A stretch of DNA of 33,614 nt from an uncultured Kangiella sp. (GTDB lineage Bacteria > Pseudomonadota > Gammaproteobacteria > Enterobacterales > DSM-103792), in the NCBI GenBank assembly GCA_946481205.1, contig CAMLNB010000009.1:1-33614 (forward strand). The letters run 5' to 3'. The translations under genes were made by a program, and so were the position numbers. The notes under the pieces were generated by a model that was not told the origin of the DNA, ran no database searches, and saw only the letters and a list, made by a program, of their open reading frames with translations. Below are positions 1 to 33,614 of the stretch, one piece after another (the stretch's first letter is position 1; each line of letters opens with the position of its first letter).

Positions 1-704
1 CCAAGAAAATCCAAGCCCTGTTGGCCACTGCCGGCGAAAACGAAACGAGCGACAGCACGTTCTCCGACACGAGCACATCGCTCAGCGTCGAGCGCTTTAC
101 GCTCGCCAATCTCGATGCGTTGAAGCCGATTCCGCATACCGACTGCATCCATTCCTATACACGCGTGTTCAGCGCTGCGTGGTGTGAATACCTGATCAGT
201 TTGTCGGAACCCTTGCTGCGGGAAAGCATGGTGCTGGACCCGAGCACTGGCGAGCGCCGGCGCGACGCCATTCGCACCAATGAATCCGCCACCTTGGGGC
301 CGTCACTGTACGACCCAGCCGTGCTGTATTGGCGCACTGTGTTGACTGCGTTGGCAGGCCTGCCGGAGAGAAATGCCGAATGGCTTAGCGTGCTGCATTA
401 CCGGCATGGCGACGAGTACCGTCACCATTACGATTTTCTGATGCCAAAGCACGTCGATTTTCCGCGCGGTGGTCACCGCCGCGATACCGTGCTGGTGTAT
501 TTGAACGATGATTTCGACGGCGGCGCCACCGAGTTCCCGCGGCACAATCTGCAGATTGCACCACAACAAGGCAGCATTCTGCATTTCTGCAACATGAACA
601 ACGACGGAACCGTGGATCAAGACAGCCTGCACGCCGGCTTGCCGGTCAGCAACGGCGAGAAATGGTTGGCCAGTTTGTGGATACGCCAGCAGGCGTTTCG
701 TTAG
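1..704 (+). CDS. 2OG-Fe(II) oxygenase, prolyl 4-hydroxylase type (5' end outside window)
   Basis: The frame is open to the left edge (first visible residues KKIQALLATAG), so the true start lies upstream and only the C-terminal part is seen. Counting from the TTG at 21, the last roughly 180 residues form a double-stranded beta-helix oxygenase of the prolyl-4-hydroxylase family. The iron ligands are H136 and D138 (RHHYDF) and H204 (LHAGLPV). K214 (GEKW) is the expected 2-oxoglutarate-binding residue. The stretch TVLVYLNDDFDGGATEFP is the usual core strand pair. Such enzymes hydroxylate a protein or small-molecule substrate using O2 and 2-oxoglutarate; the substrate cannot be told. The region before about residue 35 is Ser/Thr-rich and looks like a linker, so a further N-terminal domain (for example helical repeats) may precede it. 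It converges on the sialidase-like gene with a 36-nt gap and no obvious terminator. Confidence 0.85.
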   Translation, partial: KKIQALLATAGENETSDSTFSDTSTSLSVERFTLANLDALKPIPHTDCIHSYTRVFSAAWCEYLISLSEPLLRESMVLDPSTGERRRDAIRTNESATLGPSLYDPAVLYWRTVLTALAGLPERNAEWLSVLHYRHGDEYRHHYDFLMPKHVDFPRGGHRRDTVLVYLNDDFDGGATEFPRHNLQIAPQQGSILHFCNMNNDGTVDQDSLHAGLPVSNGEKWLASLWIRQQAFR

Positions 705-740
705 TAATCGATTGTCACCGTCGCGGTAAGACCAGCGAGC

Positions 741-1973
741 TCAGTTGCCGAGTTGTCGCCAATCGATACGAGCCACACGCACTTGCGGTTGCTCCGCGTT
801 GCGACTGTCCGTCCAGGCAACAAGCAGTTCATTGCCCTGCACCGCCAAACGTGGAAAGCCGCTGCCGCGCGCCAATGACGTGCTGGCTATCGTCAGCGCT
901 TTGCCGGATTGAGCGCCGTGTTTGGCATCGTAAGCAATCGGGCGCAATCGAATATCGGCCTGCTCACCCGCCGCTCGCTCCAACCACGCCACGACGGCCT
1001 GATTCGCTTGCGGCATCACCAACGCAACCCGGCCAAGCGGCGCGCCGTCATCCATACGCAACGGTTTCTGAAAGCCCTCGTCCACATTGGCAGAAAACGC
1101 GACATTGACTCGCGGCAGTTGCTGCGCACCGGTGTACCACGCGATCGCCAATTGCTTACCTTGTTGCGCCAGTGCCGGACCATTGACCGGACAACCCGGA
1201 ATTTCCCAGCCGTCGGCGTGCACCAATTTCGGTTTCTGCCATTGCTGACCCTGCAAGCGCAACCAGGCAATATCCCGAATTTCATTCGCTGCATGATCGC
1301 GATAGGCCACGACGACGCCGTCCGGCACCGCTACCGCTGACGTTTGGCAACACGTGCAGGTATCGCTGTCAATCACCTGTTCAGACAGTTTCTTGCCACG
1401 ACTGTCAAACTCGGCATGACGCAGCTGCATCATTTCGTGATGCGATTTCGATTCGCGACCGTCAAGCCAAACCACTGATAAACGATTGCTCGGCTGCGGC
1501 AGCAACGACACAAAACCATGTTCGGTTGCCGTGCCATCATCATGGGGTGAAAACGGCACCGACCAATGCCGGCCAGCGTCTGACGAGAAGGTCAGTTTGA
1601 CGTCGTAGGCATAGGTGTCGGGCGCGGACTTCTGCAGCCAGTGTGCGACAAAGGTGCCATCTGCCAGCACCGCAATCGACGGAAAATCCGCCCAGTTGAC
1701 GAACCAGTTATCGCCAGCGGCAATCTGCTGCGCCGGGCTCCAACGACTTTGCTGCCAGACAGAGAACCACAGCGATGCCCGCCGCCGCTCCGGTTGCGTG
1801 TCATCCACTTGCAGCCAACTCATCAACACCCGATCGCCCTGAGCGAACAGATGCGGATACTGGCTGCCGGCCGGCGCGATCAATGGCAACTCGGTGACTT
1901 TCGCGTCAGAAGCCAATGCAGTGGGAGCCAGCAAACTCGCGACCAGCAACGAAACAAGCGGGAACAGCTTCAT
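741..1973 (-). CDS. secreted sialidase-like (Asp-box beta-propeller) protein
   Basis: The start was set at the ATG at 1973 because GGAG lies 6 nt upstream and the protein then begins with a classic signal peptide, cleaved after ALA at about residue 21. A longer in-frame form starting at 2051 would hide this signal and overlap the upstream gene. The product is 410 aa. One clear Asp-box is visible (SSDAGRHW, residues about 130-137) and several weaker beta-propeller repeats (VVAYRDH, LAIAWYTG, LLVAWTDSR). A CTCC cluster (C206, C208, C209) plus a later GCPVNGP motif (C261) recurs in this sialidase-like family as I remember it. The Arg triad of true sialidases cannot be assigned, so sialidase activity is not claimed. 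It follows the M61 peptidase by 35 nt and is probably co-transcribed, suggesting a role in the periplasm or outside the cell. Confidence 0.8.
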   Translation of the reverse strand: MKLFPLVSLLVASLLAPTALASDAKVTELPLIAPAGSQYPHLFAQGDRVLMSWLQVDDTQPERRRASLWFSVWQQSRWSPAQQIAAGDNWFVNWADFPSIAVLADGTFVAHWLQKSAPDTYAYDVKLTFSSDAGRHWSVPFSPHDDGTATEHGFVSLLPQPSNRLSVVWLDGRESKSHHEMMQLRHAEFDSRGKKLSEQVIDSDTCTCCQTSAVAVPDGVVVAYRDHAANEIRDIAWLRLQGQQWQKPKLVHADGWEIPGCPVNGPALAQQGKQLAIAWYTGAQQLPRVNVAFSANVDEGFQKPLRMDDGAPLGRVALVMPQANQAVVAWLERAAGEQADIRLRPIAYDAKHGAQSGKALTIASTSLARGSGFPRLAVQGNELLVAWTDSRNAEQPQVRVARIDWRQLGN

Positions 1974-2008
1974 TGACGCTCCGGACAAAGTCAGATGTCG
2001 TGATGTGG

Positions 2009-3721
2009 TTATTGTGCCAGCAAGACGCAATCGCTGCTGCTTGCCAGCCATTGTGGCGCCGTCATTGCCCGGCCATGCGGCAAATAGCTGACGGCTTCTT
2101 TGCGATCAGCAAGACTCAGCTCGATCGGCGTGCTGGTGTCATTCCAGCGTATGCTCCAACCGGTCAGTTGGTCGCCGTTTCGCAGTCCGGCGCGTTCAGC
2201 GGCAGAACCTGGCTGCAATCCCTTGACGACTTTGGCGGCCAAGCTGGCATCCAGATCAAAACCGGCCTGCCACTCATGAAACGTCGTCTGCTGTTGGCTC
2301 AGGCAGCGCGGCAATGCCGCTGCCAGCAATGACAACTCGCCGCCCTGCTCGACAAAATGGCGCAGCTCAGCACGCTCTTCCGCAGGCAGCCAATTAGCCA
2401 GTTCGGTGAAAAAGCGATCAGCAGTCAGATGGGTGCCCTCACGCGAGGCTTGCAACAACGCCCGGAACAAATCATCCAGCGATTGCTTGCCATCGCTAAG
2501 CTGACGAATGCGCAAATCAAGATACAAACCAAGCAGATCGCCACGCTGATACGGCAACTCCTGTATCGCCGAGGACGACCAGAACTGTTCGACAATGGCG
2601 GCATTGCCTTGATCACGGACAGGGCTGGTGTAATAACTGCGCAGCAGGTCGTTGATCGACTGCAGCGTTTCCGCCTCGCTACGCATACCGGCTTGCCATA
2701 GCAGCTCGCGGGTATAGAAATTGGTCAACCCTTCGGTGAACCAATACAGCTCGCCTTCCTTGAGCTTGGGATCACTGCTCAGTTGGCCGCCATTCCATTC
2801 GTGAAAGGTTTCGTGCATCAGTAAGGCTTCAAGCGCCTTGGCCACCATTGAGCCGGGTTTCAACCCGGCATTCGGGTTCAGAAACAAGGCAAAATTCCGG
2901 TATAAACGGGTGCCGTTCAGGCTATAGCCGTTATCAATGCTCGGACCAACGCCGAGCACACTGACCAGATAGTGCGGGAAGTCATAGTCATTCATGAACT
3001 CACGCTCTACGGTCAGTACACGCTGCACCAGATCGGCCATCGCGGCATCGCTGAACTGCCATTGCTCGCCGTGCACAGCAAGATATACCGGCTGTTGATG
3101 CACCTCGCGCTTGAGCACTCGCAACTTGCCGGCCATGAACAAACTCGATGCCAACAGTTCTGGCGAAACGCGGAACGATGCTTGCTCCGTCAACGCCGAG
3201 AATGATGAAGCAGTTTGCCAACCTTTCGGTAAACGCCACTGCATACTCACTTGCCACTCACCTGGCAAATGGGTCGGCAGAATCAAGGTATTGTGGCCGA
3301 CCGCATGAAACAGATCCGGCAGAACTATCGTTCGGTAATGATCGCGGCTATCGCCGGTACGGGTCCGCTGATTGGTCGCAATGCGGTATTGCAAAGCAAT
3401 GCGCTCGCCCTGCAACGGTCGAATCTGCCACTTGCCATCGCCAACGTTTTCCAGTGCCAGCGCTTTGCCGTCCACCGTTGCCTGCAAAGAGTTGATACCC
3501 GTAGCAAGTTCGGTCAACCCCGCCCAATCACTCAATGTCAGCTCGATCTGCTGCTGACCGTTACGGGGGAATTCCAGCCGAACCAGCGCTGCGTTGGCGG
3601 TGTCGCGTACATCGATAAGCAGATGGATATCGGGCGGCCTGCCCTCCGCTGCCTGCACTGACGACAAGCTCACCATCAAGGCGCCTGCAATCAACAGCGT
3701 TATCCAGTTTCGGTTCTTCAT
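2009..3721 (-). CDS. M61 family metallopeptidase with C-terminal PDZ domain
   Basis: The start at 3721 is supported by GGAG about 6 nt upstream and by the signal peptide it creates (hydrophobic to about residue 20, then VQAAEG). The product is 570 aa. The zinc motif HETFHEW is at residues 303-309, with the third ligand Glu330 in WFTEGLTNFY, as in the M61 glycyl aminopeptidase family. The segment GPSIDNGYSLNGT about 45 residues before the zinc motif is the family's substrate-side loop region. Near the C-terminus, PGSAAERAGLRNGDQL is the core of a PDZ domain, typical of M61 proteins. The enzyme should trim peptides with small N-terminal residues in the periplasm. It sits in a leftward group with DUF1648 and amphi-Trp genes upstream and the sialidase-like gene downstream. 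No promoter was found in the 85-nt gap upstream. Confidence 0.9.
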   Translation of the reverse strand: MKNRNWITLLIAGALMVSLSSVQAAEGRPPDIHLLIDVRDTANAALVRLEFPRNGQQQIELTLSDWAGLTELATGINSLQATVDGKALALENVGDGKWQIRPLQGERIALQYRIATNQRTRTGDSRDHYRTIVLPDLFHAVGHNTLILPTHLPGEWQVSMQWRLPKGWQTASSFSALTEQASFRVSPELLASSLFMAGKLRVLKREVHQQPVYLAVHGEQWQFSDAAMADLVQRVLTVEREFMNDYDFPHYLVSVLGVGPSIDNGYSLNGTRLYRNFALFLNPNAGLKPGSMVAKALEALLMHETFHEWNGGQLSSDPKLKEGELYWFTEGLTNFYTRELLWQAGMRSEAETLQSINDLLRSYYTSPVRDQGNAAIVEQFWSSSAIQELPYQRGDLLGLYLDLRIRQLSDGKQSLDDLFRALLQASREGTHLTADRFFTELANWLPAEERAELRHFVEQGGELSLLAAALPRCLSQQQTTFHEWQAGFDLDASLAAKVVKGLQPGSAAERAGLRNGDQLTGWSIRWNDTSTPIELSLADRKEAVSYLPHGRAMTAPQWLASSSDCVLLAQ

Positions 3722-3806
3722 CTGCAACTCCGTGTCCGCTGACCGTAACGCGGCGCACGATAGCAGCATGGTCTGGCGGCAAGCATGCCAAAGCGTAAAA
3801 GAGTGT

Positions 3807-4316
3807 TTAGCGGGCGCGTCGCGATTGCAACATATACCAGCCAATCATCAAGAAAATGGCCGCCAGTGGCAACCAGATCAGGATGCCGGGCAAACCATCT
3901 AACCGACCAGCGGCGACACCCCAGGAGCCGAGGTAGATAGCGAAGAACAACACGACGATCAGCAGCTTCAGCACATGCAACAAACGACGAGCCAATCGGT
4001 ATTGCCGCTCGGCATTCTCCGGCGTGATCCGCATCGAGTAATTGTGCAGGTGAGGAAAACGTGCCAGCACGCTCAACAAGATGAACAGCGCCAGCGCAAC
4101 GCCCGGCAGCACCAGTATTCCACCGCGACGGCCCCAGCCATCCGGCTGGCCATTCAAAGCGAAATGCAGCGGTACCTGTTCCGGCAGACTGGACCAACTG
4201 GCTGCCACGACAACGAGAAAAGCCGCCAGCAGCAACGCACCGGTCAGATTCAACGCCACATCGAACCCATCTGACGGCAACTCCAACCGCGGACGCTCTG
4301 ACTTCGCCTGATACAT
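3807..4316 (-). CDS. DUF1648 domain integral membrane protein
   Basis: A 169-aa protein with four predicted membrane helices (roughly residues 20-42, 66-88, 112-133 and 141-162). Between helices 1 and 2, SLPEQVPLHFALNGQPDGWG is the hallmark of DUF1648, a family that includes parts of SdpI-like immunity/signalling proteins; the function of stand-alone members is unknown. The ATG at 4316 was preferred because AGGTGG lies about 6 nt upstream; a GTG at 4325 is a possible alternative. It is 85 nt upstream of the M61 peptidase and 48 nt downstream of the amphi-Trp gene, so the group may be one transcript. No SdpR-like repressor is present nearby, so an SdpI-type role is not supported by context. 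Confidence 0.75.
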   Translation of the reverse strand: MYQAKSERPRLELPSDGFDVALNLTGALLLAAFLVVVAASWSSLPEQVPLHFALNGQPDGWGRRGGILVLPGVALALFILLSVLARFPHLHNYSMRITPENAERQYRLARRLLHVLKLLIVVLFFAIYLGSWGVAAGRLDGLPGILIWLPLAAIFLMIGWYMLQSRRAR

Positions 4317-4364
4317 GACAGCCACCTCTATCCTGGGTTTACTGGCGAGACACGGGTTCCGATG

Positions 4365-4589
4365 CTACACCGGGCGCCATTTGATCTGAAACTCAATCTC
4401 CTCCTCGTCCGCCGAGCGCTCATGCTCGACACTGAACTCGGCCCGCACCGGCACATAGATCCGCTCACCGGCAATCTGAATCTCGAACTGCTCACCCTGC
4501 TCAATCGCATCGGCCAAACGTCGCAGCTTGGCGACAAACTCGGCCTTAGGATAGGATTTCTCAATATCTCGACCGGTCTTGGTAGCCAT
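4365..4589 (-). CDS. small amphi-Trp domain protein
   Basis: A 74-aa cytoplasmic protein. AEFVAKLRRLADAIEQG forms an amphipathic helix, followed by EQFEIQIAGERIYVPVRAEF and a final acidic strand ending in FQIKWRP. This matches the amphi-Trp domain family, small proteins of unknown role that share the conserved terminal KW. The ATG at 4589 has AGGAG 8 nt upstream and was chosen over a TTG at 4595. It has no signal peptide and no catalytic residues. It is the first gene of the leftward cluster that runs through DUF1648 to the M61 peptidase. Family assignment is fairly secure; biological function is not known. Confidence 0.7.
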   Translation of the reverse strand: MATKTGRDIEKSYPKAEFVAKLRRLADAIEQGEQFEIQIAGERIYVPVRAEFSVEHERSADEEEIEFQIKWRPV

Positions 4590-4889
4590 CAGCAAATCTC
4601 CTCATCGCGCACTCGTGGAACAGTAAACATAGTCCGTCATCCCAAAACAAAAGGCTCGACACTCTCACGAATACCTTTCGCCAGACAAACAGGGCCACAA
4701 CATCAAACACCGACGTGCCTCACTTTGGCATTAGCACATCGAAACTATAAACCATTTGTAATAGCAGCAACGGCAAGGCTTATCTAAGATTGCCAGCGCT
4801 TGTACTCCCTGGGTCGGGGACATTGAGTACAGCTGTAAGCCCAGCCCGTCTAAGACGCCCTTTACCACGGCACTCAAAAGAGGCTTGAA
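4590..4889. other. non-coding gap between divergent genes
   Basis: About 300 bases between the leftward amphi-Trp gene and the rightward EEP lipoprotein. It must hold both promoters. On the + strand, TTGTAA at 4756-4761 and TTATCT at 4780-4785 (18-nt spacer) are a weak candidate for the EEP gene, about 100 nt before its ATG. No hairpin, repeat or credible small gene was seen. The AT content rises here relative to the left flank, continuing into the EEP gene. Confidence 0.35.
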
Positions 4890-6206
4890 ATGGGATACAG
4901 CACATTCGGCAAGCGGGGCCAAGCAGCAGCTGTCGCGTTGTTCATTACCTTGGCATCAAGCTGCTCAAAAGAATCGCTCCAGGAAAACAGTACTGAGCTT
5001 CTCAGAGAAGAGTTCGGCATCTCAATACTGACCATCAATATTCTTGACGTGATGAACGTGCCACGAAACTCACCCTCCGGTGTTCCGTGGCAAACACGCT
5101 ATAACCGTATCACCCAGTGGATCGGCAGTTCACGCAACGTACCCGATGTCATCGTGATTCAGGAAGCGCCGGGATACTGGTCATGTGGCAACAACCCACG
5201 AAGGCTACCTGACTATGCTGCAATCGATTTGCTGCTGGACGGCATTCGCGATGTAACCGGCGAACAGTACCGTATTGCCTATCTCATTTCGAGCATTCCT
5301 CCGCATAGCCCCGCCGGCGATGATCATATTGGTAGTCAATTGATTGGCACCAATTGCACAGGCCAAGGTGACCGCGCTCTGTTATACCGGCCAAGCAAAC
5401 TGAGAAACGTGCTTGCAGTCAAACCCGGTTCGGACGCCGCTTTTTCAAGCTATGCCACACCACTCAATCAAACCTATTTGGCGAAAAGCTTGCAATGCTG
5501 CAATCCGGCTGCAGACCGGGCCGATGTCTGCTCGGTAATCGATGGCCCACTCGCCACCCCGAATCTTGGCGAGTTTGAAATTCCGATGGGAACCTGTGCA
5601 ACGCCAATGGGGCTGGCGTTTTCAAGAAGCAGGCTAACGACACGTACTACGGATCCAACGCGAAAAATCATAGACGCTGTATTCAGCCGCTTTGATCTGG
5701 TCAAGCATCCAGGCCATTTCGTTCACGTCTATAACATTCACCGTGAATGGAACATCCCCTGGCAAGATGCGAACCCAGGCGGGATTGCACCCGTTGGTCT
5801 CGACTTTGGTTCTCAGAACATCAATCAACTTGTTACCGATATGGAGCAGCGCTTTGGCAGTGCGGGAACAATGCTTTATCCGCCGATTCTCGTGGGGGAT
5901 TTTAACTACACACCACCGCAACAAGCCGGCAACGTTCCAAGCAGTGAGGCAGAATGGACTGAATACTGGCGACAACTGATACTTGGCTCATACTTTCTCA
6001 GGATGGACTATGGTTACGTTGTTGGCATTGATGGCGCACTGATCGGGAAACGGGTAGATTTCCCGTCAAAGTACCCCGCTTACGTCAACAAAGGGCAATC
6101 CATGCCTCTGCTGTTTCCAGGTGACAGGTGCGATACCTCTCCGTCGCTATGGTCTGATCATTGCGGTGTCTATTTCAGGATCGAGCCGGTTGCCCCGAAA
6201 TCGTGA
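4890..6206 (+). CDS. putative lipoprotein of the EEP (DNase I-like) superfamily
   Basis: 438 aa, starting at an ATG with AGAGG 6 nt upstream. The N-terminus looks like a lipoprotein signal (hydrophobic 11-22, then LASSC with C25), although Ala at the -3 position is not ideal. The rest fits the endonuclease/exonuclease/phosphatase fold: metal Glu in VIVIQEAP (Q91, E92), catalytic-loop His in YNIHREW (H284), GDFNYTP (D337, N339), and the terminal WSDHCGVYF with D423 and H424. These residues would support Mg-dependent phosphodiester cleavage of nucleic acid, a phospholipid headgroup or a sphingolipid; the sequence does not decide which. Eight further cysteines (C99, C156, C203, C204, C214, C236, C414, C425) suggest disulfides in an extracytoplasmic protein. 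Base composition is visibly more AT-rich than flanking genes, hinting at acquisition. It stands alone. Confidence 0.75.
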   Translation: MGYSTFGKRGQAAAVALFITLASSCSKESLQENSTELLREEFGISILTINILDVMNVPRNSPSGVPWQTRYNRITQWIGSSRNVPDVIVIQEAPGYWSCGNNPRRLPDYAAIDLLLDGIRDVTGEQYRIAYLISSIPPHSPAGDDHIGSQLIGTNCTGQGDRALLYRPSKLRNVLAVKPGSDAAFSSYATPLNQTYLAKSLQCCNPAADRADVCSVIDGPLATPNLGEFEIPMGTCATPMGLAFSRSRLTTRTTDPTRKIIDAVFSRFDLVKHPGHFVHVYNIHREWNIPWQDANPGGIAPVGLDFGSQNINQLVTDMEQRFGSAGTMLYPPILVGDFNYTPPQQAGNVPSSEAEWTEYWRQLILGSYFLRMDYGYVVGIDGALIGKRVDFPSKYPAYVNKGQSMPLLFPGDRCDTSPSLWSDHCGVYFRIEPVAPKS

Positions 6207-6230
6207 ACGATAATTGGATAGCATGACAAC

Positions 6231-6265
6231 GGAGGCAGAGCGGTAAACCGTTCTGCCCTGCCTCC
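6231..6265. terminator. hairpin between convergent genes
   Basis: An 11-bp stem (6234-6244 with 6247-6257, one G-T pair), with an alternative longer-range pairing of the outer GGAGGCAG and CTGCCTCC. It lies 24 nt past the stop of the EEP gene and 7 nt past the stop of the M28 peptidase gene, so it probably ends transcription from both sides. There is no strong T-tract on either strand, so efficiency is uncertain. Confidence 0.5.
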
Positions 6266-6272
6266 ATCAATA

Positions 6273-7979
6273 CTAGGGACTCAGTAGCGCTTTTCGGGCT
6301 GCCTTGAACTCCGAACCCGCTTTGAAATCGACGTTCTTCAACTCCACCGCCATATCGCGACCAATCAGGTAGTACAGCTCAGCATCCTGGGCAAAGCCGG
6401 AGACATCCCAGTCGGGTTTAATTTCGTCACCCTCTTTGTGGTAGTGCTCGGCGCCGTACTCTTTGCCTTTCTGCTGGCCATAACCTTCGGGTTTGCCAAT
6501 CACATCGACACCGCCTTTCAGGAACAAGGCGGGTACGCCTTTCTGAACCAGATTGAAATGATCGGAGCGGAAATAGCCACCGCTTTCCGGACGGCTGTCG
6601 GCAACGACGTGGCGGCCTTGTGCTTTCGCGTGCAGCTCAACCAGTTCTTCGATGGTGGTTTGGCCGGAGCCGATCACTTGCACATCCTTGGTCTTGCCCC
6701 AAGGTTGCAGCGCATCGACGTTCAGGTTGCCGACCGCTTTGTTGAGTGGGTAGAGTGGATTGTCGGCATAGTATTTCGAGCCGAGCAGGCCTTTTTCTTC
6801 AGCGGTCACAGCGATGAACAGCACGCTGCGCTTCAACTGCTTCTTGTTGCGGGAAAATTCGCGCGCAATTTCAATCAATGCCGCAACACCGGACGCATTA
6901 TCGACCGCACCATTGAAAATATGGGTATGGCCACCCTCCTCGGTCTTGCCGAGGTGATCCCAGTGAGCGGTGTAAATCACGTGCTCGTCTTTGTGCTTCG
7001 GGTCACTGCCTTCGATCCGCGCCAGCACGTTACGCGAGTTCATTTCTCGCAGAGTGTTATCGAGCTTGGCGTTGAGTCGGGTGGCCAGTGCCACCGGCTT
7101 GAAGTCCTTCTTGAGTGACGCCGCCTTCAAGGCATCGAAATCCTGACCACAGGCTTGCAACAGCGCGCGGGCTTTGTCTTCGCGAATCCAGGACCGCATT
7201 GGCACATCGCCGGCATTGCCATCGGTCGGTTTCAGCGTCATGTTTTCGCTGACGCCATTGTTGCGCACCACTTCATAGGGATACGAGGCTGGCACCGTCT
7301 CGTGAACGATGATGGCGCCAGCAGCACCTTTGGCGGCAGCAATTTCGTATTTGTACGTCCAGCGACCGTAATAGGTCATCGCCTTACCTTTGAACATGCT
7401 GTTGTCGAGCTTGCTCGGATCGGCCGGATCGGGAATCGCCGGATCATTGACCAGCATGACCAGCGTCTTGCCTTTGACATCAAGACCTTTGTAGTCATCC
7501 CAACCGTATTCCGGTGCAACGACGCCATAACCAACAAAGACCAGATCGGAGGCTTTGACTTCGACCTGTGGTTTCACTTGCGTGGTCCAGGCAACGTATT
7601 CATCTGGCGAGTTCAGTTTTAGGCTGCTCGCGCAGCCATCGAAATTCCAGGTTGGCGTGCTGCGAATCCCTACCAGCGGAACGTTCTGCACCCAAGTGCC
7701 ATCCGGATTGCCGGGGCTGGCGCCGGCGGCTTTGAACTGTTCGCTCAAATAGGCGACCGTTTTCTCTTCACCGACGCTGCCGGGGCTGCGGCCTTCAAAG
7801 CTGTCATCGGACAGCACCTTGATGTGCTCGAACAAGCGATTCGAATCAATGGCCGGGACACTGGCGGTATTCCGATCAGACTGGCCAGAATGGCCGGCAC
7901 AGGCGGCAACCACGGTCAACACAGCGGCGCTTAAGCTGGCAACGCGCAAGCGCGGTGACACGGTACGGAAAGGGATCAT
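6273..7979 (-). CDS. M28 family zinc aminopeptidase lipoprotein with PA domain
   Basis: 568 aa from the ATG at 7979 (a TTG at 7985 is also in frame). The N-terminus carries a lipobox, TVVAAC, with C27 as the lipidated residue, so the enzyme is membrane-anchored and faces the periplasm. A protease-associated insert spans about residues 140-260 (VFVGYGVVAPEYGWDDY, GAAGAIIVHE). The M28 core follows: TAHWDHLG (H339, D341), NGAVDNASG with bridging D360, AEEKGLLGS with catalytic E394 and ligand E395, D422 in LNVDAL, and a C-terminal HYHKEGDE providing H514. All the metal and catalytic residues expected of a co-catalytic di-zinc aminopeptidase are present, so it should be active on peptides. It is monocistronic, with its own promoter at 8055-8083 and a hairpin after its stop. 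Confidence 0.92.
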   Translation of the reverse strand: MIPFRTVSPRLRVASLSAAVLTVVAACAGHSGQSDRNTASVPAIDSNRLFEHIKVLSDDSFEGRSPGSVGEEKTVAYLSEQFKAAGASPGNPDGTWVQNVPLVGIRSTPTWNFDGCASSLKLNSPDEYVAWTTQVKPQVEVKASDLVFVGYGVVAPEYGWDDYKGLDVKGKTLVMLVNDPAIPDPADPSKLDNSMFKGKAMTYYGRWTYKYEIAAAKGAAGAIIVHETVPASYPYEVVRNNGVSENMTLKPTDGNAGDVPMRSWIREDKARALLQACGQDFDALKAASLKKDFKPVALATRLNAKLDNTLREMNSRNVLARIEGSDPKHKDEHVIYTAHWDHLGKTEEGGHTHIFNGAVDNASGVAALIEIAREFSRNKKQLKRSVLFIAVTAEEKGLLGSKYYADNPLYPLNKAVGNLNVDALQPWGKTKDVQVIGSGQTTIEELVELHAKAQGRHVVADSRPESGGYFRSDHFNLVQKGVPALFLKGGVDVIGKPEGYGQQKGKEYGAEHYHKEGDEIKPDWDVSGFAQDAELYYLIGRDMAVELKNVDFKAGSEFKAARKALLSP

Positions 7980-8054
7980 TGGCAAACATCTCCGATCAGT
8001 TGATCTGTGGATCTGCGGGGCGACCGGATCTGACGCGCCGGTCGCAAGCCTGTC

Positions 8055-8083
8055 TTTATAGCGGCTTGGCCCGGTCGGGACAA
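8055..8083 (-). promoter_or_regulatory. sigma-70-type promoter for the M28 peptidase gene
   Basis: On the minus strand, TTGTCC (8078-8083) and TATAAA (8055-8060) are separated by exactly 17 nt. Transcription would start near 8047, giving a leader of about 70 nt before the ATG at 7979. Confidence 0.6.
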
Positions 8084-8182
8084 CACAAAGCGCTGCTGGT
8101 CACAGAGGTAACAGCATGGCTTGGTAAAATTCCCTACTGCAACGCAGCACTTGCCGACCTCACGCAAGCACACTGCACGCAC

Positions 8183-9001
8183 TCAGAGCTGTATGGCGAC
8201 AACCTCATGCTCGGCGTGATGGCCAGCCGGCAACTCGCCTTTCGGCGCCACGGGCCACCGCCAACGCGCAAACACGCGTTGCTGCAAACCAAGCGTTTCG
8301 ATCAACGCGACATCTTCCAGCAGCTCACCGTTGGCATTCCAGGTTCGCTGCCGATCATCGGTAACCAGACAGACTGGCACTGACAGCGCACGCAAGCTGG
8401 CGACATGAGCATGCAGCAAGCACCAGGAAAATTGATTAAGCGCAGCGAGTGAAAGCATGGGCGATTGCCGCATCAGATAATCGACCGGCTTGACTGGCAG
8501 CTGCGACAAGACATTGACCGAAGCGACAAAATCCACCGCGTCTTGCTGCAAGACCTCGGGCGGCAATAACACGGCTGCCGAAGGCAAGTTCAGCGCCGCC
8601 AGCGCTTCGGCATTAATGCGACCACGCTGAGCGGCCAGTGTACTGACAACGCCAGTCAGATCCCGCTCGATAAACTCGACATTGGCGAAGCGCTTGCACA
8701 GGCGCCGCGCTGCCGGCAATTGCACAATATCCACCAGCAGCACACGCTCGAACTGAGCCGCGAGCTCTGCGACCGGCACGTCATGGCAGCTGCCGGCACC
8801 AAGCACCAATGCCAGCCGCGTGCGCGGACATTGCGCCGCTACCTGCAGTACTGCTTGCCGCGTATGGGCATAGTGAGTTTGCCAGATTTGATGTTGCCGT
8901 GCGCTGCGTGCATCCAGCGCAATGGCTTCGGCAAGATGGCCCAGCCGACGCGCGGCCCGATCGGCCGGCGTGGTCAACCACAGCGCCAGTTCTTTCAGCA
9001 T
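8183..9001 (-). CDS. putative SAM-dependent methyltransferase, unassigned family
   Basis: 272 aa. The segment LALVLGAGSCHDVPVAEL (residues about 63-80) resembles the glycine-rich motif I of class I methyltransferases, and VLLVDIVQL, with D91 at the end of strand 2, could be motif II. These support binding of S-adenosylmethionine. The helical N-terminus (residues 1-55) and the C-terminal half (NQFSWCLLHAHVASLRALS, then TDDRQRTW) match no family I can name, and no substrate can be inferred. There is no signal peptide, so it should be cytosolic. It follows the HDOD gene by 79 nt on the same strand and may share its transcript. GGAAACG precedes the ATG. It could also be an inactive Rossmann-fold relative. 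Confidence 0.6.
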   Translation of the reverse strand: MLKELALWLTTPADRAARRLGHLAEAIALDARSARQHQIWQTHYAHTRQAVLQVAAQCPRTRLALVLGAGSCHDVPVAELAAQFERVLLVDIVQLPAARRLCKRFANVEFIERDLTGVVSTLAAQRGRINAEALAALNLPSAAVLLPPEVLQQDAVDFVASVNVLSQLPVKPVDYLMRQSPMLSLAALNQFSWCLLHAHVASLRALSVPVCLVTDDRQRTWNANGELLEDVALIETLGLQQRVFARWRWPVAPKGELPAGHHAEHEVVAIQL

Positions 9002-9080
9002 CGTTTCCGCAAGCGTGTTGTCGATAAAGAGGATGAAGTGCGGTCACACATCGCATGTGGGTATGGCAACACGCGCTGCA

Positions 9081-9953
9081 TCAGGTCTGCAACAACTGGG
9101 TGTAACTTTGAATGTCTTTGCGCGATTCGGTCAACCACGGCTCAAGTTTGCGCCGGTTCAGCGCCAAGCGGTTCGCGGCCGGCATGTCGTCGATGGCCGG
9201 CACCGTGGAATTGGGCAACTCCTGCCATTTCGCCAGCACCAGCGCGACCCGCACCAAATCCACCGTCGTCGGACTTTCGTCACTGCCGTCACTGGTAATG
9301 CCTTGCGGCACCATCATGACATCGGCGGGCATGTGCCATTGCTGCAGAATCGCTTCGCCAAGCAGCGCCTGTTCGCTGCTGATCAACAGCTTGAGCAGAT
9401 CCAGTCGACCGGCAAGCTCGCGCTGCTGGGCAAACAGCGCCAGCACCGGCAGCGCGCCGATGTTGTGCATCATGCCGCCAAGCAGCGCATAACTGTCGCC
9501 GATGGCCAGTTTCTTGTTCAGCATTTCTGCATACGCGGCGGTCAGCGTTGCCCGCAGCCACGTTTTGCGCAACTCTTCGCGCAGCGGCCCGGTTTGCCGC
9601 TCTTGAAACAGTTTCGATAAACAATAGTTGTAGACAATGCCACGCACGGTTTGTTGACCGAGCCGAGTGATCGCCACTTCCAGATTGGACGGAGGCTCCA
9701 ATCCTATCCAGGCGGCGCTTGCGGCCTGCATCAGCTTGACCGTCAGCGCCGGTTCGGCCGAGAGGATTTGCGCCAGCGTGCGCATCGAGGCATTGCGATC
9801 GGCCACCGCTTCGCGCAGCCGCTTGGTGATTTCGGGCAAGCTCGGCAACTGCAGCCGTTTGAGCCGCAGATCTTCCCGCAGCTTGCTGCTCCACTGCTGT
9901 TGTTCCTGTTGCAGGGTTTTGCGGGCCGGCAGTGCCACGGTCGCGATATCCAT
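9081..9953 (-). CDS. HDOD domain protein
   Basis: 290 aa. After a short Gln-rich helix (residues 14-22) the chain carries an HDOD domain: LPSLPEITKRLREAV, then LAQILSAEPALTVKLMQAAS, the loop PPSNLEVAITRLGQQTVRGIV, and GGMMHNIGALPVLALFA, where the HD pair of true phosphohydrolases has become HN. HDOD proteins lack hydrolase activity and act in signalling or regulation, often alongside cyclic-di-GMP or chemotaxis systems. No output domain is fused here. Neighbours on the same strand are the seven-helix membrane protein (64 nt upstream) and the methyltransferase-like gene (79 nt downstream). The Shine-Dalgarno sequence is weak. Confidence 0.85.
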   Translation of the reverse strand: MDIATVALPARKTLQQEQQQWSSKLREDLRLKRLQLPSLPEITKRLREAVADRNASMRTLAQILSAEPALTVKLMQAASAAWIGLEPPSNLEVAITRLGQQTVRGIVYNYCLSKLFQERQTGPLREELRKTWLRATLTAAYAEMLNKKLAIGDSYALLGGMMHNIGALPVLALFAQQRELAGRLDLLKLLISSEQALLGEAILQQWHMPADVMMVPQGITSDGSDESPTTVDLVRVALVLAKWQELPNSTVPAIDDMPAANRLALNRRKLEPWLTESRKDIQSYTQLLQT

Positions 9954-10017
9954 CCGCTGGGATTGTCACGACAGTGTAGTCAAGCCGGCCCGAAAACCCG
10001 TCCCCTTGCTTTGCTGC

Positions 10018-10773
10018 TCAGGCCGCGGCAGCGCTGCTGCTGGCGGTATCGACCGCGGTTCCGGCAAACCGGCGCCGATAGGCCCGTTCCCACAGCACGT
10101 TGGCGGTGATGCCAATCACGGCCGGGGCAATCCACGGCAGCACGCCCCAGGCACCGTCCAGCCAGACACTGAGCACCGAGCGGGCACCGAAAACGAAGAA
10201 CGCGGTATGAAACGCAATGCCAAGACCGATGCCCTGCCCCATATGTTCATAGAACCAGGCTTTCGCTTCACGCTGCGGCGACAACAGATGGCGACGCATG
10301 CTCCACATGTTTAAGAAGCCGATCGGACTCAGCGCCAGCATCACGGCGCTGGCTTTCGATGGCAGGCCAATCGCCACCGCCAGCAGCAGCACGCTGGACG
10401 CACCGCTGAGCCAGACGCAGGCCCAGGCCAGGGGCAGGCGCAAGCCGGTCATGTTCTGCTTGTTCAGCACGACATGGCGCATGTACCAGCCGCTGATCAG
10501 CACGCTGATGCCGAGGTAGCCGAGAAACAGCAGAAAACCGAACATCGGCAGCTGGCTGACCGCGCGCCCCTGCAGTGCCGGCAGCAACAAATTGACGATG
10601 ACCGAGACCAGTGCCGACACCCCGATAATGTTCACGCACCACAGAAAACCGCGGCCGAACTGCTTGTGCAGCGGCGACCCCTTGCGACTGAAAATCGGTA
10701 CCCAAAACAGCACCAGGCCGACCGCGCCCGCCAGCACATGCACCCAGCGCAGACCGATAAGAAAGGTTTCCAT
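10018..10773 (-). CDS. seven-helix membrane protein, DUF2306-like
   Basis: 251 aa, started at the ATG at 10773, which has GGAGG 9 nt upstream; an open frame continues further upstream but is low-complexity and lacks a signal. Seven hydrophobic helices are visible, beginning with LRWVHVLAGAVGLVLFWVP. The pattern of a helix-1 His followed by LHKQFGRGF resembles DUF2306-type proteins, in which conserved His could bind heme, but this is a tentative match. Further His residues occur in WYMRHVVL, EHMGQG and GIAFHTAFF. The C-terminal tail is Ser/Ala-rich. It lies divergent from the PHO-box-controlled PstS-like gene and upstream of the HDOD gene. Function unknown. Confidence 0.6.
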   Translation of the reverse strand: METFLIGLRWVHVLAGAVGLVLFWVPIFSRKGSPLHKQFGRGFLWCVNIIGVSALVSVIVNLLLPALQGRAVSQLPMFGFLLFLGYLGISVLISGWYMRHVVLNKQNMTGLRLPLAWACVWLSGASSVLLLAVAIGLPSKASAVMLALSPIGFLNMWSMRRHLLSPQREAKAWFYEHMGQGIGLGIAFHTAFFVFGARSVLSVWLDGAWGVLPWIAPAVIGITANVLWERAYRRRFAGTAVDTASSSAAAA

Positions 10774-10972
10774 AGCAGCATTCCTCCCATTGAGTTCCCT
10801 GCTGGTGGTCATCATGGGAGTCGCCGTTTGCCGGCAACAGTGCCGGAAGTCATGGTCGGCGTAACAAGCTGCCAAGCCCGAAGCGCCGGGCCGGCATGCC
10901 TTACTCGGGATGGTGCGGTTTCCTGACCGGCAGCATTTCTGGACGGGCGCCATAAAGCCGCGGTGATATTCA

Positions 10973-11002
10973 CTGTCATAAGTGATGTCACAAAGCTGTC
11001 AT
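10973..11002 (+). promoter_or_regulatory. PHO box (PhoB-binding site)
   Basis: The 18 bases atgtcacaaagctgtcat at 10985-11002 match the PhoB consensus of two CTGTCAT-type half-sites 11 bp apart, with only the first base off. A third perfect half-site, CTGTCAT, sits at 10973-10979, 12 bp ahead of the pair. A poor -10 (TACCCT, 11013-11018) lies 10 bp after the box, the arrangement seen in PhoB-activated promoters that lack a -35. The ATG of the PstS-like gene is 50 nt downstream of the box. Confidence 0.8.
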
Positions 11003-11052
11003 CCACGGCCTCTACCCTGCGCGGGCCCGAACTCCCTAAGCCTTGCGAAATC

Positions 11053-12396
11053 ATGAACAAAATTCTGCTTGTCTGTCTCAGCACCCTGATGGTCAGCGCC
11101 GCTGGTGCCACATTGTGGCTGCGTCAGGATGCGACAGAAAAGCCGCTCAGCACCGAAACACCCGCACGCATTGCCCTGCGCATTCACGGCTCCAACACCG
11201 TCGGCGAAAAGCTGATGCCGGCGCTGGTCACCGCGTTTCTGGAGCAACAAGGCTACGCGCTGGTTCGTACCGAAGTTGGCGAACAACTGGTCGAGAAAAA
11301 AGTGGTGGCGCGCGTGCACAGCACGCGGCAACCGTTGGCGGTGGAAATCCATGCCCACGGTTCGACCACGGCATTCGATGATCTGGCCGCCAGCACTACC
11401 GATCTCGGCATGTCGTCGCGCCGGGTCAAGAGCGAAGAAGTCGAGAAGTTGAAGGCACAGTACGGCGACTTGACCGATCCCAAGCAAGAGCACGTGATTG
11501 CACTGGATGCATTGGCGATCATCACCCATCCGGAACATCCGCTGCAGCAGCTGACCATCGAGCAGATCGCCCAGATCTTCGCTGGCGACCTAAGCGACTG
11601 GTCGCAGCTGGGCCTGCCAGCCGCGCCGATCACGCTTTACGCCCGTGACGACAAATCCGGCACCTACGACACCTTCAAAGAACTGGTGCTGAAGAAATTC
11701 GACAAGAAAATCAGTGGCGATGCCCGCCGTTTTGAATCGAGCGAAGAGTTGACCGAATCGGTTCGGCAAGATCGCAACGGCATCGGCTTTGTCGGCGTTG
11801 CCTATGCCGAACGCATCAAGCTGATCGGCGTCTCGGCCGATGGCAAGAAGGCTTTCACCAAACCGGCCAAGCACAACATCGGCACCGAAGGATATGCGCT
11901 GTCGCGTCGGTTGTACGTCTATGAGCCGGCCAATCACAACAACGAATTGGCGCGCGAATTTTTAGCCTTTGCCGTGTCCGATGCCGGGCAGCGATTGGTC
12001 GAAGACATTGGCCTGATCTCGTATTACCCGACTCGCGACAAACCGCGCGTGGCGCTGCAACCGTTCCCGGCGCGTTACCAAAGCTTGGGTACGCTCGGTG
12101 AGCGGCTGAGCGTGAACTTCAAGGTCGATAACAATGCCTTGGTCGAGGACAGCAAAACCCAGCGCGATCTTGGCCGCGTTGCCAACTTCTTCCGTGATCA
12201 TCCGGAGAAACGCTTGGTACTGGCAGAGATGAGCCCGCCAAGCAACACCGGTATTCGCGGCAGCCAGCAGGCACTGCAGCAATTGGAGAACCAGCTGCAA
12301 GCCGTCAGTCTGGTGCCGTATGACAAAGTCAAAGTGGAATTCGGCCCGGACAACTTCGAAGCCATGGCCGGTCAGATCGAGATCTGGGCGCTCTGA
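11053..12396 (+). CDS. PstS-like phosphate-binding protein fused to degenerate OmpA-like domain
   Basis: 447 aa from the ATG at 11053; an in-frame extension to 10963 would run through the PHO box and is rejected. The Shine-Dalgarno sequence is poor. The N-terminal helix (residues 4-22) is a signal peptide or anchor. Residues about 38-335 form a phosphate-type periplasmic binding protein: RIHGSNTVGEKLMP (43-56), STTDLGMSSRRV (114-125) and RDDKSGTYDTF (198-208), the loops that hold phosphate in PstS. Residues about 350-447 resemble an OmpA/MotB C-terminal domain (VNFKVDNNALVEDSKTQ, then VANFFRDHPEKRLVL). The usual GHTD is replaced by LAEMSPP, and no NxxLSxxRA motif remains. It should act in the periplasm under phosphate starvation. 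No pstCAB genes are present here. A strong terminator follows, and PhoX is next. Confidence 0.85.
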   Translation: MNKILLVCLSTLMVSAAGATLWLRQDATEKPLSTETPARIALRIHGSNTVGEKLMPALVTAFLEQQGYALVRTEVGEQLVEKKVVARVHSTRQPLAVEIHAHGSTTAFDDLAASTTDLGMSSRRVKSEEVEKLKAQYGDLTDPKQEHVIALDALAIITHPEHPLQQLTIEQIAQIFAGDLSDWSQLGLPAAPITLYARDDKSGTYDTFKELVLKKFDKKISGDARRFESSEELTESVRQDRNGIGFVGVAYAERIKLIGVSADGKKAFTKPAKHNIGTEGYALSRRLYVYEPANHNNELAREFLAFAVSDAGQRLVEDIGLISYYPTRDKPRVALQPFPARYQSLGTLGERLSVNFKVDNNALVEDSKTQRDLGRVANFFRDHPEKRLVLAEMSPPSNTGIRGSQQALQQLENQLQAVSLVPYDKVKVEFGPDNFEAMAGQIEIWAL

Positions 12397-12447
12397 GTAA
12401 AAACGCGTCGCGGCAGTGCCATCGCAGGACCGCACGCGTTCGCATCA

Positions 12448-12469
12448 AGCCCGCTTCGGCGGGCTTTTT
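12448..12469 (+). terminator. rho-independent terminator after the PstS-like gene
   Basis: Stem AGCCCGC/GCGGGCT with a stable TTCG loop, followed by five T. It lies 52 nt past the stop and separates this gene from phoX transcriptionally. Confidence 0.9.
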
Positions 12470-12497
12470 CATTTTCCTGACATCAAAGCGTCGCGAG

Positions 12498-12532
12498 CTG
12501 ATCACATTTTGTTCAACTCCCCCTCCTAGCAT
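12498..12532 (+). promoter_or_regulatory. possible degenerate PHO-type direct repeat before phoX
   Basis: CTGATCA (12498-12504) and TTGTTCA (12509-12515) share 5 of 7 bases and begin 11 bp apart, the phasing of PhoB half-sites. TAGCAT (12527-12532) lies 11 bp further on as a -10 candidate. Identity to the PHO consensus itself is low, so this is a guess from spacing and from the gene it precedes. Confidence 0.25.
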
Positions 12533-12568
12533 GGGTAGCGCGTCGATCCCGACTGCCAGGAGCTCACC

Positions 12569-14785
12569 ATGGATACTGATCGTATTGATGGACCGCAGCA
12601 TGAACCGTATTCCGATCCGGATGCGGATGTCATGCCCGGTAGTAAAGACCGCCCTCAACAAGCGGAAGCTCTGGAGAGCCTGATGCAACGCAGGCTGTCG
12701 TCTCTGGTGAATGGCGAGAAGGTTTCTCGTCGTGATGTCATGCATAGTTTCGGCATTGCCGCGGCAGCGGTGCCAGTGCTGAGCCTTGCACCCAGCGCGC
12801 TGTGGTCGCCGCCCGCCGAAGCGGTGGCGCAGGCACTGCGGCCCAATGCCGATCCGACCGGTTTGGGTTTTCAGGCCATCACCGGTGGTGTGGACGATGC
12901 GGTTCGCGTGCCGGACGGTTATCAAGCCGATGTGTTGATACGCTGGGGCGATCCGCTCATCGCCGGCACGCCGGCGCTCGACGTCGGCAATCTTGCCAGC
13001 CTGCTCGAACCCGGTGCCGGTGAATTGCAAGCACGCCGCTTTGGCTACAACTGCGACTTCAATGGTTTCTTTCCACTGCCGCATCCGTTCGGCAGCAATC
13101 CGAACGCCGGTCTGCTCGCGGTCAATCACGAATACACCACTGAGGAACTGATGTTCCCGGGCTGGACCGAGACGACACCGAGTGCATTCGTGACTGCGCA
13201 TCCGGAAGCCGTGAACGTAATGAAAGCGGCACACGGCATGTCGATTGTCGAAATCCGCAACAGCCGCGATCGCTGGCGTTATCGGCCGGGCTCGTTCTAC
13301 AACCGACGCATCACCGCCGATACGCCGATGCAACTCACCGGCCCGGCCGCCGGCAATGATCTGCTGAAGACCAGCGCCGATCCGAGCGGCTTTACCGTGC
13401 TCGGCACACTGAACAACTGCGCCGGAGGTGTGACGCCCTGGGGCACCGTGCTGACCTGCGAAGAGAATTTCGATCAGTACTTCGGCAATTTCAACGCGCT
13501 GCGCAGCCGTGCCGAACAAACTGGCGATGTGGCGCTGCAGCGTTTGGTGCAGCTGCACCGCCGCATTCCGTTGCCGGGTAACCGCAGCGAACGGGCCTGG
13601 GAATTGATCGACACCCGCTTTGACATCAACTTGCACCCGACCGAACCGTTCCGCTTTGGCTGGGTCGTCGAAATCGATGTCTACGATCCGCAATCGATGC
13701 CGAGAAAACGTACCGCGCTTGGTCGCTTCAAACACGAAGGCGCGACGACGGTGATCGCCAGCAATGGCCGTGCGGTAATTTACTCCGGTGACGACGCCCG
13801 CTTTGAGTATGTGTTCAAGTTTGTCAGCCGCGATGCCGTCCAGCGTAACGCACGCGGCCAGCGCAATCCGAACAGCGAATTGCTTGATCATGGCGTGCTG
13901 TATGTCGCTCGCTTCAATGACGATGGCAGCGGCGTATGGCTGCCACTGATCTGGAGCAGCGTGCCGAACGATCCGAACAATCCGCTGAATCCCGCCAACG
14001 GTTTTCTGAGTCAGGCGGAAGTGCTGATCGATGCCCGCCGCGCTGGCGATGTGCTCGGCGCCACGCCGATGGATCGGCCGGAAGATGTCGAAGCCAATCC
14101 GGTCAGCGGTTATGTCTACGTGGCGCTGACCAACAACACTTCACGCACCGGTGGCAGCCGCGATGCGCAGGGCCGCACCGTCAACGCCGAAGCCAACGCC
14201 TCGAATCCGCGCAAACCGAATCGCCATGGCCATGTCATCGAATTGCGCGAAGACAATGACGATCACACCAGCACGGCGTTCGCCTGGGATATTTTCCTGC
14301 TCTGCGGCGATCCGGCGGCTGGCTTGCTGACCGAATTGCCGTCTTTGCCGATTGCGCAAGATCAGACCTACTTCGCCGGTTATGGCGATGCGAGCGCCAT
14401 CAGCAAACTCGGCGCGCCGGACAATTTCGGTTTCGACCGGCGCGGCAATTTGTGGATCAGCACCGATGGTCAGCGCGGCCCCGTTGGCATCAACGACGGT
14501 GTCTATGCCGTGGCCACCACCGGCAGCGAACGCGGTCGCGCCCGTCAGTTCATGAGTGCGCCGGCTGGCGCCGAGATCTGCAGTCCGGAATTCAACAGCA
14601 ATGGTGAAGCGCTGTTTGTCGGCATCCAGCATCCGGGCGAAGGTGGCACGCTGACCAATCCGGTCAGCGACTGGCCGGATCGCGGCGGCAAACCGCCGCG
14701 GCCGAGCGTGGTCGCGGTGATCAAGACCGGGCCCGGCAGCAAGGAGATTGGTGCCGGCAACGACCGCCTCGGCCGTCGCCGCTGA
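12569..14785 (+). CDS. phoX: PhoX family alkaline phosphatase (DUF839), Tat-exported
   Basis: 738 aa, with AGGAG 7 nt before the ATG. The twin-arginine signal is at residues 53-57 (SRRDV), followed by the hydrophobic stretch FGIAAAAVPVLSLAPSA; the long polar N-region before it is common in PhoX. Family landmarks follow: FGYNCDFNGFFPLP (158-171), LLAVNHEYT (182-190), and NNCAGGVTPWGTVLTCEEN (282-300), which contributes acidic and Cys residues near the metal centre. Further landmarks are RFEYVFKFVS and, near the end, PDNFGFDRRGNLWISTDGQ. PhoX enzymes use iron and calcium to release phosphate from diverse organic esters in the periplasm or outside the cell. The adjoining PHO-box-driven PstS-like gene fits a phosphate-starvation role. 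It has its own terminator. Confidence 0.93.
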   Translation: MDTDRIDGPQHEPYSDPDADVMPGSKDRPQQAEALESLMQRRLSSLVNGEKVSRRDVMHSFGIAAAAVPVLSLAPSALWSPPAEAVAQALRPNADPTGLGFQAITGGVDDAVRVPDGYQADVLIRWGDPLIAGTPALDVGNLASLLEPGAGELQARRFGYNCDFNGFFPLPHPFGSNPNAGLLAVNHEYTTEELMFPGWTETTPSAFVTAHPEAVNVMKAAHGMSIVEIRNSRDRWRYRPGSFYNRRITADTPMQLTGPAAGNDLLKTSADPSGFTVLGTLNNCAGGVTPWGTVLTCEENFDQYFGNFNALRSRAEQTGDVALQRLVQLHRRIPLPGNRSERAWELIDTRFDINLHPTEPFRFGWVVEIDVYDPQSMPRKRTALGRFKHEGATTVIASNGRAVIYSGDDARFEYVFKFVSRDAVQRNARGQRNPNSELLDHGVLYVARFNDDGSGVWLPLIWSSVPNDPNNPLNPANGFLSQAEVLIDARRAGDVLGATPMDRPEDVEANPVSGYVYVALTNNTSRTGGSRDAQGRTVNAEANASNPRKPNRHGHVIELREDNDDHTSTAFAWDIFLLCGDPAAGLLTELPSLPIAQDQTYFAGYGDASAISKLGAPDNFGFDRRGNLWISTDGQRGPVGINDGVYAVATTGSERGRARQFMSAPAGAEICSPEFNSNGEALFVGIQHPGEGGTLTNPVSDWPDRGGKPPRPSVVAVIKTGPGSKEIGAGNDRLGRRR

Positions 14786-14849
14786 ATGCTGCAGCCATCG
14801 CCGCCGGCCATGACAATCCCCATCACTGTCCCGGCATTGCGACCAAACA

Positions 14850-14875
14850 AGCCCCGCCATCGTGCGGGGCTTTTT
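14850..14875 (+). terminator. rho-independent terminator after phoX
   Basis: Eight-bp GC-rich stem AGCCCCGC/GCGGGGCT with a six-base loop, then five T, 64 nt past the phoX stop. Confidence 0.9.
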
Positions 14876-14944
14876 GCTTGTGAGCTGATCACCGAGCCGC
14901 TGGCGCTGCCGAATTTCCCGGCTTTTCTTGCGCTATATCAACTC

Positions 14945-14994
14945 TTGCCATGACCTATACGTAGAAAATCTAAATGCGATTTGTTATCATTTAC
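14945..14994 (+). promoter_or_regulatory. candidate promoter and Fur box for tonB-exbBD
   Basis: TTGCCA (14945-14950) and TCTAAA (14969-14974) are 18 nt apart. Immediately downstream, the 19 bases at 14976-14994, read on the minus strand as gtaaatgataacaaatcgc, match the Fur consensus at 12 of 19 positions by my alignment. The local AT-rich dip supports a regulatory region. The site would block transcription when iron is plentiful. Confidence 0.5.
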
Positions 14995-15029
14995 TAACCT
15001 TATCGCGCGATGTTGCCAAGGTGTCTGGA

Positions 15030-15668
15030 TTGCGCCTGTCTTCTCTTCCTGTCTGTTTGCTGACCGTCAGCCTGCTGCACGGTGGCTTGCTGGCGGCCGC
15101 CCTGCAGGCTGGCGACGTGTTGCCGGCACCGGCGCCGCAGCCAGCGCCCGAGGTCACCATCCAGCTGATCCCGCCGGCGCCGCCGGTGGTCAGCGCCCCG
15201 GTGCCCGAGCCGCTTGCCGAACCGGAACCGGTACCTGTCAGCAAACCGACGCCACAGCCGAGCCCGAAACCCCAACCGAAACCGGCCGAGCCGGATCTGT
15301 TTGCGGCGGTCAGTACCGAACCGACACCGGCCCCAGCTCCCACCGAGGCCGTTGCCGAGGCGGCACCAGTGGCAGCCCCCAGTGAACCGCAGTTCGACGC
15401 CGATTACCTGAACAACCCGGCACCGGTTTACCCGAGCCTGTCACGCAAGCGCGGCGAACAGGGCGTGGTGCTGTTGCGCGTACATGTGCTGGCCGATGGC
15501 CGCGCCGATCAACTGGAAGTGCTGGAGTCGAGCGGTTACGAACGACTCGATGACGCGGCACTGCGCGCGGTCAAGCGCTGGCAGTTTGTTCCGGCCAAAT
15601 TGGGCGATGAAGCGGTCGCCGCCTGGGTGCGGGTGCCGGTGCGTTTCGATTTGAGTACGGCGAGCTGA
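15030..15668 (+). CDS. tonB: TonB energy transducer
   Basis: 212 aa from a TTG at 15030, chosen because AAGGTG lies 8 nt upstream and the protein then begins MRLSSLPVCLL, directly entering the membrane anchor (residues about 5-26). A GTG at 15021 lacks a ribosome site, and a TTG at 14928 would put the candidate promoter and Fur box inside the gene. His17 (SLLHGG) is the helix His typical of TonB anchors. A Pro-rich periplasmic spacer with PKP/PEP repeats covers about residues 30-115. The C-terminal TonB domain starts at APVYPSLSRKRGEQGVVLLRV and includes SSGYERLDDAALRAVKRWQFVPA. It transmits proton-motive energy from ExbB-ExbD to outer-membrane receptors such as the siderophore receptor encoded 1.3 kb downstream. 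Confidence 0.9.
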   Translation: MRLSSLPVCLLTVSLLHGGLLAAALQAGDVLPAPAPQPAPEVTIQLIPPAPPVVSAPVPEPLAEPEPVPVSKPTPQPSPKPQPKPAEPDLFAAVSTEPTPAPAPTEAVAEAAPVAAPSEPQFDADYLNNPAPVYPSLSRKRGEQGVVLLRVHVLADGRADQLEVLESSGYERLDDAALRAVKRWQFVPAKLGDEAVAAWVRVPVRFDLSTAS

Positions 15669-15744
15669 GCATGGCAAACCGCTCCGCGCACGCACAGCAC
15701 GGCGACACACTCCACTGAATTTTCAAAACTGACTGAGATCTGCA

Positions 15745-16470
15745 ATGAACAATCCGTATGGCATTTCAGCGATGTTGGAAAAAGGCGACGCGGTCACCTT
15801 TGCCATCGCCATTACCCTGCTCGTGATGTCGGTCGTCAGCTGGACCGTGATGGCGGTGAAAACCGTGCAATTGATGCGGCTGCGCCGGCTGGCGCGCAGC
15901 GTCAACCACGAGTTCTGGCATGCCCACAGTTTTGACGAAGCCCTGAAAAGCATCGGCGAAACCGCCACCAGCCCGTTCCGTCTGCTGGCAGAAGAAGCCC
16001 GCAACGCGGTCGCTCACCACGCCCAGCACAGCAGCGATTTGCACGCACAATTGAATGTCAGTGATTGGCTGTCGAGCTGTTTGCGCCGCGCCATTGAAGA
16101 TGCCACCGCGCGTTTGCAAAGCGGCCTCGCCGTGTTGGCAACCATCGGTTCGACGGCACCGTTTGTTGGCTTGTTCGGCACGGTCTGGGGCATTTATCAC
16201 GCGCTGGTAGCCATCGGTGTCAGCGGCCAGGCCAGCATTGACAAAGTTGCCGGCCCGGTCGGCGAAGCGCTGATCATGACCGCGTTTGGTTTGTTCGTTG
16301 CGATCCCTGCGGTGATGGGTTTCAACGCGCTGACCCGTGGCAACAAAGCGCTGGTGATGCGCTTCGCGTCGTTCGCCCATGATCTGCACGCCTACTTCAT
16401 TACCGGTGCCCGCGTCACCGGCAAACCGACCGATCAGAGTGGTGCGCTGCGCGCCGTCGGAGGCCGCTGA
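15745..16470 (+). CDS. exbB: ExbB, MotA/TolQ/ExbB proton channel
   Basis: 241 aa, with GAGATC ahead of the ATG. Three membrane helices are expected at about residues 17-38, 128-150 and 173-197. The segment LAVLATIGSTAPFVGLFGTV, continuing as WGIYHALVAIG, is the conserved channel motif of the family, and VGEALIMTAFGLFVAIPAVM is the third helix. It forms the pentameric scaffold around ExbD that powers TonB in the inner membrane. It lies 76 nt after tonB, and its TGA overlaps the exbD ATG by one base (TGATG), indicating coupled translation. The pairing with exbD and tonB points to ExbB rather than TolQ. Confidence 0.93.
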   Translation: MNNPYGISAMLEKGDAVTFAIAITLLVMSVVSWTVMAVKTVQLMRLRRLARSVNHEFWHAHSFDEALKSIGETATSPFRLLAEEARNAVAHHAQHSSDLHAQLNVSDWLSSCLRRAIEDATARLQSGLAVLATIGSTAPFVGLFGTVWGIYHALVAIGVSGQASIDKVAGPVGEALIMTAFGLFVAIPAVMGFNALTRGNKALVMRFASFAHDLHAYFITGARVTGKPTDQSGALRAVGGR

Positions 16471-16886
16471 TGGCCTTTTCCAATGGCGATAATTTCGACG
16501 CCAGCGATGAGGTGATGGGCGAGATCAACATGACGCCGCTGGTCGACATCATGTTGGTGCTGCTGATCATCTTCATCATGGCGCTGCCGGTACTGACCCA
16601 GACGCTGCCGGTTGATCTGCCGGATGCCGACGCCCAACCGAATGAACAGGTTCCGGATCTGGTCCAGCTCGGTGTCACCGCGAGCGGCACACTGCTCTGG
16701 CAGGGCGCGTCCATCAGTGAGGCCGAGCTACCGGCCCGGCTACAAGAACTGACTCAGCAGCAGCCGCAACCGCCGCTGCAAATCCAGGCCGACCGGGCCG
16801 TTGCTTTCGAGCACGTCGCCCGCGTACTGGCCGCGGCACAGAAAGCAGGCATCAAGCAACTGGGTGTGCTGACCGAGCCGAAATAA
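16470..16886 (+). CDS. exbD: ExbD, TonB-system proton channel subunit
   Basis: 138 aa with one membrane helix (about residues 23-43) and a periplasmic domain. The helix contains MTPLVDIMLVLLIIFIM; D26 is the conserved protonated Asp that the motor depends on (equivalent to D25 of E. coli ExbD). The periplasmic part ends in RVLAAAQKAGIKQLGVLTEP, the usual family close. Translation is coupled to exbB through TGATG. The three genes tonB-exbB-exbD form one operon ending at a hairpin 8 nt past the exbD stop. Confidence 0.93.
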   Translation: MAFSNGDNFDASDEVMGEINMTPLVDIMLVLLIIFIMALPVLTQTLPVDLPDADAQPNEQVPDLVQLGVTASGTLLWQGASISEAELPARLQELTQQQPQPPLQIQADRAVAFEHVARVLAAAQKAGIKQLGVLTEPK

Positions 16887-16893
16887 GCATCAA

Positions 16894-16935
16894 AAAGGCT
16901 GGAATCGCCATTTTCTGCGTTCCGGCCTTTGTTTT
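16894..16935 (+). terminator. rho-independent terminator after exbD
   Basis: Eleven-bp stem AAAGGCTGGAA/TTCCGGCCTTT (one G-T pair) with a 15-base loop, then GTTTT. It separates the tonB operon from the receptor gene. Confidence 0.8.
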
Positions 16936-16938
16936 CTG

Positions 16939-16970
16939 TTGATCTTTTATTGCGAATCATTATCATTCGC
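16939..16970 (+). promoter_or_regulatory. promoter with overlapping Fur box for the siderophore receptor
   Basis: TTGATC (16939-16944) and TATCAT (16961-16966) are 16 nt apart. gcgaatcattatcattcgc at 16952-16970 is a near-palindrome matching the Fur consensus at 14 of 19 positions. It covers the -10, the usual place for Fur repression. The receptor ATG is 46 nt downstream. Confidence 0.75.
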
Positions 16971-17015
16971 GCGTTTATTTGATTTGGCGCAAAAGGCGCC
17001 TTTTGGGGAACCGCC

Positions 17016-19151
17016 ATGAACTTCAGGAAGACACCGCTCGCCGCTGCCATTGCCCTGTGCAGCACCCTGCCCGCTTTCGCCAGCGAACCGGCCAAAGAAG
17101 CCGACGAGACCCAGCTGAAAGAGGTCAAAGTGACTGCCGAACGCGAGGCGCCGGCCTACAAACCGGAACAGTCCAGTTCGCCGAAATACACTGCCCCGCT
17201 GCGCGACACCCCACAGTCGGTTACCGTCGTGCCCCGCGAAGTGTTTGAAGATCGCGGCGCGGCAACCCTCGGCGATGTACTGCGCAGTGTCTCGGGCATC
17301 AGCTTGGTCGCTGGTGAAGGCGGCGGTGCCCGTGGCGATAACTTCCGCATCCGCGGCTTCGCTGCCAATACCGATATGTTTGTCGATGGCATGCGTGATA
17401 TCGCCCAACAATCCAACCGCGATCCGTTCAACCTGGAATCGGTCGAAGTCGCCAAAGGTCCCTCGTCGACCTATACCGGTCGTGGCGCTACCGGCGGCAG
17501 CATCAACATGATCAGCAAGCTGCCACAGCAAGAGGATTTCATCGGCGGCACGGTCGGTGTCGGCACAGAGGGTTATCGCCGTGTTACTGGTGACGTCAAT
17601 CAAAGTCTGACCGACAGCATCTCGCTGCGTCTGAACCTGATGAGCCACGACAACGATGTCGCTGGTCGTGACATCACCACCAATAGCCGCACAGGTTTCG
17701 CCCCATCGTTGGCCTTCGGTCTCGGCTCGGCAACACGCATCATTGCCAGCTACCAACACGTTGAGCATGACAACATCACCGACTACGGCCTGCCAACCTT
17801 CCAAGGTCGTCTGCAAGACAGCACGGGCACACCGTTCGGCAGCAGCTTCGATACCGAAAATTGGTATGGCTTCCGCAACCTCAATACGGAAGAGCAAGAA
17901 GACAAACTGGCGACCCTGCGCCTGGAGCACGACTTCAGCAGCAATGTCAGCTTGATCAGCCAGTTGCGTCAGGTTGACAACGATCTGTACAGCATCGTTA
18001 CACCGCCGCGTAACCAGAGCGTTGTTAACAACACCGTCACGCATAACCCAAGCGTTCGTGACTCAACCAATGAATTGCTGATCAACCAAACCGATCTGCG
18101 TATTCGTTTTGAGACTGGCGGCTTTGAGCACACCATCTCGACGGGTTTTGAAGTTTCCGACGAAACGTTTGATAACCAAGCGTGGACGGCGACACCGACC
18201 GCTCCGCTCGACAGCCTGTACAACCCGAATCCCTATCAAGCCTATAACCCGACGTTCTCCCGCGGTAACCTGGTCGAGAACGAAGCCGACAGCACCGCGT
18301 TCTACGTATTCGACACCATCAAGCTGAACGATCACTGGCAGGTGAATCTCGGTTTGCGCCGTGACATCTTCGATCTGACCAGCACCACCATCAGCAATGC
18401 AGGTGTCGAAACCGCCCGTACGTCACGTGAAGACAAAATGACCAGCTGGAATGTTGGCGCGGTCTACAAGCCCAGCGAAGCTGGCAGCATCTACGTGGCC
18501 ATGGCTACCTCGTTCAACCCGTCCGCGGAAGGCGGCACACTGGCGGCAAACCTTGAAGCGGTGAAACCGGAAGAAAGCGAGAGCATTGAGCTGGGCACCA
18601 AGTGGGATCTCGCTGATGGCAAAGCCGCATTCAACGCTGCGGTGTTCCAGATCGAAAAAACCAACGCCAGAACTCGCGAGCTGACCACCGATCCGTTCAC
18701 CCTGACCGGTGCCCAGGAAGTACGCGGCATCGAGTTGGGCCTGTCCGGTCATATCACTGACAATTGGGCGGTGTTCGGCAGCTACACCCACCTTGACAGC
18801 GAAATCACGGATTCGGCAAACCCGGCTGAAGAAGGCAACGAGATCGGCAATACTCCATCGGACACGCTGAACCTGTGGACCACGTTCGTGATCGTCAAGA
18901 ATCTCGAAGTCGGCTTGGGTGCGCAATACCTGTCCGAGCGTACGGTCAGCAATACCGTCACCACGGAATTGGAGGACTACTGGCTCTATGAAGCGATGGT
19001 CGGCTACAAACTGACTCGCAGCATCGACCTGCGTCTGAATGTCTACAACCTCACCGATGAATTCTATTTTGAAAAATTCCACGGTGGTGGTGCCCACGGT
19101 GTACCAGGCGCGGGTCGCACAGCGGTACTGAACGCCAGCTTCCAGTTCTGA
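17016..19151 (+). CDS. TonB-dependent siderophore receptor (Fiu/catecholate-like)
   Basis: 711 aa, with GGGGA before the ATG. The signal peptide is cleaved after AFA (residue 22). LKEVKVTAERE is a likely TonB box region. The plug domain spans about residues 55-165 and shows LRDTPQSVTVVPREV, then LGDVLRSVSGIS, FRIRGF, MFVDGMRD and VAKGPSSTYTGRGATGG. The rest is a 22-strand barrel ending in the outer-membrane C-terminal Phe (NASFQF). The plug pattern is that of siderophore rather than vitamin or sugar receptors. The adjoining PiuC gene recalls the E. coli fiu-ybiX and Pseudomonas piuA-piuC pairs, which favours catecholate siderophores; the ligand itself is inference. It has its own Fur-controlled promoter and a terminator. 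Confidence 0.9.
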   Translation: MNFRKTPLAAAIALCSTLPAFASEPAKEADETQLKEVKVTAEREAPAYKPEQSSSPKYTAPLRDTPQSVTVVPREVFEDRGAATLGDVLRSVSGISLVAGEGGGARGDNFRIRGFAANTDMFVDGMRDIAQQSNRDPFNLESVEVAKGPSSTYTGRGATGGSINMISKLPQQEDFIGGTVGVGTEGYRRVTGDVNQSLTDSISLRLNLMSHDNDVAGRDITTNSRTGFAPSLAFGLGSATRIIASYQHVEHDNITDYGLPTFQGRLQDSTGTPFGSSFDTENWYGFRNLNTEEQEDKLATLRLEHDFSSNVSLISQLRQVDNDLYSIVTPPRNQSVVNNTVTHNPSVRDSTNELLINQTDLRIRFETGGFEHTISTGFEVSDETFDNQAWTATPTAPLDSLYNPNPYQAYNPTFSRGNLVENEADSTAFYVFDTIKLNDHWQVNLGLRRDIFDLTSTTISNAGVETARTSREDKMTSWNVGAVYKPSEAGSIYVAMATSFNPSAEGGTLAANLEAVKPEESESIELGTKWDLADGKAAFNAAVFQIEKTNARTRELTTDPFTLTGAQEVRGIELGLSGHITDNWAVFGSYTHLDSEITDSANPAEEGNEIGNTPSDTLNLWTTFVIVKNLEVGLGAQYLSERTVSNTVTTELEDYWLYEAMVGYKLTRSIDLRLNVYNLTDEFYFEKFHGGGAHGVPGAGRTAVLNASFQF

Positions 19152-19177
19152 TCAACGCGTCAGCGCTGTTGTCAAAA

Positions 19178-19214
19178 CGAAACCCCGTTGTCATAACGGG
19201 GTTTCGTCCTTCTT
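19178..19214 (+). terminator. terminator after the siderophore receptor
   Basis: Twelve-bp perfect stem CGAAACCCCGTT/AACGGGGTTTCG with a five-base loop, followed by a T-rich but broken tail (TCCTTCTT). Confidence 0.8.
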
Positions 19215-19300
19215 GATCTGGCCCAACGCAATAACTGACGAATCCGCTAAACTGCCACTTGCCTGTGCCCGTCCATACGTGAGCTCCCGGAGTCCCTGCA

Positions 19301-19981
19301 ATGTTATTGACCATCGCCAATGTACTAAGCCCGGATCAGGTCGCCACGTGTCGGCGCCAACTCGATCAGGCTAACTGGGTAGACGGCAAAATCACGGCCG
19401 GTTATCAGTCGGCGAAAGCCAAAAACAATTTGCAACTGCCAGAATCAGATCCGACCGCTCAAGCCATTGGCGATGTCATTCTGACCGCGCTGGCGCAAAA
19501 TGCCTTGTTCATGTCCGCCGCATTGCCGTTGCGGGTGTTTCCGCCACTGTTCAATTGTTATCAAGGTGGGCAGTCATTCGGTGTGCACGTCGACAACGCC
19601 ATTCGCGATCACCGCCCCACCGGTACCCGTATCCGTACCGATCTGTCCTGCACCTTATTCTTCAGCAATCCGGACGAATACGACGGCGGCGAATTGTTGA
19701 TTGAAGACACCTACGGCGCGCACAAAGTAAAACTGCCGTCAGGTCATATGGTGCTGTATCCGTCGACCAGTCTGCACAAGGTTACACCGGTCACCCGCGG
19801 TGCCCGGATTGCGTCGTTCTTCTGGCTGCAGTCGCTGGTCCGTGATGATGGCCAACGAACGCTGCTGTTTGATCTGGATACCGCCATTCAACGCCTGAAT
19901 CAGGACACGCCAGACAATCCGGCGCTGGTGCAGCTGACCGGCGTGTATCACAACCTGCTGCGGCGCTGGTCGGACACCTGA
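19301..19981 (+). CDS. piuC: PiuC/YbiX-type Fe2+-dependent PKHD hydroxylase
   Basis: 226 aa, with GGAG 8 nt before the ATG. It is an Fe(II)/2-oxoglutarate oxygenase of the PKHD type over its full length: iron ligands H96 and D98 (FGVHVDNA) and H159 (SLHKVTPV), with R169 (GARIAS) to bind 2-oxoglutarate. The segment [20 protein letters not shown] is the core jelly-roll. Family members are Fur-regulated partners of siderophore receptors, and the position just after the receptor fits. The substrate is not established; a role in siderophore or iron handling is inferred. A terminator lies between the two genes and no Fur box was found in the 87-nt gap, so its transcription may depend on read-through or an unrecognised promoter. 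Confidence 0.9.
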
Positions 19982-20088
19982 GCCTCCGACCAGCCGGTGT
20001 TGGTAACATCACCGCGGCACGAAGAGCAGACAGACTCGCCGCGCTTGCGCTAGCATTCGGCCATGCCTGCCAGCCCGAGTGCGGCACG

Positions 20089-20910
20089 ATGCAGATCCTG
20101 CTCCATCAGCCCGCAGCACCGCTGAATCGGTTCGTTGAGTATCTCTGGTACGTCGACAGTGCCGGCGAAGGCCATGGCAAGGAGCGCACCCTGCCGAGCG
20201 GTGTCGCCGATCTGATCATCAATCTGCGTGAAAACTGCATTCAGTACTACGACCCTGACGATTTGCAACAACCCCATCGTCTCGATGGCATGGTGCTGAG
20301 TGGGGCCAGCAACCAGCACTATGTGATTGATACCTCGGGCCCCGCTACCTTGATTGGTGCGCATTTTCGACCGGGTGGGGCTTATCCGTTCTTCCATGCC
20401 CCCGTGCTCACGCTGTTCAATCAAACGATTTCCCTGTGCGAGCTGTGGCCGGACCGTATTGCCGAATGGCGTGAGCGCTTGTTGTCAGCCAGCTCGCCAC
20501 AAAGTTGCCTGAGTACGCTGGAACACTTGCTGCGCCAACAACTGCAGAGCGACCGGACACCACATGGCGCGGTCACGCTCGCGCTGCAAGCATGCTCACG
20601 CCCCATCTCCCGCGTACGCGACATGACTGCACAGATCGGTCTCAGTGACCGCCGCTTCCAGAGTGTGTTCAGTGCGCAGGTCGGTATGTCCCCCAAACAG
20701 TATTTGCGCGTCTGCCGGTTTCAGGATGCCCTGCAAATCCTGTATCGCGGTAACTGGCAGCAGCTGACCGATATTGCCCATCACTGTGGCTATTACGATC
20801 AGGCCCATTTCATTCACGATTTCCGCCAGTTCTCCGGCCTCACTCCGAGTGACTACGTCAATCTGCGCGGCCGCCATCAAAACCACGTCGCCCTCGTCGA
20901 ATCGACTTGA
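20089..20910 (+). CDS. AraC family transcriptional regulator
   Basis: 273 aa. The N-terminal half (LNRFVEYLWYVDSAGEG, then RTLPSGVADLIINLRE and LIGAHFRPGGAYPFF) is the DUF6597-like sensory domain found in many uncharacterised AraC regulators. The C-terminal part carries both helix-turn-helix units: ISRVRDMTAQIGLSDRRFQS (about 183-202) with VGMSPKQYLRVCRFQDAL, and LTDIAHHCGYYDQAHFIHDF (about 226-245) with SGLTPSDYV. It should bind DNA as a one-component regulator of an unknown small-molecule response. The VOC protein gene follows on the same strand after 171 nt and is the most likely target or partner. The Shine-Dalgarno sequence before the ATG is weak. Confidence 0.9.
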   Translation: MQILLHQPAAPLNRFVEYLWYVDSAGEGHGKERTLPSGVADLIINLRENCIQYYDPDDLQQPHRLDGMVLSGASNQHYVIDTSGPATLIGAHFRPGGAYPFFHAPVLTLFNQTISLCELWPDRIAEWRERLLSASSPQSCLSTLEHLLRQQLQSDRTPHGAVTLALQACSRPISRVRDMTAQIGLSDRRFQSVFSAQVGMSPKQYLRVCRFQDALQILYRGNWQQLTDIAHHCGYYDQAHFIHDFRQFSGLTPSDYVNLRGRHQNHVALVEST

Positions 20911-21081
20911 TAGGTCTTGGCAGCACTTTCAAGGAATGACCGATTTTTACAATCGCGCTTCCCCGCGACTTCAGTAGTCTGAGCACGTCCTATCAACACC
21001 CGAGAGATGTGCTGGTAGAACGCCCACCCGCCACATGGTAAACGGACAATCCGTCATATCGCTCGACAGGGAAAAACCACC

Positions 21082-21567
21082 ATGACCAGAACAGATGATA
21101 GCCACACCAGCACCTCGCAAAACCGTATCAGAGAAGTGTTTGCCTATCTGCGAGTCAAAGGTGCAGCCGAAGCCGTTGCGTTCTATACCCAAGCCTTCGG
21201 CGCCAAGGAGTGCTTTCGGCTAACGGAGCCGAACGGTCGCGTCGGTCACGCTGAACTCGATTTCGGCGGCACCGTCATCATGCTGTCCGATGAGTATCCG
21301 GAATGGAATATTCTCGGGCCACAAACGCATGGCGTCAGCGTTTGCATTCATCTGCATGTCGACAATGCCGACGCCATGGCCGAGCAAGCGATCCGCGCCG
21401 GTGCGGTGATGATACGGCCGGCACAGGATGCGTTTTATGGTGAACGTAGCTGTGTTGTCCGCGATCCGTTTGGCCACGAATGGCTATTGGGTCACGAGAT
21501 CGAGAAAGTGACACCGGAAGAAATGCAGCGCCGTTACGATGCGTTGTTTGCGACTAGCAAGGAATAG
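21082..21567 (+). CDS. VOC (glyoxalase/bleomycin-resistance fold) protein, PhnB-like
   Basis: 161 aa, with AGGGA ahead of the ATG. Two beta-alpha-beta-beta-beta units of the vicinal-oxygen-chelate fold are visible: FAYLRVKGAAEAVAFYTQAF, then GRVGHAELDFGGTVIMLSDE, and VCIHLHVDNADAMAEQAIRA, then VVRDPFGHEWLLGHEIE. HAELDFGG, DPFGHEW and LGHEIE provide the His/Glu residues that usually line the metal site. Related proteins are annotated PhnB-like or as AraC-linked glyoxalase-like proteins, mostly without a known substrate. Position downstream of the AraC gene suggests co-regulation. A strong bidirectional terminator lies 18 nt past the stop. Confidence 0.85.
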   Translation: MTRTDDSHTSTSQNRIREVFAYLRVKGAAEAVAFYTQAFGAKECFRLTEPNGRVGHAELDFGGTVIMLSDEYPEWNILGPQTHGVSVCIHLHVDNADAMAEQAIRAGAVMIRPAQDAFYGERSCVVRDPFGHEWLLGHEIEKVTPEEMQRRYDALFATSKE

Positions 21568-21585
21568 CGGCTGGTGGCGAACAAA

Positions 21586-21618
21586 CAAAAGCCCGGCACC
21601 TTGGTGACCGGGCTTTTG
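21586..21618. terminator. bidirectional terminator between VOC and DUF4198 genes
   Basis: An 11-bp stem CAAAAGCCCGG/CCGGGCTTTTG encloses a smaller CACC/GGTG hairpin. A- and T-runs are part of both arms, so it can end transcription from both converging genes. Confidence 0.85.
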
Positions 21619-21645
21619 CTGCAGGCCCGCCTCAGTTACAGGACA

Positions 21646-21696
21646 GCTTCAGTTGTTGGAGCGCTTCAATTGTTGGACGGTTTCAGTTGTTGGACC
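21646..21696 (-). repeat. three tandem 17-bp repeats over the DUF4198 gene's 3' end
   Basis: Units at 21646-21662 (gcttcagttgttggagc), 21663-21679 (gcttcaattgttggacg) and 21680-21696 (gtttcagttgttggacc) differ at a few positions. The stop codon of the DUF4198 gene lies in the third unit, and each of the other units carries an equivalent TGA on the minus strand. Confidence 0.85.
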
Positions 21697-22357
21697 AGGC
21701 AACACCGCCATTGCTGACAAACGTCAAGGTGAAAACATAGCGGGTGCGATCAAATTTGCTGCCGGCAACTTCACCAGCCGTCTCTTCGGTATGCGAAGTT
21801 TCAATCAGATAGCGACCCTGCCAAGGGGTTTCGATTGTGACCTTGCCTTGTTCATCTGTGCGCAACGGCTTCTGCCACAGCGGCGGGCCAATCAAGGCCA
21901 GTTCGGTTTTCGCCAGCGGTTTGCCCTTGAACAACAGCGTGAACCGATCACCATCCGCGGTTTCCGGCACCAGCTCCAGATCCAGCGCCGCTTGCGCGCT
22001 GCTACGACCCGCCCGCGCTAGAAAAATCGTGCGGCTGTGGCCGCCGTTCCTTTTGTCTTCTCGCGGCGCCAGCGCATGGATGACCCGCATATCGCCCGTC
22101 GCCCCGACGACTTCCAGGTGATCGTTTTTGCGACTGATCAACAGTGGCTTATCAATGCTCTGGGCAAACGCGACCGGTGCAACGACGCGGTCAAGCGCAC
22201 CACCCGCTTGCTCACGGACATTCTCGGCGAACTCACCGAAATAGATCCGCCCGACCTGATTGGCTTCATTGCCATCGCGCTCCAGCCAGATCATATGCGC
22301 CTGACTTGTTTGTGCCAGCAACATGCCTACACACAAACCGATGATACGCGACGTCAT
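21683..22357 (-). CDS. DUF4198 periplasmic protein
   Basis: 224 aa from the ATG at 22357, chosen for AGGAG upstream and the clean signal peptide (LCVGMLLAQTSQA, then HMIWLE). Cleavage after SQA would leave His as the first residue. The body reads as a DUF4198 beta-sandwich, with VRVIH-like strands, LELVPETADGDRFTLLFKGKPL, then LIGPPLWQKPLRTDEQGKVT and WQGRYLIET, the last resembling the Ig-like segment of NikM/CbiM-associated DUF4198 proteins. A metal-related periplasmic role is inferred from the family and from the gene upstream, a Fur-controlled PepSY reductase whose stop is 71 nt away. The two almost certainly share a transcript. The ligand is unknown. Confidence 0.75.
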   Translation of the reverse strand: MTSRIIGLCVGMLLAQTSQAHMIWLERDGNEANQVGRIYFGEFAENVREQAGGALDRVVAPVAFAQSIDKPLLISRKNDHLEVVGATGDMRVIHALAPREDKRNGGHSRTIFLARAGRSSAQAALDLELVPETADGDRFTLLFKGKPLAKTELALIGPPLWQKPLRTDEQGKVTIETPWQGRYLIETSHTEETAGEVAGSKFDRTRYVFTLTFVSNGGVAWSNN

Positions 22358-22428
22358 TCCCTGCTCCTGTTTTCGGTCTTGGTGACAAAGATCACCGGGC
22401 AAAAACAACGCCACCCGGCCAACATCCT

Positions 22429-25113
22429 TCAATACACATCGCGCCGATAGCGGCCCTGCTCAATCAACTCGGCAACGCGATCTGCGCCCAGCGTTTCCAC
22501 CAGCACCTGCTCGACGCCAGAAGCCATACCCTGCGCGCTGCCACAGACATACAGAACGGCGCCAGCATCAATCCAGCTGCGCAGACGTGCCGCCGATTGC
22601 CGCAACCGATGTTGGACGTAGAGCCTCTCCGGCTGATCGCGTGAGAACGCCAGATCCAGTTCGGCCAGCACGCCATTGCGCTGCCACTGTTCGATCTCGG
22701 TCTGGTAGATGAAATCGCTGACCCGTGAGCGTTCACCAAAAATCAGCCAGTGACCACGGCTGCCGCTGAGTTCTGCGGCGCGCAAATGCGCCCGCAGCGC
22801 CGACAAACCGGAACCGTTGCCAATCAAGATCATCGGCTGCCGATAGTGCTCGGCGTGAAACCCAGGATTACTGCGCAACACCGCCGAAACACTCGCCCCC
22901 ACTGACAGCGAAGCGGTCAACCAACCGGAACCTACACCGAGCGAACCGTCTGGATGACGTTCTTGCCGCACCAGCAACTGCACGCTACCGTCGGCCGGCA
23001 CCGATGCGAGCGAGTATGTGCGCGGTTGAAGGGGCTGCAGCTTGTTGGCCAGCTCGGCGATGGGCAATTGCCGCCACAAGGCTTGCTGATCGAGTGTCGG
23101 GCATTCCTGCCGACTCAACCACTGTTCGACCGGTTCGCCGTTAATCTGGGCATCGGCTGCGAGGCCCAGACCGTAGCGCATTGCGCGTACCGTTTCTGCA
23201 GGTTGTTGCGGCAGAACGTCGAGCAAATCGCCGGCTTGCCATTCGCAAGCGCTGCCGTCTTCCGGCTTCAGCGCCAGATGGAACATCGGCGCGCCAGTGC
23301 TGCCGTGGTTCAGCAGTTTGCGCTCGGTCAGCTGCCAGCGCTGATACTGCTGCTCACCCCAGTTCACACTCTGCGTACTGCCGCTGAGCGTTTGCAGCTG
23401 CTGCTGCCAAGTGGCCAGTGCCTGCGGGTCCGCTTTGTCGACTTCGACCGGGGCAAACATCGCGTTGGCGCCGTGCCGGCGCAACCATTGATCAATCGCG
23501 CGGCCAAAACCGCAGAAGGTTTGGTACTGCCGATCACCCAGTGCGAGCACGGCATAACGCAGATGCGTCAACGACGGCGCGTCACGCAACACGCGTTTGG
23601 CAAAACCGCGCGCGCCATCCGGCGCTTCGCCGTCACCAAAGGTGCTGACGACAAACAACGCTTGGCGAAATCCCGACAGCGCAGCGCCATCGACGGTGGC
23701 AATCGAACGCACTTGCACCGGCAAGCCCGCCGCTTGCAATAGACCCGCCGACTGCCACGCCAATTGCTCGGCGTAGCCGGTTTGGCTGGCGTATGCGATC
23801 AGCAAGGGCTCCGGCGCATCAGTGTTCACGGATGCCTGCGTTTGCAGTGCTGCCGCCGCGCGTTTGGCGGCGCGCTTTTTGCCACGACGATCGAGATACA
23901 GCATCCAACCGGTGATCGCGAACAGCGGCATCAACAGACTCGCCACCATCATCAACAACAGACCGGTCAGTCCAAAGAATCCGCCGCTGTGTAGTGCGAA
24001 CATGCTGCGCATCAGTTTGCTGCCGGCTGGCAGCTGGTCGTAGCGCTCGTGCTTGATCACTGAGAAGGTATCGACAGCAAAGCTGATCGTATTGCTGGCG
24101 CGATCATGTGCCGGATCAGCGTCGAGATAGCGAAACTCAACCGGCTGGCCCGCGCGCTCCGGCAGCCGCATGGTGGCGCGCTGATATGGCTGGGTCAGTT
24201 CCTGTTCGAAACGCTGCCAGATCCGGGTCAGCGTTGCATCGCTGAGCATTGCCTGGGCTTGCTCGCGTGGTTCGCCCTCTCTGCGCTGTTCGCTACGCTG
24301 ACCCGCTTCGCCCGGTTTGCGATTCTCGCCCTTGCTGGCTGTACCCAAGCCAGCATTAGCCAAATCTGGATTGGCTGAGCCGGCATTGCTCGCATTCGCG
24401 GGCGCACTAGCTGGTGCCATCTGAGCTTGCGGCGGTGTCGGCCGTGGTGCACCGGTCAGTTCAAACAAACCATCGCGGTACCAGTCGTACGACCAATACA
24501 GACCGGTCAGCGCGGCCAGCAAATACAGCGGCAGCACCCAGGTGCCGATCACCGAATGCATGTCCCAAAGAAATGAGCGGCCTTTGCGAGCAAATGAAAA
24601 CGTCAGCCACGCGCGCCAGTTGCCGACCTGACGCGGCCAGCGCAAATACAAACCGGTGCCAGCGAGCAGCAACAGGATCAGGGTGCTGGCGCCGACAATC
24701 TGCTTGCCAACCTCGCCCGCTGCCAGACGACGGTGAATGTCTTCCATCAGGTGCAGGAAATCTTCACCGACGCTCGGCTTGCCCAGCAACTCACCACTGT
24801 ACGGGTTCTGGTAGATCCATTCGCCGCGACGACCGCCGGCAAAACCGACCTGCCCGGCCAACGTCGGTTCAGCCTCGATGGTCAGGCCGATCACGGTCTT
24901 CCCCGGCATCGCCTGCTGGGCAATGCGCAGCCGCTCAGCCACGGACAAAGGCGCCTCCGGCTGCGCCGTTACCGTCATCACCTGCGGGTTCAGCCACCGC
25001 AGAATGTCCGATTCAAATGACAGCAGCGCCCCGGTCAGGCCAACCACCGCCAGCACGATGCCAGCGGTAATGCCCAGCAACCAGTGCGTCTGGAACCACA
25101 GATTCTTCCACAT
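22429..25113 (-). CDS. PepSY membrane protein fused to flavodoxin and NADPH-flavin reductase
   Basis: 894 aa from the ATG at 25113; longer in-frame starts fall at or inside the promoter. Residues 1-220 and 365-410 form a PepSY-associated membrane unit, with helices near 10-32, 137-159, 186-206 and 380-405. His10, His127 (EDIHRRL), His186 (WDMHSVIG) and His375 (FALHSGG) are candidate heme ligands. A low-complexity Ala/Asn/Pro then charged loop spans about 222-290. A flavodoxin domain starts near 436 (LLIAYASQTGYAEQLA). The rest is a sulfite-reductase-like FAD/NADPH module: PRTYSLASVP for FAD, IGNGSGLSALRAHLR and LYVCGSAQGMASGVEQVL for NADPH, ending RYRRDVY as in CysJ. It could carry electrons from cytosolic NADPH to periplasmic ferric siderophore. 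A Fur box covers its promoter. Confidence 0.88.
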   Translation of the reverse strand: MWKNLWFQTHWLLGITAGIVLAVVGLTGALLSFESDILRWLNPQVMTVTAQPEAPLSVAERLRIAQQAMPGKTVIGLTIEAEPTLAGQVGFAGGRRGEWIYQNPYSGELLGKPSVGEDFLHLMEDIHRRLAAGEVGKQIVGASTLILLLLAGTGLYLRWPRQVGNWRAWLTFSFARKGRSFLWDMHSVIGTWVLPLYLLAALTGLYWSYDWYRDGLFELTGAPRPTPPQAQMAPASAPANASNAGSANPDLANAGLGTASKGENRKPGEAGQRSEQRREGEPREQAQAMLSDATLTRIWQRFEQELTQPYQRATMRLPERAGQPVEFRYLDADPAHDRASNTISFAVDTFSVIKHERYDQLPAGSKLMRSMFALHSGGFFGLTGLLLMMVASLLMPLFAITGWMLYLDRRGKKRAAKRAAAALQTQASVNTDAPEPLLIAYASQTGYAEQLAWQSAGLLQAAGLPVQVRSIATVDGAALSGFRQALFVVSTFGDGEAPDGARGFAKRVLRDAPSLTHLRYAVLALGDRQYQTFCGFGRAIDQWLRRHGANAMFAPVEVDKADPQALATWQQQLQTLSGSTQSVNWGEQQYQRWQLTERKLLNHGSTGAPMFHLALKPEDGSACEWQAGDLLDVLPQQPAETVRAMRYGLGLAADAQINGEPVEQWLSRQECPTLDQQALWRQLPIAELANKLQPLQPRTYSLASVPADGSVQLLVRQERHPDGSLGVGSGWLTASLSVGASVSAVLRSNPGFHAEHYRQPMILIGNGSGLSALRAHLRAAELSGSRGHWLIFGERSRVSDFIYQTEIEQWQRNGVLAELDLAFSRDQPERLYVQHRLRQSAARLRSWIDAGAVLYVCGSAQGMASGVEQVLVETLGADRVAELIEQGRYRRDVY

Positions 25114-25165
25114 AGGATTTTCCGAACCGATGCGGGACCGCATCGGAAAGACAGCGCATCCGTAA

Positions 25166-25194
25166 ATAATACTAATTCTCATTTAGTTTATAAA
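25166..25194 (-). promoter_or_regulatory. promoter with overlapping Fur box for the PepSY reductase operon
   Basis: On the minus strand TTTATA (25189-25194) and TATTAT (25166-25171) are 17 nt apart. The 19 bases at 25168-25186, read on the minus strand as ctaaatgagaattagtatt, match the Fur consensus at 12 of 19 positions and lie between and over these elements. The predicted start near 25158 gives a leader of about 45 nt to the ATG at 25113. Confidence 0.7.
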
Positions 25195-25442
25195 GCAGGA
25201 ATGTGGGAGCAACTGTGAAGGCACGGAAACGAAGCAAGGAAAGCGAAGACAGGGGGAAACCCGCTGAGCGACAAGTGCGGGCAGTCGCTGAGCAAACTGC
25301 CCGCCATGGAGGAATACAAGCAAGGTAGCGGCTGCTTATTAGAGCAACCGCATTGGCTGAAACAGTGGGAAGGCGCGGCTCATACCATCCGCGTCAGAGC
25401 TGGCGGCACCGCAGACCAGCTGCAACTCGGGGCGGCTAGAAC
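25195..25442. other. non-coding gap with one hairpin
   Basis: Between the PepSY promoter and the 3' end of the cNMP/HDOD gene. A 9-bp stem, GCGGGCAGT (25277-25285) with ACTGCCCGC (25296-25304), has no T-tract on either strand; it may still end the leftward HDOD transcript. No gene with a ribosome site was found. Confidence 0.4.
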
Positions 25443-26699
25443 TCAGGCCGCCAACTCCGGCGCCCGGCCCGTTTCGGCCTGACTGCGCGCCATCCGGATC
25501 ATCGCCATACTGCGATTTGGCGTCAGCTCACTGGTGGCAATGCGCTGGAAGGCCGGTACCGTGTGCATGGCGGGCACCGTGCCCGCTTTGGCCGTGCCGA
25601 TCACGCAGTGCAGCTGCGCCAAAATGACCAAATCGGCGTAGTCGGCGCGCGGGCTGTTGCCACCCTCGCCTTCCCGCAGCCAATCTTCCGCGACCGTGGC
25701 TGCGGTAACGATCTCGCTGTTCAGGCCGTACTCGCGCAGCAGGGTCGCACCCAGCATGGCGCGCACCCGTTCTAGGCAACGCTCCAGCCGCGGCCCATCC
25801 AGACTGAGCTCCGGCCACGACGCGGCATAGTTCAGCGCCGCGATTTCCCCGGCTGCATGCAGCAAGCCGACCAGATAGGCACGGGCAGCGATCAGGCCCG
25901 GTGCCAGTTCACTGAGCTGGGCGCAGAGATAAGCCACTTCCCGGCTCTGTTTGACCGCCGCGAAGAACCGGCCAGCAACCACCGAATAGCGATCGACCAC
26001 CTGCTCAGGCGCAGTAAACAGCTGCAGCAAACGCCGGCTGGTATCGCTGCCCAGCCGCGCCACGGCATCGAAGCAGGATTGCACCGGCGCACCGGCGAGC
26101 ATGAACGGGTGATTGGCCGCGCCGATCAAACGCAGCGCAACCGAAGGCTCAATCATCGCGGCCTGCGCCAGCTGGACAATACCAATCTGTGGATGCTGGA
26201 TCAGCGCGCGGATACTGGCGGCGCCATTGCGGCTGACCGGCAGCCGGACATTCTGGCGCGGCAAATCGGTCAGCAAGGCGGCGAACAGGCGGTCATCGTC
26301 CTCGGACAGGTCCAGCTCCAGCTCTTCAACCTGATACGGCGACTGATCGTGTTCGGGCAGCGCTTGAATCAGCGCGTACGGCACCTGCAGCAATTTTGAG
26401 CTGCTCTCGGCGACCACCCGGAATTGCCGTGGCCGCAACGCTGCCACGCCGCCCAAGGCATTGGCAGCACCGGCCTGCATCCGGCGGATGGCGCCATCAC
26501 GGGCGATCAACGCCAGCTCACCTTCGAGCAGGAACAATTCATCGGTATCGATTTCGTCTAGCGCCGCCAGCTCCATGCCACGACGGACCTCAAGCAAACG
26601 ACATTGACGTGCCAACAGCACCAACTCAAGCGCGCTGAGCCGGCGGAAAGGCAGGAAACGGGAAAGCGTGGTGGGATCGAGTACTGCTGGGAAACTCAT
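25443..26699 (-). CDS. cNMP-binding-like domain plus HDOD domain protein
   Basis: 418 aa from the ATG at 26699. An ATG at 26711 (422 aa) is possible, but AAGG directly abuts it, while AAGG sits 12 nt before 26699. Residues about 10-125 resemble the CAP-type effector domain (FLPFRRLSALELVLLARQ, LFLLEGELALIA, ANALGGVAALRPRQFRVVAE). The phosphate-binding cassette lacks the usual Glu. Residues about 140-400 are an HDOD domain: IRALIQHPQIGIVQLAQAAM, then EPSVALRLIGAANHPF, FDAVARLGSDTSRRLLQLF, and YLVGLLHAAGEIAALNYAA, where the HD pair has become HA. It is probably a cytosolic signalling protein that senses something other than cAMP. It is transcribed alone from a good promoter. Confidence 0.82.
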   Translation of the reverse strand: MSFPAVLDPTTLSRFLPFRRLSALELVLLARQCRLLEVRRGMELAALDEIDTDELFLLEGELALIARDGAIRRMQAGAANALGGVAALRPRQFRVVAESSSKLLQVPYALIQALPEHDQSPYQVEELELDLSEDDDRLFAALLTDLPRQNVRLPVSRNGAASIRALIQHPQIGIVQLAQAAMIEPSVALRLIGAANHPFMLAGAPVQSCFDAVARLGSDTSRRLLQLFTAPEQVVDRYSVVAGRFFAAVKQSREVAYLCAQLSELAPGLIAARAYLVGLLHAAGEIAALNYAASWPELSLDGPRLERCLERVRAMLGATLLREYGLNSEIVTAATVAEDWLREGEGGNSPRADYADLVILAQLHCVIGTAKAGTVPAMHTVPAFQRIATSELTPNRSMAMIRMARSQAETGRAPELAA

Positions 26700-26734
26700 C
26701 GCCGTTGACATCCTTGTTACAGCGGGACGTCCGC

Positions 26735-26763
26735 AGAATACTAAAACGGCTGCGGCATTTCAA
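26735..26763 (-). promoter_or_regulatory. sigma-70-type promoter for the cNMP/HDOD gene
   Basis: On the minus strand TTGAAA (26758-26763) and TATTCT (26735-26740) are exactly 17 nt apart. The start near 26728 leaves a leader of only about 17-29 nt, depending on which ATG is used. Confidence 0.65.
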
Positions 26764-26836
26764 TTCCGTGAACCGCGACACAGCAATAGTTCACAACCTC
26801 AAGCTGACAGTTTTTTTTACAGTTTGCTGTGACGAC

Positions 26837-26869
26837 AAAAACAAACGCCGGCCCATGGGCCGGCGTTTG
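26837..26869 (-). terminator. terminator of the pot operon (28-bp perfect palindrome)
   Basis: Bases 26842-26869 are a perfect inverted repeat centred on CCATGG. On the minus strand it is followed by TTTTTG (26836-26841), so it ends the leftward pot transcript about 75 nt past the potI stop. Confidence 0.88.
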
Positions 26870-26943
26870 CGTGTTCGATTTGCAGTGTCAATGGCCTGCG
26901 CGTTGCTGACGTTTCGTTGCCATCACCGCATGACGCGGCAACA

Positions 26944-27801
26944 TCATTTGACCTGATGCTGCCCCTCGGCAACCGCTTGTTCCATTTCGCGCTCGCGCTT
27001 CTTCTCCAGCCGGTACATCAGCACACCGGCGATCGTGATCGCGATCGTGACAATCAAAATGATCAGCGACGCCAGCGCATTGATCTTCGGACTGACGCCC
27101 AAACGCACCGACGAGAACACCACCATCGGCAGCGTTGTTGAGCCAGGACCGGACACGAAACTGGAAATCACCAAATCGTCCAACGACAGCGTGAAAGCCA
27201 GCAGCCAACCCGACACCAAGGCCGGCGCAATGATCGGCAGCGTGATGACAAAAAACACTTTCCACGGCGGCGCGCCCAGATCCTGCGCCGCTTCTTCAAT
27301 GGACTGATCCATCTCGCGCAAGCGCGACGACACGACGACGGTGGTAAACGCCGCCGAGAAGGTTGTGTGCGCAATCCACAAGGTGGTGAAGCCGCGACCA
27401 TCCGGCCAGCCAAAAGCTTGCTCAAGCGAGACAAACAGCAGCAGCAGCGACAAACCGGTGATCACTTCCGGCATCACCAGCGGCGCGGTAATCAGCGCCG
27501 AGAAAAAGGTCTTGCCACGGAAGCGGCCCATCCGGGTCATCACGATGGCAGCCATCGTGCCAATGATCACGGCGGTGGTCGCGGTCACAAATGCCAGCTT
27601 CAGGCTCATGATCGCCGCGGCCAACATATGGCGATCCTTGAACAGCTCCACATACCATTTGGTCGAAAAACCGGACCACACGGTCACCAGCCGGTTCTCG
27701 TTGAACGAATAGATGATCAGCAGTGCCATCGGCACATACAGGAAGGCAAACGCAAACGCGAGCCAGGTCCAGGAGGCGATGGAGTTCTTGTTGGAGCTCA
27801 T
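26944..27801 (-). CDS. potI: putrescine ABC transporter permease PotI
   Basis: 285 aa with six membrane helices. The cytoplasmic EAA loop, EEAAQDLGAPPWKVFFVITL, is the contact site for the ATPase. Family landmarks include FLYVPMALLIIYSFNENRL near the N-terminus and FTLSLDDLVISSFVSGPGS in the fifth-helix region, both typical of PotI/SpuH. The C-terminus is a charged cytoplasmic tail (RLEKKREREMEQAVAEG). It is the last gene of the operon; its ATG overlaps the potH stop by 4 bases (ATGA), indicating translational coupling. It pairs with PotH to form the membrane channel for putrescine or spermidine. Confidence 0.93.
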   Translation of the reverse strand: MSSNKNSIASWTWLAFAFAFLYVPMALLIIYSFNENRLVTVWSGFSTKWYVELFKDRHMLAAAIMSLKLAFVTATTAVIIGTMAAIVMTRMGRFRGKTFFSALITAPLVMPEVITGLSLLLLFVSLEQAFGWPDGRGFTTLWIAHTTFSAAFTTVVVSSRLREMDQSIEEAAQDLGAPPWKVFFVITLPIIAPALVSGWLLAFTLSLDDLVISSFVSGPGSTTLPMVVFSSVRLGVSPKINALASLIILIVTIAITIAGVLMYRLEKKREREMEQAVAEGQHQVK

Positions 27802-28721
27802 TTGCCCTCCTCCAGTTCGCGGTTCTGGATACGCTGGAAGATGGTGATGGGCAGGATCAGCACCAACAACATCGTAATCGCAACCGCTGAAGCCACCGGC
27901 CAGTCGCGGTTATTGAAGAATTCCTGCCACAGCACTTTGCCAATCATCAGCTGATCCGGGCCACCGAGAATTTCCGGAATCACGAACTCGCCAACCGCCG
28001 GAATGAACACCAACATGCAGCCGGCAATGATGCCGTTCATCGACAGCGGCACGGTGATTTTCCAGAACGCCGTAAACCGGTTGGCGCCGAGATCGGCCGC
28101 CGCTTCCAGCAGGGTCGGATCATGCTTGACCAAGTTGGTGTAAATCGGCAGCACCATGAACGGCAAGTACGCATAGACAATACCGATGTAAACGGCAAAG
28201 TCGGTTTGCATCATCTGGATCGGGCTGTCGATCACGCCAAGCCAAATCAGGAAATTGTTGATGAAGCCGTTGTTCTTCAGCAGACCAATCCAGGCATAGA
28301 TGCGGATCAGCAGACTGGTCCACGACGGCAGGATCACCAGCATCAGAAAAACCTGACGCCAGGCGCCCGGCGCGCGGGCGATGGCGTAAGCCAGTGGATA
28401 ACCGATCAGCAGCGCCAGAATGGTCGACACGGCCGCCATTTTCAGCGAGCCGAGATAGGCGTTGATGTACAGCAGATCATCCAGATCGAACAACCGCGTG
28501 TAGTTCTTGGTCAGCAGCTCGATATTGCCGGCAAGGTCATACTCGAACGCCACGGGCGGCATCGCCACCGCCGGCTTCATGAACGAAATGACGAAGACGA
28601 TCGCAAACGGGATGAAGAAAAACAAAAACATCCACAGGTACGGCGCGCCAACGACAAACCAGCGCGGCTGCGGAATCAGTCGCTTCAGCAGCGACGGTTG
28701 CGCAAGAGTGCCCTGGGTCAT
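27798..28721 (-). CDS. potH: putrescine ABC transporter permease PotH
   Basis: 307 aa with six membrane helices. The EAA loop is LEAAADLGANRFTAFWKITV. The N-terminal region (PYLWMFLFFFIPFAIVFVIS) and LVILPSWTSLLIRIYAWIGL match PotH/SpuG. Periplasmic and helix segments such as VGEFVIPEILGGPDQLMIG are characteristic of this subfamily. It overlaps potG by 4 bases upstream and potI by 4 bases downstream, so all three are translationally coupled. It forms the heterodimeric pore with PotI, powered by PotG. Confidence 0.93.
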   Translation of the reverse strand: MTQGTLAQPSLLKRLIPQPRWFVVGAPYLWMFLFFFIPFAIVFVISFMKPAVAMPPVAFEYDLAGNIELLTKNYTRLFDLDDLLYINAYLGSLKMAAVSTILALLIGYPLAYAIARAPGAWRQVFLMLVILPSWTSLLIRIYAWIGLLKNNGFINNFLIWLGVIDSPIQMMQTDFAVYIGIVYAYLPFMVLPIYTNLVKHDPTLLEAAADLGANRFTAFWKITVPLSMNGIIAGCMLVFIPAVGEFVIPEILGGPDQLMIGKVLWQEFFNNRDWPVASAVAITMLLVLILPITIFQRIQNRELEEGK

Positions 28722-29857
28722 ATCGGCAGCACCACCACGCTTTCCGGCGCCCAGCTGACGTAGACCTCGTCATCCCAGGTCGGCCGCTCGCTGACATCAC
28801 GTTCGAAGTTGGAAGCATTGGCCAGGATCTTTTTGCCACTTTCCAGCTTGACGTGGTACACCGAATGGCTGCCGAAATAGGCGATGTTGATCACTTTGCC
28901 ACGCGAGACATTGTTTTCCTGCGCCGGTTTGGCTTTGCTGACATCAATCTTTTCCGGTCGCACCGCCGCCCACATGGTTTGGCCTTGCTCACCGGTAATA
29001 CCGTGATTGATGAAGATACGGGTTGGCAGATCCGGCGTTTCGATTTCGCAGCGATCCGGCTCATCCACGGTCAGCTTGCCTTCGAACATATTGATCGAAC
29101 CGATGAACTCGGCACTGAACCGGCAGTTCGGCGTTTCATAGACCTGCGCCGGCGCTCCGACTTGCAGAATCTTGCCCTTGCTCATGATGCCGATGCGCGA
29201 CGCCATGGTCATCGCTTCTTCCTGATCATGGGTCACCATGACGCAGGTCACGCCCACTTTCTCGATAATATCGACCAACTCGAGCTGCATACGCTCGCGC
29301 AGTTTTTTGTCGAGTGCGCCCATCGGTTCGTCGAGCAGCAGCAATTTCGGCCGCTTCGACAGCGAGCGGGCCAGGGCCACCCGCTGTTTCTGGCCACCGG
29401 ACAACTGATGCGGTTTGCGCTTGGCATAGGGCGCCATGTCGACCAGCTTCAGCATTTCTTCAACGCGGGCGGTAATCTGATCTTTTGGCAAACCATCTTG
29501 CTTCAAACCGAACGCGACGTTGTCGGCGACCGTCATGTGCGGAAACAGCGCGTAGGACTGGAACATCATATTGGTCGGTCGTTCATAGGACGGCACTTTG
29601 GCCATGTCCTGACCGTCGATGGTGATGCGGCCTTCAGTCGGTTTCTCGAAACCGGCCAGCATCCGGAGCAACGTCGATTTGCCGCAGCCTGAGCTACCGA
29701 GCAGAGCAAAAATCTCACCTTTGCGTATCGACAGCTCGACGCTATCGACCGCCGTGAAATCACCAAAGACTTTACTGACTTTTTCGATCTTGACGTAATT
29801 CTCGTCGGTCTTCGGTTTGGCCGCTGCAGGATTGGCCGGTTTCTCGACTGCCGCCAT
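28718..29857 (-). CDS. potG: putrescine ABC transporter ATPase PotG
   Basis: 379 aa from the ATG at 29857, chosen because GGAG lies 5 nt upstream; the frame runs open to 29938 without a ribosome site. An Ala/Pro/Lys-rich lead of about 20 residues precedes the ATPase. Walker A is GSSGCGKST (54-62), the Q-loop MMFQSYALFPHMTV (97-110), the signature LSGGQKQR (152-159), Walker B LLLLDEP (172-178), and the switch His H210 in VMVTHDQEEA. The C-terminal TOBE-type domain (about 280-379) is that of spermidine/putrescine importers. It hydrolyses ATP to drive uptake through PotH-PotI. The preceding 266-nt gap contains the potF terminator, so expression must come by read-through or from an undetected promoter. 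Confidence 0.93.
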   Translation of the reverse strand: MAAVEKPANPAAAKPKTDENYVKIEKVSKVFGDFTAVDSVELSIRKGEIFALLGSSGCGKSTLLRMLAGFEKPTEGRITIDGQDMAKVPSYERPTNMMFQSYALFPHMTVADNVAFGLKQDGLPKDQITARVEEMLKLVDMAPYAKRKPHQLSGGQKQRVALARSLSKRPKLLLLDEPMGALDKKLRERMQLELVDIIEKVGVTCVMVTHDQEEAMTMASRIGIMSKGKILQVGAPAQVYETPNCRFSAEFIGSINMFEGKLTVDEPDRCEIETPDLPTRIFINHGITGEQGQTMWAAVRPEKIDVSKAKPAQENNVSRGKVINIAYFGSHSVYHVKLESGKKILANASNFERDVSERPTWDDEVYVSWAPESVVVLPI

Positions 29858-30078
29858 GATTGCTCCATGTATTGCTTGCCCCCGCACCAACTCGGCACGG
29901 AAACACAAATTCAGTTCTTGAAAACGAGGACACCCCAATACCCGGACACGCTGCCGTACATCGCTGGCAAATGCTCAGGGCTTTCACTACCGGTTTCGAG
30001 CGACAAGGCATCTGACGATTTTTTGCTCAGATTGAACAAAATGCCGCCACCTCGTCGCACAGAAACCAAACACAACTG

Positions 30079-30111
30079 AAAAAAAGCCCCGATGCGCGCG
30101 GCATCGGGGCT
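30079..30111 (-). terminator. rho-independent hairpin after potF
   Basis: Eleven-bp stem AGCCCCGATGC (30085-30095) with GCATCGGGGCT (30101-30111), followed on the minus strand by a run of T (30079-30085). It sits 12 nt past the potF stop and lies between potF and potG, which would lower expression of the channel genes relative to the binding protein. Confidence 0.85.
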
Positions 30112-30123
30112 GGTCTTACCATT

Positions 30124-31272
30124 TTACTGACCAGTCTTGACCTTGGTCCAGACCCGCGTCATCACCCGCTCGATATCCGGCGGCATGACTTTCAGCGTCC
30201 ACAGCTTGGCCATGGTGGCTTCATCCGGATAGATCGACGGATTGGTTTTCACTTCCTCAGCAACCATGGCCAGCGAGGCGCTGTTGCCGTTGGCGTACTG
30301 CACGTAGTTGGTGATCTTGGCGATCACGTCCGGGCGCAGCATGTAGTTGATGAAAATGTGAGCATTTTCGACGTTCTTGGCATCCTTCGGAATCGCCATC
30401 ATGTCGAACCACATTTCGGTGCCTTCCTTCGGAATGCTGTAACCGATTTCAACCGCATTGTTGGATTCGGCGGCCCGGGCTTGCGCCTGGAACACGTCAC
30501 CCGACCAGCCGACCGCGACGCAGATGTCGCCATTGGCCAGATCGTTGATGTATTGCGAGCTGTGGAAATAGGTGATGTGCGGACGAATCTTTTCCAGCAG
30601 CGGCAGCGCGACTTCGGTGTAATCGGTTTCGATCAACGAGTCTTGTGCTTTGCCGAGGTAGTTGAGGATCGGCGGCAGAATTTCCGACTGGGCGTCGAGC
30701 ATCGCCACGCCGCAGGCTTTCAGCTTGCTGATGTTTTCTTCTTTCAGCACCAGATCCCAGGAATCGAGCGGCGCGTTCTCGCCGAGGATTTCCTTGACCT
30801 TCTTGACGTTGTAACCGATGCCGGTGGTGCCCCACAGGTAAGGAATGGCGTGCTGGTTACCCGGATCGTAGTTCTCCAGGCGCTGCATCAGGCCGGTATC
30901 CAGGTTGCCCCAGTTGGTCAGTTTGGTCTTGTCCAGCGGTTGGAACACGCCGGCCTGGATCTGACGGCCAAGGAAGGAGCCCGACGGGACGACCACGTCA
31001 AAGCCGGTGCTGCCAGCCAGCAACTTGGCTTCGACCACTTCGTTGCTGTCAAACACGTCATAGACGACCTTGATGCCGGTTTCTTTCTCGAAATCCTGCA
31101 GCACGGTGTCGTCGATGTAATCGCTCCAGTTATAAACATGGACCACTTTTTCCGTCGCAGCCGGCGCGGGCGCCTGGCCTTGCTGCTCGGTCTGTGCCGG
31201 CTCCTCGCTACAGGCCATCAGGCCCAGCGCGGCCAGCACAGCCACACCCAGAGTGAGCTTCTGCTTTGCCAT
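30124..31272 (-). CDS. potF: polyamine-binding lipoprotein PotF/SpuD
   Basis: 382 aa, with AGGGGA 8 nt before the ATG. The lipobox is GLMAC (C21), followed by an Ala/Pro/Gln linker, so it is anchored rather than freely soluble, unlike E. coli PotF. The binding-protein core starts at VVHVYNWSDYIDDTVLQDF, the polyamine family signature, with FDSNEVVEAKLLAGSTGFDVV next. YLWGTTGIGYN, NGDICVAVGWSGDVFQA and PKEGTEMWFDMMAIP carry the aromatic and acidic residues that hold the diamine in PotF/SpuD. It delivers putrescine-type ligands to PotGHI. It is preceded by spuC and by a tandem 14-bp repeat in the promoter region, and a terminator follows. Confidence 0.93.
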   Translation of the reverse strand: MAKQKLTLGVAVLAALGLMACSEEPAQTEQQGQAPAPAATEKVVHVYNWSDYIDDTVLQDFEKETGIKVVYDVFDSNEVVEAKLLAGSTGFDVVVPSGSFLGRQIQAGVFQPLDKTKLTNWGNLDTGLMQRLENYDPGNQHAIPYLWGTTGIGYNVKKVKEILGENAPLDSWDLVLKEENISKLKACGVAMLDAQSEILPPILNYLGKAQDSLIETDYTEVALPLLEKIRPHITYFHSSQYINDLANGDICVAVGWSGDVFQAQARAAESNNAVEIGYSIPKEGTEMWFDMMAIPKDAKNVENAHIFINYMLRPDVIAKITNYVQYANGNSASLAMVAEEVKTNPSIYPDEATMAKLWTLKVMPPDIERVMTRVWTKVKTGQ

Positions 31273-31326
31273 TGTTGTTTCCCCTCAGTGGTTCACGCGG
31301 CTGCGGACGGCCACGTGGTTGTTGTT

Positions 31327-31354
31327 ACCTTCAACAGTCAACCTTCAACAGTCA
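31327..31354 (-). repeat. perfect 14-bp tandem duplication upstream of potF
   Basis: accttcaacagtca occurs twice end to end, 54 nt ahead of the potF ATG. On the minus strand one copy presents TTGACT as a possible -35, but no matching -10 is convincing. It may be an operator or a recent slippage event. Confidence 0.7.
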
Positions 31355-31461
31355 CACCATCGCCTGCCCTACGACCGCCAGTCGGCAGCGTGGCGCAAGT
31401 CGCGCAAACCATAACAGCAGAACGCCGAGATTTACAGCGTTGATTTCAGCTTTTGCCTCGG

Positions 31462-32829
31462 TTACAGCCCGACCGCTTTTGCGGTCAGATCCAGTGCTGT
31501 ACGGGTCTTGCTCAACAGCTCATCAATCTGCGATTCGGTTATGACCAAGGGGGGTGATAACAACATCGTGTCGCCGGTCGCCCGCAGCACCAGACCGGTG
31601 CGCAGTGCATTATCCCGGCACACCGTTCCGGTGCTGCCCGGCTTGGCAAAACGCTCGCGGGTTGTCTTGTTTTTGACCAGCTCGATGGCGCCGAGCAGGC
31701 CAACACTACGGACCTCGCCCACCAGCGGGTGATCGCGCAGAGATTCCAGGCCCTGTTTGAAATACGGACCGAGCCGGTCGCGGACATTCTCGACAATGCG
31801 CTCGCGGCGCAGGATACGGATATTTTCCAAGGCCACAGCCGCGCAAACCGGGTGACCGGAATAGGTGAAGCCGTGGTTGAAATCGCCGCCGGCCTCGACC
31901 AGCAGTTTGGCAACCCGGTCGCCGACGATGACGCCGCCAATCGGCAGATAACCGGACGACAGACCCTTGGCGATCGGCATCAGGTCCGGCTGCACTCCAA
32001 AATGCTGACAGCCGAACCAGTTGCCGGTGCGGCCGAAACCACAGATGACCTCATCGGTAATCAGCAGAACGTCGTACTTGCGGCAGATGCGCTGGATCTC
32101 AGGCCAATAGGTCGCCGGCGGAATGATCACGCCGCCCGCCCCTTGAATCGGCTCGCCGATAAACGCCGCGACTCTGTCCGGGCCGAGTTCCAGAATCTTG
32201 TCCTCCAGCCAGCTGGCCGCTTTCAGACCGAAGGCATCTGGACTCATGTCGCCGCCAAGACCGTACCAATACGGCTGCTCAATGTGAGCGATGCCCGGGA
32301 TCGGCAGATCGCCCTGCTTGTGCATGTATTCCATGCCGCCGAGCGAAGCACCGGCAACCGTCGAACCGTGGTAGGCGTTGCGACGCGAGATCAGCGTCTT
32401 CTTTTCCGGCTTGCCCATCAGATCCCAGTAGCGGCGAACCATGCGCAGCACGGTGTCATTGGCCTCCGAACCGGAACCGGTGAAGAAGACATGACCCATG
32501 CCGGGCGGCGCGACCTCGGCAATTTCTTTTGACAGCTCGATGACCGGCAAGGTCGTGGTGCGGAAGAAAAGGTTGTAGTAAGGCAGCTCACTCATCTGTT
32601 TGCTGGCCGCATCGACCAACTCTTTGCGGCCATAACCGACATTGACGCACCAGAGCCCGGCAAAACCATCAAGAATCTTGTTGCCTTCCGAATCCCACAG
32701 GTACACGCCTTCGGCGCGGCTGATCACGCGCGCGCCTTGCGCTGCCAGTGCCTTGTTGTCGGAAAATGGATGCAGATGATATGTGGCATCGAGCGCGCGC
32801 AGCTCGGCCGTTGACAGTGCGGCAGTCAT
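31462..32829 (-). CDS. spuC: polyamine aminotransferase SpuC (class III)
   Basis: 455 aa, the length of Pseudomonas SpuC, with AGAGG before the ATG. It is a PLP-dependent omega-aminotransferase: HPFSDNKALAAQG and DGFAGLWCVNVGYGR at the N-terminus, TGSGSEANDTVLR (117-129) for phosphate binding, NAYHGST (151-157), D259 in ITDEVICGFGR, and catalytic K288 in PIAKGLSSGYLPIGG. It should transfer an amino group from putrescine or related diamines to pyruvate, giving 4-aminobutanal. It sits between the spuB-type synthetase and potF, as in the Pseudomonas spu locus. It is separated from spuB by a terminator and an inverted repeat pair, so it has its own promoter somewhere in 32830-33074. It lies 189 nt before potF with no terminator seen, so the two may be co-transcribed. 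Confidence 0.9.
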   Translation of the reverse strand: MTAALSTAELRALDATYHLHPFSDNKALAAQGARVISRAEGVYLWDSEGNKILDGFAGLWCVNVGYGRKELVDAASKQMSELPYYNLFFRTTTLPVIELSKEIAEVAPPGMGHVFFTGSGSEANDTVLRMVRRYWDLMGKPEKKTLISRRNAYHGSTVAGASLGGMEYMHKQGDLPIPGIAHIEQPYWYGLGGDMSPDAFGLKAASWLEDKILELGPDRVAAFIGEPIQGAGGVIIPPATYWPEIQRICRKYDVLLITDEVICGFGRTGNWFGCQHFGVQPDLMPIAKGLSSGYLPIGGVIVGDRVAKLLVEAGGDFNHGFTYSGHPVCAAVALENIRILRRERIVENVRDRLGPYFKQGLESLRDHPLVGEVRSVGLLGAIELVKNKTTRERFAKPGSTGTVCRDNALRTGLVLRATGDTMLLSPPLVITESQIDELLSKTRTALDLTAKAVGL

Positions 32830-32934
32830 GGCGTGTTTACCTCTTAGCGTTGCCGGTCAACCGTCATAGCGGCTGACACTGTTTTCGTAACACCAGTCGT
32901 TGCCGGTGCTGCTTCGTATCGGATATCCCATTTC

Positions 32935-33009
32935 TTGTGGGAACGGCTTTAGCTGCGATTCATTGAACTCACTTACGTCGGCAATCGCGGCTAAAGCTGC
33001 TCCCACCAA
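32935..33009. repeat. inverted pair of REP-like palindromic elements
   Basis: The arm at 32935-32960 begins ttgtgggaacggctttagct and pairs with the arm at 32983-33009 (aatcgcggctaaagctgc and on), 22 nt apart, differing at only a few positions. The core TGTGGGA...GGCTTTAGC...GCGA resembles the REP elements scattered between genes in Pseudomonas and Xanthomonas. It lies between spuB and spuC. Confidence 0.8.
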
Positions 33010-33074
33010 ACACGTCCTGAATTCTGTTTGCATTACTCCCGACAAGCTCTGGCAGGCGGCTTACTCTGGCCATG

Positions 33075-33106
33075 AAAAAAGGGCGGCGTTTTCGCAAACG
33101 CCGCCC
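33075..33106 (-). terminator. rho-independent terminator after the spuB-type gene
   Basis: Eleven-bp perfect stem GGGCGGCGTTT (33081-33091) with AAACGCCGCCC (33096-33106) and a four-base loop, followed on the minus strand by six T (33075-33080). It is only 5 nt past the stop. Confidence 0.92.
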
Positions 33107-33111
33107 ACCCT

Positions 33112-33614
33112 TCACACATTCAACAGCAGATAGTCACGTTCCCAGGAACTGATTACCGAGAAGAAGGTTTCATACTCCTTCTCTTTCACCGCGGTATACG
33201 CGCGGACAAAGCGCTCACCGAGCACATGCTGCAACTCATCGCTCTTGCGCAGCAGCGCTACGGCGTCCAGCAAATTGCGCGGCAACTCATACGGCAGATC
33301 ATAGGCACTGCCCTGCACCGGCTCGCGCGGCTTGATCTTCTGGATCATGCCGAGATAGCCAGCCGCCAGCGACGCGGCCAAGGCCAGATACGGATTGCAG
33401 TCGGAACCGATAATGCGGTTCTCAACGCGACGGTTGGCCGGTGACGAATGCGGCACCCGCAAACCGACCGTGCGATTGTCGTAGCCCCACTGCACGTTGA
33501 TCGGTGCCGAGTTGAAGCGGGCAATTCGGCGATAGGAGTTGACGTTCGGCGCCATCAGGCTCATGGCTGCCGGCAGGTATTTCTGCAAGCCGCCGATGTA
33601 GTGATAGAACAGCT
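33112..33614 (-). CDS. spuB: glutamine synthetase family protein, likely gamma-glutamylputrescine synthetase (N-terminal part outside window)
   Basis: Only the last roughly 167 residues are seen; the frame is open to the right edge, where FYHYIGGLQKYLPAAM is read. APNVNSYRR and the following WGYDNRTVGLRVP are the C-terminal landmarks of glutamine-synthetase-fold ligases, and NRRVENRIIGSDCNPYLALA is the catalytic-domain segment with the conserved RxEXR-type residues (here RRVENR). True GlnA carries an adenylylation Tyr region and different spacing; that section is outside view. With spuC, potF and potGHI next door, it most likely joins glutamate to putrescine with ATP, as SpuB/PuuA do, rather than making glutamine. 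A terminator follows directly. Confidence 0.82.
   Translation of the reverse strand, partial: LFYHYIGGLQKYLPAAMSLMAPNVNSYRRIARFNSAPINVQWGYDNRTVGLRVPHSSPANRRVENRIIGSDCNPYLALAASLAAGYLGMIQKIKPREPVQGSAYDLPYELPRNLLDAVALLRKSDELQHVLGERFVRAYTAVKEKEYETFFSVISSWERDYLLLNV

Follow-up and report, generated by a model that had tools for sequence, protein, structure and literature searches.

Genes and features of the locus

The window, by which we mean the whole stretch of 33,614 nucleotides of DNA that was analysed, comes from an organism close to Permianibacter. It carries an orphan gene for a phosphate-binding/OmpA-like protein (P0001, called the target here), which lies between a divergent gene for a membrane protein and a phoX-type gene. 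The features of the locus are the following.

10021..10773, minus strand: divergent 251-aa membrane protein (judged by hydrophobicity), sharing its intergenic region with the target gene; ATG at 10773 chosen as start
10973..11002, plus strand: PHO box with three TGTCA half-sites at 10973, 10985 and 10996
11013..11018, plus strand: candidate -10 element, TACCCT
11053..12396, plus strand: orphan phosphate-binding/OmpA-like protein gene, 447 aa, ATG at 11053, stop ending at 12396
11056..11130, plus strand: residues 2-26, predicted N-terminal membrane-anchor helix (AlphaFold2 helix, hydrophobic-run scan)
11167..12057, plus strand: PstS-type periplasmic binding domain, residues 39-335, with conserved phosphate-loop positions
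12070..12393, plus strand: residues 340-447, OmpA-like predicted fold that has lost the peptidoglycan-binding Asp, Arg and NRR
12447..12466, plus strand: hairpin with T tail resembling an intrinsic terminator, 3' of the target gene
12465..12486, plus strand: PHO-box-like site upstream of phoX, the second-best of the window (score reached by 3 of 2000 shuffles)
12569..14785, plus strand: phoX-type alkaline phosphatase (PF05787, E 4.9e-149)

A start further upstream, given by a 477-aa open reading frame with GTG from position 10963, was rejected because the coding sequence would then include the PHO box. The PHO-box-like site of phoX overlaps the end of the terminator-like hairpin.

It had been stated in a preliminary description of this DNA that phoX and a divergent membrane protein are the nearest genes, and the PF05787 match and the hydrophobic sequence bear this out. 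The divergent protein gave no Pfam match and has 166 homologues at E<=0.001. Its divergent order with the target gene is the same in the window and in two relatives, G075 (locus L167) and G030 (locus L168), and among the 80 loci compared its cluster is found in these three only. The neighbour clusters of the 80 loci were classified by eye, and the pst genes there were tested by BLASTP. A functional link to phoX on the grounds of adjacency was rejected, since phoX is absent from the fetched stretches of G075 and G030 and lies within four open reading frames of the target gene in just two of the 80 loci, the window and L019. In G075 the order is divergent membrane protein, target, TonB, ExbB, ExbD, TonB-dependent receptor and further genes, and phoX does not stand between them. 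In the window, genes for TonB, ExbB, ExbD, a TonB-dependent receptor and a PiuC-like protein (assigned by eye, 14928-19981) adjoin the phosphate genes and possibly form an iron cluster. In a plasmid search, one of 70 records covered at least 80% of the query.

A PHO box upstream of the target gene and of its relatives

The box consists of the half-sites CTGTCAT (10973-10979), ATGTCAC (10985-10991) and CTGTCAT (10996-11002), with start-to-start distances of 12 and 11 bp. This agrees with the strong box described before, with two half-sites 11 bp apart and a third 12 bp upstream. It is the sole spot of the window, on either strand, where three TGTCA occur within 40 bp. Using a two-unit score with 11-bp spacing, we found that it is also the top-scoring site of the whole window; the weights of this score were set by hand and follow the E. 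coli consensus. When the 279-bp region upstream was shuffled 2000 times with its dinucleotides kept, no shuffle reached this score. A pair of half-sites does not by itself single out this position, since the simple pattern CTGTCATNNNNNTGTCA, with at most two mismatches allowed, occurs six times in the window (shuffles: mean 2.47, with 3 of 100 reaching six) and the target site itself has two mismatches to it.

In G075 a matching box stands at the corresponding position with the identical spacing of 12 and 11 bp, followed by the same CTCTACCCTGCGC. The more distant G030 also has an upstream site (p 0.01, letter shuffles, row L155). The -10 consensus is TATAAT, and the candidate TACCCT, a weak match to it that lies inside the CTCTACCCTGCGC common to the window and G075, may be the -10 element; a consensus scan of 10000-13000 returned no sigma-70-like promoter. 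As a positive control, the top PHO site in a 17-kb stretch with the pst genes of G075 was located 137 bp before pstC, and in the 20-kb stretch of G075 that holds the target gene the top site was the one upstream of this gene.

Such sites are widespread in the family. An upstream site was found at p<=0.05 in 67 of 103 members and was not significant in the other 36, each member being compared with 100 letter shuffles and 27 of 130 matched loci being excluded as repeats or for having less than 300 bp upstream. The forward strand gave the better score in 86 of these members and the reverse strand in 16, with one tie. Moreover, the sites are enriched before the target genes in comparison with neighbouring open reading frames at these loci (48 of 79 against 55 of 491; for scores of at least 25, 20 of 79 versus 3 of 491; one of the 80 loci was omitted), where the p-values overstate independence because many of the positives are related Pseudomonas. 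Judged from its upstream sequence, the gene looks phosphate-starvation controlled, presumably through PhoB.

The pst genes are encoded elsewhere

At E<=1e-5, nothing in the window matched the PstC and PstA queries, those of the short type included. The PstS query matched only the target itself and the PstB query only an ABC ATPase at 29102-29794 (29%), which belongs to a polyamine-type set (by eye). We then used the seven proteins of the pst-pho cluster of G075 as queries for the neighbourhoods of the 80 loci. Among the 612 open reading frames within four of the target, BLASTP returned no match for PstC, PstA, PhoU, PhoB or PstS, one for PstB (30%, the PotG-type ATPase of L168) and one for PhoR (29%), and four short-type PstC and PstA queries found none over the same range.

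In G075, pstC, pstA, pstB, phoU, phoB, phoR and pstS lie in a row on a contig other than that of the target gene, and in all 22 tested genomes that carry a family member (16 of 16 and 6 of 6) PstA was found above the cut-off. The claim that the gene comes without pstCAB therefore holds locally, for the window, and not genome-wide. A separate pstSCAB, which had been proposed as a search of the genome, turned up in the relative G075, on another contig. The view that there is no importer in the genome was rejected on account of the whole pst set of this relative. By analogy, the organism of the window would be expected to have a pst cluster of its own. The cluster of G075 (L169:2273-6199) encodes a long PstC of 757 aa and a PstA of 540 aa; the PstA reading frames of other carriers have about 425-457 aa.

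Binding domain and N-terminus

The target matches PF12849 over residues 93-310 (E 1.2e-29, 104.4 bits versus a cut-off of 27), and the model of its binding domain is closest to phosphate-binding proteins, some of them with bound phosphate (4gd5, Foldseek E 6.5e-20). The cut-off of TIGR02136 is missed (170.3 versus 206.6 bits). In the best 120 of 1689 homologues, G103, S104, T106, R123, R198, S202, G203 and T204 are present in all 120, S122 and D199 in 119, and G46, S47, N48 and T49 in 118 with two gaps. We take these conserved loop positions to be the contacts of the phosphate ligand. The phosphate-binding-protein fold and phosphate-loop motifs named in the preliminary description are thus confirmed by the profile match, the Foldseek match and the near-invariant loop positions.

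Residues 4-23 contain no charged residue and no N, Q, H or P, and AlphaFold2 predicts a continuous helix from residue 2 to 26. A similar run (at least 18 residues free of charges, N, Q, H and P) precedes the GSNT in 12 of 14 proteins of the 'lost' type and in 15 of 19 of the 'dR' type. By this heuristic and the predicted helix, the N-terminus is probably a membrane anchor, which would place the protein at the inner membrane. In the relatives P0016 and P0017 a lipobox takes the place of the membrane helix, so that the type of anchor has changed and anchoring has been kept. The N-terminus of the Pseudomonas members differs from that of the target (by eye). In canonical members, more than 75 residues precede the GSNT in 73 of 85 cases, and many have a segment some 75 residues long ahead of the membrane helix, with a conserved Tyr and weaker motifs (67 aligned). 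This segment, which presumably lies in the cytoplasm, showed no Pfam family common to those canonical members (P0018-P0121) that were scanned. The target does not have it.

A predicted OmpA-like fold without the wall-binding residues

A C-terminal OmpA-like domain had been proposed, and the predicted fold supports this: modelled alone, the domain reached a pLDDT of 88.3 with AlphaFold2 and matched domains of the OmpA/Pal/MotB type (Foldseek and VIA). Structure prediction of both parts, as had been suggested, hence gave a binding-protein fold and an OmpA-like C-terminal fold. Neither a Pfam OmpA match nor the wall-binding residues were found. PF00691 has no match in the target at E<=1 and matches 10 of the 28 members of the family alignment A1, and a sequence search of the PDB with the eroded domain alone returned no OmpA chain at E<=5. 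Comparing the alignments of the eroded and the intermediate forms (A2 versus A3) with hhalign gave a probability of 98.0.

According to the accessible text of PMC5974059, Asp271 and Arg286 of AbOmpA bind diaminopimelate. When aligned to a canonical member, the target has Pro395 at the Asp position and a gap at the Arg position, and in the motif alignment it lacks the whole peptidoglycan-binding set of Asp, Arg and NRR. Of 120 family proteins, the best of 1689 homologues, 85 have the full set (P0002, which is the window itself, was dropped, and one of the 120 rows is a fragment that does not cover the region). For the Kangiellaceae-type rows the two alignments differ on the Arg, which is a gap in the motif table and R in the tree alignment, and row L144 was scored in the latter as having both D and R, yet the two are three residues apart versus 15 in the canonical P0031. 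In L115, L119, L124, L125, L130, L039 and L040 the Asp is replaced by Ala and the remaining OmpA domain is recognisable; they represent intermediate stages of motif loss. As far as the model goes, the OmpA-like domain is eroded, with its predicted fold kept and the residues that grip the wall lost. A wall-anchored reading is not transferable to the target, because the target lacks both the Pfam OmpA signature and the residues that bind peptidoglycan.

The loss follows a split, moderately supported (SH-aLRT 86), in a tree for which only the binding domain was used; this tree, of the 120 listed homologues (best of 1689) and 23 loci picked manually out of 101, is unrooted, comes from a quick search and has long branches that meet. 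The natural split between members with and without the wall-binding residues raises a direct question on wall tethering and phosphate capture.

Relation to known proteins

The architecture has been described before. It is that of Psp3 and of the proteins named 'phosphate ABC transporter substrate-binding/OmpA family' by NCBI, found in Pseudomonas, Rheinheimera and Cellvibrio and including PP_3818 of P. putida; Psp3 and PP_3818 are equated with the family by their described domains alone. Like these, the target has a PstS-type domain followed by a C-terminus that is predicted to fold like OmpA, though in the target it is without the sequence signature, and is encoded apart from pst, with PHO sites upstream in many members. 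Unlike many canonical members, it has no Asp/Arg/NRR, no PF00691 match and no long N-terminal segment. Its identity to the ten OmpA-bearing members of A1 is 36-42%, and all are joined in one tree. P0004 is the family protein of Permianibacter sp. IMCC34836. A second search, of genome contigs, gave 491 matches, 80 of which were listed, and a family match at E<1e-60 was obtained for 41 of the 394 genomes that were sampled from the order to which G003 belongs.

With PstS proteins of the TIGR02136 type (4omb/4pqj, 1twy of V. cholerae, 4q8r of C. perfringens) the target shares the fold and the phosphate-loop positions; its identity to the PstS of G075 is 29% over 242 columns. It differs from them by the membrane helix, the extra C-terminal domain, the separate locus and the score below the cut-off. 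From the PF00691 domains of Pal, the OprF C-terminus, AbOmpA and MotB it is set apart by the missing sequence match and wall-binding residues.

Previous studies have touched on the family. In the accessible part of Lidbury et al. 2016 (PMC5082522), Psp3 with its OmpA domain is reported from all Pseudomonas screened. It was detected in the exoproteome of P. stutzeri DSM4166 under Pi stress and regarded as secreted, and the OmpA domain was taken as a sign of outer-membrane location (PMC5082522, same part). PP_3818, described as a substrate-binding protein that carries an OmpA domain, is said to be little known (PMC9358898, accessible text). The same text reports that the P. putida strain PSAG-4, which lacks pitA, pitB and both pstSCAB and, by the order of the deletions, retains PP_3818, did not grow within 72 h in Pi minimal medium, and that deletion of PP_3818 from a strain already without Pit, Pst and phnCEptxBC was accompanied by a lower final OD on phosphite. 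The failure of PSAG-4 on Pi medium with PP_3818 retained speaks against PP_3818 being a self-standing importer, and as its loss has an effect without PstCAB, a role solely as a feeder of PstCAB is disfavoured, so far as this portion of PMC9358898 goes. That PstS/OmpA annotations exist and are poorly studied, as was said earlier, agrees with the NCBI family name and with what the accessible parts of PMC5082522 and PMC9358898 say of Psp3 and PP_3818. Orphan fusions of a Pi-binding and an OmpA domain are common and look Pho-regulated, and within our partial literature search only these two papers mention one and, in their accessible parts, assign no function to it.

Discussion

Overall, the reading that we favour, with somewhat less than even confidence, is that of a PhoB-induced Pi receptor or buffer, tethered to the inner membrane, which works for PstCAB in trans and belongs to a clade from which the wall anchor has been lost. 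Under low phosphate, PhoB would switch the gene on via the three-repeat PHO box. The uncleaved N-terminal helix would hold the protein to the inner membrane on its periplasmic side, and the binding domain would capture Pi, in the strain of the window perhaps Pi freed nearby by PhoX. The protein may then serve as an additional receptor or as a local store of Pi and hand Pi over to the housekeeping PstCAB encoded elsewhere; Pi binding, control by PhoB, the place at the inner membrane and the hand-over are inferred. In most of the listed relatives (best 120 of 1689), the residues of the OmpA domain would also tie the protein to the peptidoglycan. On the side of Permianibacter and the Kangiellaceae these residues are gone, and the fold appears to be retained under purifying selection. 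Because of this combination, the C-terminal domain of the target is, on the model, probably a spacer or a protein-interaction module. We consider it unlikely, although worth naming, that the OmpA module is a converted wall anchor that has become a selected docking surface, by which the tethered Pi receptor feeds or gates a distant PstCAB-PhoR in trans. What had been suggested before, that the protein buffers phosphate at the envelope or hands it over and is no importer on its own, is kept here together with the PHO box, the two folds and the separation from pst; the absence of pst is limited to the locus, and a wall-anchored reading is given up for the target.

The protein could instead be a sensor, in which the anchored binding domain, Pi-loaded or empty, signals to PhoR, PhoU, PstCAB or another membrane partner, of which the divergent membrane protein is a possible example, and so tunes the Pho response. 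The predicted single-pass anchor joined to the binding domain would suit this, as would the presumably cytoplasmic segment in many canonical relatives, the divergent protein, which the target retains as a neighbour in G075 and G030 as in the window, and the effect that losing PP_3818 has in cells already without Pst (PMC9358898, accessible text). The protein of the window, however, has neither this segment nor an output domain, and the cluster of the divergent protein is limited to three of the 80 loci. We hold a sensor to be rather improbable.

We give the same low credence to an ordinary spare PstS, of which the binding domain alone matters and serves PstCAB, the C-terminal domain being an inert leftover. 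The similarity of the TIGR02136 type would agree with it. Moreover, on the side of the target the C-terminal domain shows more divergence than the binding domain (mean ratio 1.59, 21 pairs), and in three canonical groups it shows less (0.61-0.81). Decay of the domain was nevertheless rejected, since its dN/dS is about 0.18 (0.222/1.267, window versus G075), a rough value as it comes from one pair, by NG86 only and with a dS of 1.27. The residues R351, D372, R375, E443 and W445, invariant in 28 of 28 aligned members, also speak against decay.

Still more doubtful is a Pi scavenger that is released or located at the outer membrane, like Psp3 of Pseudomonas, with a cleaved signal peptide and a function beyond the inner membrane. 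The exoproteome finding for P. stutzeri and the outer-membrane reading of the OmpA domain, both in the accessible part of PMC5082522, are in its favour, and the former is more easily explained by a released than by an anchored protein, which counts against the receptor that we prefer. In the target, A17-G18-A19 form an AxA-like site that could permit cleavage (by eye). Against release stand the 20-residue run free of charged and strongly polar residues, which ends in L-R, the unbroken predicted helix of residues 2-26 and the loss of the wall-binding residues.

Finally, a ligand other than orthophosphate, such as phosphite, phosphonate or pyrophosphate, might be read from the phosphite phenotype of PP_3818 (accessible text of PMC9358898), and seems very improbable in view of loop positions that are near-invariant in 120 members (best 120 of 1689) and of a fold nearest to phosphate-binding proteins, among them some that were solved with phosphate bound.
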